Of a stretch of DNA of 47,058 bases, positions 1-47,058 are shown in pieces (position 1 is the first letter of the stretch; every line of letters begins with the position of its first letter). The stretch spans positions 1 through 47,058 of the forward strand of contig QCRX01000003.1 in assembly GCA_003209275.1 (NCBI GenBank), read 5' to 3'. Source of the DNA: Prochlorococcus sp. AG-463-P14. Its GTDB lineage: Bacteria; Cyanobacteriota; Cyanobacteriia; PCC-6307; Cyanobiaceae. The notes below the pieces were generated by a model, which saw only the letters and a list, made by a program, of their open reading frames with translations, was not told the DNA's origin and ran no database searches. The position numbers were made by a program, and so were the translations under genes.

Positions 1-147
1 GAGTTCATTCGGGGTATTCTTGGAGGAAGGTTTGAATCCATGCTGGTTTTGTGTTCCTTGACCTCAACGCAGTCTTTCAAGCTTTTATATTGATAAAAAA
101 TGGTTAGCTTAGTTAAACATCCTAATTTCAAAGGAATCTGAATTTTC

Positions 148-894
148 TTGGTGCAGTCCACTCCCAGACCGGATCTTCCGCTGGCTTCTAGGCTTCAGCA
201 AGATCTCAAGAATGATCTCATAGCAGGATTGCTAGTGGTCATCCCTTTGGCCACAACTATTTGGCTGTCGACGATAGTCAGTCGTTTTGTTCTTGCTTTT
301 CTGACTTCCATTCCAAAACAGTTAAATCCATTTATTACTCTTAATCCATTATTGCAGGATTTAATCAATTTGGTTTTAGGTTTAACCGTGCCTTTGTTAG
401 GAATACTTTTAATTGGATTGATGGCTCGTAATATTGTTGGTCGATGGTTGTTAGAATTTGGAGAAGGGACTCTTTCTCGGATTCCTTTTGCTGGTTCTGT
501 TTATAAAACACTTAAACAATTATTAGAAACTTTTTTAAGAGATAATTCCACTCGATTTCGCAGAGTTGTTTTAGTTGAATATCCTCGAGAAGGTCTTTTT
601 AGTGTAGGGTTTGTAACTGGATTAGTTGGCCCTTCTCTTCAGCCTGAGCTTGACGAACCATTGCTAAGTGTTTTCATTCCAACAGCCCCAAATCCTACGA
701 CTGGTTGGTATACATTAGTTCCAGAATCTTCAGTTCGTGATTTGAATATTTCTGTTGAAGATGCTTTTCGAACAATAATTTCTGCTGGCATTGTTAATCC
801 AGATGAAAGAGAGGTGCCTGTAAATAGGAGTTTTTCAAGTTTGATTTCACAGTTGAGGACTTCTCCAACTCCTTCTTCTTCTTCTCAGAGTTAG
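148..894 (+). CDS. DUF502 family membrane protein
   Basis: This 248-residue protein matches the DUF502 (COG2928) family, whose function is unknown. Two hydrophobic stretches, about residues 25-50 and 65-92, are predicted membrane segments. Between and after them lies a conserved soluble part with the family-type stretches RIPFAGSVYKTLKQ and GWYTLVPES. The C-terminus is a low-complexity Ser/Thr/Pro tail. The start is uncertain: TTG at 148 and GTG at 151 are adjacent, and a weak AAGGA element lies at 131-135. It is the first gene of a co-directional run and is followed 27 bases later by nusB, so co-transcription is likely. The family assignment is good; the role is unknown. Confidence 0.85.
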   Translation: MVQSTPRPDLPLASRLQQDLKNDLIAGLLVVIPLATTIWLSTIVSRFVLAFLTSIPKQLNPFITLNPLLQDLINLVLGLTVPLLGILLIGLMARNIVGRWLLEFGEGTLSRIPFAGSVYKTLKQLLETFLRDNSTRFRRVVLVEYPREGLFSVGFVTGLVGPSLQPELDEPLLSVFIPTAPNPTTGWYTLVPESSVRDLNISVEDAFRTIISAGIVNPDEREVPVNRSFSSLISQLRTSPTPSSSSQS

Positions 895-921
895 ATCTAA
901 AATCAATATTTTATTCTGATT

Positions 922-1554
922 ATGCAGTCAAGGTCAATTGCCAGAGAGTTAGCATTGTTGACCTTGGGTCAAGTATCAGATAAGTCTATTAAAGATATTC
1001 AATCATTAACTATTGAAAACTTGCTGAATAATGCTTTGGAAGGTCTTAACCAGCATTGGCGTGAAGGCTTAGATTCTTGCGCTAATAAATTAGAAATAGC
1101 GCAAGAACAGCTTCTTGACAGTGAACTTCAAGAAACAGACCAAGCTTCTATTGCCACTATTCGTCAATATTTAATGAGTTGTTTGGTAGATGCAGAATTA
1201 GTTTTAAATGGACTTTCAACCAGCCTTGACTTCCCCCGTTTACTGGCTATGAGTGAACAAGAAAATACTAGATTAGGAGCTATGGAAAGAGTAAGGCTAG
1301 TGGTTGAATACCGACAGAATATTGATAAGCGTCTTGATGATGTAATGGAAGGATGGAGGTTACATCGCTTACCGAAAATTGATCGTGATATTTTGAGACT
1401 TGCTGTTGTTGACTTACTTCATCTTGATACACCAGTTGCTGTAGCTTGTAATGAAGCTGTTGATCTTGCTAATCGCTATAGTGATGAGCAAGGTAGACGT
1501 ATGATTAATGGTGTTTTAAGAAGACTACAAAATTCTTTTTCAACAGTTTCTTGA
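922..1554 (+). CDS. nusB: Transcription antitermination factor NusB
   Basis: NusB binds boxA RNA together with NusE (S10) and supports antitermination during rRNA transcription. The 210-residue product has the family N-terminus (SRSIARELALLTLGQV) and the conserved C-terminal half: RLPKIDRDILRLAVVDLL followed by PVAVACNEAVDLANRYSD and a GVLRRL ending. It is longer than the E. coli protein (about 140 residues) because of a middle insertion, as is common in cyanobacteria. The ATG at 922 is the obvious start. The stop codon lies just before the ftsY ATG, with a 2-base gap, so the two genes are probably translated from one message. Confidence 0.93.
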   Translation: MQSRSIARELALLTLGQVSDKSIKDIQSLTIENLLNNALEGLNQHWREGLDSCANKLEIAQEQLLDSELQETDQASIATIRQYLMSCLVDAELVLNGLSTSLDFPRLLAMSEQENTRLGAMERVRLVVEYRQNIDKRLDDVMEGWRLHRLPKIDRDILRLAVVDLLHLDTPVAVACNEAVDLANRYSDEQGRRMINGVLRRLQNSFSTVS

Positions 1555-1556
1555 TT

Positions 1557-2885
1557 ATGATTTACGATGAATTGAATCGTGAATATAAAGATTCAAAGAC
1601 TGATGATTCTTCTTTAAATAAATCAGATATAGATAAAGAATCAATAGATTCTCTGAATTGGGCTAAACAGGCTTATGAAAGATTAAAGGAGCAACAAAAA
1701 AAAGAAAAAATAGAGGAATCCGACTCTTCGAATTGCTCTCTAGTGGATAAAGAGCCTGAACCTACAGTTGAGTCAATTCAGGTTGAAAGTCAAAGTAATT
1801 TGCAAAACGCTTTATCTGAAAATAAGCTTAATTCTTCAGATCAATTTATTAAAGAAGCAGATCCAACCCTTGGAGATTTTGATGAAATATTTACTTGGTC
1901 AGCGGAGGTTCTTGCGGCTCAAGGTAAGACAGTTGAAAAAGTTGCTTTAGAAGAGATTGATTGGTTAAGTCGATTACGACAGGGACTTGAGAAAACACGT
2001 CAGTCTTTTGTTACTGAGCTGTTAGAAAAATTTGGCGACGATCCATTGACTCCTGAAGTGTTGGAAGATCTTGAGATGTTGTTATTGAGGGCTGATGCAG
2101 GTGTTAATGCTACTGATAAAGCTCTTGATGCATTGAGGCGACGTCTTAATGAAGAGGTTATTGATGCAAACGAAGGACTTAGGTTTTTAAAACAACAGCT
2201 TTGTCAAATACTTGATCAACCTATTCAAGCTACTGGATCTGATCTTCTTACTCCCCAACGAGATGTTTTGAATATTTGGCTATTTGTTGGTGTTAATGGT
2301 GTTGGTAAGACCACTACTCTTGGAAAGATTGCAAATCTTGCTGTACGCAGTGGATATTCTGCGCTAATTGCTGCTGCAGATACATTTCGTGCAGCAGCTG
2401 TTGAACAAGTCCAAATTTGGGGTCAACGCAGTCAAGTGCAAGTCATTGCAAATCAGACTGTGAACGCTGATCCTGCAGCAGTTGTTTTTGATGCAATTGG
2501 AGCTGCTAGGTCAAAAGAAATTGAATTGTTATTAGTTGATACTGCTGGTCGGCTGCAAACAAAAAATAATTTGATGGACGAATTACAAAAAGTTCGTCGG
2601 ATCATTCAAAAACTTGCTCCTAAGGCAGTAGTTGAATCTCTGCTGGTATTAGATGCAAGTCAAGGTCAAAATGGATTGCGTCAAGCTATGGCATTTGCAG
2701 AATCAGCAGGTTTAACGGGTGTAGTAATTACAAAATTGGATGGTTCTTCTCGTGGAGGTGTGGCATTAGCAGTAGCTGCAGAAGCCAATTTGCCTATAAG
2801 GTTTGTAGGCGCAGGAGAAGGATTGAGAGATTTGAGGCCTTTTAATAGTTTTGAATTTGTTGAAGCTCTTTTGGCAAAAAGATAA
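1557..2885 (+). CDS. ftsY: Signal recognition particle receptor FtsY
   Basis: FtsY is the SRP receptor GTPase that docks ribosome-nascent chain-SRP complexes at the membrane for co-translational insertion. The first ~135 residues form a charged, low-complexity acidic region. The NG domain follows, with G1 GVNGVGKTTTLGKIA near residue 244, DTAGRLQ near 327 and TKLDGSSRGG near 391. A further in-frame TTG lies at 1551, overlapping the nusB stop, but the ATG at 1557 directly after that stop is the better start and gives 442 residues. Length and motif order are typical. It sits within the DUF502-nusB-ftsY run. Confidence 0.95.
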   Translation: MIYDELNREYKDSKTDDSSLNKSDIDKESIDSLNWAKQAYERLKEQQKKEKIEESDSSNCSLVDKEPEPTVESIQVESQSNLQNALSENKLNSSDQFIKEADPTLGDFDEIFTWSAEVLAAQGKTVEKVALEEIDWLSRLRQGLEKTRQSFVTELLEKFGDDPLTPEVLEDLEMLLLRADAGVNATDKALDALRRRLNEEVIDANEGLRFLKQQLCQILDQPIQATGSDLLTPQRDVLNIWLFVGVNGVGKTTTLGKIANLAVRSGYSALIAAADTFRAAAVEQVQIWGQRSQVQVIANQTVNADPAAVVFDAIGAARSKEIELLLVDTAGRLQTKNNLMDELQKVRRIIQKLAPKAVVESLLVLDASQGQNGLRQAMAFAESAGLTGVVITKLDGSSRGGVALAVAAEANLPIRFVGAGEGLRDLRPFNSFEFVEALLAKR

Positions 2886-2942
2886 ATCGACGGTTTCTTG
2901 ATATGGATCTTGCTACGTTTTTAATCCTGCAGTGGTTATGCA

Positions 2943-4361
2943 GTGAGTACTAAACCACCACGGAGACCCCTTAGTTCTTCTCTTCATAACAGCATTCCTC
3001 CGGCAATGTCGGCTTCTTCGTCATTGCGTGAATTACTTGATAGTTTGTCGAAGGAGCAGAGATGTAATCAAGAATTATTGACCTCGTTGGGATTTGCTCT
3101 TCGAAGTTTTACAAACCTAAGTCGTTTCCTAGAGCTAGTTCCTGTAGTTGCTTCTCGATTGGTTGGAGTGAAAGGGGCTTTACTTGTTCCTTTTCTCGCT
3201 GATGGAACTCTTTGGCGAGAACAGCTCCAAGTATTACCACTTGCCAGAAATCAAGATTTAATTAGGCATTTGGCTTTATTCGAAGCAGGTAAAAGACTTG
3301 GATTTGGTTCTGATGAAGAACAAGTTCTTGCGATGGATCGACTTGTCCAACGTCATATGTCTGGTGCAGGTATTTTTTCTACTTCTTTAGTTGCTCGAGG
3401 TAGACAGCGGGGTCGTTTATATGTTTTTGATCCTCGAGGTGAATTGGTTTGGAGTGATGTTCACAGACGTCATCTTCAACTAGTTGCTGATTTAACAGGT
3501 GTTGCGATTGAAAATGATTTAATTCTTCAGGATGCTCGACGCCACGAACATGTTGATAGGCAATTGAGCATTGGCGCTGAGATTCAAGCTCAATTGCTTC
3601 CTGATTCTTGTCCTGTGATTGAAGGAGTCGAATTGGCTGCTCGATGTCGTCCAGCTTTTCAAGTGGGAGGTGATTATTACGACTTTATGCCTACCCGCCC
3701 AGATTTGGTTGGTAGACGTAGAGAGAAAGGTCGATGGGCTCTTGTTATGGGAGATGTGATGGGCAAGGGAGTTCCCGCTGGTCTGTTGATGACAATGCTT
3801 AGGGGAATGCTGCGAGCTGAAGTTTTGAGTGGGTTACCACCTGATCGAATTTTGCATGATTTGAATCAATTAGCACAAGAAGATTTGTCTCATTCTCATA
3901 GGTTTGTGACTCTTTTTTATTCTGATTTTGATCCACGTTCCCGCAGATTGCGATATGCAAATGCTGCACATAACCCTCCTTTGCTTTGGAGAGCAGAACA
4001 AAGATCTATTTCCCGCTTGGATGCTCCTGGCTTATTGATAGGTCTTCAGGCTGAAGCAGATTATGGCTGTGGACATGTGATCTTAGAACCTGGCGATGTA
4101 TTGCTTTATTACACCGATGGAGTTACAGAAGCCTCAGGAATTGCAGGCGATCGATTTGATGAAGTGCGTTTATTGCGCATTCTTGATGAGGCTTGTCGGA
4201 GTGGTAAAGGTGCGCAAGAGATTCTTGATCAATTATTTGTTCGTTTAGATCGTTTTATAGGACTAGACCATCAGTTGGAAGATGATGCTTCGATGGTGGT
4301 TCTAAAAGTTAACGACGCATTAATGCTTCCTACTTTGAAAGGTTCTTGGCCTGACAATTAG
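2943..4361 (+). CDS. GAF/PP2C-type (SpoIIE/RsbU-like) serine phosphatase
   Basis: This 472-residue protein has a PP2C-type SpoIIE/RsbU catalytic domain at about residues 215-460. Metal-binding and structural motifs are visible: GGDYYDF near 240, [12 protein letters not shown] near 268, YYTDGVTEA near 388 and a terminal [11 protein letters not shown] near 445. An N-terminal region at about residues 55-190 resembles a GAF sensor domain. Such proteins usually dephosphorylate anti-sigma antagonist proteins or related partners, but no anti-sigma or STAS gene lies nearby, so the target is unknown. Translation starts at GTG 2943. The gene follows ftsY after 57 bases and precedes argH by 38 bases. 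Confidence 0.88.
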
Positions 4362-4399
4362 TTCACAAACTGCTTTATTTAGAGAGCAGGTATGGAATC

Positions 4400-5794
4400 T
4401 TGGTTTTGTCGGAAGCCTGGAGCGATAGGTTTGAAGAGGGTTTGAACCCTTTTGTTGAGAGGTTCAATGCCTCTATTGAATTTGATATTTATTTGCTTCA
4501 AGAGGATATAGACGGTTCCATTGCGCACGCTCGGATGTTGGGAGCTTGTGGAGTGATTTCTTCAGAAGATGCTGCTCGCTTGGAAGTTGGCCTTGAAACT
4601 ATTCGAACTGAGGCTGCTTCTGGACAGTTCCAGCCAGGTGTTGAAGATGAAGATATTCATTTTGCTATTGAACATCGTTTAATTGATTTGTTAGGACCTC
4701 TCGGAAAAAAACTGCATACAGGACGCAGTCGCAATGATCAGGTAGGTACTGATATGAGGTTGTGGTTGAGAAGACGTATAGATGAGATTGATAAAGATCT
4801 GGAGCGATTACAAAAAGCGTTGTTGACGATGTCTGAAAAGCATTCAAATACCTTGATTCCTGGATATACCCATCTTCAGCGAGCTCAACCATTGTGCTTA
4901 GCCCATCATCTTCTTGCTTATGTCGAGATGCTGGGCAGAGATCGGGAGCGTTTATTAGATGTGAGAGCTCGAGTAAATATTTCGCCGTTAGGTTCTGCTG
5001 CTTTAGCTGGCACTTCTGTCCTTATAGATCGTCGTCATACAGCTGAGACTCTTGGGTTTTCAAGGATTTATGCAAATAGTCTTGATGCTGTTAGTGATAG
5101 AGATTTTGCAATTGAATTTATGGCAGCTTCCTCTTTAATAATGGTTCATCTTAGCCGTTTAGCTGAGGAGATTATTTTATGGGCTTCGGAAGAATTTTCT
5201 TTTGTTTCTTTAACTGATCGTTGTGCTACTGGAAGTAGTTTAATGCCGCAGAAAAAGAATCCTGATGTACCTGAATTAGTTCGTGGTAAAACTGGCAGAG
5301 TCTTTGGACATTTACAGGCTTTGTTAACTATGATGAAAGGCCTTCCTCTCGCTTATAACAAGGATTTGCAAGAAGACAAAGAAGCACTTTTTGATGCAGT
5401 AAACACTACTAAATCTTCGCTTCAAGCAATGTCTATTTTAATTGAAGAAGGCTTGGAATTTTGTCCTGATCGATTAACTTCTGCTGTTGAATCAGACTTC
5501 TCTAATGCAACTGATGTAGCCGATTATCTTGTAGCAAAAGGAGTACCATTTCGTGAGGCATATCAGATAGTTGGACGAGTCGTTAAGACTTCTCTAGCAA
5601 AGGGCATACTTTTGAGAGATTTAACTCTTGAGCAATGGCAAGAAATTCATTCTGCATTTGCTGACGATATTTATCAAAAGATAGCTCCCAGGCACGTTGT
5701 GGCTGCAAAGGTCAGTGAAGGAGGCACTGGATTTGAACGAGTTCAAGAGCAGTTGCAGTACTGGCGCAAACTTCTTGGTGCTTCAAAAGAGTGA
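4400..5794 (+). CDS. argH: Argininosuccinate lyase
   Basis: ArgH cleaves argininosuccinate to arginine and fumarate, the last step of arginine synthesis. The 464-residue protein aligns in memory along its whole length with Arg[10 protein letters not shown] at the N-terminus, [17 protein letters not shown] near residue 107, TPGYTHLQ-like [12 protein letters not shown], and the fumarase/lyase signature [12 protein letters not shown] near 277. No ATG is available in frame. The likely start is TTG 4400, with an AGCAGG element about 9 bases upstream; TTG 4406 is an alternative. It ends the first plus-strand run. Confidence 0.95.
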
Positions 5795-5905
5795 GCTATA
5801 CACTTCTCCCGCTAACCTATGGAAGTCAAAAGTGAAATGATTTTTTCTTGAATCATTCGCAAATGACAATTTGTAGTTCATTTAGTCCATTTTCGTCTAA
5901 GTAAA

Positions 5906-6487
5906 GTGAGTATTTTTGTTGGCAATTTGCCCTTCCGCGCTGAGCAGGAAGACGTCATTGAATTGTTTGCATCCTTTGGTGAGGTTGCAAATTGTTCTCT
6001 CCCTTTAGAACGCGACACTGGTCGCAAAAGGGGTTTTGCATTTGTTGAAATGGCCGATGAAGCAGCTGAGGCTGCTGCTATCGAGGCGCTTCAAGGCGCT
6101 GAAATGATGGGCCGACCATTGCGCATTAACAAAGCGGAGCCTCGAGGAAGTGCACCTCGTCGAGGAGGCGGCGGCTATGGCGGCGGCGGCGGCGGCTATG
6201 GCGGTGGCGGCTATGGCGGTGGCGGCAACCCAGGCGGTGGCGGCTATGGCGGCGGCGGCAACTCAGGCGGCGGCGGCTATGGCGGTGGCGGCAACTCAGG
6301 CGGCGGCGGTGATAGAGCTTCTGGCGCTAGAGGTTGGGAGGATCGTAGTTATGGCGGTGGTTCTCCAGATACTGGCGGTGGTCAAGACGAAGGAGGCCGT
6401 AGTCGGCGTCGACGAGGAACAGCTTCTGACGGCGGAGGATTTTCTGGAGAGGACAATGGGGGAGATTATGGTGGCGCAGAAGTTTGA
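5906..6487 (+). CDS. Glycine-rich RRM RNA-binding protein
   Basis: This belongs to the cyanobacterial Rbp-type RNA-binding proteins, often cold-responsive. The first 80 residues form one RRM, with RNP2 IFVGNL at 3-8 and RNP1 RGFAFVEM at 42-49. The tail is very glycine-rich (from about residue 88) and contains tandem 11-residue units of the type N[P/S]GGGGYGGGG, then a region rich in Gly, Asp and Arg. The tail is longer than in typical short Rbp proteins (about 100 residues). The start is GTG 5906. It stands alone, with a 111-base upstream gap and a convergent dusA downstream (11-base gap). Confidence 0.92.
   Translation: MSIFVGNLPFRAEQEDVIELFASFGEVANCSLPLERDTGRKRGFAFVEMADEAAEAAAIEALQGAEMMGRPLRINKAEPRGSAPRRGGGGYGGGGGGYGGGGYGGGGNPGGGGYGGGGNSGGGGYGGGGNSGGGGDRASGARGWEDRSYGGGSPDTGGGQDEGGRSRRRRGTASDGGGFSGEDNGGDYGGAEV
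6166..6309 (+). repeat. GC-rich GGC/GGT tandem repeat inside the RRM gene
   Basis: This tract consists almost wholly of GGC and GGT glycine codons broken by TAT, AAC and TCA/CCA. Two full 33-base units lie at 6227-6259 and 6260-6292, and a partial third begins at 6293. Its base composition is far richer in G+C than the surrounding AT-rich DNA. Such in-frame repeats are prone to length change by slippage. Confidence 0.85.
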
Positions 6488-6498
6488 TTAATAAGGAT

Positions 6499-7503
6499 TT
6501 ACAGCCCGGCATCGTTTAGTTGTCGGGCTGCTTCTTCCAAAATTTCTAAACCTGCTGTTTTTTTTTGCGCTTTAACTCCAAAGTCTCTTCTCCATGCTCT
6601 TGCGCCTGGAACTTCTTCAACTAGTTGTAAAAGATGGCGTCCAATATTCCACAGACGTCCATTTTGTTTGAGGTGTTGTTCTGCGTGAGGGATTACCCCT
6701 TTAATCACATCTGATGGTTTGATGTTGATTGCTTTTTCTCCAAAAAGCATTGCATCCATTTTTTGCCAGCGAAGAGGGTGTGAGTATGCGGATCTCCCAA
6801 CCATTGCTCCATCGAATATTTTTAGTGCTTCAAAGCATTCTTCTGGTGTTTCTAGGCCACCATTGAGTTCGATTTTAAGATGAGGTCTTTTTGTCTTTAA
6901 GTCTGCAACTCTTTCATATTGCAAGGGTGGAATAGTTCGATTTTGTTTTGGATCTAATCCTTTTAACCATGCCTTTCTTGCATGAATGGCAAAACGCTGT
7001 GCACCAGCTGAAGAGACTTGATCAACAAATTCTCTTAGCAGTTCATCGCTATCAAGATCATCGATTCCTATTCGATGTTTGATCGTTACATCTAAATCAC
7101 TTGCCTTGGCCATTGCTTCAATACATCGAGCAACATTATTTGGATTGGCCATCATGCAGGCTCCAAAATTCCCTGATTGCACTCTTGGACTGGGACATCC
7201 AACATTTAAATTGATTTCGTCATAACCCCAAGCCTCTGCAATTCGAGCTGCTTCCGCTAATAGTTTTGGGTCATCTCCTCCAACTTGCAAAGCAATGGGA
7301 TGTTCAATTTGGTCAAAATCAAGCAATGCATTTAGGTTTTTGCTGTGATAAAGAGCTTGAGCCACAATCATTTCTGTATAAAGCAAAGCTCTACGACTGA
7401 TCTGTCTCATTAGGACTCTGAAGTGCCTATCTGTGCAATCCATCATTGGTGCAATGCTGAATCGATAGGATTGATGAGTTCGTGGTATGTATTTGTCAAC
7501 CAT
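6499..7503 (-). CDS. dusA: tRNA-dihydrouridine synthase (DusA-type)
   Basis: This FMN enzyme reduces uridines in the tRNA D-loop. The 334-residue product begins with SIAPMMDCTDRHFR, the DusA N-terminal signature, and has LNVGCPSPRVQSGNFGACMM with the catalytic cysteine at residue 103. It also carries the conserved IKHRIGIDDLDS and the FMN-phosphate-binding LNGGLETPEE and DGAMVGRSAY motifs. Length and motif spacing fit DusA rather than DusB or DusC. It is convergent with the RRM gene and divergent from msrB, with 66 bases between the starts. Confidence 0.93.
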   Translation of the reverse strand: MVDKYIPRTHQSYRFSIAPMMDCTDRHFRVLMRQISRRALLYTEMIVAQALYHSKNLNALLDFDQIEHPIALQVGGDDPKLLAEAARIAEAWGYDEINLNVGCPSPRVQSGNFGACMMANPNNVARCIEAMAKASDLDVTIKHRIGIDDLDSDELLREFVDQVSSAGAQRFAIHARKAWLKGLDPKQNRTIPPLQYERVADLKTKRPHLKIELNGGLETPEECFEALKIFDGAMVGRSAYSHPLRWQKMDAMLFGEKAINIKPSDVIKGVIPHAEQHLKQNGRLWNIGRHLLQLVEEVPGARAWRRDFGVKAQKKTAGLEILEEAARQLNDAGL

Positions 7504-7569
7504 CTTTTTTTTTGGCTGAAGAGTGTTCAGTCTTAGAAAAGGAAAGTCTTACAGGAATTTTTTGACTTT

Positions 7570-8076
7570 ATGCAGAGCAACTTTTTATTTTGGACTCGTC
7601 GTTCAATTTTGATGGGCTTAGTGACAAGTTTTTTTGGCAGTTTTCTGCGTCCCTTAGAACTTTTGGCGGCATCTAAAGCCGATACTGATGAATGGACTTT
7701 ATCTAATGAAGAGTGGCGTAAGCGCCTTCCTGCAGATGCTTATAAGGTTCTTAGGGAAGAAGGAACGGAAAGACCATTTTCTAGTGTATTGAATGATGAG
7801 AAGCGAATTGGTACTTTTCATTGCGCTGGATGTGACTTGCCTTTGTTTTCCTCTGCTGCAAAATTTGATAGTGGCACTGGATGGCCAAGTTTTTGGGAAC
7901 CTTTAATTGATTCAATCAATACCAAAGTAGATTTCAAATTGATTGTTCCTCGTACTGAGTATCACTGTCGCCGATGTGGTGGGCATCAAGGTCACGTCTT
8001 TGATGATGGGCCTAGACCTACAGGTAAACGCTATTGCAATAACGGAGTTGCACTTATCTTCCGACCAAGTAGTTGA
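7570..8076 (+). CDS. msrB: Peptide-methionine (R)-S-oxide reductase with Tat-like signal
   Basis: MsrB repairs the R-sulfoxide of oxidised methionine. The catalytic domain covers about residues 40-165 and has both zinc-binding pairs (C85/C88 and C133/C136), the GTGWPSF motif and the catalytic cysteine C156 in RYCNNG. The first ~35 residues contain TRRSILMG followed by a hydrophobic stretch, close to the twin-arginine consensus, which suggests export or membrane anchoring of a folded enzyme. The 3' end overlaps the start of the flavoprotein gene, which suggests coupled translation. Confidence 0.93.
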   Translation: MQSNFLFWTRRSILMGLVTSFFGSFLRPLELLAASKADTDEWTLSNEEWRKRLPADAYKVLREEGTERPFSSVLNDEKRIGTFHCAGCDLPLFSSAAKFDSGTGWPSFWEPLIDSINTKVDFKLIVPRTEYHCRRCGGHQGHVFDDGPRPTGKRYCNNGVALIFRPSS

Positions 8077-9295
8077 TCTGATTGTCGTTGGTGGAGGCCC
8101 GGCAGGCTTTATGGCGGCAATTACTGCTGCCGAGAAAGGCCTTTCGTCTGTTTATGTTTTAGAAGCCTCTTCTAAGCCTTTGGAGAAGGTGCGTCTTAGT
8201 GGAGGCGGGAGATGCAATGTGACACATGCTTGTTGGAATCCAAGAGATTTAATTGTTAATTACCCACGTGGAAAGATGCCATTGTTGGGTCCTTTTAATC
8301 GCTTTGCTACAAGAGATGCAGTGTCTTGGTTTGCTGCTAGAGGTGTGGATTTGAAAGTTGAGGCAGATGGTCGCATGTTTCCTGTGACTAATTCTTCTGA
8401 ATCTGTTGTTAATTCCTTGAGAGAGTCAGCAATAGCTGCAGGAGTCAAGCTGTTTACAAAAGCATTAGTAGAAAAAATAGAACTTTTGAATAAAAAACAA
8501 TTTTTTGTTCAATTAAAAGATCAACGCTCTTTTATTTCTAATAGTGTATTAATTGCTACAGGTGGCCATCCAAGTGGACGACGAATAGCAGAAACCTTTG
8601 GTCATAGTATTATAAGATCAGTTCCTTCTTTGTTTACCTTATCTATTGAATCTGATTGGATAAAATCTAATTCTGGAATAGCATTGGATGATGTCCAACT
8701 TAGTTTGATAACTACACAAAAAACATATAAAGAGACTGGGAGAGTATTGCTCACACATTGGGGTTTAAGTGGTCCTGCTGTGCTTAAACTAACATCCTTT
8801 GCTGCCCGTCAATTATATTATGATAATTATAAGGCTGAAATAATTGTGAATTGGATATGTGTTTCGGACGAAGAGGCTAACTCATTGTTTAATTTTCAGC
8901 GTAATTCAAATCCGCGTAAAACTTTAGGCGCTTTACCACTTTGCTCTAAGTTGCCAAGAAGGTTATGGCTTGGCTTGCTGTATCAAGCAGGAATTGACCC
9001 TGATACTAGATGGTCTGAATTCTCTAAAAAATTACAGAAACAATTGCTTACTAATTTAGTTAATAGTCATTACAAGACTATTAATAAGGGTCCTTATGGT
9101 GAAGAGTTTGTGACAGCTGGTGGAGTTGAACTAAATGAGATTGATTTTGTGACAATGGAAAGTCGTTTGCAAAAAGGTTTATATTTTTCTGGTGAGGTAT
9201 TAGATATTGATGGTGTCACTGGCGGATTTAACTTTCAACATTGTTGGACTAGTGGCTGGCTCGCAGGTCTGGCGATTGCAGATAGCTCTCACTAA
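8048..9295 (+). CDS. NAD(P)/FAD-dependent oxidoreductase, BaiN/HI0933 family
   Basis: This flavoprotein begins with a dinucleotide-binding GGGPAGFMAAI motif and contains KVRLSGGGRCNVTH, both hallmarks of the HI0933/BaiN family. The C-terminal family signature is SGEVLDIDGVTGGFN. The physiological substrate of most members is unknown. The open frame extends back to 7943, inside msrB, but that part is not homologous coding. I chose the TTG at 8048, 28 bases before the msrB stop, because it leaves a short N-terminus before the FAD-binding strand; ATG 8006 is the alternative. The product is 415 residues. Confidence 0.88.
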   Translation: MHLSSDQVVDLIVVGGGPAGFMAAITAAEKGLSSVYVLEASSKPLEKVRLSGGGRCNVTHACWNPRDLIVNYPRGKMPLLGPFNRFATRDAVSWFAARGVDLKVEADGRMFPVTNSSESVVNSLRESAIAAGVKLFTKALVEKIELLNKKQFFVQLKDQRSFISNSVLIATGGHPSGRRIAETFGHSIIRSVPSLFTLSIESDWIKSNSGIALDDVQLSLITTQKTYKETGRVLLTHWGLSGPAVLKLTSFAARQLYYDNYKAEIIVNWICVSDEEANSLFNFQRNSNPRKTLGALPLCSKLPRRLWLGLLYQAGIDPDTRWSEFSKKLQKQLLTNLVNSHYKTINKGPYGEEFVTAGGVELNEIDFVTMESRLQKGLYFSGEVLDIDGVTGGFNFQHCWTSGWLAGLAIADSSH

Positions 9296-9510
9296 GTTTC
9301 TAGCTCTTCAATAAGTCAAAGAAGGCTTAAATTAACTATTTATTTTTTTGGTTAGCATATTTTTTGACCCATCAATTTAAGTATTCTTTATAGCTTTATC
9401 TTTCTCTGAGAGTTTTGAGTGGCTTGAATTAAAGGTGCGGTTTCCGCAGCTTGTGGGAGTTGCGCTTGGCCGTCCAACATATGTAAATAAGAAACTGCTA
9501 GCAGAGCCTC
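9296..9510. other. Intergenic region upstream of grpE
   Basis: This 215-base gap has no open frame of convincing length. The longest plus-strand reading I see starts with GTG 9436 and gives only about 28 codons running into grpE. No CIRCE-like inverted repeat (TTAGCACTC/GAGTGCTAA) is present. It most likely holds the promoter and leader of the grpE-dnaJ cluster. Confidence 0.5.
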
Positions 9511-10299
9511 ATGAGTGGTGAAGTGCCATCCCCATCGCAAAACTCTGAGACTGATGGATCACAATCAGTTCCTCAGCCAGAGATAGAAGCCAAATTGAAT
9601 GAACAGTCCTCTGTCCCTGATGAATCTATTGCTTCTGGGGAAGTCGATATAGAAACTCACCCTCAGTCAGAAACTAAGCCTAAGACTGAAGGAATCCAAC
9701 CCGAAGCTGATTCGGTTGCAGGGACTGCTAAAAATCCGTTGGATAATGAGGCACGGTTACAACAGTTGGAGGAAGAACACGAAACTTTGCGAAGTCAATA
9801 TATGCGGATTGCAGCTGATTTTGATAATTTTCGCAAAAGACAAACTCGTGATAATGATGACTTAAAGCAGCAATTGATTTGTAATACTTTGACTGAAATT
9901 TTACCTATTGTGGATAATTTTGAAAGAGCTCGTCAACAACTAGATCCTCAGGGAGAAGAAGCACAAGCCTTGCATCGCAGTTATCAAGGGCTTTATAAGC
10001 AACTTGTAGATGTATTGAAATTGCTTGGCGTAGCTCCAATGCGTGTAGTTGGTCAAACATTTGATCCAACATTGCACGAAGCTGTTTTGCGAGAACCTAG
10101 CGATGAAAAGCCAGAAGGTACTGTTTTAGATGAAATGCAGCGTGGATATCATCTCAATGGCAGAGTATTAAGACATGCTTTAGTCAAGGTATCTATGGGC
10201 CCAGGATCGCAAGGAGAAAGTTCTTCTCAAACTGATCAAGAGCCAGAGAAATCTTCTTCTATTTCAGACAATAAAAATTCACCTAATTCTGAGGATTAA
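9511..10299 (+). CDS. grpE: Nucleotide exchange factor GrpE
   Basis: GrpE releases ADP from DnaK. The 262-residue protein has an acidic, low-complexity N-terminus of about 85 residues. A long coiled-coil helix follows, containing the family motifs [15 protein letters not shown] and [10 protein letters not shown]. The C-terminal beta domain has [12 protein letters not shown] and [18 protein letters not shown] disordered acidic tail of some 35 residues follows. The ATG at 9511 is clear. dnaJ follows after 45 bases, so GrpE and DnaJ are probably made together; no dnaK is present in the window. Confidence 0.95.
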
Positions 10300-10344
10300 T
10301 GAGATGAGATTTAAATTGAATTTAAAATCTATGGCATCAATGTA

Positions 10345-11478
10345 ATGGCAGATTTTTATGATCTTTTAGGAGTTAGCAGAGACTCTGATGGCGACACCCT
10401 TAAACGTGCTTATCGTCAGTTGGCACGAAAATATCATCCAGATATTAATAAGGAACCAGGAGCTGAAGAGCGTTTTAAAGAGATAGGCCGTGCATATGAG
10501 GTTCTTGCTGATCCCCAGAGTCGAGCACGCTATGACCAATTTGGTGAGGCTGGCCTTGGAGGTGCTGCTGGCATGCCTGATATGGGAGATATGGGAGGGT
10601 TTGCGGATCTATTTGAAACTTTTTTCAGTGGATTTGGGGGTGCTGGTGGACCTGCTTCAGGTCGTTCTCAACGTCGTGGTCCTCAGCAAGGAGATGACCT
10701 TAGATATGACTTAAACATTAGTTTTAATCAGGCTGTTTTTGGCCAGGAAACTGAGATCAAAATCCCTCATTTAGAAACGTGTGAATCTTGTAATGGTAGT
10801 GGAGCTAAGCCTGGTAGTGGCCCTACGAATTGTTCTACATGCTCAGGCTCAGGTCAGGTTCGTCGTGCTACAAGGACTCCATTTGGAAGTTTCACGCAGG
10901 TATCTGAATGCCCAACTTGTGGAGCGACAGGACAAGTGATTGCTGACCCATGTGGTTCATGTGGCGGTCAAGGTGTAAGTCAGGTTCGTAAGAAATTGAG
11001 AATTAATATCCCTGCAGGAGTTGACACTGGCACCCGATTAAGGGTTGCAGGTGAAGGGAATGCAGGCTTAAGAGGTGGTCCTTCAGGAGATTTATATGTT
11101 TTTTTAAAGGTTAAAAATCATCCAAAATTACGTCGTGATGGGCTAACTATTTTTTCTGAAGTTCATGTCAGCTATTTACAAGCAATTTTGGGAGATACAA
11201 TAGAAGTAGAAACTGTTGATGGCCCAACGAAACTAGATATTCCTATTGGTACTCAACCCAACGCAGTGCTTACATTAGAGAACAAAGGTATTCCTAAGTT
11301 GGGTAATCCAGTGGCTCGAGGTGATCAACGTATTGCGGTAAATATTAAGCTACCAACTCGACTCTCTGAAGAAGAACGTCTTTTGCTTGAGAAGTTAGCA
11401 GGTCATTATTCTGCAAAAGGTCGACAACATCATCATCATAATAGTGGCTTATTTTCTCGAATGTTTGGTCAAGATTAA
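10345..11478 (+). CDS. dnaJ: Chaperone DnaJ
   Basis: DnaJ is a DnaK co-chaperone that stimulates ATP hydrolysis and delivers substrates. The J domain spans residues 1-70, with HPD at 31-33. A Gly/Phe-rich linker follows to about residue 115. The zinc-finger region at about 145-210 has four CxxCxGxG-type repeats ([32 protein letters not shown]). The C-terminal substrate-binding domains complete the 377 residues, ending with a run of four histidines. This order defines a type I DnaJ. The stop overlaps the start of the next gene (TAATG). Confidence 0.95.
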
Positions 11479-11726
11479 TGAGTCAAAGCTCATCATCAGA
11501 GAAGTTTTATCTTGATCTAAGAGGTACACCTTGCCCATTGAATTTTGTCCGATGTCGCCTTGCTTTAGAAAGCATTCAACAAAACCAATTTCTAATTGTT
11601 GATTTAGATCGCGGGGAGCCAGAGAGAATGGTTATACCTGGATTAAGAAAAGAGGGTTATGAGGTAGAAGTTCTTGTCAAAGAAGAGGCCTGGTTGAGTA
11701 TGAAGGTGATTTGTGGAATCAATTGA
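11478..11726 (+). CDS. TusA/SirA-like sulfur carrier family protein
   Basis: This small 82-residue protein has the TusA fold signature LDLRGTPCPLNFVRCRLALE near the N-terminus, with one cysteine at about residue 19. TusA proper has CPxP; here the motif reads CPLN, as in other cyanobacterial DnaJ-linked members I recall. The family relays sulfur for tRNA thiolation and other uses, but a role here is not shown. The ATG shares one base with the dnaJ stop, and the 3' end overlaps the GTG of rsgA by 14 bases, so the three genes are translationally linked. Confidence 0.85.
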   Translation: MSQSSSSEKFYLDLRGTPCPLNFVRCRLALESIQQNQFLIVDLDRGEPERMVIPGLRKEGYEVEVLVKEEAWLSMKVICGIN

Positions 11727-12639
11727 TAAAAATACTTTTTCTGGGATTGTTGTAGCTTTAAAAGCTAATTATCTAGAAGTCGAATTAGATCTGCCTTCTC
11801 AGAAATTATTGAGTAAAACTTTTTATATTAAAGGCTTAGTTCGCTTTTTATGTACTCGTAGAAGTAGGCTGGATTATCAAGGAGATTATGTAAATGTTGG
11901 TGATTATGTAACGATAGAATCGATTAATTTGCAGAATAGTAGAGCTGTCGTAAGTAAAGTTGAACCAAGAAAAACTTTGTTGAGCAGGCCAGCCGTTGCA
12001 AATGTGACTCAAGTTATTGTTGTATTATCCTTTTGCAAACCAACCTTTGACCTGGACCAAGCATGTAGATTTCTTATATCGGCTGAAGAAAATGATCTTG
12101 ATGTTTGCTTACTTCTTAATAAAAGAGATTTATTGTCTGAAGATTTTGTTCAGGAACAGTTAAATAGATTAAGATCTTGGGGTTATAAAACAATTGCTAT
12201 TTCAACAATAACTGGACAAGGTTTTAGTGAATTTAAGCAAGTGTTATTAGACTCCTCCTTAACAGTTTTAAGTGGTCCATCTGGTGTAGGGAAGACAAGC
12301 TTACTAAATGCTTTATTGCCTAATGCCTCGTTAAAAGTAGGGGCTTTATCTGAGCGTCTCGAACGAGGCCGACATACTACTCGTCATGTTGAGCTTTATA
12401 CATTAGAAGGAGGTGCTCGCATTGCTGATACGCCTGGATTTAATAGGCCTAAATTACCTTTGGACCCAAAGCTACTTCAAATATTTTTCCCTGAGCTTCG
12501 AAGTCAGCTAGCTAATTATCCTTGTAAATTTCGTGATTGTATGCATATAGACGAAATGGGTTGTGGCGTTGAAAAAACTTGGGAGAGGTATAATACTTAT
12601 AAGAAATTCTTAGGAGAAATCATTAATTATCATCGCTAA
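11713..12639 (+). CDS. rsgA: Small ribosomal subunit biogenesis GTPase RsgA
   Basis: RsgA is a circularly permuted GTPase that acts late in 30S maturation. The order of motifs shows the permutation: an OB-fold N-terminus, then LLNKRDLL (G4), then the P-loop [21 protein letters not shown] and DTPGF (G3). The C-terminal zinc-binding segment [16 protein letters not shown] follows. The GTG start at 11713 is preceded by AAGGTGA and lies inside the TusA-like gene. The 308-residue length is normal. Its 3' end overlaps the convergent ybaB gene by 17 bases. Confidence 0.94.
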
Positions 12640-12970
12640 TTCCTGGGAGATTAAGATTTAAACCACCCGTAAGTTCTTCCATTCTACCTTTCATAGTATT
12701 CGTTGAATTTGTATAAGCATTTTCAAGAGCTTCCAATACTGCTTTTTCTGTTTCGATTGGGCCTTTTTCTGTTAGAGATGCATCTATCCTAACCTTGAGA
12801 GGTTGTTGGTTGCCTGATAGCCAGATGCTTGCTAAGCCATCCTCACTGCTTCCTTCTATTTGCATAGCCTCTAACTCTTCTTGGAGTTTCTGAGCATCTT
12901 GTTGAATTTGCTGAGCTTTACGAAAGGCTTCAGTGAGTTGCCCGATATTTGGGAATCCGAACCCTGCCAT
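12623..12970 (-). CDS. YbaB/EbfC family nucleoid-associated protein
   Basis: This 115-residue protein is a YbaB/EbfC-type DNA-binding protein. It has the typical N-terminal [33 protein letters not shown] helix, a central beta region and a C-terminal helix. Members form dimers that bind DNA with little sequence specificity. It follows murB by 24 bases on the same strand, forming the end of a murC-murB-ybaB run. Its 3' end overlaps rsgA. Confidence 0.92.
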
Positions 12971-12994
12971 GGTTTTAGTGGAGGAGACTAAAGA

Positions 12995-13921
12995 CTAATA
13001 CTTTTGCTGGAATCCAAGGCGCTTTACTTCAGGATGAAGTAGAAATCCATAGGCTCTTTTTACTTTTTCTTGAATTAACTTGATTAGTTGATCGATGTCT
13101 TCAGCAGAAGCTTTGCCTGTATTGACTATGAAATTTGCATGAATTTTAGAAATTTCAGCTCCGCCAATTTGTGTTCCTTTTAAACCTAGTTTTTCAATTA
13201 TATAACCTGCCTTGAGAGGTTCAGGGTTGCGAAAAACGCTGCCGCAGCTAGGTAGATGGTATGGCTGACTGCTTGTCCGTTTATGAAGGTTTTGGTTGGT
13301 TCTTTCAGTTAATTCTTGCTGGTTATGGCCTGGCTCTAGTCTGAAGCGTGCAGATAGGACTAATAGATTTTCATTTTGCAATCTGCTGTAGCGATATTTG
13401 AAGTTAAGTTCTTCTCTAGTGATATCAAAGGATTCTGTGCCATCTAGAGGAATCACGGAAACAGATTCCAGTCTTTCGGCAATAGAGCCTCCTTGTGCTC
13501 CAGCATTCATTACAGCCGCACCACCTACGGTCCCTGGAATGCCAATAGCCCATTCCAGGCCATGGAGGCCAGCTTTGGCTGCTCTTCTTGCAAGCGTGGG
13601 AATGTTTTCGCCTCCCCAGGCCTCTACAAGGCCAGAAGATCTATCTAGGGTGCTTCCATGAAGCTTTCTCATGCACAATGTGAGACCAGGCAATCCGGAA
13701 TCATTGATAAGTAGGTTTGATCCCGCACCCAGCACTCTGCAAGGCAGTTTATTTTTTCTTGCCCAGTTGATTAAGAATTTGATTTCTTCTGCATCACTTG
13801 GTTCTGCAAGCCATTCAGCAGGACCTCCAACTCTCCAAGTCGTGAAATTGGCCAAAGGAGCCAGAGGTTTTAATGTAAGCCCATTGGGGCAAGTCAGGCC
13901 GCTTTGCGAGAAGGAAGGCAT
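12995..13921 (-). CDS. murB: UDP-N-acetylenolpyruvoylglucosamine reductase
   Basis: MurB makes UDP-N-acetylmuramic acid in peptidoglycan synthesis, using FAD and NADPH. FAD-binding motifs are visible: [21 protein letters not shown] and the [19 protein letters not shown] stretch. The active-site region [12 protein letters not shown] includes the catalytic serine, and the C-terminus contains [14 protein letters not shown]. The frame is open to a TTG at 13957, but the ATG at 13921 leaves a more usual N-terminus (308 residues) and overlaps murC by 28 bases. Overlap and co-orientation point to co-expression with murC. Confidence 0.94.
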
Positions 13922-15342
13922 TGAGGGGGATGATCTGCATTGTTTAGTAACTTCCAAAGTTTGTTTATATCTCCTGCACCCATTATTAATAAAAGGTCAT
14001 CTTTAACACTTTTTTCTTTAATTAAGAGAGCTAGATGATGATGATTTTTAGCTACAAAAATTGGTAAGAGTGAATCTATCTGTTTGATTTTTGCTTCAAG
14101 ATCTTCACTATTTGCCAATTGAACTTTTTCTTCACCTGCTCCGTATACAGGTGCTAAGAAGACTAAATCAGCCTTACTCAGAGCGTATGCAAAGTCTGAT
14201 AGAAACTGTTTTGTTCTTGAATAGCGATGCGGTTGGAATATGGCAACAAGTCTTTTGGGCTTTTTAGGAAGAGGACTTTCTCCTTTCTGAATGATTAAAC
14301 GAGCTGTTTGTAGAGTCGCTTTTAATTCGCTTGGATGATGTGCGTAATCATCAACGACTTGTCGTCCTTCCCAAGTGCCAAGAAATTCAAAACGTCTTCC
14401 TGGACTTTTGATGAATTCAAGATTGGCTTGCAATTCTTTAAATGGAATTCCTTGAACTCGACATGCTGCAATAGCTGCGATCGTGTTATGTAGGTTGTGC
14501 AATCCAGGCATTGGTATTGCAATTTGACCAATAGCTTTGCCTTTTTCGTAAAAGTTGGCAATTGTTTGATCACCTTTGATGGCAATAGGTAATGCAGAAA
14601 AATCAATACCCTCCTTATTTTCTATCGAGAACCAAGCGTGAGGTTTGAAGTTTTTCCTTAGAGTTGGGCAATCATGATTTGCAAGAAGAAATTCACAGTT
14701 ATTCCCAAATTCTTTCATTGTTCTGATCAACTCATCAAGGCTTTTGTAATGGTCACTATGATCAAGTTCAAGATTAGTAATGATCCCAACTGAGGAACGA
14801 AATTTGACAAGGCTCCCGTCCGATTCATCAGCTTCTGCTACCAGTAACCTTCCTTTCCCAGCATGACCATTGCTTTTGTAGTAAGGGACTAGGCCTCCAA
14901 TAATGGCTGTTGGGTCTTCATTTGCCAATGCAAGCAATGTAGTAATTATCGTGCTTGTAGTTGTTTTTCCATGGCTTCCAGCTACAGCAATAGAGTCTTG
15001 TTCGCTAATAAGAGTCGCTAGTAAATCGGAACGATGGCAAATTTCTAATTTTGCTTTCTTTGCTTCTTGGATCTCTGGATTGCTATTAGGAATAGCTGTG
15101 CTTACAACTATGAGCGGCTTGACAGTCGAACTCTTATAAATCGAATGAATGTTGGCTCCAACCTGTTTTGAAAAGATTTTGACTCCTTGGTTAGCGAGCC
15201 TTTTTAAGTTGGATTTTCCTTCTTGATCAGATCCTGAGACGGAATAGCCTCTATTTGCAAGTATTAGAGCTAAGGCAGACATCCCAATTCCTCCAATCCC
15301 TATGAAGTGAATGGGTTTGTTTTTCGAGATCAGACTTGCCAA
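13894..15342 (-). CDS. murC: UDP-N-acetylmuramate--L-alanine ligase
   Basis: MurC adds L-alanine to UDP-MurNAc in the cytoplasm. The 482-residue protein shows the N-terminal nucleotide motif [14 protein letters not shown], the ATP P-loop AGSHGKTTT at about residues 121-129, EADESDGS, and the Mur ligase [10 protein letters not shown] and FQPHRYSRT motifs. The ATG at 15342 gives a standard N-terminus. It is the first gene of the murC-murB-ybaB run and is divergent from gap2, with 199 bases between. Confidence 0.95.
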
Positions 15343-15541
15343 GAGCTTTGGCCTAGTGGCTTGAAAGATAAGACAATCTTGCTTAGAAGGCTCACATCAC
15401 TAATCACATGAGACAGAGAGGGTTTATCAACTTCTAGATGGGATCAGGCTTTTCGGCATGGGCACGTTAAAGAAATAAAAGAATGGATCGCATGTCTGTA
15501 TGATCAGCGCCCAATGACCTTGCGGTTTACCCGCTTTTAAC
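15343..15541. promoter_or_regulatory. Divergent murC/gap2 intergenic region
   Basis: These 199 bases separate two divergent starts and so should hold promoters for both. A possible -10 TATGAT lies at 15499-15504, 38 bases before gap2, but I see no convincing -35 partner. No riboswitch-like fold is evident by eye. Confidence 0.4.
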
Positions 15542-16564
15542 ATGACCCTACGAGTTGCGATAAACGGATTTGGCCGAATTGGTCGCAACTTCATGCGTTG
15601 TTGGTTAAGCCGAGGCGCCAATACTGGTATTGAAGTTGTAGGTATTAATGTCACATCCGATCCGCAAACCTGTGCTCATTTGTTGAAATATGATTCTATT
15701 CTCGGTCAAATTAAAGATGCAGAGATTAGTCATAGTGAAGACACGTTTATTATTAATGGCAAGTCCATAAAATGTTTCTCAGACCGTAATCCACTAAACC
15801 TTCCATGGAAGGAGTGGGGAATAGATTTAGTTATTGAATCTACAGGAGTTTTTAATACTGATGTTGGTGCCAGTAAACACTTAGAAGCAGGTGCTAAGAA
15901 GGTTATTCTTACAGCACCCGGAAAAGGTGATGGTGTCGGAACATATGTTGTAGGTGTGAACGCTGATCAATATCGCCATGAAGATTTTAATATTTTAAGT
16001 AACGCTAGCTGCACTACTAATTGTTTAGCGCCAATAGTAAAAGTACTTGATCAGACCTTTGGCATAAATAAGGGATTAATGACCACTATTCATAGCTATA
16101 CAGGAGACCAAAGAATTTTGGATAATAGTCATAGAGATCTTCGTAGAGCGAGAGCAGCTGCTATGAATATTGTTCCTACTTCTACAGGTGCAGCTAAGGC
16201 TGTCGCCTTGGTTTATCCACAGATGAAGGGAAAGTTGACTGGAATTGCTATGAGAGTTCCAACTCCTAATGTGTCTGCTGTTGATTTGGTATTTGAGGCC
16301 GGTCGCTCAGTAAATGCTGAACAAGTTAATGCTGCATTGAAGGCTGCTTCTGAAACTTCAATGAAAGGAATTATTAAATATGGAGATCTTCCTTTGGTTT
16401 CTACTGACTACGCAGGTACTAATGAATCAACTATTGTTGATGAAGCTTTGACTATGTCTATTGGAGATAATTTGGTTAAGGTACTTGCTTGGTATGACAA
16501 TGAATGGGGCTATAGCCAAAGAGTTGTTGATTTAGCGGAAATTGTGTCTAAACAATGGAAATAG
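15542..16564 (+). CDS. gap2: Glyceraldehyde-3-phosphate dehydrogenase, Calvin-cycle type
   Basis: The 340-residue enzyme interconverts 1,3-bisphosphoglycerate and glyceraldehyde-3-phosphate. It has the N-terminal Rossmann motif [12 protein letters not shown], catalytic Cys157 in [11 protein letters not shown], a conserved [11 protein letters not shown] loop and the C-terminal [12 protein letters not shown]. The segment [19 protein letters not shown], without the acidic residue that fixes NAD specificity in glycolytic forms, matches the Gap2 (GapB-like, NAD(P)-accepting) branch used in photosynthetic carbon fixation. It is a single gene, divergent from murC. Confidence 0.95.
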
Positions 16565-16607
16565 GTACATAAAAGTTTGTTAGCTCTCTATTTTTAAATA
16601 GAGAGCT

Positions 16608-17591
16608 TTAAAAGTGCTTAAAACCTGAACAAGGAAGAATCTTTACTTCTTTGCCTGTTTCCCAAATTGTTTTAGGTGGACCGCTTCTTATAGTTCCAAT
16701 TGTCTTACTGGTGGGCCAAGTTTCTCTAAAAGCTTTAGCCCATTCTGGAGGTAGGCTGATTACTAATTCATAGTCCTCTCCTCCATTTAGGCACCATTCG
16801 TCCCAATGGGATCCTTGTGGCCAGTCTTGACTTCTAGGCATAGATGACAGGCTTAAAACTGCCTGGCATCCACTACTTAAGCAGATATTTTCTATAGCGA
16901 TTAGCAATCCATCGCTACTGTCAGTTCCTGCGGCTCTCCAGGGAGTGTCTTTGGGTTTGCATTTTTCTAGAGCTCTTAGTGCTGCTAATGGAGCGATTGG
17001 TTGTTGATGCGTCTTAATGGCTAATTTTTGGAGTGTATCGTCTAAGAACTCAGACTGGAGGATGGGGTCTGATACCAAAAGAGCTAGCCCTAATCGACTA
17101 AGACCATGAGGCCCACTAGTGACTAGATGATCTCCTGGCAATGCATTTGATCGGTGCAGTCTTAATGGACCGAGTGTTCCTATTGCTGTGATTGCTATGA
17201 GTTTTTGTTGACCTTTGGAACAGTCTCCACCCAGTAATTCTCCTCCAAATTGTTTGAGAGCTTTATCTATGCCTTGGTAGAGCCTTTTGACCCATTCCCA
17301 AGATGTGTCAGGAGGAACCACTAGCCCGACAGTAATACCCAAAATTTTTTCTGTTCCGCTAGATGCAAGGTCTGAAAAATTAGTTGTTACAGCTTTCCAT
17401 CCCACATCTTCAGGAGAAGTTGTTTCTTTACTGAAGTGAACATCTTCAACGAGAACATCGGTATTGATAAGCAGCTTGTTCTTATTAGTTTTGATTTCTG
17501 CTGTATCGTCGTCAATCTGCCCTAAAGGCATAAAGCAACGAAGGCGATTCAGGATTTCTTTTTCCCCTATCTCAGCAAGAGTTTCGTGCAC
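16608..17591 (-). CDS. thiL: Thiamine-monophosphate kinase
   Basis: ThiL phosphorylates thiamine monophosphate to thiamine diphosphate, the active cofactor. The 327-residue product starts with the family EIGEKEIL motif, then QIDDDTAEI (magnesium-binding DD), TDVLVEDVHF and LGGDCSKG. Further on are AAGTDSSDGLL and NGGEDYEL, all typical of ThiL. It is co-directional with the cyclophilin gene upstream (10-base gap) and convergent with gap2. Confidence 0.93.
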   Translation of the reverse strand: MHETLAEIGEKEILNRLRCFMPLGQIDDDTAEIKTNKNKLLINTDVLVEDVHFSKETTSPEDVGWKAVTTNFSDLASSGTEKILGITVGLVVPPDTSWEWVKRLYQGIDKALKQFGGELLGGDCSKGQQKLIAITAIGTLGPLRLHRSNALPGDHLVTSGPHGLSRLGLALLVSDPILQSEFLDDTLQKLAIKTHQQPIAPLAALRALEKCKPKDTPWRAAGTDSSDGLLIAIENICLSSGCQAVLSLSSMPRSQDWPQGSHWDEWCLNGGEDYELVISLPPEWAKAFRETWPTSKTIGTIRSGPPKTIWETGKEVKILPCSGFKHF

Positions 17592-17601
17592 GCTTTATGC
17601 C

Positions 17602-18678
17602 TCAAGCATGGGTTTTTAGTCGATCTGCTCCATCTATTACTTTGATGGCAATGATTTTGTCATCTACGCCTAGCTCATTAAGGATTTCATTACCTTCAAC
17701 TACATAGCCAAATGCAGCATTACGTCCATCTATCAGATTTCTACCAGCAGGGTTAAGTTCTGCTTCGTATAGAAAAAAGAAGAATTGTGAGGAGCCGTCA
17801 TCCAAAGATTGGCCTGAATGAGCCCAACCCAGTGTTCCAAGTGTTGAGAAAGGAAGAACAGGTGTTTGAGTAAAGAGACCAAGATCTTCAAAAGTTTGGT
17901 TGTAAATTATGTCTGATTTCCCTGGAATTCTAATTTCTAAAGGTACATGACGCTCTTCGTTAGATGATGGATCTATATAACCAATTTCAGGTCCTTTAGG
18001 ATCCCCAGTTTGCAGTACATAGAAATCCTCTGCTCTAGCAAAGGGCAGTCCGTCATAGAAATCTTTTAGTGCTAAATCAATAAATGCTCCCCCGGTAAGT
18101 GGTGCGTTATATCCATCAATTACAGCAATCATATTGCCTTTAGTGGTTTCTATTGAAACACTCGCTCTCCCTAGCAATCGAGGCAGATTGTTGAACTCTT
18201 CTGGGATTATATAGGGAAAATCATCTTCAAGAAGAAGAGCTTCTAAATCACCGATCTTTTTGAGACTTACTCTGCGCTCATTGATAAAATCATTTTTGTT
18301 TTTATGGCTAGCAAATTCGCTTAAATTGTTTAAGTTTTGTTTTAGCGAGCCTATTTTTTCTTCGGCTTCTTGACGACGATTTTGTGGTATCGAATCTAAA
18401 ATTTGGGTTTTATTTTTGTTTAATAGAAATTCACTTGAAGATGATGCTTTTGTTACTGAAGTCCAACGATTCCCTCTTACTAAATTGCTGGTTTCTTCGA
18501 GGTTGTGTTGTAGCTCCCGGAGATCCTTCTGTTCTATGGGTAATGCGTTTCGCAAAATTGCATAAGGATCTTTCACAGCATTTCCAGGTGGCAATGCAGC
18601 CATTATTGGTCTGCTCCAGCTCAAACCCACTGTTATTACTACCGTTAGGAGAGCTGCAAGAAGTCGATAAATTGACAT
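17602..18678 (-). CDS. Secreted cyclophilin-type peptidyl-prolyl isomerase
   Basis: This resembles the cyanobacterial and plastid-lumen TLP38-type cyclophilins: an N-terminal helical region (about residues 40-170) followed by a divergent cyclophilin domain (about 180-350). The domain begins VSIETTKGNMIAVID and has FSTLGTLGWAHSGQSLDDGSSQFFFFL, where normal cyclophilins have the MAxxGPNTNGSQFFI core. A signal peptide is likely (YRLLAALLTVVITVGLSW). The open frame extends upstream to 18780, but the ATG at 18678 places the signal peptide at the N-terminus. It is divergent from efp, with 65 bases between. Confidence 0.88.
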   Translation of the reverse strand: MSIYRLLAALLTVVITVGLSWSRPIMAALPPGNAVKDPYAILRNALPIEQKDLRELQHNLEETSNLVRGNRWTSVTKASSSSEFLLNKNKTQILDSIPQNRRQEAEEKIGSLKQNLNNLSEFASHKNKNDFINERRVSLKKIGDLEALLLEDDFPYIIPEEFNNLPRLLGRASVSIETTKGNMIAVIDGYNAPLTGGAFIDLALKDFYDGLPFARAEDFYVLQTGDPKGPEIGYIDPSSNEERHVPLEIRIPGKSDIIYNQTFEDLGLFTQTPVLPFSTLGTLGWAHSGQSLDDGSSQFFFFLYEAELNPAGRNLIDGRNAAFGYVVEGNEILNELGVDDKIIAIKVIDGADRLKTHA

Positions 18679-18743
18679 GATTGATTCAGCCACTGCACGA
18701 CTTTCGCACAGCTCTCTATGATCGCCAGAGCGGTTCGGCGGGG

Positions 18744-19304
18744 ATGATCTCCAGTAACGATTTTCGCACTGGGACCACAATTGAACTAGACGGTTCGGTT
18801 TGGCGGGTCGTCGAGTTTTTGCATGTCAAGCCTGGTAAGGGATCTGCGTTTGTTCGGACAAAATTAAAGTCTGTTCAAGGTGGCAATGTTGTTGAAAAAA
18901 CATTTCGTGCTGGAGAGATGGTTCCTCAAGCACTTTTGGAGAAGTCAACACTTCAACATACTTATATGGAATCTGGAGATTACGTTTTTATGGATATGTC
19001 CAGTTATGAGGAGACTAGGCTTACCGCAGAGCAAATTGGTTCTAGTCGTAAGTACTTAAAAGAAGGCATGGAAGTCAACGTTGTTTCTTGGAATGACAAG
19101 CCTCTTGAAGTAGAACTGCCTAATTCAGTTGTGCTTGAGGTGACTCAGACTGATCCTGGTGTCAAGGGAGATACTGCTACAGGTGGTACAAAGCCTGCCA
19201 TCCTTGAGACAGGAGCTCAGGTAATGGTGCCCCTGTTTATTTCTGTTGGTGAGAAAATAAAAGTGGATACACGCAACGATAGTTATCTAGGTCGTGAGAA
19301 CTAA
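18744..19304 (+). CDS. efp: Translation elongation factor P
   Basis: EF-P relieves ribosome stalling at polyproline stretches. The 186-residue protein has the three-domain EF-P pattern: [19 protein letters not shown], the loop [10 protein letters not shown] with tip lysine at residue 32, and the C-terminal DPGVKGDTA...[19 protein letters not shown] and RNDSYLGR. The frame is open upstream to 18681, but the ATG at 18744 begins at the family N-terminus. The stop overlaps the accB start (TAATG), a common cyanobacterial arrangement. Confidence 0.96.
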
Positions 19305-19798
19305 TGCCCATGCAGCTTGATCACACTGAATTGCATCGATTGTTGGCTGCTTTGGCTGACAGCGATATCCAGGAATTCCGTTTGGAAGGGGAGGATTTTC
19401 GCCTTGAAGTAAGGCGAAACCTTCCTGCTTCTTCTGGAGTGGCTCCACTGGTTCAAGTTGAATCTAACGATGAAGCCGCTGTGTCTTCCCCTCAACCAAA
19501 AGTTGAGCCTATTGCACCTAGCAATCCGCCTCCTGCAGTCCCTGGATCACGGGCTGATTTAGTTGAAATCTCTGCTCCTATGGTTGGCACCTTCTATACA
19601 GCTCCTGCGCCAGGAGAGCCCTCTTTTGTAGAGGTTGGGAGTCGTATAGGAGTAGGTCAAACGGTATGTATCCTTGAAGCAATGAAGTTGATGAATGAAC
19701 TTGAGTCAGAGGTTAGTGGAGAAGTAATTGAGATACTTGTTGACAATGGAACTCCAGTCGAGTTCGGACAAGTTCTGATGAGAGTTAAACCTGCTTAA
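19304..19798 (+). CDS. accB: Biotin carboxyl carrier protein of acetyl-CoA carboxylase
   Basis: AccB carries the carboxybiotin group in fatty-acid synthesis. The 164-residue protein has an N-terminal helical region, a Pro/Ala/Val linker (about residues 45-85) and a C-terminal biotinyl domain. The biotin attachment lysine is K128 in EAMKLMNE, preceded by APMVGTFYTAPAPGEPSFVEVG. The ATG shares a base with the efp stop, so translation is coupled. No accC is in the window. It is convergent with pdxA, overlapping by 4 bases. Confidence 0.96.
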   Translation: MPMQLDHTELHRLLAALADSDIQEFRLEGEDFRLEVRRNLPASSGVAPLVQVESNDEAAVSSPQPKVEPIAPSNPPPAVPGSRADLVEISAPMVGTFYTAPAPGEPSFVEVGSRIGVGQTVCILEAMKLMNELESEVSGEVIEILVDNGTPVEFGQVLMRVKPA

Positions 19799-20829
19799 TT
19801 TTCTTCTTCTGTAAGTTCCCATGCTGCTTGCAAAGCTGCAAGCATGCTTTGTGGCCTTGCAAATCCTTTGCCTGCAATGTCAAAGCCAGTTCCATGGTCC
19901 GGAGACGTTCTTATGAACGGCAAACCTAATGTGGTATTTACTGCCGAGTCGAATGCAATTAATTTGACAGGAATTAATCCTTGATCGTGATATAAAGCCA
20001 AAATGCCGTCAGGCTTATTGTTTACTTCCTCGCCATTCCAGGCTCTGGCTGCTGAAAGCCAACAAGTATCTGGTGGAACAGGGCCTTCTAATCTGATATT
20101 TGGATGATCGGCTCTCCATTCATTAATAACTGGTATCAGCCATTCGATTTCTTCTGTTCCTAGTTGTCCTTTTTCACCTGCATGAGGATTGAGTCCAGCG
20201 ATAGAAAGATTTGGGTTTGATTTAAATCTTTGACAGAATGAAAGTAAAGTATTTAATTTTGAAAGAATTAGTTCAGGATTTAACGCTTGAGAAACTTCTT
20301 CGAGAGGGATGTGTGTTGTTGCTAGAAGAGTATTGAATCTCCAATTACATTTCGGTGACTTAGCAGTAAACAGCATTGATACTTTTTTAGTTTTTGTAAG
20401 CTCCGCAAGTAGTTCTGTTTGGCCAGGGTAATCGTGACCTGCTTCATTCCATGCGTGTTTTGCTATTGGAGCAGTAACAAGAGCTCTTCCATGCCCTTTG
20501 ATTAAGAAATTGGTTGCATGAATTAGTGAACGAAAACTAGCTTCTCCTGTTTCAGCATTTGGATGTCCTGGATCAAGATTGCCTTGTAAGGGAAGGTCTT
20601 CGATCTCTAAGTCTTTTGGATTGGCTAATTGAGTAATTCCCTTAGCCTTCAGTTCGGAATAGATCAAATGAATGTGTTGCTCACTACCAACTAACAGGGG
20701 TTGCATTTTCTTTGGCAAACGTAATGATCCAAGTGCTTTGAGGGTTACTTCAATCCCTATCCCAGCAGGATCACCCATAGCAATCACCACCCGGTGTTTG
20801 CCTAAAGAAAATTGATTTGGTATTTCCAT
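19795..20829 (-). CDS. pdxA: 4-hydroxythreonine-4-phosphate dehydrogenase
   Basis: PdxA is an NAD-dependent metalloenzyme of the DXP-dependent pyridoxal phosphate pathway. The 344-residue protein has AMGDPAGIGIEVTLKAL at the N-terminus, the metal-binding histidines in HDYPGQTELLAEL and GLNPHAGEKGQLG, and ALYHDQGLIPVK plus FIRTSPDHGTGFDIAG near the end. All are PdxA signatures. The start codon overlaps head-to-head with the start of the divergent small gene at 20828. Confidence 0.94.
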   Translation of the reverse strand: MEIPNQFSLGKHRVVIAMGDPAGIGIEVTLKALGSLRLPKKMQPLLVGSEQHIHLIYSELKAKGITQLANPKDLEIEDLPLQGNLDPGHPNAETGEASFRSLIHATNFLIKGHGRALVTAPIAKHAWNEAGHDYPGQTELLAELTKTKKVSMLFTAKSPKCNWRFNTLLATTHIPLEEVSQALNPELILSKLNTLLSFCQRFKSNPNLSIAGLNPHAGEKGQLGTEEIEWLIPVINEWRADHPNIRLEGPVPPDTCWLSAARAWNGEEVNNKPDGILALYHDQGLIPVKLIAFDSAVNTTLGLPFIRTSPDHGTGFDIAGKGFARPQSMLAALQAAWELTEEEN

Positions 20830-21025
20830 GTTGCGTTGGTTACTTTTTGGTTTGTTGCTCTACGGCACAGGGGTTGGTTTGCGCTCAGGATGGATTGAAG
20901 TGCATTGGAGTCAAATGTTTCATGAAGTTGGATTTGCTGATGTTGATCCTGAAAAACCCATGAATTGGTCTGAATTCATTCTTGAAAGGTTTGATGTTGA
21001 GAGTTCAAAACCTTTGCGCCAATAA
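20828..21025 (+). CDS. Short membrane protein of unknown function
   Basis: The 65-residue product has an N-terminal hydrophobic segment (LRWLLFGLLLYGTGVGL) and a soluble, acidic remainder with a WSEFILERFDV motif. I do not recognise a family, but codon use looks normal and the composition (Trp, His and Asp in a patterned order) is unlike that of noise ORFs. The start ATG is the complement partner of the pdxA start (CATG). The 3' end overlaps the epimerase-like gene by 50 bases on the other strand, which lowers confidence. Confidence 0.6.
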   Translation: MLRWLLFGLLLYGTGVGLRSGWIEVHWSQMFHEVGFADVDPEKPMNWSEFILERFDVESSKPLRQ

Positions 21026-21932
21026 TTTCAGAGGATGTTGCCTGAAGTTGGATTAAACAATCTTGAAGGCCAGATTGATAGTCGGGGTGCATTAATGAAT
21101 AGCCAAGTTCTTTGCATAGCAATTGATTACTGACTCTGCGATTTTCTTCCCAGAATGACAGTGCCATTGCACTCATTTGTTTTGCAGCAACTTCAAATGA
21201 TTCAACTGGTGGTAGAGAATGCCCAAGAAGAGAAGCTGCATATTCAAGTACTTTGATGTTCGATGTTGGTTTGTTGTCAGTCACATTTATGATATTTGGT
21301 CTTACTCCTTTTGCTGCCAAGTTTATTAGGTGCATAGTTGCACCTGCGATGTCATCGATATGAATTCTCGAGAACACTTGCCCAGGTTTATCAACCATTT
21401 TGCTTTTTCCTGCTCGAATACTTTCTAGAGCTGATCTCCCTGGTCCGTAAATCCCTGGTAGTCGAAGAATTTGCAAAGGTATATCTAACTTTTGCCACGC
21501 TTTTTCGCAAGCAAGTCGACGTTTACTCCTGTTTTGTTGAGGGCTTGGTTGTTTTTTTTCTGTGACCCACTCTCCTTGGCAATCTCCATAAACTCCCGTC
21601 GTTGAAAGGTATCCAACCCATTGAAGAGGCATTTTTTCGAATTCTTTGCCTAGAAGGGGTATGACGGGATCATCTCCATTAGTTGCTGGTGGAATACAGC
21701 TGATGAGATGAGTGACTTCTTTTAAGTCTTCTGGAGAAGGAATCCTTTGAGTTGTACTGTCGAAAAGGACGTCTGCGCCTGGACTTTCGAGCTTTCGCCT
21801 ACTACAAAGAACAACTGCCCCAAGGCCTCTGGCTACAGATGCGATGTGCTGTCCACTGAAACCACCACCTAGTACCAAGAGCTTTGAGTTGGGGGGCAAT
21901 GCAGGGCACCGCTTGACAAGTTCTGTCAGCAT
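20976..21932 (-). CDS. NAD-dependent epimerase/dehydratase family protein
   Basis: This 318-residue protein is an extended short-chain dehydrogenase/epimerase-like protein resembling YeeZ-type enzymes. The N-terminal dinucleotide-binding motif is LVLGGGFSGQHIA. A YLSTTGVYGDCQG segment corresponds to the catalytic Ser/Thr-Tyr region, and LRLPGIYGPGRSAL and SRIHIDDIAGA are conserved in the family. The substrate is unknown. It is co-directional with pdxA, but the 65-residue gene on the opposite strand lies between their coding parts. Confidence 0.85.
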   Translation of the reverse strand: MLTELVKRCPALPPNSKLLVLGGGFSGQHIASVARGLGAVVLCSRRKLESPGADVLFDSTTQRIPSPEDLKEVTHLISCIPPATNGDDPVIPLLGKEFEKMPLQWVGYLSTTGVYGDCQGEWVTEKKQPSPQQNRSKRRLACEKAWQKLDIPLQILRLPGIYGPGRSALESIRAGKSKMVDKPGQVFSRIHIDDIAGATMHLINLAAKGVRPNIINVTDNKPTSNIKVLEYAASLLGHSLPPVESFEVAAKQMSAMALSFWEENRRVSNQLLCKELGYSLMHPDYQSGLQDCLIQLQATSSEIIGAKVLNSQHQTFQE

Positions 21933-22009
21933 GAGTACAAATGTATCATCTAATGGATTTTGTTATGGCAAGTTCTTGTTTACGGGTTGCTAGCCCTTCT
22001 TTCATCATC

Positions 22010-22186
22010 ATGCCTCGCAGCCGCGCGATTCGATTATTTGGTAAGCGATATAAAGCATGGAATTTGAGTTTTCTTATTCCTTTTGCATTTATGGTTTTTG
22101 CAGTTTTCACTGCACCCGAAAGTCCAGAGCAATTGGCATCGATTTGTGAAAGGCATAACCCTATCTTGGCTTGCCAAGTGTGGTGA
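22010..22186 (+). CDS. Short conserved-type membrane protein
   Basis: This gene encodes a 58-residue protein with one membrane helix (LSFLIPFAFMVFAVF) and a short tail with two cysteines (ASICERHNPILACQVW). The frame is open upstream to 21941, but ATG 22010 (PRSRAIRLFGKRYKAW) places a positively charged N-terminus before the helix, as expected for insertion. The function is unknown. It lies between the epimerase-like gene (divergent) and the HNH gene (convergent, 3-base gap). Confidence 0.6.
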   Translation: MPRSRAIRLFGKRYKAWNLSFLIPFAFMVFAVFTAPESPEQLASICERHNPILACQVW

Positions 22187-22189
22187 TTT

Positions 22190-22603
22190 TTAAGCAGCCT
22201 GTAGCAAAGTTATTCTTTCATCCGTAGTTGTAGCAATGTTTGATTCTGGATTTATGCTACTGGGATTTGCCCATTGCAATAATCTCAAGGCTAAACGTAG
22301 ATCACCATCCATCCATGCTCTTATAGCCATGGCACGGCGAGGATCATAAAAACGTTGACGTCGATACCAATCAAAAGCTTCTGTGTCTGACTTATCTCCA
22401 TTACATGACAGGCAGGCAGGGACACAGTTTTCTGTAATGCTTACACCTCCTCTACTGCGAGGCAAAATATGATCAATAGACTCGGAAGGATTGCCACAAT
22501 AGATGCAGCTTTTACCGGTATATGTGTGTAGTGACTGTCGCCATCTTCGGACACGTAATTTGGGACATAGATCTTCGAGGAAAACGGCGTCCCTTGATTG
22601 CAT
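22190..22603 (-). CDS. HNH endonuclease
   Basis: This 137-residue protein has a compact HNH nuclease domain in its middle: zinc pair C33/C36 (CIYCG), the first catalytic His in IDHILPRSRGG, Asn59 in TENCVPAC, and the second pair C64/C67 in CLSCNGDKSD. A basic N-terminus (LRVRRWRQSLHTYTGK) may bind DNA. This architecture is the HNH_5-like type that often occurs as a stand-alone gene in cyanobacteria. It is divergent from the SNF2/HARP-like helicase gene, with 173 bases between. Confidence 0.9.
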   Translation of the reverse strand: MQSRDAVFLEDLCPKLRVRRWRQSLHTYTGKSCIYCGNPSESIDHILPRSRGGVSITENCVPACLSCNGDKSDTEAFDWYRRQRFYDPRRAMAIRAWMDGDLRLALRLLQWANPSSINPESNIATTTDERITLLQAA

Positions 22604-22776
22604 CCGAGCGGCTCGGTTAATAGCAGTTTGCCGTGGCTAATCTTGTCGTCAATGTGTTCTATGATTCATTTGACTTAATTGTCACTGTCTTCTTGAGTGC
22701 TTGAGCTGCCTCTTGCAAAGCGTGGATAGGAAAGTAAATTGGTACTTCTCAGATTCTTAGGACTTACATTTCACCA

Positions 22777-24399
22777 GTGCCTAGTTGTGATTTAGACCTT
22801 ACGTCGGCTGGCTTGGTAAAGGTTTCGTTCCCTTTTGATGCGGTTACTGAGGCTCAGTTGAGAAGCATTCGTCCACGTGGACGACGCCTCGCTCAGGGTA
22901 AAGGGTGGACATTTCCTATATCTGCTGTTGGCAAACTTCAGGAGTCTCTTGGTAACCGTTTTTTGATTAGAGATGATTTAGCTCAGTGGTTGGCTTGGCG
23001 CGAGGACTCTCTTCCTGAACTACCTTCCCCTCGCGAATTATTAGCTAATGCGGATTTTGAAGTTGTTTTAAGTGATGGACGTAGACCACTTAAACATCAA
23101 CTGTTAGGAGCTCGATGGCTTGTATCGAGAAGAGCAGGAATTCTTGCGGATGATATGGGACTAGGAAAAACCTTAACCGCTCTTCTTGCTGCTCGTGTTG
23201 TCGTTAGGTCTGTAAAGGCGAAGGTGATGGTTATTGCACCTGTCGGCTTGCACCCTCATTGGCGGAAAGAAGCTCGTTCTTTGGGTATTCACATTGATTT
23301 GCAAAGTTGGTTTCGTTTGCCAATGGATTTACATCCATCGGGCACAGTTTTAATTGTTGATGAAGCACATTTTGCACAGTCTTTGGATGCAAAGCGAACG
23401 CAATGTTTATTGCGATTAGCTCGCCATCCACGTCTTCGATTTATGTGGATGTTAACCGGGACACCAATGAAAAATGGACGTCCCAGTCAGCTTTATCCCC
23501 TTTTGTTAGCCATGGGACACCCTTTGTCATCTGATCAAAGAGCCTTTGAGCAAAAATTTTGTCAAGGATATTGGCAAGATATTCAAGGAAGGCGAGTTTG
23601 GAATTCTAGTGGGGCAAGTCATTTATCTGAATTGAGTCGTTTAATTAGGCCTTTTATCTTGTATCGCAGTAAGCAGAAATTATTAGGATTACCTCCAAAA
23701 ATTCGTGAAGAACATTCTGTTGCTCTTAATTCAAAAGAATTGCTTGGCTTTGATCATCGATTGCAATTAGCGATTGATGATTATCATCATCGTGTAGAAC
23801 AAGGCTTAGCTTGCTCTAACGCTGAGGCTTTGGCAGTCTTGACTGCATTACGGCAAATCTCTGCGGAATTTAAATTGCCTGCAGTTAGTCAGTTAATAAA
23901 AAAATTAAATGAGGAAAAGAAACCTGTTGTGTTGTTTAGTAGCTTTGTTAAACCCTTGCAACTTATTCAGAGTGCTGTTGGAGGTGAGTTGTTAACAGGT
24001 CAGCAGAAATTACAAGAAAGAGAAGACGTTGTGAGTAGGTTTCAAGTAGGCGAAGTTAATTTGATATTAGCTACTTATGGAGCAGGAGGGTTGGGATATA
24101 GTCTACATCGTGCGAGGCATGTGATTTTACTTGAAAGGCCTTGGACACCTGGAGATGTTGAGCAAGCTGAGGATCGTTGTCATCGTTTAGGCATGGATGG
24201 CCCATTGATCAGTCATTGGTTTCAATTAGGATTTGCGGATCAGCTTGTAGATGCCATAGTTGCGAATAAAGCAGAGCTTATTCAACTACTAATGGGTGTT
24301 AGTCGATGTGTCATAAAACGACAATCTATACCAGCTATATTAAGTAAATGTCTACAAAAATCATTTGACGTGGATTTTACAAGACACATGTCTATTTAA
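22777..24399 (+). CDS. SNF2-family helicase with HARP-like N-terminus
   Basis: The 540-residue protein has a SNF2 ATPase core: motif I ADDMGLGKTLTALL near residue 125, motif II VDEAHFAQ near 193, motif III MLTGTPMKNGRPSQ, and the C-terminal helicase lobe with LATYGAGGLGYSLHRARHVI and EQAEDRCHRLGM. The first ~75 residues (VSFPFDAVTEAQL...GKGWTFPISAVGKLQESL) resemble the HARP domain of SMARCAL1-type annealing helicases. Translation starts at GTG 22777. The gene sits divergent from the HNH nuclease. Confidence 0.88.
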   Translation: MPSCDLDLTSAGLVKVSFPFDAVTEAQLRSIRPRGRRLAQGKGWTFPISAVGKLQESLGNRFLIRDDLAQWLAWREDSLPELPSPRELLANADFEVVLSDGRRPLKHQLLGARWLVSRRAGILADDMGLGKTLTALLAARVVVRSVKAKVMVIAPVGLHPHWRKEARSLGIHIDLQSWFRLPMDLHPSGTVLIVDEAHFAQSLDAKRTQCLLRLARHPRLRFMWMLTGTPMKNGRPSQLYPLLLAMGHPLSSDQRAFEQKFCQGYWQDIQGRRVWNSSGASHLSELSRLIRPFILYRSKQKLLGLPPKIREEHSVALNSKELLGFDHRLQLAIDDYHHRVEQGLACSNAEALAVLTALRQISAEFKLPAVSQLIKKLNEEKKPVVLFSSFVKPLQLIQSAVGGELLTGQQKLQEREDVVSRFQVGEVNLILATYGAGGLGYSLHRARHVILLERPWTPGDVEQAEDRCHRLGMDGPLISHWFQLGFADQLVDAIVANKAELIQLLMGVSRCVIKRQSIPAILSKCLQKSFDVDFTRHMSI

Positions 24400-24782
24400 T
24401 AACTATATCTATTTTCATTCTTACTTTGAGAAGGAGCTTCTATTCTTTCGCTGTCAGATTGAGACGCACCAAATAGGTCGCCTAGATAACTTCCACAATC
24501 TTGGTAACTGTTGGGATCTTGCACTACAGCTTCGATGATCATTACTGCACCATGCTTTGGTGAGGTCTTGAACAGGCTGTTTGTTTGACGTTTGATTACC
24601 GCATAGGCCGCCTTCCAACTCACTTCATGATCATTACCACTAGTTCGCATAAAGCAATAAATCTGAGCTCCTTTTTCACCTGTTTCTGGTACTCCTGCAT
24701 GTCCTAAGGAACCCCATAGGCCTGTGAAAAATATGCCAATTACAGTTAGGGGAAGAGAGATCCAATGTCTATTCCGGGTCAT
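24396..24782 (-). CDS. Secreted protein of unknown function
   Basis: The 128-residue product has a signal peptide (LPLTVIGIFFTGLWGSLGHA), then a soluble region with EKGAQIYCFMRTSGNDHEVSWKAAYAVIKRQ and a second cysteine (YQDCGSYLG). These two cysteines could form a disulfide. The tail is low-complexity. I do not recognise a characterised family. Its 3' end overlaps the SNF2 gene by 4 bases (convergent). Confidence 0.65.
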   Translation of the reverse strand: MTRNRHWISLPLTVIGIFFTGLWGSLGHAGVPETGEKGAQIYCFMRTSGNDHEVSWKAAYAVIKRQTNSLFKTSPKHGAVMIIEAVVQDPNSYQDCGSYLGDLFGASQSDSERIEAPSQSKNENRYSY

Positions 24783-24836
24783 GGATGAATTAAAGCATCG
24801 CTTTTAACGTATCTATTCCTTGCTATCTGTCCAGGT

Positions 24837-25353
24837 TTAGGAAGGATTAATTAGACCTGATATTGAAAGGAATTTAACGACCACTGGTAACACAAGAAGA
24901 ACCGTTATGAGCCTTAGGCATCTACAGCAGCAACTGCTGCACCAACTCCAAACTGTGTTCCTACCAAGCTCATTCCACTTATTTCACCAGGCGCTGCCCC
25001 TAGTAGAGATATAACAGGATTAATTCCTAATAAACGGCTACTCCATAAACCTACGACTATTCCTGACAGGACGAGTGTGATTGTTATTAGTACTGCAGGT
25101 TGCCAGAGAGCTTGCAATTCTTTAAGAGACTCTTTGGTGAGACCTGTTCCAATAATAGTGCCGATACCAATTTCAAGTCCTGTTCTGGTGCCTGGCGGCC
25201 ATTCCGCTATTTCAATTTGGCCGCTCATGCTGATGAACCCTGCTCCTAAAAAGCGCCCGCAAAAGGAGCGGCTGGTATACCTGTGCTTAGAGTTATGAGG
25301 CCTATGGTGGCCCTAGCTAAAAGATATATGAATAGGCTCATGAAAGAAGACAT
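24837..25353 (-). pseudogene. AbrB-family membrane protein gene with two frameshifts
   Basis: Read continuously this locus encodes about 168 residues of an AbrB-family (Gneg_AbrB_dup) integral membrane protein. The piece from 25353 gives MSSFMSLFIYLLARATIGLI... and STGIPAAPFAGAF, then hits a stop in a run of five A on the plus strand (25248-25252). One extra base there restores LGAGFISMSG, which joins the middle frame (25228-24914; GTRTGLEIGIGTIIGTGL, LGAAPGEISGMSLVG). That frame ends in VAAVDA plus a stop at 24914-24916. A second one-base shift continues into LRLITVLLVLPVVVKFLS and a natural stop at 24837-24839. Both repairs yield family-like sequence. It could be a decaying gene or a sequencing/assembly error. 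Confidence 0.8.
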
Positions 25354-25474
25354 AAGAATAAAACAATCGTGAATTTCAGTATGATTGTGCTTCTTGTCTT
25401 CGCCAAGGAGTCAAAGAGGCTTGAGCCTTAGGCTTCTATGTGTTGTCATCAGATCAAGCTAGCTATCGTTTACG

Positions 25475-25771
25475 ATGACCACATCATCAACATCTTGTTC
25501 TTTTAGGATTACACGCACTGCAGAAGATCTTGCACAAACTATTACTTCTCTCTCGCAGAGGTTAGTTAAAATAGAGCAGCGTCAAGAAGCTCTTGAGATG
25601 CAATTGGCTGAATATCAGCAAGAGCCACCTGACGAGGAAATGAGGAGACTTGATGGTGTAGAGCAATTACTCAAGGAGTGCCAAGAGCTTTTAGACAGCT
25701 CTTCGCCAATTTCTAATTTGCAAGACACAAATATCTCCGAAGAGGTACAAGATGACTTTTTAGCTGCTTAA
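25475..25771 (+). CDS. Small coiled-coil protein of unknown function
   Basis: This 98-residue protein is mostly charged, with a predicted coiled coil at about residues 17-70 (heptad-like LAQTITSLSQRLVKIEQRQ). It has a Pro/Ser-rich spacer and an acidic C-terminus. No family is recognised. The ATG at 25475 has plausible coding continuity. It heads a row of three short plus-strand genes. Confidence 0.65.
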   Translation: MTTSSTSCSFRITRTAEDLAQTITSLSQRLVKIEQRQEALEMQLAEYQQEPPDEEMRRLDGVEQLLKECQELLDSSSPISNLQDTNISEEVQDDFLAA

Positions 25772-25815
25772 TTCGACATATTGGTGGAAAATAAAAATGA
25801 GATTTCGCAACCATA

Positions 25816-26034
25816 GTGAATTCCATCTCTGATGCTGCAAATATGAATGCATCAATTTTTGATTTAGAGGGTGTTTCGCAAATCCCAAAGGCTTTTTACG
25901 AAGGTGATCATCAGCTTGAAAAGCTTGAATTTGCTTTAGCTATTGCAGAAACTCGAAGAGATCACATAAGGTCGGCTTTTTTGCGAGCCCAGATCTCTGA
26001 TTTAGGTGGCAACCATGAGGAGCCAGGAACGTAA
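25816..26034 (+). CDS. Small protein of unknown function
   Basis: The frame is open from GTG 25816 (72 residues). An in-frame ATG at 25843 would give 63 residues and may be the true start, since the first residues are unremarkable. The protein is helical and charged (QLEKLEFALAIAETRRDHIRSAFLRAQISDL). No family is recognised. It follows the coiled-coil gene by 44 bases and precedes a hairpin at 26076. Confidence 0.55.
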   Translation: MNSISDAANMNASIFDLEGVSQIPKAFYEGDHQLEKLEFALAIAETRRDHIRSAFLRAQISDLGGNHEEPGT

Positions 26035-26075
26035 ATTTTTGGATCTATTCGATGATTGTGATATAGATTTTCTTT

Positions 26076-26093
26076 TGAGGCAGATTTGCCTCA
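26076..26093 (+). terminator. Hairpin downstream of small gene
   Basis: TGAGGCA (26076-26082) and TGCCTCA (26087-26093) form a perfect 7-bp stem with a 4-base loop, followed by TTTATT. This could end transcription of the small genes upstream. The T run is short, so termination strength is unknown. Confidence 0.4.
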
Positions 26094-26165
26094 TTTATTC
26101 CCGAAATTTGTTTCTTATTCGGAATTTACGTTAAGATCGAATGAGAGGGCTTTATCTGCTTAGTT

Positions 26166-26390
26166 TTGACATTTACCCTTGTGAGACCTCCTTCAAAAGT
26201 TAATTCTTTACAAGCTAGAAGAGAAGCTTATTTGAAGGCTGCAGAAGAACATTTTGGTTCCGCTGTGCTTGAGGCGGAAGCCGGAGATCTCAACGCCGCA
26301 GCAATTTTAATTTTGAAAGCTTTGGATCAGGAAAGAAGAGCAGGTATAGTTGGTCCTCAGGTTTTACAGTTGATAAAACCCAGAAGCTGA
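26166..26390 (+). CDS. Small protein of unknown function
   Basis: Up to 74 residues can be read from TTG 26166; GTG 26181 gives 69 residues and is an equally fair start. The protein is alanine-rich and helical (YLKAAEEHFGSAVLEAEAGDLNAAAILILKALDQERRAG), resembling a short TPR-like hairpin. No family is assigned. A 10-bp inverted repeat follows directly after the stop. Confidence 0.6.
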   Translation: MTFTLVRPPSKVNSLQARREAYLKAAEEHFGSAVLEAEAGDLNAAAILILKALDQERRAGIVGPQVLQLIKPRS

Positions 26391-26425
26391 TCTTTAACAC
26401 CTTCTTAAGTCCTTAGTGTTAAAGA
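26391..26425. repeat. 10-bp inverted repeat after the small gene
   Basis: TCTTTAACAC (26391-26400) and GTGTTAAAGA (26416-26425) are perfect inverted repeats around a 15-base loop, starting one base past the stop codon. No T run follows on the plus strand. It could be an mRNA stabilising hairpin, a terminator or a protein-binding site. Confidence 0.5.
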
Positions 26426-26513
26426 TGTATATGATGATGCTATCTTTCTGGGTTGATTTATAGATAATTCAAGGTTTGAATATCTTATATTTTCAATCTT
26501 TTCGTTCACGTAA

Positions 26514-26585
26514 AGCGGGTGACCGGATTCGAACCGGCGACGTCCAGCTTGGGAAGCTGACATTCTACCACTGAATTACACCCGC
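26514..26585 (-). tRNA. tRNA-Gly (anticodon CCC)
   Basis: Read on the minus strand, the 72-base gene begins GCGGGTG (paired with CACCCGC at the 3' end) and has a D-arm with TCAGTGGTAGA. The anticodon loop TTCCCAA lies between paired TCAGC and GCTGG, so the anticodon is CCC, reading GGG glycine codons. The T-arm is CCGGTTCGAATCCGG. The discriminator base is T and no CCA is encoded. It lies alone between a small plus-strand gene and the aminotransferase gene. Confidence 0.93.
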
Positions 26586-26623
26586 ATTTGTTTATGCTAA
26601 TGCAATTCATAATAGCTTTTAGT

Positions 26624-27781
26624 TTAATTTTTTTCATTGAGTACAACTGAGGCTGCTTCAACTCCGGCGCCCATTTTTGACTCAAGCAGATCCAATGAAT
26701 AGAGAGTTGCTTCTATTGCTGCTATTGCTGTGAGAATATCTCGATCATTTACAAAGCCAAGATGCCCGATGCGAAATACTTTTCCTTTCAAATGATCCTG
26801 TCCTCCTGCAAGGAGAATGTCATATTTTTCTTTGACAGCTTTTCTCAATTGTTCAGCATCAATGTTTTTTGGAGCTACTGCTGTGATTGCAGGACTTCCA
26901 CAACCTTTCGCAGAAAAAACTGGCATTCCCATGGCTTGCATTCCAGTTTGAGCAGCTTTGCTATGCCGAGCATGACGTGCATAGATTGCTTCTAGTCCTT
27001 CTGCTTGCATTATTTCTAATGCAGATTCCAGGGCAAAATACAGATTGACTGCAGGAGTAAAAGGGTTGCTATTTTTTTCGGCAGTTTTTTTGTATGGATT
27101 TAGATCCAGATAAAACTTAGGCAAATTAGATTTTTTTTGGAGTTCCCAGGCTCTTTGACTCAGGGCAACAAAACTCAGGCCAGGTGGCATCATGTACCCT
27201 TTTTGAGAACCTGAGGCGATTACATCTAGCCCCCATTTGTCCATAGGGACATTGCAGGCACCAAGGCTGGTAACACAGTCGGCAATGATTATTGCTTTTC
27301 CATGTGCATGTACATATTGGCTAATTGTTTCGAGGTCGTTTAGTACTCCTGTAGAAGTCTCTGAGTGAGTAATTATTACTGCTTGGATTTGTTTGTTCTT
27401 GTCTGCTTCTAAGGCTCTTCTAAAAGCCTCAGGATCGAGAGCTTCTCCCCAGTTGGCTTTTATGACTTCAACATCAATTTCATACGCTTTGGCCACTTTT
27501 ACCCACCGTTCGCCGAACTTTCCATTACTACCGCAGAGAACTTTATCTCCTTTGCTCAAAGTGTTGATAATTCCAGCTTCCATAGCAGCAGTGCCACTAC
27601 CAGTGATTGTGAGTACATCATGTTTTGTTTGATGGAGCCATTGGAGTTGCTCCGATGTTTTGCTGACAATTGCTTGAAACTCTGTACTTCGATGACCAAT
27701 GGGGTGTTGACCCAAGGATTTCAGTACAGTTTCTGGCACTGGGGTTGGCCCAGGGATCATCAGGGTTAGTTTGTCCTGCAT
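26624..27781 (-). CDS. Class V aminotransferase, serine/alanine-glyoxylate type
   Basis: This 385-residue PLP enzyme is a serine- or alanine-glyoxylate aminotransferase (COG0075), used in photorespiratory glyoxylate metabolism. The N-terminus is LMIPGPTPVPETVL, with HRSTEF. The PLP-binding lysine lies in SGSQKGYMMPPG, and IADCVTSLGA matches the conserved aspartate region. Older annotations call relatives the soluble hydrogenase small subunit. The frame opens at GTG 27796, but ATG 27781 is preceded by GGAG and starts at the family N-terminus. Confidence 0.9.
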   Translation of the reverse strand: MQDKLTLMIPGPTPVPETVLKSLGQHPIGHRSTEFQAIVSKTSEQLQWLHQTKHDVLTITGSGTAAMEAGIINTLSKGDKVLCGSNGKFGERWVKVAKAYEIDVEVIKANWGEALDPEAFRRALEADKNKQIQAVIITHSETSTGVLNDLETISQYVHAHGKAIIIADCVTSLGACNVPMDKWGLDVIASGSQKGYMMPPGLSFVALSQRAWELQKKSNLPKFYLDLNPYKKTAEKNSNPFTPAVNLYFALESALEIMQAEGLEAIYARHARHSKAAQTGMQAMGMPVFSAKGCGSPAITAVAPKNIDAEQLRKAVKEKYDILLAGGQDHLKGKVFRIGHLGFVNDRDILTAIAAIEATLYSLDLLESKMGAGVEAASVVLNEKN

Positions 27782-27883
27782 GTTCTCCAGGATCACAAGC
27801 TTTCTCTTTCAAAATTAGCCTGACAGGTTCCTTTTATCGTTAATTCTTCTCCGAGTTTTAGGGGTTTCACACTGCCCGTATGG

Positions 27884-29005
27884 GTGGCAGCAGCAGCAAG
27901 AGCTGCCACCCAGGCTTTGATTGGAGATCCTTTTATGCGGGATCAACAACTGGAGTTACCTAATGGCAGTGATTCTGTGATAGTTGCAGTTACCTCTGCT
28001 TCGGTGCTTGCAGGTGGTCGTTTGGCTATTGGTATCAGCCATTGTGAATCTGGATTAGGACTTGATCTCACTCGAGGTTTAGAAATATGGACTTGTGTGC
28101 AATGGAATGAGGACAGTGCAGCTTGTGATAGGCAATCAACAATTCAATCAGATCCTTGGTTACATATTGAAGCTGGTATGGGTGTAGGCAGAATTGAATC
28201 AACAGGAGATATCTGCCTTTCTTCTTTTGCGCGTGAATTGTTAGAGCGAAATCTTCGTCCAATAGTTCCCAAGGGACGTAGCTTGAAACTGGAAGTTATT
28301 TTCCCAAAAGGAATTGAATTGGGTGAGCGAACAAGCAATAAAGCTTTTGGTGTTGTTGATGGCTTGGCCGTTATTGGAACACAGGCAGAGACAAATATAA
28401 GTGCCTCACCTAACCAACTAAAAGAAGCTATTGGAGAATTACGAGAGACGTGTCGGGCTTCTGAATTTGATGGTTTTTTGACTTTGGTCCTTGGAGAAAA
28501 TGGCTTAGATTTATCTCTTAATTTGGGAATACCCTCATATTCTTTAATTAAAATAGGTAATTGGGTTGGACCATTACTGGTTGCTGCAGCTGAAGAGGGT
28601 GTTGAGAAACTTTTAGTTTTGGGTTATCACGGCAAACTGGTCAAGCTTGCAGGAGGGATATTTCATACTCATAACCATTTGGCTGATGGAAGAATAGAAA
28701 TTTTAATGGCCCTTGCAGTGGTTGAAGGGTTGCCGTTGAGTGAGATTAAAGGTTTAAGGAAGTCTGCCTCTCTTGAAGAAGCTTTGTTAAAACTCGAGGC
28801 TATTGATCGACCTATGGCTGAAAAGTTGTGGACTAGCCTTGCGCAAGCTGTCGAGGCTCGGAGTTCCTCTTATCTAAAGCGTTATGGTGATTGGTCAATG
28901 TCGATTGGAGCCGCTTTGTTTGATCGCCAGAGGCATTTGAGATGGGTTGGACCCAACGGTAAGAAGATCCTTGAGTGTTGGGAGGTCAATCTGGCGGACC
29001 ATTGA
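27884..29005 (+). CDS. cbiD: Cobalt-precorrin-5B C1-methyltransferase CbiD
   Basis: CbiD methylates C1 of the corrin ring in anaerobic cobalamin synthesis. The product (373 residues from GTG 27884) shows [40 protein letters not shown] and [26 protein letters not shown], typical of CbiD. The reading frame shows conserved sequence before this GTG ([11 protein letters not shown]), but no ATG, GTG or TTG lies in frame between it and the upstream TGA at 27821. Only ATC 27836 and CTG 27872 are near-cognate. The annotated GTG is therefore probably inside the gene. guaA follows, 58 bases downstream. Confidence 0.88.
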
Positions 29006-29063
29006 TTATGTTTTATCTACTCTGAGAGCTCTGAGGATTGTTTTCAAGCATCCTTTCGGTCAT

Positions 29064-30650
29064 ATGCATTATTCAGTCTTAGAAGATCAGCGCAAACCTG
29101 CAATTGTCATCCTTGATTTTGGCTCACAGTATTCCGAGCTGATCGCCAGAAGGGTGAGGGAGACCGACGTTTATTCCTTGGTATTGAGTTACAGCACACC
29201 TGTAGATGTGCTGCGAAAGCTGTCTCCTAAGGGATTAATTCTTAGCGGAGGGCCTAGTTCGGTCTATGCAGATGGTGCGCCTGTTTGTGATTCAGAAATT
29301 TGGAGTTTGGGAATACCTGTACTTGGGGTGTGTTATGGCATGCACTTAATGGTCCATCAATTAGGTGGAAATGTTGAAGCAGCCACTGGAAAGGCTGAGT
29401 ATGGGAAAGCGCCTCTATTTGTAGATGATCCAACAGCTTTGCTTACTAATGTTGTTGATGGATCAATAATGTGGATGAGCCATGGGGACTCGGTTAGATC
29501 CCTGCCTCCATCTTTTAGTCGTTTAGCGCATACTCAAAACACTCCTGAAGCTGTTATAGCTGACCCAAATCGAAAATTTTATGGCGTTCAGTTTCATCCA
29601 GAGGTAGTGCATTCCCAGCAAGGAATGGTTTTAATTAGGAATTTTGTTTATCACATATGTGGCTGCGAGCCTGATTGGACTACGACTACTTTTATTGATG
29701 AGGCTTTAAGGAATGTGCGAAATCAGGTTGGCAAGAAAAGAGTCTTGCTTGCCTTGTCAGGAGGAGTTGATTCATCGACACTTGCATTTCTTCTTCATAA
29801 AGCTATTGGTTCTCAATTGACATGCATGTTTATTGATCAGGGATTCATGCGTAAAGGTGAGCCTGAGTTCCTGACGGATTTTTTTGATAAGAAGTTTGAT
29901 ATTAATGTTGAATATATAAATGCCCGTGAGCGATTTATATCTAAGCTTCAAGGAATTACGGATCCAGAAGAAAAGCGCAAAATAATTGGAACTGAATTTA
30001 TTAGAGTCTTTGAAGAAGAAAGTGCGCGTTTGGGCCCATTTGATTATCTAGCTCAAGGTACTTTATATCCCGATGTGATTGAAAGTGCTGGGACTAATGT
30101 AGACCCTAAAACTGGAGAGAGAGTAGCTGTTAAGATTAAAAGTCATCATAACGTTGGTGGCTTACCGAAAGATCTTCAATTTAAACTAGTAGAACCACTT
30201 AGACGACTTTTTAAAGATGAGGTACGTAAAGTTGGTAGATCCCTAGGGCTTCCTGAAGAGATTGTTAGAAGACATCCTTTCCCAGGCCCTGGACTAGCTA
30301 TTCGTATTTTGGGAGAAGTAACTAATCAGAAGCTAAATTGTTTACGCGATGCAGATTTGATTGTTCGTGAGGAAATACACAATGCAGGTTTGTATCATGA
30401 TATCTGGCAGGCGTTTGCTGTTTTGCTTCCTGTCTGCTCAGTTGGAGTAATGGGAGATAAGAGGACTTATGCATGGCCAATTGTTGTTCGTTGTGTCTCT
30501 AGTGAAGATGGAATGACAGCAGACTGGTCTCATCTTCCCTATGAAATTTTAGAACTTATTTCTAATCGCATTGTTAATGAGGTTGAAGGCGTAAATCGTG
30601 TAGTTCTTGATATCACGAGCAAGCCTCCAGGCACAATAGAGTGGGAATAA
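29064..30650 (+). CDS. guaA: GMP synthase (glutamine-hydrolysing)
   Basis: GuaA converts XMP to GMP. The 528-residue protein has an N-terminal class I glutamine amidotransferase domain ([15 protein letters not shown], catalytic Cys in GVCYGMHLM, and His-Glu in QFHPEVVHS). An ATP pyrophosphatase domain follows with [15 protein letters not shown]. The C-terminal dimerisation domain ends in [12 protein letters not shown]. The open frame reaches back to 28947 but overlaps cbiD; ATG 29064 starts at the family N-terminus. Confidence 0.95.
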
Positions 30651-30667
30651 TTTTGAAAGCAAAAATC

Positions 30668-30709
30668 ATGGGTTTTATTTATTTTTGTACTTTGCTAAAT
30701 TAAACCCAT
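30668..30709 (+). terminator. Inverted repeat downstream of guaA
   Basis: ATGGGTTT (30668-30675) and AAACCCAT (30702-30709) form an 8-bp stem with a 26-base AT-rich loop containing TATTTTTGT. It lies between the guaA stop and the start of the glycosyltransferase-like gene, so it could separate these transcripts. The long loop makes termination uncertain. Confidence 0.35.
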
Positions 30710-30739
30710 AGCAATTATTTAATCTCGCTATGCACTCTA

Positions 30740-31441
30740 ATGAAGATTCAAGTTTTTTTAAGACAGTGTTTCTATTCTCCTAATGCTCAATTTTGTGATA
30801 GAGATAGACCTGTCTGGTTTGATAAGGAAAAAATATTTATGAATCTTAAGAGGACTATTAACCCCGAGTTAGCTGATCTTCATATTATCTATGACAGCCA
30901 TTTTGGCACACTACACGAAACATTTTTATCCCAAGAAGAGAATGTAGAAATTGTTAATTGTGGAACGGAGGCTAGTAGCTTTTTGAAGACTCTTGAAATA
31001 GTAGAACAAAAGAAATTTGGCGATGATACAATTATTTATTTTCTAGAAGATGATTACTTGCATCGAGAAAATTGGTGCGAAGCTCTCCTTGAGGCTTATT
31101 CATTGCCAATTCATTATGTATCACTTTATGATCACTTAAATAAATATATATTGGATGGATATTCTAATTTACTTGCTAGAATTTTTATCACCAAATCTAT
31201 TCATTGGAGGACTGTCCCTTCAGTCTGTAATACTTACTCTGCGAAAATGGGCCAAATCAAAGAAGATCTAGATGTTCATAAGCACTTTAGCTCCTCATCT
31301 TTAAATGGAATATCACAAGATAATTTAAAATTTTTACGTCTAGCCGAAATGGGAAGAGGGCTTGTAACTCCTTTGCCAGGCTATTCAACTCATTGTGACC
31401 GGTTCCTTTCGCCGACAATTGATTGGACTAAATATATTTAA
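30740..31441 (+). CDS. Glycosyltransferase-like protein of unknown function
   Basis: This 233-residue protein is not clearly assigned. A segment DDTIIYFLEDDYLHRENWCEALLEAY resembles the acidic DxD/EDD metal-binding strand of GT-A glycosyltransferases, and the order of strands and helices around it fits this fold. No signal peptide or membrane segment is visible. The gene is flanked by low-complexity AT-rich gaps (89 and 169 bases) and is not in an obvious operon. Possible role in surface polysaccharide synthesis; this is a weak inference. It looks like an inserted gene between core genes. Confidence 0.55.
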   Translation: MKIQVFLRQCFYSPNAQFCDRDRPVWFDKEKIFMNLKRTINPELADLHIIYDSHFGTLHETFLSQEENVEIVNCGTEASSFLKTLEIVEQKKFGDDTIIYFLEDDYLHRENWCEALLEAYSLPIHYVSLYDHLNKYILDGYSNLLARIFITKSIHWRTVPSVCNTYSAKMGQIKEDLDVHKHFSSSSLNGISQDNLKFLRLAEMGRGLVTPLPGYSTHCDRFLSPTIDWTKYI

Positions 31442-31610
31442 ACTAAACGATAGTATTTTGTGAAAGTTCTCATCAGTTTTGAAATTACCTGTGTTCCCTT
31501 AGCTCGTATGGAGTTGTAGCAACACTTTTTTCCGGCTCTATTTTTTTGGACTCTTTGGACTGGTGCAAACGTTCAGGAGTAGATAGTCTGGTTTACTGGC
31601 TAGAAGTTCA

Positions 31611-32222
31611 TTGACTACAGTCCAAGCTCAGGACATTCAGCTGCAACGTCGCCTGCAAAAGGACAGTATTCAAATTGCAGGTAAGACTATTTATATAAAC
31701 CCCTTTCTTTATTGGCGTCGTTTTGATAGCAATACGGATCGGTGGCTACGAGAACCTGGCCAGCTCGGCGAAGATCAGATTAGGTTGAATCGCACCAGAT
31801 TTTATCCAGAACTCGATTGGACGTTTTTAGATGAGGAAGAGCGTGCTGTTAAGGATGCATCTGTGGAAATGTTTCTTAAGAGTCTTGAGCTTATAGGTAC
31901 TTTTCATCCTCAGCTTAATTCGGGTCAACTTCTTGAGGTTGAGAGAAAAATGGCTGTTACTAAGAAACTAGCTTTTGAGCGATGGGTAGAGAAGTCTTTT
32001 AACCGACGTTTCAAGCAAGAGTCAAGAGAGAAACAGCGATTTGCTCGCGAACGTTTATGGCGTACATGGAAGGAGTGGATGAGCCTGGAGCCTACACATC
32101 AAGCTGTAGGACCAATTGTCGCACTTGTTGTTTTGGCAGGTTTTGGTGGATGGTCTCTAGGTGTTTCAAATGTTAGTTGTCCATCATTTTTGACGCCTAC
32201 GGAGCAAACTGTAGTTAGGTAG
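31611..32222 (+). CDS. Membrane-anchored protein of unknown function
   Basis: The 203-residue protein is charged and soluble for about 165 residues (motif IAGKTIYINPFLYWRRFDSNTDRWLREPG, and RFARERLWRTWKEWM). It then has a C-terminal hydrophobic helix (GPIVALVVLAGFGGWSLGV), suggesting a tail anchor. No family is recognised. The start is TTG 31611. It precedes another unknown gene by 21 bases and mrdA farther on. Confidence 0.7.
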   Translation: MTTVQAQDIQLQRRLQKDSIQIAGKTIYINPFLYWRRFDSNTDRWLREPGQLGEDQIRLNRTRFYPELDWTFLDEEERAVKDASVEMFLKSLELIGTFHPQLNSGQLLEVERKMAVTKKLAFERWVEKSFNRRFKQESREKQRFARERLWRTWKEWMSLEPTHQAVGPIVALVVLAGFGGWSLGVSNVSCPSFLTPTEQTVVR

Positions 32223-32243
32223 ACCCAAACATTTGACGCTGGC

Positions 32244-32642
32244 ATGAGCGACGAGCCTTTTGACAATTTTCGCCTTTCGTTAATGCAGGATTTTTTGCCA
32301 GTTAGCTTGGCAATGGTTGAAAGGGCTAGAAAGGGTGGTCCAAGCAAGCTTATAGAGGCATTTACTAATTCAGATGATCCCTTTAATGAACTCCGTTTAG
32401 AAGGTGAACCTGTAGCGAAGACTGTGCGAGAAAAGCTTGATCAGGTCAGTCCAGGATTGGGGAACCCAGTTATGTCTGTGAAGGTTGACGTTAATACTGA
32501 TATAGATGAATCTGAGCCAATTTTTGATGAAGAATCTTTGATTGAAGTTCTTGATCGTATTGAGAATCGTCTCGAAGAGCTTGAGCAACATTTTCAAAAT
32601 GAAGGCCCCACAATTTCCAGTCCCTCGTCAGAAAAAGAATGA
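32244..32642 (+). CDS. Small acidic protein of unknown function
   Basis: The 132-residue product is acidic. The C-terminal third (SLIEVLDRIENRLEELEQHFQN) is a probable coiled coil, and the N-terminus contains FRLSLMQDFLPVSLAMVERARKGGPSKLIEAF. No family is recognised. ATG 32244 is a good start. It lies 5 bases before mrdA, so it probably shares its message. Confidence 0.7.
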   Translation: MSDEPFDNFRLSLMQDFLPVSLAMVERARKGGPSKLIEAFTNSDDPFNELRLEGEPVAKTVREKLDQVSPGLGNPVMSVKVDVNTDIDESEPIFDEESLIEVLDRIENRLEELEQHFQNEGPTISSPSSEKE

Positions 32643-32647
32643 AATAG

Positions 32648-34450
32648 ATGGAGACTAAAACTAAGCATTTGGGTTCAAAGAAACCAAAAATTGGTTCATT
32701 GAATCAACCAACGATTCTGATGTGCTTAGTAATACTTTGTTTCGGATCGATGGTTACTCGTCTTTTCTGGTTGCAAATAGTCCAAGGTTCTTTTTATCGG
32801 AAACTTTCAGATGAAAACCGAATTCGTTTGGTTTCTCGTCAGCCGATTCGAGGAAGACTATTAGATCGTAAAGGAAAGGTTTTAGCTGATAGCAAACTTA
32901 CTTATACCTTGTCAGTTCAACCTCGCTTAATAAGCAAAGATCAATGGCCTATTTTGCGAGATAAATTGTCTTATTTGCTTGATATTCCTGTTGATGTGTT
33001 GAATGCTCGGTTTACTCGTGGAATTAGGAATGATCCTTTTCGTATTACTCTTGCAACTGAGTTAACTTCAAAGCAGGTTCTCCGTTTTAAAGAACAAGAT
33101 CAGAATCTAGAAGGAGCTCAAGTTGATGTTGACTTACTTCGTTATTATCCTCATGGATCACTTGCTTCTCATGCTTTAGGTTATACCCAAGCTATTACGA
33201 ATAATGAGTTTAAGATTTTAAGAAAAAAAGGTTATGAATTTAATGATCGCATTGGAAGAATAGGTGTTGAAGCTGCTTATGAGTCACATTTGCGTGGTGC
33301 ATGGGGAGGCGAAATGCTTGAAGTTGATGCGCTTGGGACCGTACAACGTAGTCTTGGTATTAAGTCTCCTGTTGCAGGACGGGACCTTTCTTTGACTCTT
33401 GACTTTGATTTACAAGAGGCTGCAGAAAAAGCTTTAGAAGGAAAAGTGGGTGGAGCAATTGTTGCGCTAGATCCTCGTAATGGGGCAATTCGTGCTATGG
33501 CGAGCCGACCAACTTTTGATCCAAACTTTTTTTCTAAATTAGTTACTACTAAAAAAGAGTATGACAATCTATTCTTATCACCTAACCGGCCTTTATTTAG
33601 TCGTGCGATTAATGCTTATGACCCTGGAAGTACTTGGAAACCTATAACAGGCATGGCGGGAATGGAAACTGGTAAGTTCCCACCAGAGGTTCTTCTAAAA
33701 ACCACTCGTTGTATTAAATACGGAGGACATTGCTTCCCCGAGCATAACGGTCAGGGATTTGGGACTATTGGTTATGAAGATGCACTGAGTTTTTCAAGTA
33801 ATACCTTTTTTTATCAGGTTGGAGTAGGCGTAGGCTCTCAAGCGCTCTATGACGCTGCTGTGAAATTAGGCTTTGATACTTTGACAGGAATTGAAATAGG
33901 TTATGAAGAAAGTAAAGGTTTAGTTGGTCATAGGCAATGGGCTGAGAAAGGTCGAGGTTGGGCTAAGCCTGGTCAAACTCCTTGGATTCCAGAGGATATG
34001 GCAAGTGCTTCTATTGGGCAATCGGTTGTTCAGATAACGCCTTTACAATTAGCGCGTGCATATGCAGTATTCGCCAACGGTGGTTATTTGATTACTCCAC
34101 ATTTGGCTGAAAGTAACGTTGATTGGCTTTCATCAACATATCGAAGGAAAGTAGATATAAAAGCTTCTACTTTAGAGACACTTCGCAATGGGCTCAGAAA
34201 GGTAGTTAAGTCGGGTACGGGGTGGTCTTTAACCACAAATCAATCTGATTTACCACCAGTTGCTGGTAAGACAGGTACAGCAGAGGATAGTTCTGGGGGT
34301 GCAGATCATGCTTGGTTTGTTTGTTTCGCCCCTTTTGATCTTGGGGAAATTGTAATCGTTGCATTTGCTCAGAACACGCCTGGAGGCGGATCAGTTCATG
34401 CTTTACCAATGGCTAGACAAGTATTGGAAACCTGGAATCGCCTTAGATAA
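32648..34450 (+). CDS. mrdA: Penicillin-binding protein 2 (transpeptidase)
   Basis: PBP2 is the class B transpeptidase of lateral wall synthesis, acting at the cytoplasmic membrane. The 600-residue protein has an N-terminal membrane helix (about residues 22-45), then the class B dimerisation region with RGRLLDRKGKVLADS. The transpeptidase motifs are S-T-W-K in PGSTWKPITG near residue 327, SSN near 383, and KTGT in VAGKTGTAEDS near 540. Motif spacing fits the PBP2 rather than FtsI branch, but FtsI is possible. The ATG at 32648 follows the small acidic gene. Confidence 0.9.
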   Translation: METKTKHLGSKKPKIGSLNQPTILMCLVILCFGSMVTRLFWLQIVQGSFYRKLSDENRIRLVSRQPIRGRLLDRKGKVLADSKLTYTLSVQPRLISKDQWPILRDKLSYLLDIPVDVLNARFTRGIRNDPFRITLATELTSKQVLRFKEQDQNLEGAQVDVDLLRYYPHGSLASHALGYTQAITNNEFKILRKKGYEFNDRIGRIGVEAAYESHLRGAWGGEMLEVDALGTVQRSLGIKSPVAGRDLSLTLDFDLQEAAEKALEGKVGGAIVALDPRNGAIRAMASRPTFDPNFFSKLVTTKKEYDNLFLSPNRPLFSRAINAYDPGSTWKPITGMAGMETGKFPPEVLLKTTRCIKYGGHCFPEHNGQGFGTIGYEDALSFSSNTFFYQVGVGVGSQALYDAAVKLGFDTLTGIEIGYEESKGLVGHRQWAEKGRGWAKPGQTPWIPEDMASASIGQSVVQITPLQLARAYAVFANGGYLITPHLAESNVDWLSSTYRRKVDIKASTLETLRNGLRKVVKSGTGWSLTTNQSDLPPVAGKTGTAEDSSGGADHAWFVCFAPFDLGEIVIVAFAQNTPGGGSVHALPMARQVLETWNRLR

Positions 34451-34462
34451 AGTTGATTTTGC

Positions 34463-34484
34463 CTATCTTTATTTTTCGAGATAG
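34463..34484. terminator. Small hairpin between mrdA and the convergent gene
   Basis: CTATCT (34463-34468) and AGATAG (34479-34484) are inverted repeats around a 10-base T-rich loop, in the 34-base gap between two converging genes. A bidirectional terminator is plausible. Confidence 0.35.
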
Positions 34485-34682
34485 TTATGCTGCCTCAGGC
34501 AAGGTTATTTCTTGAGATAGACGAATATCTAAGATTTTTTTTGCTTCTGCTAATGAGCAAACTGATGTACGAAAAGGCAATAAAACCATTGGACTACGTT
34601 CAGGTCGAACCAACCAACTCTGATTCTCTTGTTTTAAAAGAAGAAAACCTCGGTAACGAATAACTGTTTTGAGACGTGTCAT
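34485..34682 (-). CDS. Short protein of unknown function
   Basis: This gene encodes a 65-residue protein (TRLKTVIRYRGFLLLKQENQSWLVRPERSPMVLLPFRTSVCSLAEAKKIL). Its alternation of hydrophobic and basic stretches fits a small beta-sheet fold. A second in-frame ATG at 34691 is the other possible start; ATG 34682 has a GGGA element just upstream. I recall short proteins of this type in cyanobacteria but cannot name a family. It is convergent with mrdA. Confidence 0.6.
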   Translation of the reverse strand: MTRLKTVIRYRGFLLLKQENQSWLVRPERSPMVLLPFRTSVCSLAEAKKILDIRLSQEITLPEAA

Positions 34683-34691
34683 AGATCCCAT

Positions 34692-34960
34692 TTCAGAGAT
34701 AAATGAATGATACTTTCAAAGAATTCTCACGCAACTATATATGGTGTGCCTCTAATTTTCTAATCTCTTAATTATTGGACTTCTTCTGCTATGTATCAGG
34801 TGCTACTAGTTTGCTTTAAGGCCTTTATTTACTCTACATCTCAGCATAAACAGCATTCCTTTTGATAGGTGTCTTGATGTTTGCAGATGCTGGTTGAGGA
34901 AACTATATATGGTGTTGCTGGGAAAGTATTGAGAATAAAAATGAGTTTTTGGATGATTTT
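34692..34960. other. Intergenic region with a 15-bp direct repeat
   Basis: No open frame of useful length is seen on either strand in these 269 bases. The sequence AACTATATATGGTGT occurs twice, at 34733-34747 and 34901-34915. No tRNA or known small-RNA fold is recognised by eye. Confidence 0.5.
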
Positions 34961-35485
34961 TTAAAGCTCTAGAGGGTGCATTTGAAGTAATCGTTGGATT
35001 AAATCTTGGATTGATTCGTCTTTTGCCGGTTTGCTGTTGTTGCTCATTAACTGCCGTCCTACAACTTGTGCACCTAGGTGTGTTAGTTGTATTCGTAAAG
35101 AGAGTAATAATTCCATGCCTCCTCCTCCGGAGAAACTAGCCATAGCTATTGGTCTTCCATTAAATAAATACCTAAAATCGTCTCCTTGAACGGATAGCCA
35201 GGCCAAAGCACTTGTGAAGACGGGAGGTATAGAGCCATTGTATTCCGGTGCACATATCACCCATCGAGGTATCGAGGCCATTTGACTACTTAAAGTTTTT
35301 GCTGAAGCGGGGATTCCAGAATCCTTATGAGTTCTGGGATTGTATAGAGGTAGATCAAGAGTTGTTAAATCAAGAAGCTCTGTTTTTTCGCCAAGGATTT
35401 CTCCTGCTTCTACAAATCTTTTAGCAAGTTGTAGGTTTTCGCCATTGCTAGCTGTTATGACGAGGAGAGTGCTTGGTGAGGCCAT
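34961..35485 (-). CDS. NADPH-dependent FMN reductase family protein
   Basis: This 174-residue protein has a flavodoxin-like fold. The N-terminus has LLVITASNGENLQLAKRF (a phosphate-binding loop), and the middle has CAPEYNGSIPPVFTSALAWLS, the hallmark of NADPH-dependent FMN/quinone reductases. FSGGGGMELL follows. A substrate cannot be named. It is 45 bases downstream of flv1 on the same strand, which suggests but does not prove that it supplies electrons to the flavodiiron pair. Confidence 0.88.
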   Translation of the reverse strand: MASPSTLLVITASNGENLQLAKRFVEAGEILGEKTELLDLTTLDLPLYNPRTHKDSGIPASAKTLSSQMASIPRWVICAPEYNGSIPPVFTSALAWLSVQGDDFRYLFNGRPIAMASFSGGGGMELLLSLRIQLTHLGAQVVGRQLMSNNSKPAKDESIQDLIQRLLQMHPLEL

Positions 35486-35530
35486 GGGAGTGGAAGGGTG
35501 ATTGAGAAGCAGGGTTAAGAGAGTGTTGTA

Positions 35531-37375
35531 TTAATAATTTGCTCCAGTTCGGCGATGATGTATTGCTGTTGTGCCATCTGAATCTAAAACTTTTCCGCTT
35601 TGAATTTCTGCATAAATTAGCCAATGGTCACCACACTCCATGCGATTCTTTACACATCCTTCAAGCCATGCCAATGCTTCTGGCAGTATTGGCTGTCCTT
35701 CCGGACTCTTGTCGAGTGTTAGTCCTTCGAATCTATCTGCGCCGGGTGGAAAAGATTGAAGAAACTTTCGCATAAGTTCTTTTTGACGATCAGCTGCCAA
35801 GATATTCAGTGTGAATTTATCTTCACAATGAAGAAGAGCTCCTACGGCGCGATCTTTTGCGACAGCGATGGTTAGTCCTGGAGGTGAGAAACTTGCTTGG
35901 CTTACCCAGCTTGCGATCATTGCTCCAGTTAATGGCTCACCTTCGCTTTCTTTTCGGGCAGTCAATACACATAATGAACCGACAATTCTTCCTAGTGCTA
36001 GTACGGCTGGATCGCTACGACTAGCACTCATGCCTCCTGTAGCACGACGTTGGTGACGTTTGTGCGCTTTAAGGAGATCACGACCAAAGGCTGTGCCAGT
36101 TTCTTCGAGTTTTTTAACCATCGCAGCATCAGGACTGAATTTAACCTTGATTGGTTTAAAGCCAAATTCAAAGCCACTGTCAGAGAGCTTGCTTTCTAAT
36201 AAATCTAAAGCTTCTCCACTCCATCCATAGCTCCCAAAAATTCCTACTGGCTTTTCTTTATCTCCTTCAGCGAGAAGAACTCCTAATGCTGAGACTATTG
36301 GTGTCGGTGCATGACCACCTAAGGTAGGAGAACCAATTAGATATGCATCGGCTTCTTTGATAGCTTTTAATAACTCCTCCGTTTTCGAGAATTCGCAATT
36401 GAGGCTTTGAATTTGTACTCCTGTACGACTGATTCCATTTGCCAAGGCATCAGCAATGGCAGCTGTATTCCCATAGGCACTTGCGAAAAGTAATATCACC
36501 TTGACCTTCGATGTTTGGTGATTATCACCCCATCTGGTGTAGTCATTTAGTAAACTACGCCAACTCCCTTCAATTGCAGGACCATGACCTGGAGCAATTG
36601 TACGAATATCCAGTTCTTCTAGCTTTTCAATTAAGCTATTTACCTGCGTAGCCATAGGTGCCATCAGACAGTCAAAATAATATCTACGATCTTCATCTGT
36701 ACTACTTCTATTTAATTCTGCCCATTGTTTTGTGCAGAGATGAGCGGCGAAGAATTTATCGCTCATTAGCAAACCAAGTGTTTCTTCAAAAGCTAAAAGT
36801 CCTCCTGGCCAGCGTGCCGTAGGAGCAGGAATTAAGTGTAATTGATATTTACTCCCAACTGAAATTATGGTTTGTTTTTTAATTGCTTGAATCTTTGGAA
36901 TTGGAGGAATAAATGATTCCTTTACATTATTATCTTCGGGACGTGAGGGCTTTTGTTGACTCCATATCTCTCTAAGTAATTGTTCTCCTGGGCGTGAACA
37001 TATTAATTCGAGACCTGAATAAATTTCTGCAAGGTTTTTTAGTAGTGCGACTCGATTTGGATTTACATGGCCAACTATGACTGATAGGTGTGTAGTGTTA
37101 GCAGGTATTGCATTCGCGAGTGCTTCTATGAAAACTTCTAAATAGGCTATTCCAGGCGGATGGATTAGTAAGGCAGAGGCATTATTCTTGTTTTTATCTT
37201 GGTTAGATGTGATTAAAAACGAATTAGCCGTACTTCCCCGCTCCAGCCCATATTCCACTTCAAATCGCAACCTATTTGGACTTAAGCCTCTAAGGCTGAT
37301 GAGATCTTCGTCGATTGTCAGATTTATTACCTCTCTTTTGCCTTGTGATTGAGTTAGCTTGTTGATAGATGGCAT
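35531..37375 (-). CDS. flv1: Flavodiiron protein Flv1-like
   Basis: This 614-residue protein has the class C flavodiiron layout: metallo-beta-lactamase-like domain (about 1-270), flavodoxin-like domain (about 290-430) and C-terminal flavin reductase-like domain (about 450-610). The usual iron-binding H-x-E-x-D-H motif is replaced by HVNPNR, and a further His is Arg in TARWPGG. Only some ligands remain (SDKFFAAH, GHGPAIEG). This pattern is known from Flv1, the non-canonical partner in the light-dependent oxygen reduction heteromer. The ATG overlaps the flv3 stop by one base. Confidence 0.92.
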   Translation of the reverse strand: MPSINKLTQSQGKREVINLTIDEDLISLRGLSPNRLRFEVEYGLERGSTANSFLITSNQDKNKNNASALLIHPPGIAYLEVFIEALANAIPANTTHLSVIVGHVNPNRVALLKNLAEIYSGLELICSRPGEQLLREIWSQQKPSRPEDNNVKESFIPPIPKIQAIKKQTIISVGSKYQLHLIPAPTARWPGGLLAFEETLGLLMSDKFFAAHLCTKQWAELNRSSTDEDRRYYFDCLMAPMATQVNSLIEKLEELDIRTIAPGHGPAIEGSWRSLLNDYTRWGDNHQTSKVKVILLFASAYGNTAAIADALANGISRTGVQIQSLNCEFSKTEELLKAIKEADAYLIGSPTLGGHAPTPIVSALGVLLAEGDKEKPVGIFGSYGWSGEALDLLESKLSDSGFEFGFKPIKVKFSPDAAMVKKLEETGTAFGRDLLKAHKRHQRRATGGMSASRSDPAVLALGRIVGSLCVLTARKESEGEPLTGAMIASWVSQASFSPPGLTIAVAKDRAVGALLHCEDKFTLNILAADRQKELMRKFLQSFPPGADRFEGLTLDKSPEGQPILPEALAWLEGCVKNRMECGDHWLIYAEIQSGKVLDSDGTTAIHHRRTGANY

Positions 37376-39150
37376 TAGTAAGTACTCCCAACTCTGCGGT
37401 GATGAGCTGCTGTTTTGGCCTCCGCATTAGCGATATTTCCATTTACAACTAATGAGTAAATGATCCAATGGTCAGAGGTTTCCATTCGTTGTTTGACTAT
37501 GCAATCAAGAAAAGCGAGAGCATCCGCGAGTACGGGCCCTCCTTCAGCAACATTTTCCAGTTTTGCTATATCTTCGAAACGGTCTGCTCCAGGAGGGAAG
37601 CGTTTTAAGAAATGCCGAAATAGTGGTAGATAATTATCTTCTTGTAGAACATTGACGACAAAGCGATCTCCTACTTGCATGAATGCCTCTATGGCTCGAT
37701 CTTTTGCTACAGCCACAGTTAAGCCAGGTGGTTTAAAACTTGCTTGACTGACCCAGCTGGCAATCATTGCACTACTGCGCTTACTTGTGCCTTCTTGTTG
37801 ACTAGCAGTTACCACATATAGACCACCACTGAGGCACCCCATTGCTTTGTTCAGTTCTATATCTTGGCTTTTATTAGATGCGATAATTTTCTTGCGATTT
37901 AATATTTGACCGAGATCGGTGCCTGCTTCTTCAAAGCACTGGTAAATATTGCTATCAGGGACTTTACGAACTCTTAGTGGTTTGAAGGCTTCTTTTTGTC
38001 CAAGAGTTTGGAGTTGACTAGCTACTACGTCAATGGGTTCATCATTGCCACTAAATGCGTCATAAACCCCTACCCATTGTTTTTGTTTTAAGGCTGCAAG
38101 CAAAGTGCCTATTGAACTTTGTAATTGAGCTTCTGGGTGGCTTGGCCAGGTTGGGACTACTACTGCACTGGCATCTGCAATAAGCGCGCTAAGTTCTTGA
38201 GGGTCTGAACCTTGAAGATCCACCAATTGAACATCTGCTTTTGCTTTACCTATGCCATGGGCAAGAGCTTGACTTAAATGATCACAAAACCCGTACTGAC
38301 TGATATAACAAACGGCTACATAGTTATCATCTTTACTTCTTTCGCTACTCCACTCTCGATAATTAGTGATCCACGTATTTAAATGGTCGCGTAATAAAGG
38401 CCCATGGCCTACAGCGATAGTTGTAATTGTAGGAAGCTTATCGATTCTTTTAATTGCTTGAATAACACTTCGAGCATTTGGTCCCATTAGGCAGTCGTAA
38501 TAGAAACGGAAATCAGGAGCAATTATTTCTGGATTCTCATCAAATACGCTTTCTGAGCAGTAATGCAGTCCAAACGCATCACATGTATAGAGGACGCCTG
38601 TTCCGTGATCGAATGAAAAAATAGTGTCTGGCCAATGGAGATTCGGAGCACTTAGAAATTCGAGACAGTGGTTTATACCACTGGTTGGATTGGTTCCTAG
38701 GGCTAGTTTGTCGCCACTTTTTATTGCGTTGGCATGAAAGTCTCGATGTACTTGATCCTCTAAAAATTTAATTGCGACTTTCGAGGCAAAAATTTGGATT
38801 TCCGGGTTTAGTTCCAGTAAATTTCCAATTAAGCCTGAATGATCTGGTTCTGTATGGCTAACTATTAGATAATCGATTTTTTTGACATCAATATTCTCTT
38901 CTAGAAGCGGAAGCCAACTGTTTTGAAATTTGATATGGCTCGTATCTATAAGTGCGGTTTTGGCTCCTCTTATAAGAAAGCAGTTGTATGTAGTTCCATT
39001 TCGTAATCCGAACTCAATATCAAAACGACTGCGATCCCAGTCTAGGGATCGAATTGTGGTTGTGTCAGCTCCAATAGATTGAGTTTGTAGTGATAGTCGA
39101 GGCGCGCCACTTGTCTGTTCAACCGTGGCGCAGGTGTTGTTAGCAGCCAT
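37375..39150 (-). CDS. flv3: Flavodiiron protein Flv3
   Basis: The 591-residue protein has the same three-domain layout as its neighbour but keeps the iron ligands: HTEPDH in VSHTEPDHSGLIGN, His in PNLHWPDTIFSF, and CDAFGLHY and GHGPLLRDH. It is the canonical partner of Flv1 in Mehler-like reduction of oxygen to water, protecting photosystem I. The frame is open to 39219, but ATG 39150 (AANNTCATVEQ) fits a usual N-terminus. flv3 and flv1 overlap by one base and are probably made together. Confidence 0.92.
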   Translation of the reverse strand: MAANNTCATVEQTSGAPRLSLQTQSIGADTTTIRSLDWDRSRFDIEFGLRNGTTYNCFLIRGAKTALIDTSHIKFQNSWLPLLEENIDVKKIDYLIVSHTEPDHSGLIGNLLELNPEIQIFASKVAIKFLEDQVHRDFHANAIKSGDKLALGTNPTSGINHCLEFLSAPNLHWPDTIFSFDHGTGVLYTCDAFGLHYCSESVFDENPEIIAPDFRFYYDCLMGPNARSVIQAIKRIDKLPTITTIAVGHGPLLRDHLNTWITNYREWSSERSKDDNYVAVCYISQYGFCDHLSQALAHGIGKAKADVQLVDLQGSDPQELSALIADASAVVVPTWPSHPEAQLQSSIGTLLAALKQKQWVGVYDAFSGNDEPIDVVASQLQTLGQKEAFKPLRVRKVPDSNIYQCFEEAGTDLGQILNRKKIIASNKSQDIELNKAMGCLSGGLYVVTASQQEGTSKRSSAMIASWVSQASFKPPGLTVAVAKDRAIEAFMQVGDRFVVNVLQEDNYLPLFRHFLKRFPPGADRFEDIAKLENVAEGGPVLADALAFLDCIVKQRMETSDHWIIYSLVVNGNIANAEAKTAAHHRRVGSTY

Positions 39151-39243
39151 GGGTTCCTTGTTCAATGTGGAGACTCTAAGAAGAACTGTCGAAAATCGGG
39201 AGGATGAGTTTCGCTTCAAATTTCAATCTACTTCTTTTATTTT

Positions 39244-40614
39244 TTAAGACCATGACAATCTTGGGAGCCAGTTCACTAGTCCAGGATTCAAGATAATGAC
39301 TAATAGAACACATATCTGAAGACCTACGAATGGCAGTGCTCCCAAGTAGATCTCTTTAGTGGTGATTGACTTTGGAGCGACTCCACGGAGATAAAAGAGT
39401 GCGAATCCAAAAGGAGGTGTTAAGAAAGAAGTTTGTAGATTTGCGCCTATTACGACACCTAGCCACAGAAGAGCATCAGGACCTAGTAACTGTCTGGCTG
39501 AGGGCAGTAGCAAAGGAACAGCAATAAAAGCAATTTCGAAAAAATCAATAAAAAATCCCAATAAGAAAATTGTGAGCATGCTGAATGCAATAAACCCAAT
39601 CTTTCCTCCAGGAAGGTTAAGTAACACATTTGCAATGAGGTCATCTCCTCCGACCCCTCGGAAAACCAAACTGAACGCAGTAGAACCAAGCAAGATTGCC
39701 ATAACCATTGAGGTGCTTCGTAGAGTTTCATCGCAGACTTTGAATAGAGTTTTGCGACTAAACCCTCCATGAATTCCTGCTAGTCCAATTGCTCCAATTG
39801 CTCCAAGAGTTCCAGCTTCTGTTGGTGTAGCGATTCCAAAAAAGATACTTCCAAGCACCAACAGGATTAAACCTAGTGGAGGAATGATTGTTTGGATTAA
39901 TTGGACGATGCGAAGAGGGTTGAGATCTACAGCATTAAGTTGTGGAGCTAACTCTGGTTTTAAGGCACTGATTAATAAGACATAGATTGCGAAGGCACCA
40001 GCCATCAAAAAGCCAGGAATAAGAGATCCAAGGAATAGATCGCCAACTGATATTCCTAATTGGTCTCCAAGCACTACTAAGACAATGCTTGGTGGAATAA
40101 TTTGCCCCAGTGTTCCAGATGCAGCAATGACGCCTGAAGCGAGAGAGGGGTTATATCCTGCTCGTAGCATCGCAGGTAGGGATATTAGTCCCATTGTTGT
40201 TACGGTTGCAGCTACAACACCAGTTGTGGCTGCAAGCAAGGATCCAACGAGAACAACTGCAAGAGCTAAGCCTCCACGGAGTCTGCCTAGCAGTTGGCTC
40301 ATATTTTCGAGTAGTCGTTGTGCGATACCTGAGGCTTCTAGCATTGACCCCATGAAAATGAAGGTAGGTATTGCTAGCAAAGTGAAGTTAGCCATGATCC
40401 CCAAAATTCTTTGAGGAAGAGCTGTCATAAAAATGGGGTCTATTTCACCAAGTGCTATTCCAAATATTGAAAAGATTACTGCTATGCCTCCAAGGCAGAA
40501 TGCGACTGGATATCCGCTTAAAAGAACTATTACTAAGGCTAGAAACATTCCTGGCCCTAGAAATAGGGTTGGATCAATGCTTATTACATAGCCAAGGAAT
40601 TCGATTTCAATCAA
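39244..40614 (-). CDS. dctM: TRAP transporter large permease, DctM family
   Basis: This 456-residue protein is very hydrophobic, with about twelve predicted membrane segments, and has the TRAP large-subunit motifs SGYPVAFCLGG and IPTFIFMGSMLEASGIAQRL. A PPFGFALFYLRG segment near the end is also characteristic. It forms the ion-coupled translocation channel that works with DctQ and the extracytoplasmic DctP. The start overlaps dctQ by 8 bases. The substrate is probably a carboxylate. Confidence 0.9.
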   Translation of the reverse strand: MIEIEFLGYVISIDPTLFLGPGMFLALVIVLLSGYPVAFCLGGIAVIFSIFGIALGEIDPIFMTALPQRILGIMANFTLLAIPTFIFMGSMLEASGIAQRLLENMSQLLGRLRGGLALAVVLVGSLLAATTGVVAATVTTMGLISLPAMLRAGYNPSLASGVIAASGTLGQIIPPSIVLVVLGDQLGISVGDLFLGSLIPGFLMAGAFAIYVLLISALKPELAPQLNAVDLNPLRIVQLIQTIIPPLGLILLVLGSIFFGIATPTEAGTLGAIGAIGLAGIHGGFSRKTLFKVCDETLRSTSMVMAILLGSTAFSLVFRGVGGDDLIANVLLNLPGGKIGFIAFSMLTIFLLGFFIDFFEIAFIAVPLLLPSARQLLGPDALLWLGVVIGANLQTSFLTPPFGFALFYLRGVAPKSITTKEIYLGALPFVGLQICVLLVIILNPGLVNWLPRLSWS

Positions 40615-41170
40615 GATTCTTTTCCTGTGCTCTTTTTGTTGGATGAGTTAAAGAGGAGCTTTTTATTGTTGACCAATTTCGGATTGCTTCTGAAATGCCT
40701 TGTATGGCTAAGAGTAGAAACCCAGTCGGAATTAGAGTTTTTATTAAGTATCGAGGAAGACCATCTGGATCAGGAGATGCTTCAAAGATATACCAAGAAT
40801 TAATGGTTGGTTTGATTGCAATTGCCGCAACGCCAAGTGCAAAAGGCAACAGTAATAGCAGAGTGCCTAGAAATTCTATTTTTGCTTTACGCTTCCTTCC
40901 CCAGCGTCCTTGGAGAACGTCTACTCTGACATGTCCGTTTTGTTGAAGTGTCCATCCTAGTCCCAACAAAAAAACCATATCAAATAGATACCATTGCCCT
41001 TCGATTAGTCTGTTTGAACTCAGGTTAAAACCAATAGCTACTCCTAAATACCTACCTACGACATTCCACAACCCTAGGGAAAGCATCAACAGAACTGACC
41101 ATCGAGCGACTAAGGCAGCGACTTTATTGATACTGTCAAGTTGATTGGCAATCGCAAGCCATTTTTTCAT
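40607..41170 (-). CDS. dctQ: TRAP transporter small permease, DctQ family
   Basis: The 187-residue protein has four predicted membrane segments, typical of DctQ: an N-terminal region with VAALVARWSVLLMLSLGLWNVVGRYLG, then WYLFDMVFLLGLGWTLQQNGHVRVDVLQGRWG, and two more hydrophobic stretches. The conserved HVRVDVL stretch is the family signature. It lies between dctP (9-base gap) and dctM (8-base overlap). Confidence 0.9.
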   Translation of the reverse strand: MKKWLAIANQLDSINKVAALVARWSVLLMLSLGLWNVVGRYLGVAIGFNLSSNRLIEGQWYLFDMVFLLGLGWTLQQNGHVRVDVLQGRWGRKRKAKIEFLGTLLLLLPFALGVAAIAIKPTINSWYIFEASPDPDGLPRYLIKTLIPTGFLLLAIQGISEAIRNWSTIKSSSLTHPTKRAQEKNLD

Positions 41171-41179
41171 GTTGCGGGG

Positions 41180-42292
41180 TTATTTGTTTGCATAATTAAA
41201 TCGTAAATAGGAGAATTCATTAACTTTGTTCCAGGAGGACACTTCTTCGCGGAATGATTTCCATTGTTTGTACAGTTTTCGAAAACTTGCATTTTTAGCG
41301 GATGTATCCGCATACAGCTGGAAAGCTGCTTCTTGAGCTGCGCTCATAATGTTGTCGCTATAAGGAACTAATTCAGTGCCACCTCGGATGAGCCGTTGTA
41401 GTGCAGCTCCATTCAAGGTGTCATATTTACTGAGCATTGTTAGGTTTGCTTCATAGCAAGCTGTCTTGAAAATTGCTTTGTATTCACTTGGGAGTTTTCC
41501 CCATGCTTTTTTGTTGACCAGTGCACTTAGAGTTGGACCTGGTTCCCACCAGCCAGGGTAGTAATAGAAACTTGCTGCTCTAGCGAAACCCAGTCTTTCG
41601 TCGTCATAGGGACCTGTCCATTCGGCTGCATCAATTGCTCCACGGTCTAAAGCGAGATATACCTCTCCTCCAGGAAGAACTTGAACATTTACACCTAGCT
41701 GATCCATTACTTCTCCTCCCAGTCCTGGTATACGCATTTTTAGTCCTTGTAATGATTGCAATCCCTCAAGCTTTTTCTTGAACCATCCCCCCATTTGAGC
41801 TCCTGTATTGCCTGCTGGAAAACTGATTACACCAAAATCAGCAAAAATCTGATTCATGTTTTCTATTCCACCTGCTTCATAGAGCCATGCATTTTGTTGT
41901 TGGGCGGTGAGTCCAAATGGCATGCTTGTTCCAAAAGCAAAAGAGGGGTTTTTCCCTTTGTAGTAATAGCTTGCTGTATGACCGCATTCGACGGAACCTG
42001 CTTGGACTGCGTCAAGTACTTCGAGCCCAGGAACGATTTCTCCTGAGGCATATGGTTTGATTTGGAAGTTTCCACCACTAAGAGCATTAACTCGTTCGCT
42101 GATGGTTTCTGCCCCTCCGTAAATGGTATCTAAGGAGATTGGCCAACTGGTTGCCATACGCCAGCGTACTTTTGATATTCCAGTAGGACTTGCCGTTTCT
42201 TCTCGGCGGATCGTGCATGAGCTCAACAAACTTGCGCCTAGCGCTGATGTGGCAGCGGTTGCACCAGTGCCTAGAAGCTTTCTACGTTTCAT
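41180..42292 (-). CDS. dctP: TRAP transporter substrate-binding lipoprotein, DctP family
   Basis: The 370-residue protein starts with KRRKLLG (twin-arginine-like), a hydrophobic stretch and a lipobox-like LLSSC at residues 22-26, so it is probably a lipid-anchored periplasmic protein. The binding part has WRMATSWPISLDTIYGG, LKMRIPGLGGEVMDQLG with the conserved ligand-contacting arginine, and AAEWTGPYDDERLGFARA, most like the TakP/YiaO-type binding proteins for 2-oxoacids or related organic acids. It is the first gene of the dctP-dctQ-dctM operon. The exact ligand is not shown. Confidence 0.92.
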   Translation of the reverse strand: MKRRKLLGTGATAATSALGASLLSSCTIRREETASPTGISKVRWRMATSWPISLDTIYGGAETISERVNALSGGNFQIKPYASGEIVPGLEVLDAVQAGSVECGHTASYYYKGKNPSFAFGTSMPFGLTAQQQNAWLYEAGGIENMNQIFADFGVISFPAGNTGAQMGGWFKKKLEGLQSLQGLKMRIPGLGGEVMDQLGVNVQVLPGGEVYLALDRGAIDAAEWTGPYDDERLGFARAASFYYYPGWWEPGPTLSALVNKKAWGKLPSEYKAIFKTACYEANLTMLSKYDTLNGAALQRLIRGGTELVPYSDNIMSAAQEAAFQLYADTSAKNASFRKLYKQWKSFREEVSSWNKVNEFSYLRFNYANK

Positions 42293-42443
42293 GCTTCTCC
42301 TTTTTTCGGATCTTACGGGGAATATTGAACCTATAGTTCATCTCATTCATGAATTAAAGTGGCTTCTTTCTGAATGGCTGGTCAGGGTTGATCATGTATT
42401 CATCTAAACTTATTTTCTAGTTTAAGTAATTTTGTTGCGTGGA

Positions 42444-42455
42444 TTGATATATCAA
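42444..42455. repeat. 12-bp perfect palindrome upstream of dctP
   Basis: TTGATATATCAA is a perfect 12-base palindrome, 152 bases upstream of the dctP start in the 220-base gap between the MEKHLA gene and dctP. It may be a dimeric-regulator binding site, but AT-rich palindromes of this size are common by chance. Confidence 0.35.
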
Positions 42456-42512
42456 GCTATGAATGAATACCATTGAAGTTTAATTCAATAGTCAAATTAA
42501 ATTTTTTAAAAA

Positions 42513-43025
42513 TCATATTTTCTCCCAGTTGTTAAAAGTTGCTGCTTGACCATAGTGGAATCCTTTTTCATCCACGAGGCTCCAAATGCGAGCATTTTTT
42601 ATAATAAAAAGACCCCCTTTCCTATCAACTCTTAATCCTTCATAGCCTTTAATGGATAGATTTTCTGAGGCCTTTTTTAGTAAATCTCTTCTCTCTTTAA
42701 GCTTATGCTTGGGAGCGGTAAGTCTTGAAGGCATTCCTATCATTTCTTCCCAGCATCTATCCCATAACTTTAGTGCTGAGGTGTTTGCATAAATCAAACA
42801 AGGGTCTTCTGCAGTGTTATGGGCTAGGACAGGTTGTTGTAGTGTAAAAAGCTCCAGAGCTTGTTGCGATTTTGAGCCAATAAATTTTGGAGAACTGATC
42901 AATTGTTCTTCGAAGGCTCGTTGATAAGAGCTTAAAAGTATCTCGACTACACGCAATATATTTTTTGAGAGCCATGGTTCGTTAATCACCTGAGGCCATT
43001 GCTTGTACCATTGCTTGTTGAGCAA
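42513..43025 (-). CDS. MEKHLA-domain protein
   Basis: The 170-residue protein matches the MEKHLA domain, a PAS-related fold found in cyanobacteria and at the C-terminus of plant HD-ZIP III factors. It has LAHNTAEDPCLIYANTSALKLWDRCWEEMIGMPSRLTA, then KGYEGLRVDRKGGLFIIKNARIWSLVDEKGFHYGQAA. A ligand or function in bacteria is not established. The start overlaps the end of the SWIM gene by 44 bases, which implies coupled translation. Confidence 0.88.
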   Translation of the reverse strand: MLNKQWYKQWPQVINEPWLSKNILRVVEILLSSYQRAFEEQLISSPKFIGSKSQQALELFTLQQPVLAHNTAEDPCLIYANTSALKLWDRCWEEMIGMPSRLTAPKHKLKERRDLLKKASENLSIKGYEGLRVDRKGGLFIIKNARIWSLVDEKGFHYGQAATFNNWEKI

Positions 43026-43881
43026 GGGCTTGGCCTTGTATGTGTAAGTGATTGAGAAATTTTTGACGCGACTCTGGGAATCTTGGCTCTTCTGCGAAAG
43101 GCAGTTCTCCTGCGGAATCGAGGCCTGTATCTCCTTCCATGGCTGGTGTGATTACAACTAAGTCTGCGTTCAGATTACCCTCATATTTCCACCAAAGACT
43201 TGGATCTACGACAGCAGGATGCGGTTGACAAAGTAATTCATTTTCTATTGCCTCTTTGCTTTCGATTTCATTTGCGTTTTCTGTTGCTTTTGCGATATTG
43301 GCAAGTACTTTTCTTCGTTGTTCAGCTAAATCTGCAAGTAATTTGACTCTTGTTCGACCTCTTAGCTGGAAAAGGACAAAGGGGTCTTCACTAAAACGAT
43401 CTCCCATTAGAAAATAAATTGCACTAATGTGTTTGCATGGATTTGCTTTGTCAGGGCAGCTGCATTCACTGCGTACTTCTTGTAGTTTGAAAGGAAATAA
43501 TCGACGGCCACTTGCTGCGAAGGCGCGTTCAATATCAGCTGGCATGATTCCTGCTAAAAGTTGAGCTGACCAACGTGCTTTTTGCGTTAGAGCTTCAAGA
43601 ACATATTCCCAATCTTCATCATTCAAGACATCTAGCCATAGCTTTACTTTGTAGGGGTCTTCTCCAGTTCCCTGAACTCTTGCATGGACTCTGCGACCTT
43701 CAAAGCGTATTGATGTGACGTTTCCTTCTCTCGCATAAGTCCAAGCTCGCTCAAGTCTTTTTTTGAACCTATACGAATTAATTAACTCCATCCATTGTTC
43801 TACCCACCAAGGTTGTTGTCCTAGCCCTTGATCGCTTAAGGCAGTAGTGATGGTTGCATTATTGGGATTGGAATTAGTCAT
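42982..43881 (-). CDS. SWIM zinc-finger protein
   Basis: This 299-residue protein has a SWIM zinc finger CxCxnCxH: C140, C142, C149 and H151 in CSCPDKANPCKH. The N-terminal part (PWWVEQWMELINSYRFKKRLERAWTYAREGNV) and the rest match the SWIM proteins that pair with SNF2 ATPases in bacteria. SWIM domains are predicted to bind DNA or proteins. It starts 14 bases downstream of the helicase gene stop, in the same operon. Confidence 0.92.
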   Translation of the reverse strand: MTNSNPNNATITTALSDQGLGQQPWWVEQWMELINSYRFKKRLERAWTYAREGNVTSIRFEGRRVHARVQGTGEDPYKVKLWLDVLNDEDWEYVLEALTQKARWSAQLLAGIMPADIERAFAASGRRLFPFKLQEVRSECSCPDKANPCKHISAIYFLMGDRFSEDPFVLFQLRGRTRVKLLADLAEQRRKVLANIAKATENANEIESKEAIENELLCQPHPAVVDPSLWWKYEGNLNADLVVITPAMEGDTGLDSAGELPFAEEPRFPESRQKFLNHLHIQGQALAQQAMVQAMASGD

Positions 43882-43895
43882 GAGGTTTGATTTGA

Positions 43896-46800
43896 TTAGG
43901 TTTCTTCTAAAGCCACTAGTTCTCTTAATTGACTTACTCCGAGACCTCCCAGCCAGTCTTCTCCTGATCCAATGATGTCTTCAGCCAGTCGGGATTTTTC
44001 ACGAATCATTTGATCGATTTTTTCTTCTACAGAACCACTGGTGATGAATTTGTGAACCATGACTCTGTTTGCTTGGCCAATTCGGTATGCGCGGTCTGTA
44101 GCTTGGTTCTCAACAGCTGGATTCCACCAACGATCTATATGAAACACGTGGCTTGCGCGTGTGAGATTTAAGCCTACGCCCCCGGCTTTTAGTGACAAGA
44201 GGAATAATTGAGGACCACGCGGATCTTCCTGGAAACGATCAATCATTGCTTGCCTTTCAGTTTTACGTGTACTGCCATGAAGGAAGGGCACTTCGCAGCG
44301 CCACCTTGTTTGCAAATAGGCTTGGAGAAGATGTCCCCATTCAGCAAATTGAGTAAATAGTAAGGCGCGATCACCAGCGTCTATGACTTCTTCAAGAATT
44401 TCTTCTAAACGTTGAAGCTTGCCCGATCGAGTTATAAATCTCTCGTCGACTGAGCCCTCTTTTAATGCTAATGCAGGGTGATTGCATATTTGCTTTAAGC
44501 GGGTTAGAAGACCAAGTACTTTTCCATGACGTTGTCCTCTTGGTGCTGTTGCAATTGCATCGAGGGTTTCTTCAACAGTTTTGCTGTAGAGCCCTTGTTG
44601 TTCTTTGCTTAATCCAACCCATTCACTCAACTCTACTTTTTCAGGTAGATCAGAAATGATTGCTTTATCGGTTTTGAGTCGTCTCAGAATAAAAGGACTG
44701 ACTCGTGATTTTAGATCTCTTAAGGAAGACATATCTCCATATCTCTCAATAGGTAGTCGATAACGTTGACGAAAGAAATCTTCTTCACCAAGGACTCTTG
44801 GATTGAGAAAATCCATCAGTGCCCATAATTCACTGACGCGGTTCTCAACTGGTGTACCAGTAAGAGCAATTCTAAATCTGTTGGCTTTACTTGGTCTTGC
44901 AATCTCCCTAGTTGCTTGACTTTGTTTCGCGGCAGGATTTTTAATTGCTTGTGCTTCATCTATAACTACCCCTTGCCAATCGACTGTTGCTAGTAGATCA
45001 ATATCTCTTTGCATAAGTCCATAACTAGTTAAGACAAGATCTATGTTGTTGAGTACTTTGTTGAGTTCTGAATTTGTTGAAGGACGTTTTGGACCATAGT
45101 GTTCGCGAACTTGTAATTCTGGAGTGAACGCAAGAGCTTCTCTTTTCCAATTAGTTAAGACTGATGTTGGTGCAATAAGCAAAACAGGTCGTTTAAGCTC
45201 TTGTTCGGTTTTGAGGTGTTGTAGAAAAGCAAGTAGCTGTATAGTTTTTCCTAAGCCCATATCGTCAGCGAGGCAGGCCCCCTGATCAAAGCGGTGAAGG
45301 AAGGAAAGCCAGCCAAGTCCTCTTTCTTGATAAGGTCTCAACTGACCACTAAATCCTTCTGGTGCAGATAAGGGATCGGGGGCTTTTTGTTGGTGATATT
45401 GCTCTAGGACGCCTTGAAGTCTGGGACCAGCTTCAAAACGGTGCACTGGTAGACGCATGAGTGTGTCACCTTCGGTAGCAGTTAGCCTGAGTGCGTCATC
45501 AAGACTTATATCTGAATTATTACTGCAGAAGTGCTCTGCATTTTTTAAGTCATTTGGACGTAATTCGATCCACGCGCCTTTGTGAAGAACTAAGGGACTT
45601 CTTTTGTCGGCGAGTCTTTCTAACTCTCGTAAGGTTAGTGTCACTCCACCAATCATTAGCTCCCAGCTCCATTCAAGACTTTCCCCGAGCGTGAACCCTC
45701 TAGAGGTCTCAGATAGTTCTGCTTTGATAGCTAGGCCTAGGCGACTGGCTAATCCACCTGAAAGACTTGGAGGCAATTCAACTCCAACGCCAACATCACG
45801 TAGTTGTATTGAGGCAGTGCGGACTAATACAAAGGCTTCAGCAGGCGTTAGCTGCATAGACTCTGGTGTTGGACTTTCTAGTCCGCGTTCAATAGGAGGG
45901 AATACGGTAAGTGCTCTACCTAAACCTTCTAAAAGTACTTCGCCAGGGTGTTCTACTCGGATTTCGCCAAGTTGGAGTACTTGAGAGCCTGCTGCCCATG
46001 CTGAGGCCGCAGGAACTTTCAAAGTTGGGTCTGCTTCTGCTTGTAAGGCAAATCGCAATTCCCATAACTCGCTTCCTTCTATAGGGGTAAATAGTTCTAA
46101 ACACGCTCTACCAGGTGCAACGGTTCCTGCAACACCCTCTCTCCAGTGATTACTAGCAGCTGCGAGGCGTTCAGCCTCTTCATCGGGTAATTTTATGATT
46201 CCAGTCTCTGAACCGAGAGCTTCTTGCCAAGTAGTAAGAAGATGGTCTAACCCTTCTGTATTGGGCTGAAACCCTTTGCGAAGTTGAGCATCTACAAGTT
46301 CTTCGAGGAGGGTGGCGACTCGAAGCCGACCGCTTCGAGGTCTGCATGACGCAACTGGATTTGCGGCTCGCATTGCTTCAGGTCTTAAGCGAGTAATGCG
46401 ATTATTCCTTCTCCCAGCGGGCTCTCTCCATGGGAGAGCACAGGTTGCTACCAGCGGAAGTCTTGCCGCAAGTTCTTCTAGTCTGCGTCGGTCATCTTCG
46501 CGATTTAGTAGTGGAACCCATCTAGCCCTATGCGGATAGCATTCACCTTTGCTTAGTTCGACTTGTGGCAGCCATCGCCCACGAGCAATAAGACTTAGAG
46601 CCCAGCGTTGGAGATGGCTCCACCAGCGAAGTTCTTCTCCTAAATCAGGATTTTTTCCAGATAGAGGTAATTTTGCAAGCCATGCTGTGGCAGCTCCAGG
46701 CTCGATTGCTAGTCCTTGAACTTGCCAAGGCCACCATTCACACTTTTGAGGAATGGGTTCCCCAGCTTGTAGTGGCAGCCCAGTCCAAGTAGGTTCTTGT

Positions 46801-47058
46801 TGTTCTTTTAGATTTTGATCATTAGAAGACTTGGCTGTATTACGTGGATTGATTTTGCGACTAGGGAGAGTTAGGCATGCCGTCGCATCAATAATTCCAT
46901 CTGGCAATAAGTTTTTTTGGCTTAGCCATGAGCGAAGCTCGTTTGGATCAAGGGTAAAAGGATGGATCGCTGGAGTATCTCCAGGACCTGCTGGGGTTGC
47001 CACTCTCCATGTATCTGCCCATACAAGAAGAGCTGGTCGACCAGAGCTGGTCGGAGTA
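43896..47058 (-). CDS. SNF2-family DNA helicase (HelZ-like), 5' end outside window
   Basis: The protein has at least 1035 residues (from an internal GTG at 47003), but the same frame is open to the window edge and reads [22 protein letters not shown], which looks like genuine N-terminal sequence; the start therefore lies beyond 47058. A long N-terminal region precedes the SNF2 core: [17 protein letters not shown] near 580, [11 protein letters not shown] near 680, [10 protein letters not shown], and the C-terminal lobe with [43 protein letters not shown]. This is a bacterial SNF2 (HelZ/RapA-like) architecture. It heads the operon with the SWIM and MEKHLA genes. Confidence 0.93.
   Translation of the reverse strand, partial: [1053 protein letters not shown]

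Follow-up and report, generated by a model that had tools for sequence, protein, structure and literature searches.

The window, a stretch of 47,058 nucleotides, is contig 3 of a draft assembly of Prochlorococcus sp. AG-463-P14 that comprises 1.136 Mb in 73 contigs and is 64% complete. Its closest named matches are Prochlorococcus single-cell genomes; the search for relatives turned up no further genome from its genus. An origin from a symbiont, the Ornithocercus cyanobacterium, was also considered and discarded, as a literature search gave nothing in its favour. Reading of the open frames shows that positions 25353–24837 of the minus strand encode a membrane protein of the AbrB type (TIGR03082 Gneg_AbrB_dup/PF05145) split over three frames. 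We refer to this putative pseudogene with two −1 frameshifts (24837–25353, minus strand) as abrB-A. The N-terminal piece (25249–25353, minus strand) begins with the ATG at 25353–25351, reads MSSFMSLFIYLLARATIGLITLSTGIPAAPFAGAF and closes at the TAG at 25248–25246. This stop adjoins a run of five A at 25248–25252 (T5 on the coding strand), where the first frameshift lies, at codon 35. The middle piece continues in the second frame (24914–25249, minus strand) and ends at the TAA at 24916–24914; an open reading frame of 104 aa starts within it from the ATG at 25228. The C-terminal piece (24837–24917, minus strand) reads LRLITVLLVLPVVVKFLSISGLINPS in the third frame up to the stop at 24839–24837. 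It is preceded by the second frameshift, at codon 147, where one base is missing before the TAA.

A frameshift-aware alignment with an intact orthologue gives 124 identical residues out of 170 and contains exactly two −1 events, at these two codons, with no further stops or gaps. The initial annotation had described an AbrB-type gene in three minus-strand frames, joined at these places and free of other stops, and in these respects it was correct. It had also proposed a repaired protein of about 168 residues. The protein is indeed unbroken when two bases are added, but the full reading from the first ATG has 172 residues, and 168 are obtained only from the second Met. Similarly, the two lesions were taken to be simple one-base losses, one of them in a homopolymer; the two −1 events stand, but the first need not be homopolymer slippage. 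The coding strand reads T-TTT-TAG at site 1, and because the orthologue L040 reads GCTCTTTTG there, the T5 could equally stem from the loss of a C, without slippage in an A/T run (one orthologue is given as GCT-CTT-TTG). Site 2 reads GAT-GCC-TAA, which is neither homopolymeric nor slippery.

The family assignment was examined by profile search. The middle piece matches PF05145 with 49.7 bits (cut-off 29.2; E 3.3e-13) and TIGR03082 with 67 bits (E 1.7e-18). Being incomplete, the piece stays under the full-length threshold of 94.7 for TIGR03082; for comparison, an intact orthologue reaches 115 bits. The sequence thus matches both families, and the domain as a whole is spread over three frames instead of one. 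Together with the 124 identities, these matches establish that the repaired pieces are homologous to the AbrB family, and on these comparisons a chance occurrence of the three-frame reading is excluded. The cyAbrB transcription factors and Bacillus AbrB are DNA-binding proteins and have only the name in common with abrB-A, which belongs to a membrane protein family.

The surroundings of abrB-A are conserved. The order guaA, 373-aa ORF, SGAT-like aminotransferase, small ORFs, abrB, DUF6554, SNF2 helicase, HNH and SDR-like gene is kept, with some gaps, across 37 relatives. In the window, the downstream neighbour is an intact, conserved DUF6554 (PF20191) gene (24396–24782, minus strand). Upstream lie a small ORF that is conserved in this position in relatives (25475–25771, plus strand), an intact and conserved class V aminotransferase gene (SGAT-like; 26624–27796, minus strand) and the 373-aa ORF between guaA and the SGAT-like gene (27884–29005). 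With SGAT on one side and DUF6554 on the other, abrB-A has kept its usual position, in which the gene is intact in many relatives. Directly downstream of the SGAT-like gene we also observed a tRNA-Gly (CCC) gene (26514–26585, minus strand); ORFs called across this gene are probably not real.

Apart from the frameshifts, abrB-A differs from its homologues at conserved residues. Gly14Arg, in the N-terminal piece, and His145Asp, in the middle piece, fall in columns that are invariant in 70 of 70 intact homologues. The middle piece also bears Leu144Val and Gly124Glu, the latter at a nearly invariant glycine. Among the 70 intact homologues, 60 show no change at otherwise invariant columns and four show two or more. 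We regard these missense changes as supporting evidence of moderate strength, not as proof, for relaxed constraint; the relatives, at ∼73% protein identity, are too distant for codon-based dN/dS. abrB-A has two marks of a pseudogene, namely lesions that disable it relative to intact orthologues and changes at invariant residues.

The same locus in the relatives, which the initial annotation had proposed to check, turned out to hold a decaying gene in many and an intact one in many others. Intact orthologues (G126/L040, G021/L046, G011/L057, G007/L061, G029) share family and neighbours with abrB-A and are up to 77% identical to it in the middle piece, but unlike abrB-A they have one unbroken frame of ∼170 aa. 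Copy A is broken, decaying or erased at the locus in 22 of the 37 relatives, with lineage-specific lesions. It is broken in its syntenic place in G015, G076, G031 and G010, as seen by frameshift-aware alignment, and in G064, G036, G095 and G101. These eight relics represent the same gene in the same place, disabled by frameshifts and stops, but their lesions differ from those of abrB-A and most are far more decayed. In 13 genomes (G003, G006, G016, G028, G062, G065, G069, G075, G078, G082, G087, G100 and G107) copy A was undetectable at the locus. One further copy, in G026 (L088, 5354–5854), is open but deviant: seven otherwise invariant columns are altered in it and it has an in-frame deletion, a case of missense decay without a frameshift. 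G014 was peculiar in that copy A is missing at the usual place (L100) and an intact A is found on contig 13 (3772–4266), which means that the gene changed its place or was regained; its closest kin in the gene tree is the copy of G017. Mapped onto a phylogeny of four neighbouring genes, the states of copy A require at least eight changes, or 12 losses without regain, counts that are approximate as the tree backbone is resolved only in part.

Many relatives carry a second, similar gene, copy B. In the gene tree, groups A and B are split by a branch with an SH-aLRT support of 100. The window copy falls with A, and both this grouping and its conserved place (small ORF/SGAT to DUF6554) assign it to the abrB-A orthologue group; a few intermediate, B-like copies lie on the B side of the branch. 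In genomes that are at least 90% complete, loss of A always goes along with a retained B or B-like copy (12/12) and absence of B with an intact A (6/6), while three genomes hold both copies (Fisher p 0.0015, uncorrected for kinship). As far as gene content can tell, this distribution is what redundancy predicts. Copy B was not found in the window's own genome, in an assembly that is 64% complete, and the incomplete genomes G006, G028 and G064 yielded no intact copy of A or B. We consider it most likely that loss of A was tolerated through redundancy with B.

Since the window comes from a fragmented draft, the gene might be intact in the cell and both one-base losses might be errors of sequencing, amplification or assembly, one of the options left by the initial annotation. 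We surveyed 776 kb of the same assembly, comparing 416 genes with one complete relative. In-frame stops from the frameshift scan were not counted, as nearly all lie upstream of true starts or past true ends, and a short ORF of doubtful status (L170) was left out. Four genes (rpoA, obgE, a umuC-like gene and abrB) clearly change frame internally; lesions near gene ends can escape this survey, and the second abrB lesion was in fact missed. Both rpoA (L182, contig 28, near 6801–6805) and obgE (L183, contig 29, near 10296–10300) contain one extra G, giving G8 where the frame needs seven. The proteins encoded by rpoA and obgE are indispensable, and these frameshifts are therefore probably assembly or amplification errors, which shows that this assembly does have indel errors. 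The umuC-like gene (L070, 17906–19136, contig 4) is locally deleted around residue 315–328, with a change of frame, and is possibly a second pseudogene. The abrB lesions are of another kind than the errors seen: the error-type indels observed are confined to G8 runs, the 395 kb of aligned coding sequence from the same assembly contain 1,076 A5/T5 runs, none of them with a frameshift, and the codon-147 site is no homopolymer. Moreover, with roughly one error per 200 kb of coding DNA, a 517-base gene would hardly be expected to contain two of them, and the lesions are accompanied by missense changes at invariant residues and by decay of the same gene in many relatives. We therefore consider the error explanation unlikely; the lesions would then be present in the DNA of the living cell.

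Programmed or phase-variable slippage, also raised by the initial annotation, would keep the gene usable. At site 1, T-TTT-TAG makes a −1 ribosomal slip from TTT conceivable, perhaps at a low level. Site 2 (GAT GCC TAA) offers no re-pairing for such a slip and no repeat, which leaves recoding unable to yield the whole protein, and intact orthologues have neither a run of five nor a slippery run at site 1. The two shifts thus do not both lie at slippery or repetitive sequence that is kept in relatives, and since conserved residues have been lost as well, slippage is very improbable. Hardly any weight can be given to the idea that the 104-aa ORF from 25228 encodes a truncated but working protein. 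No other open piece is longer, and most of the domain is retained. However, the N-terminal part is absent, as is the RLITV of the HAVRLITV motif, although intact homologues have both; the ORF also bears Gly124Glu and His145Asp and has no similarly shortened counterpart among the relatives examined.

Taken together, abrB-A is very probably a recently inactivated gene of a Prochlorococcus/Synechococcus-like cyanobacterium, one that would have become dispensable after gain of B. Recent inactivation, which the initial annotation had listed among its options, is supported by the changed invariant residues, the clean A5/T5 runs and the decay in many relatives. In the sequence of events that we propose, a lineage would acquire the second paralogue, copy B, and many descendants could then do without copy A in the ancestral place, which would be disabled by missense changes and small indels and finally be erased. 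The window would represent an early stage, with two one-base losses and a few changes at conserved residues. Whether such gain and replacement made A dispensable across the picocyanobacterial radiation, with about a dozen independent losses and all stages of decay at one locus, we put at even chances. For abrB-A itself, an ordinary young pseudogene, produced by ordinary genome shrinkage in a repeatedly lost gene, is the most likely description.

Prochlorococcus genomes have been reduced by loss of dispensable genes, and A/T homopolymers have been raised as possible sites of indels (PMC10837832; PMC3940434); non-essential genes turn into pseudogenes and are later deleted (PMC10837832). On its own, abrB-A adds another pseudogene to a lineage whose genomes are shrinking. 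With its relatives, it forms a natural series of one gene at one locus, from intact through two lesions and many lesions to erased, and the second paralogue is the likely reason behind it. Such a series could help to place losses in time and to weigh drift against selection as the force behind genome reduction in Prochlorococcus.

The case of abrB-A fits what is published on paralogue loss and genome reduction in Prochlorococcus. Deletion of paralogues in the course of this reduction was reportedly described by Luo et al. in 2011, in a paper cited by PMC3940434 and PMC10837832, as a process in which, likewise, one of two related genes is lost. Here, in contrast, the intermediate stages of a single gene are visible side by side.
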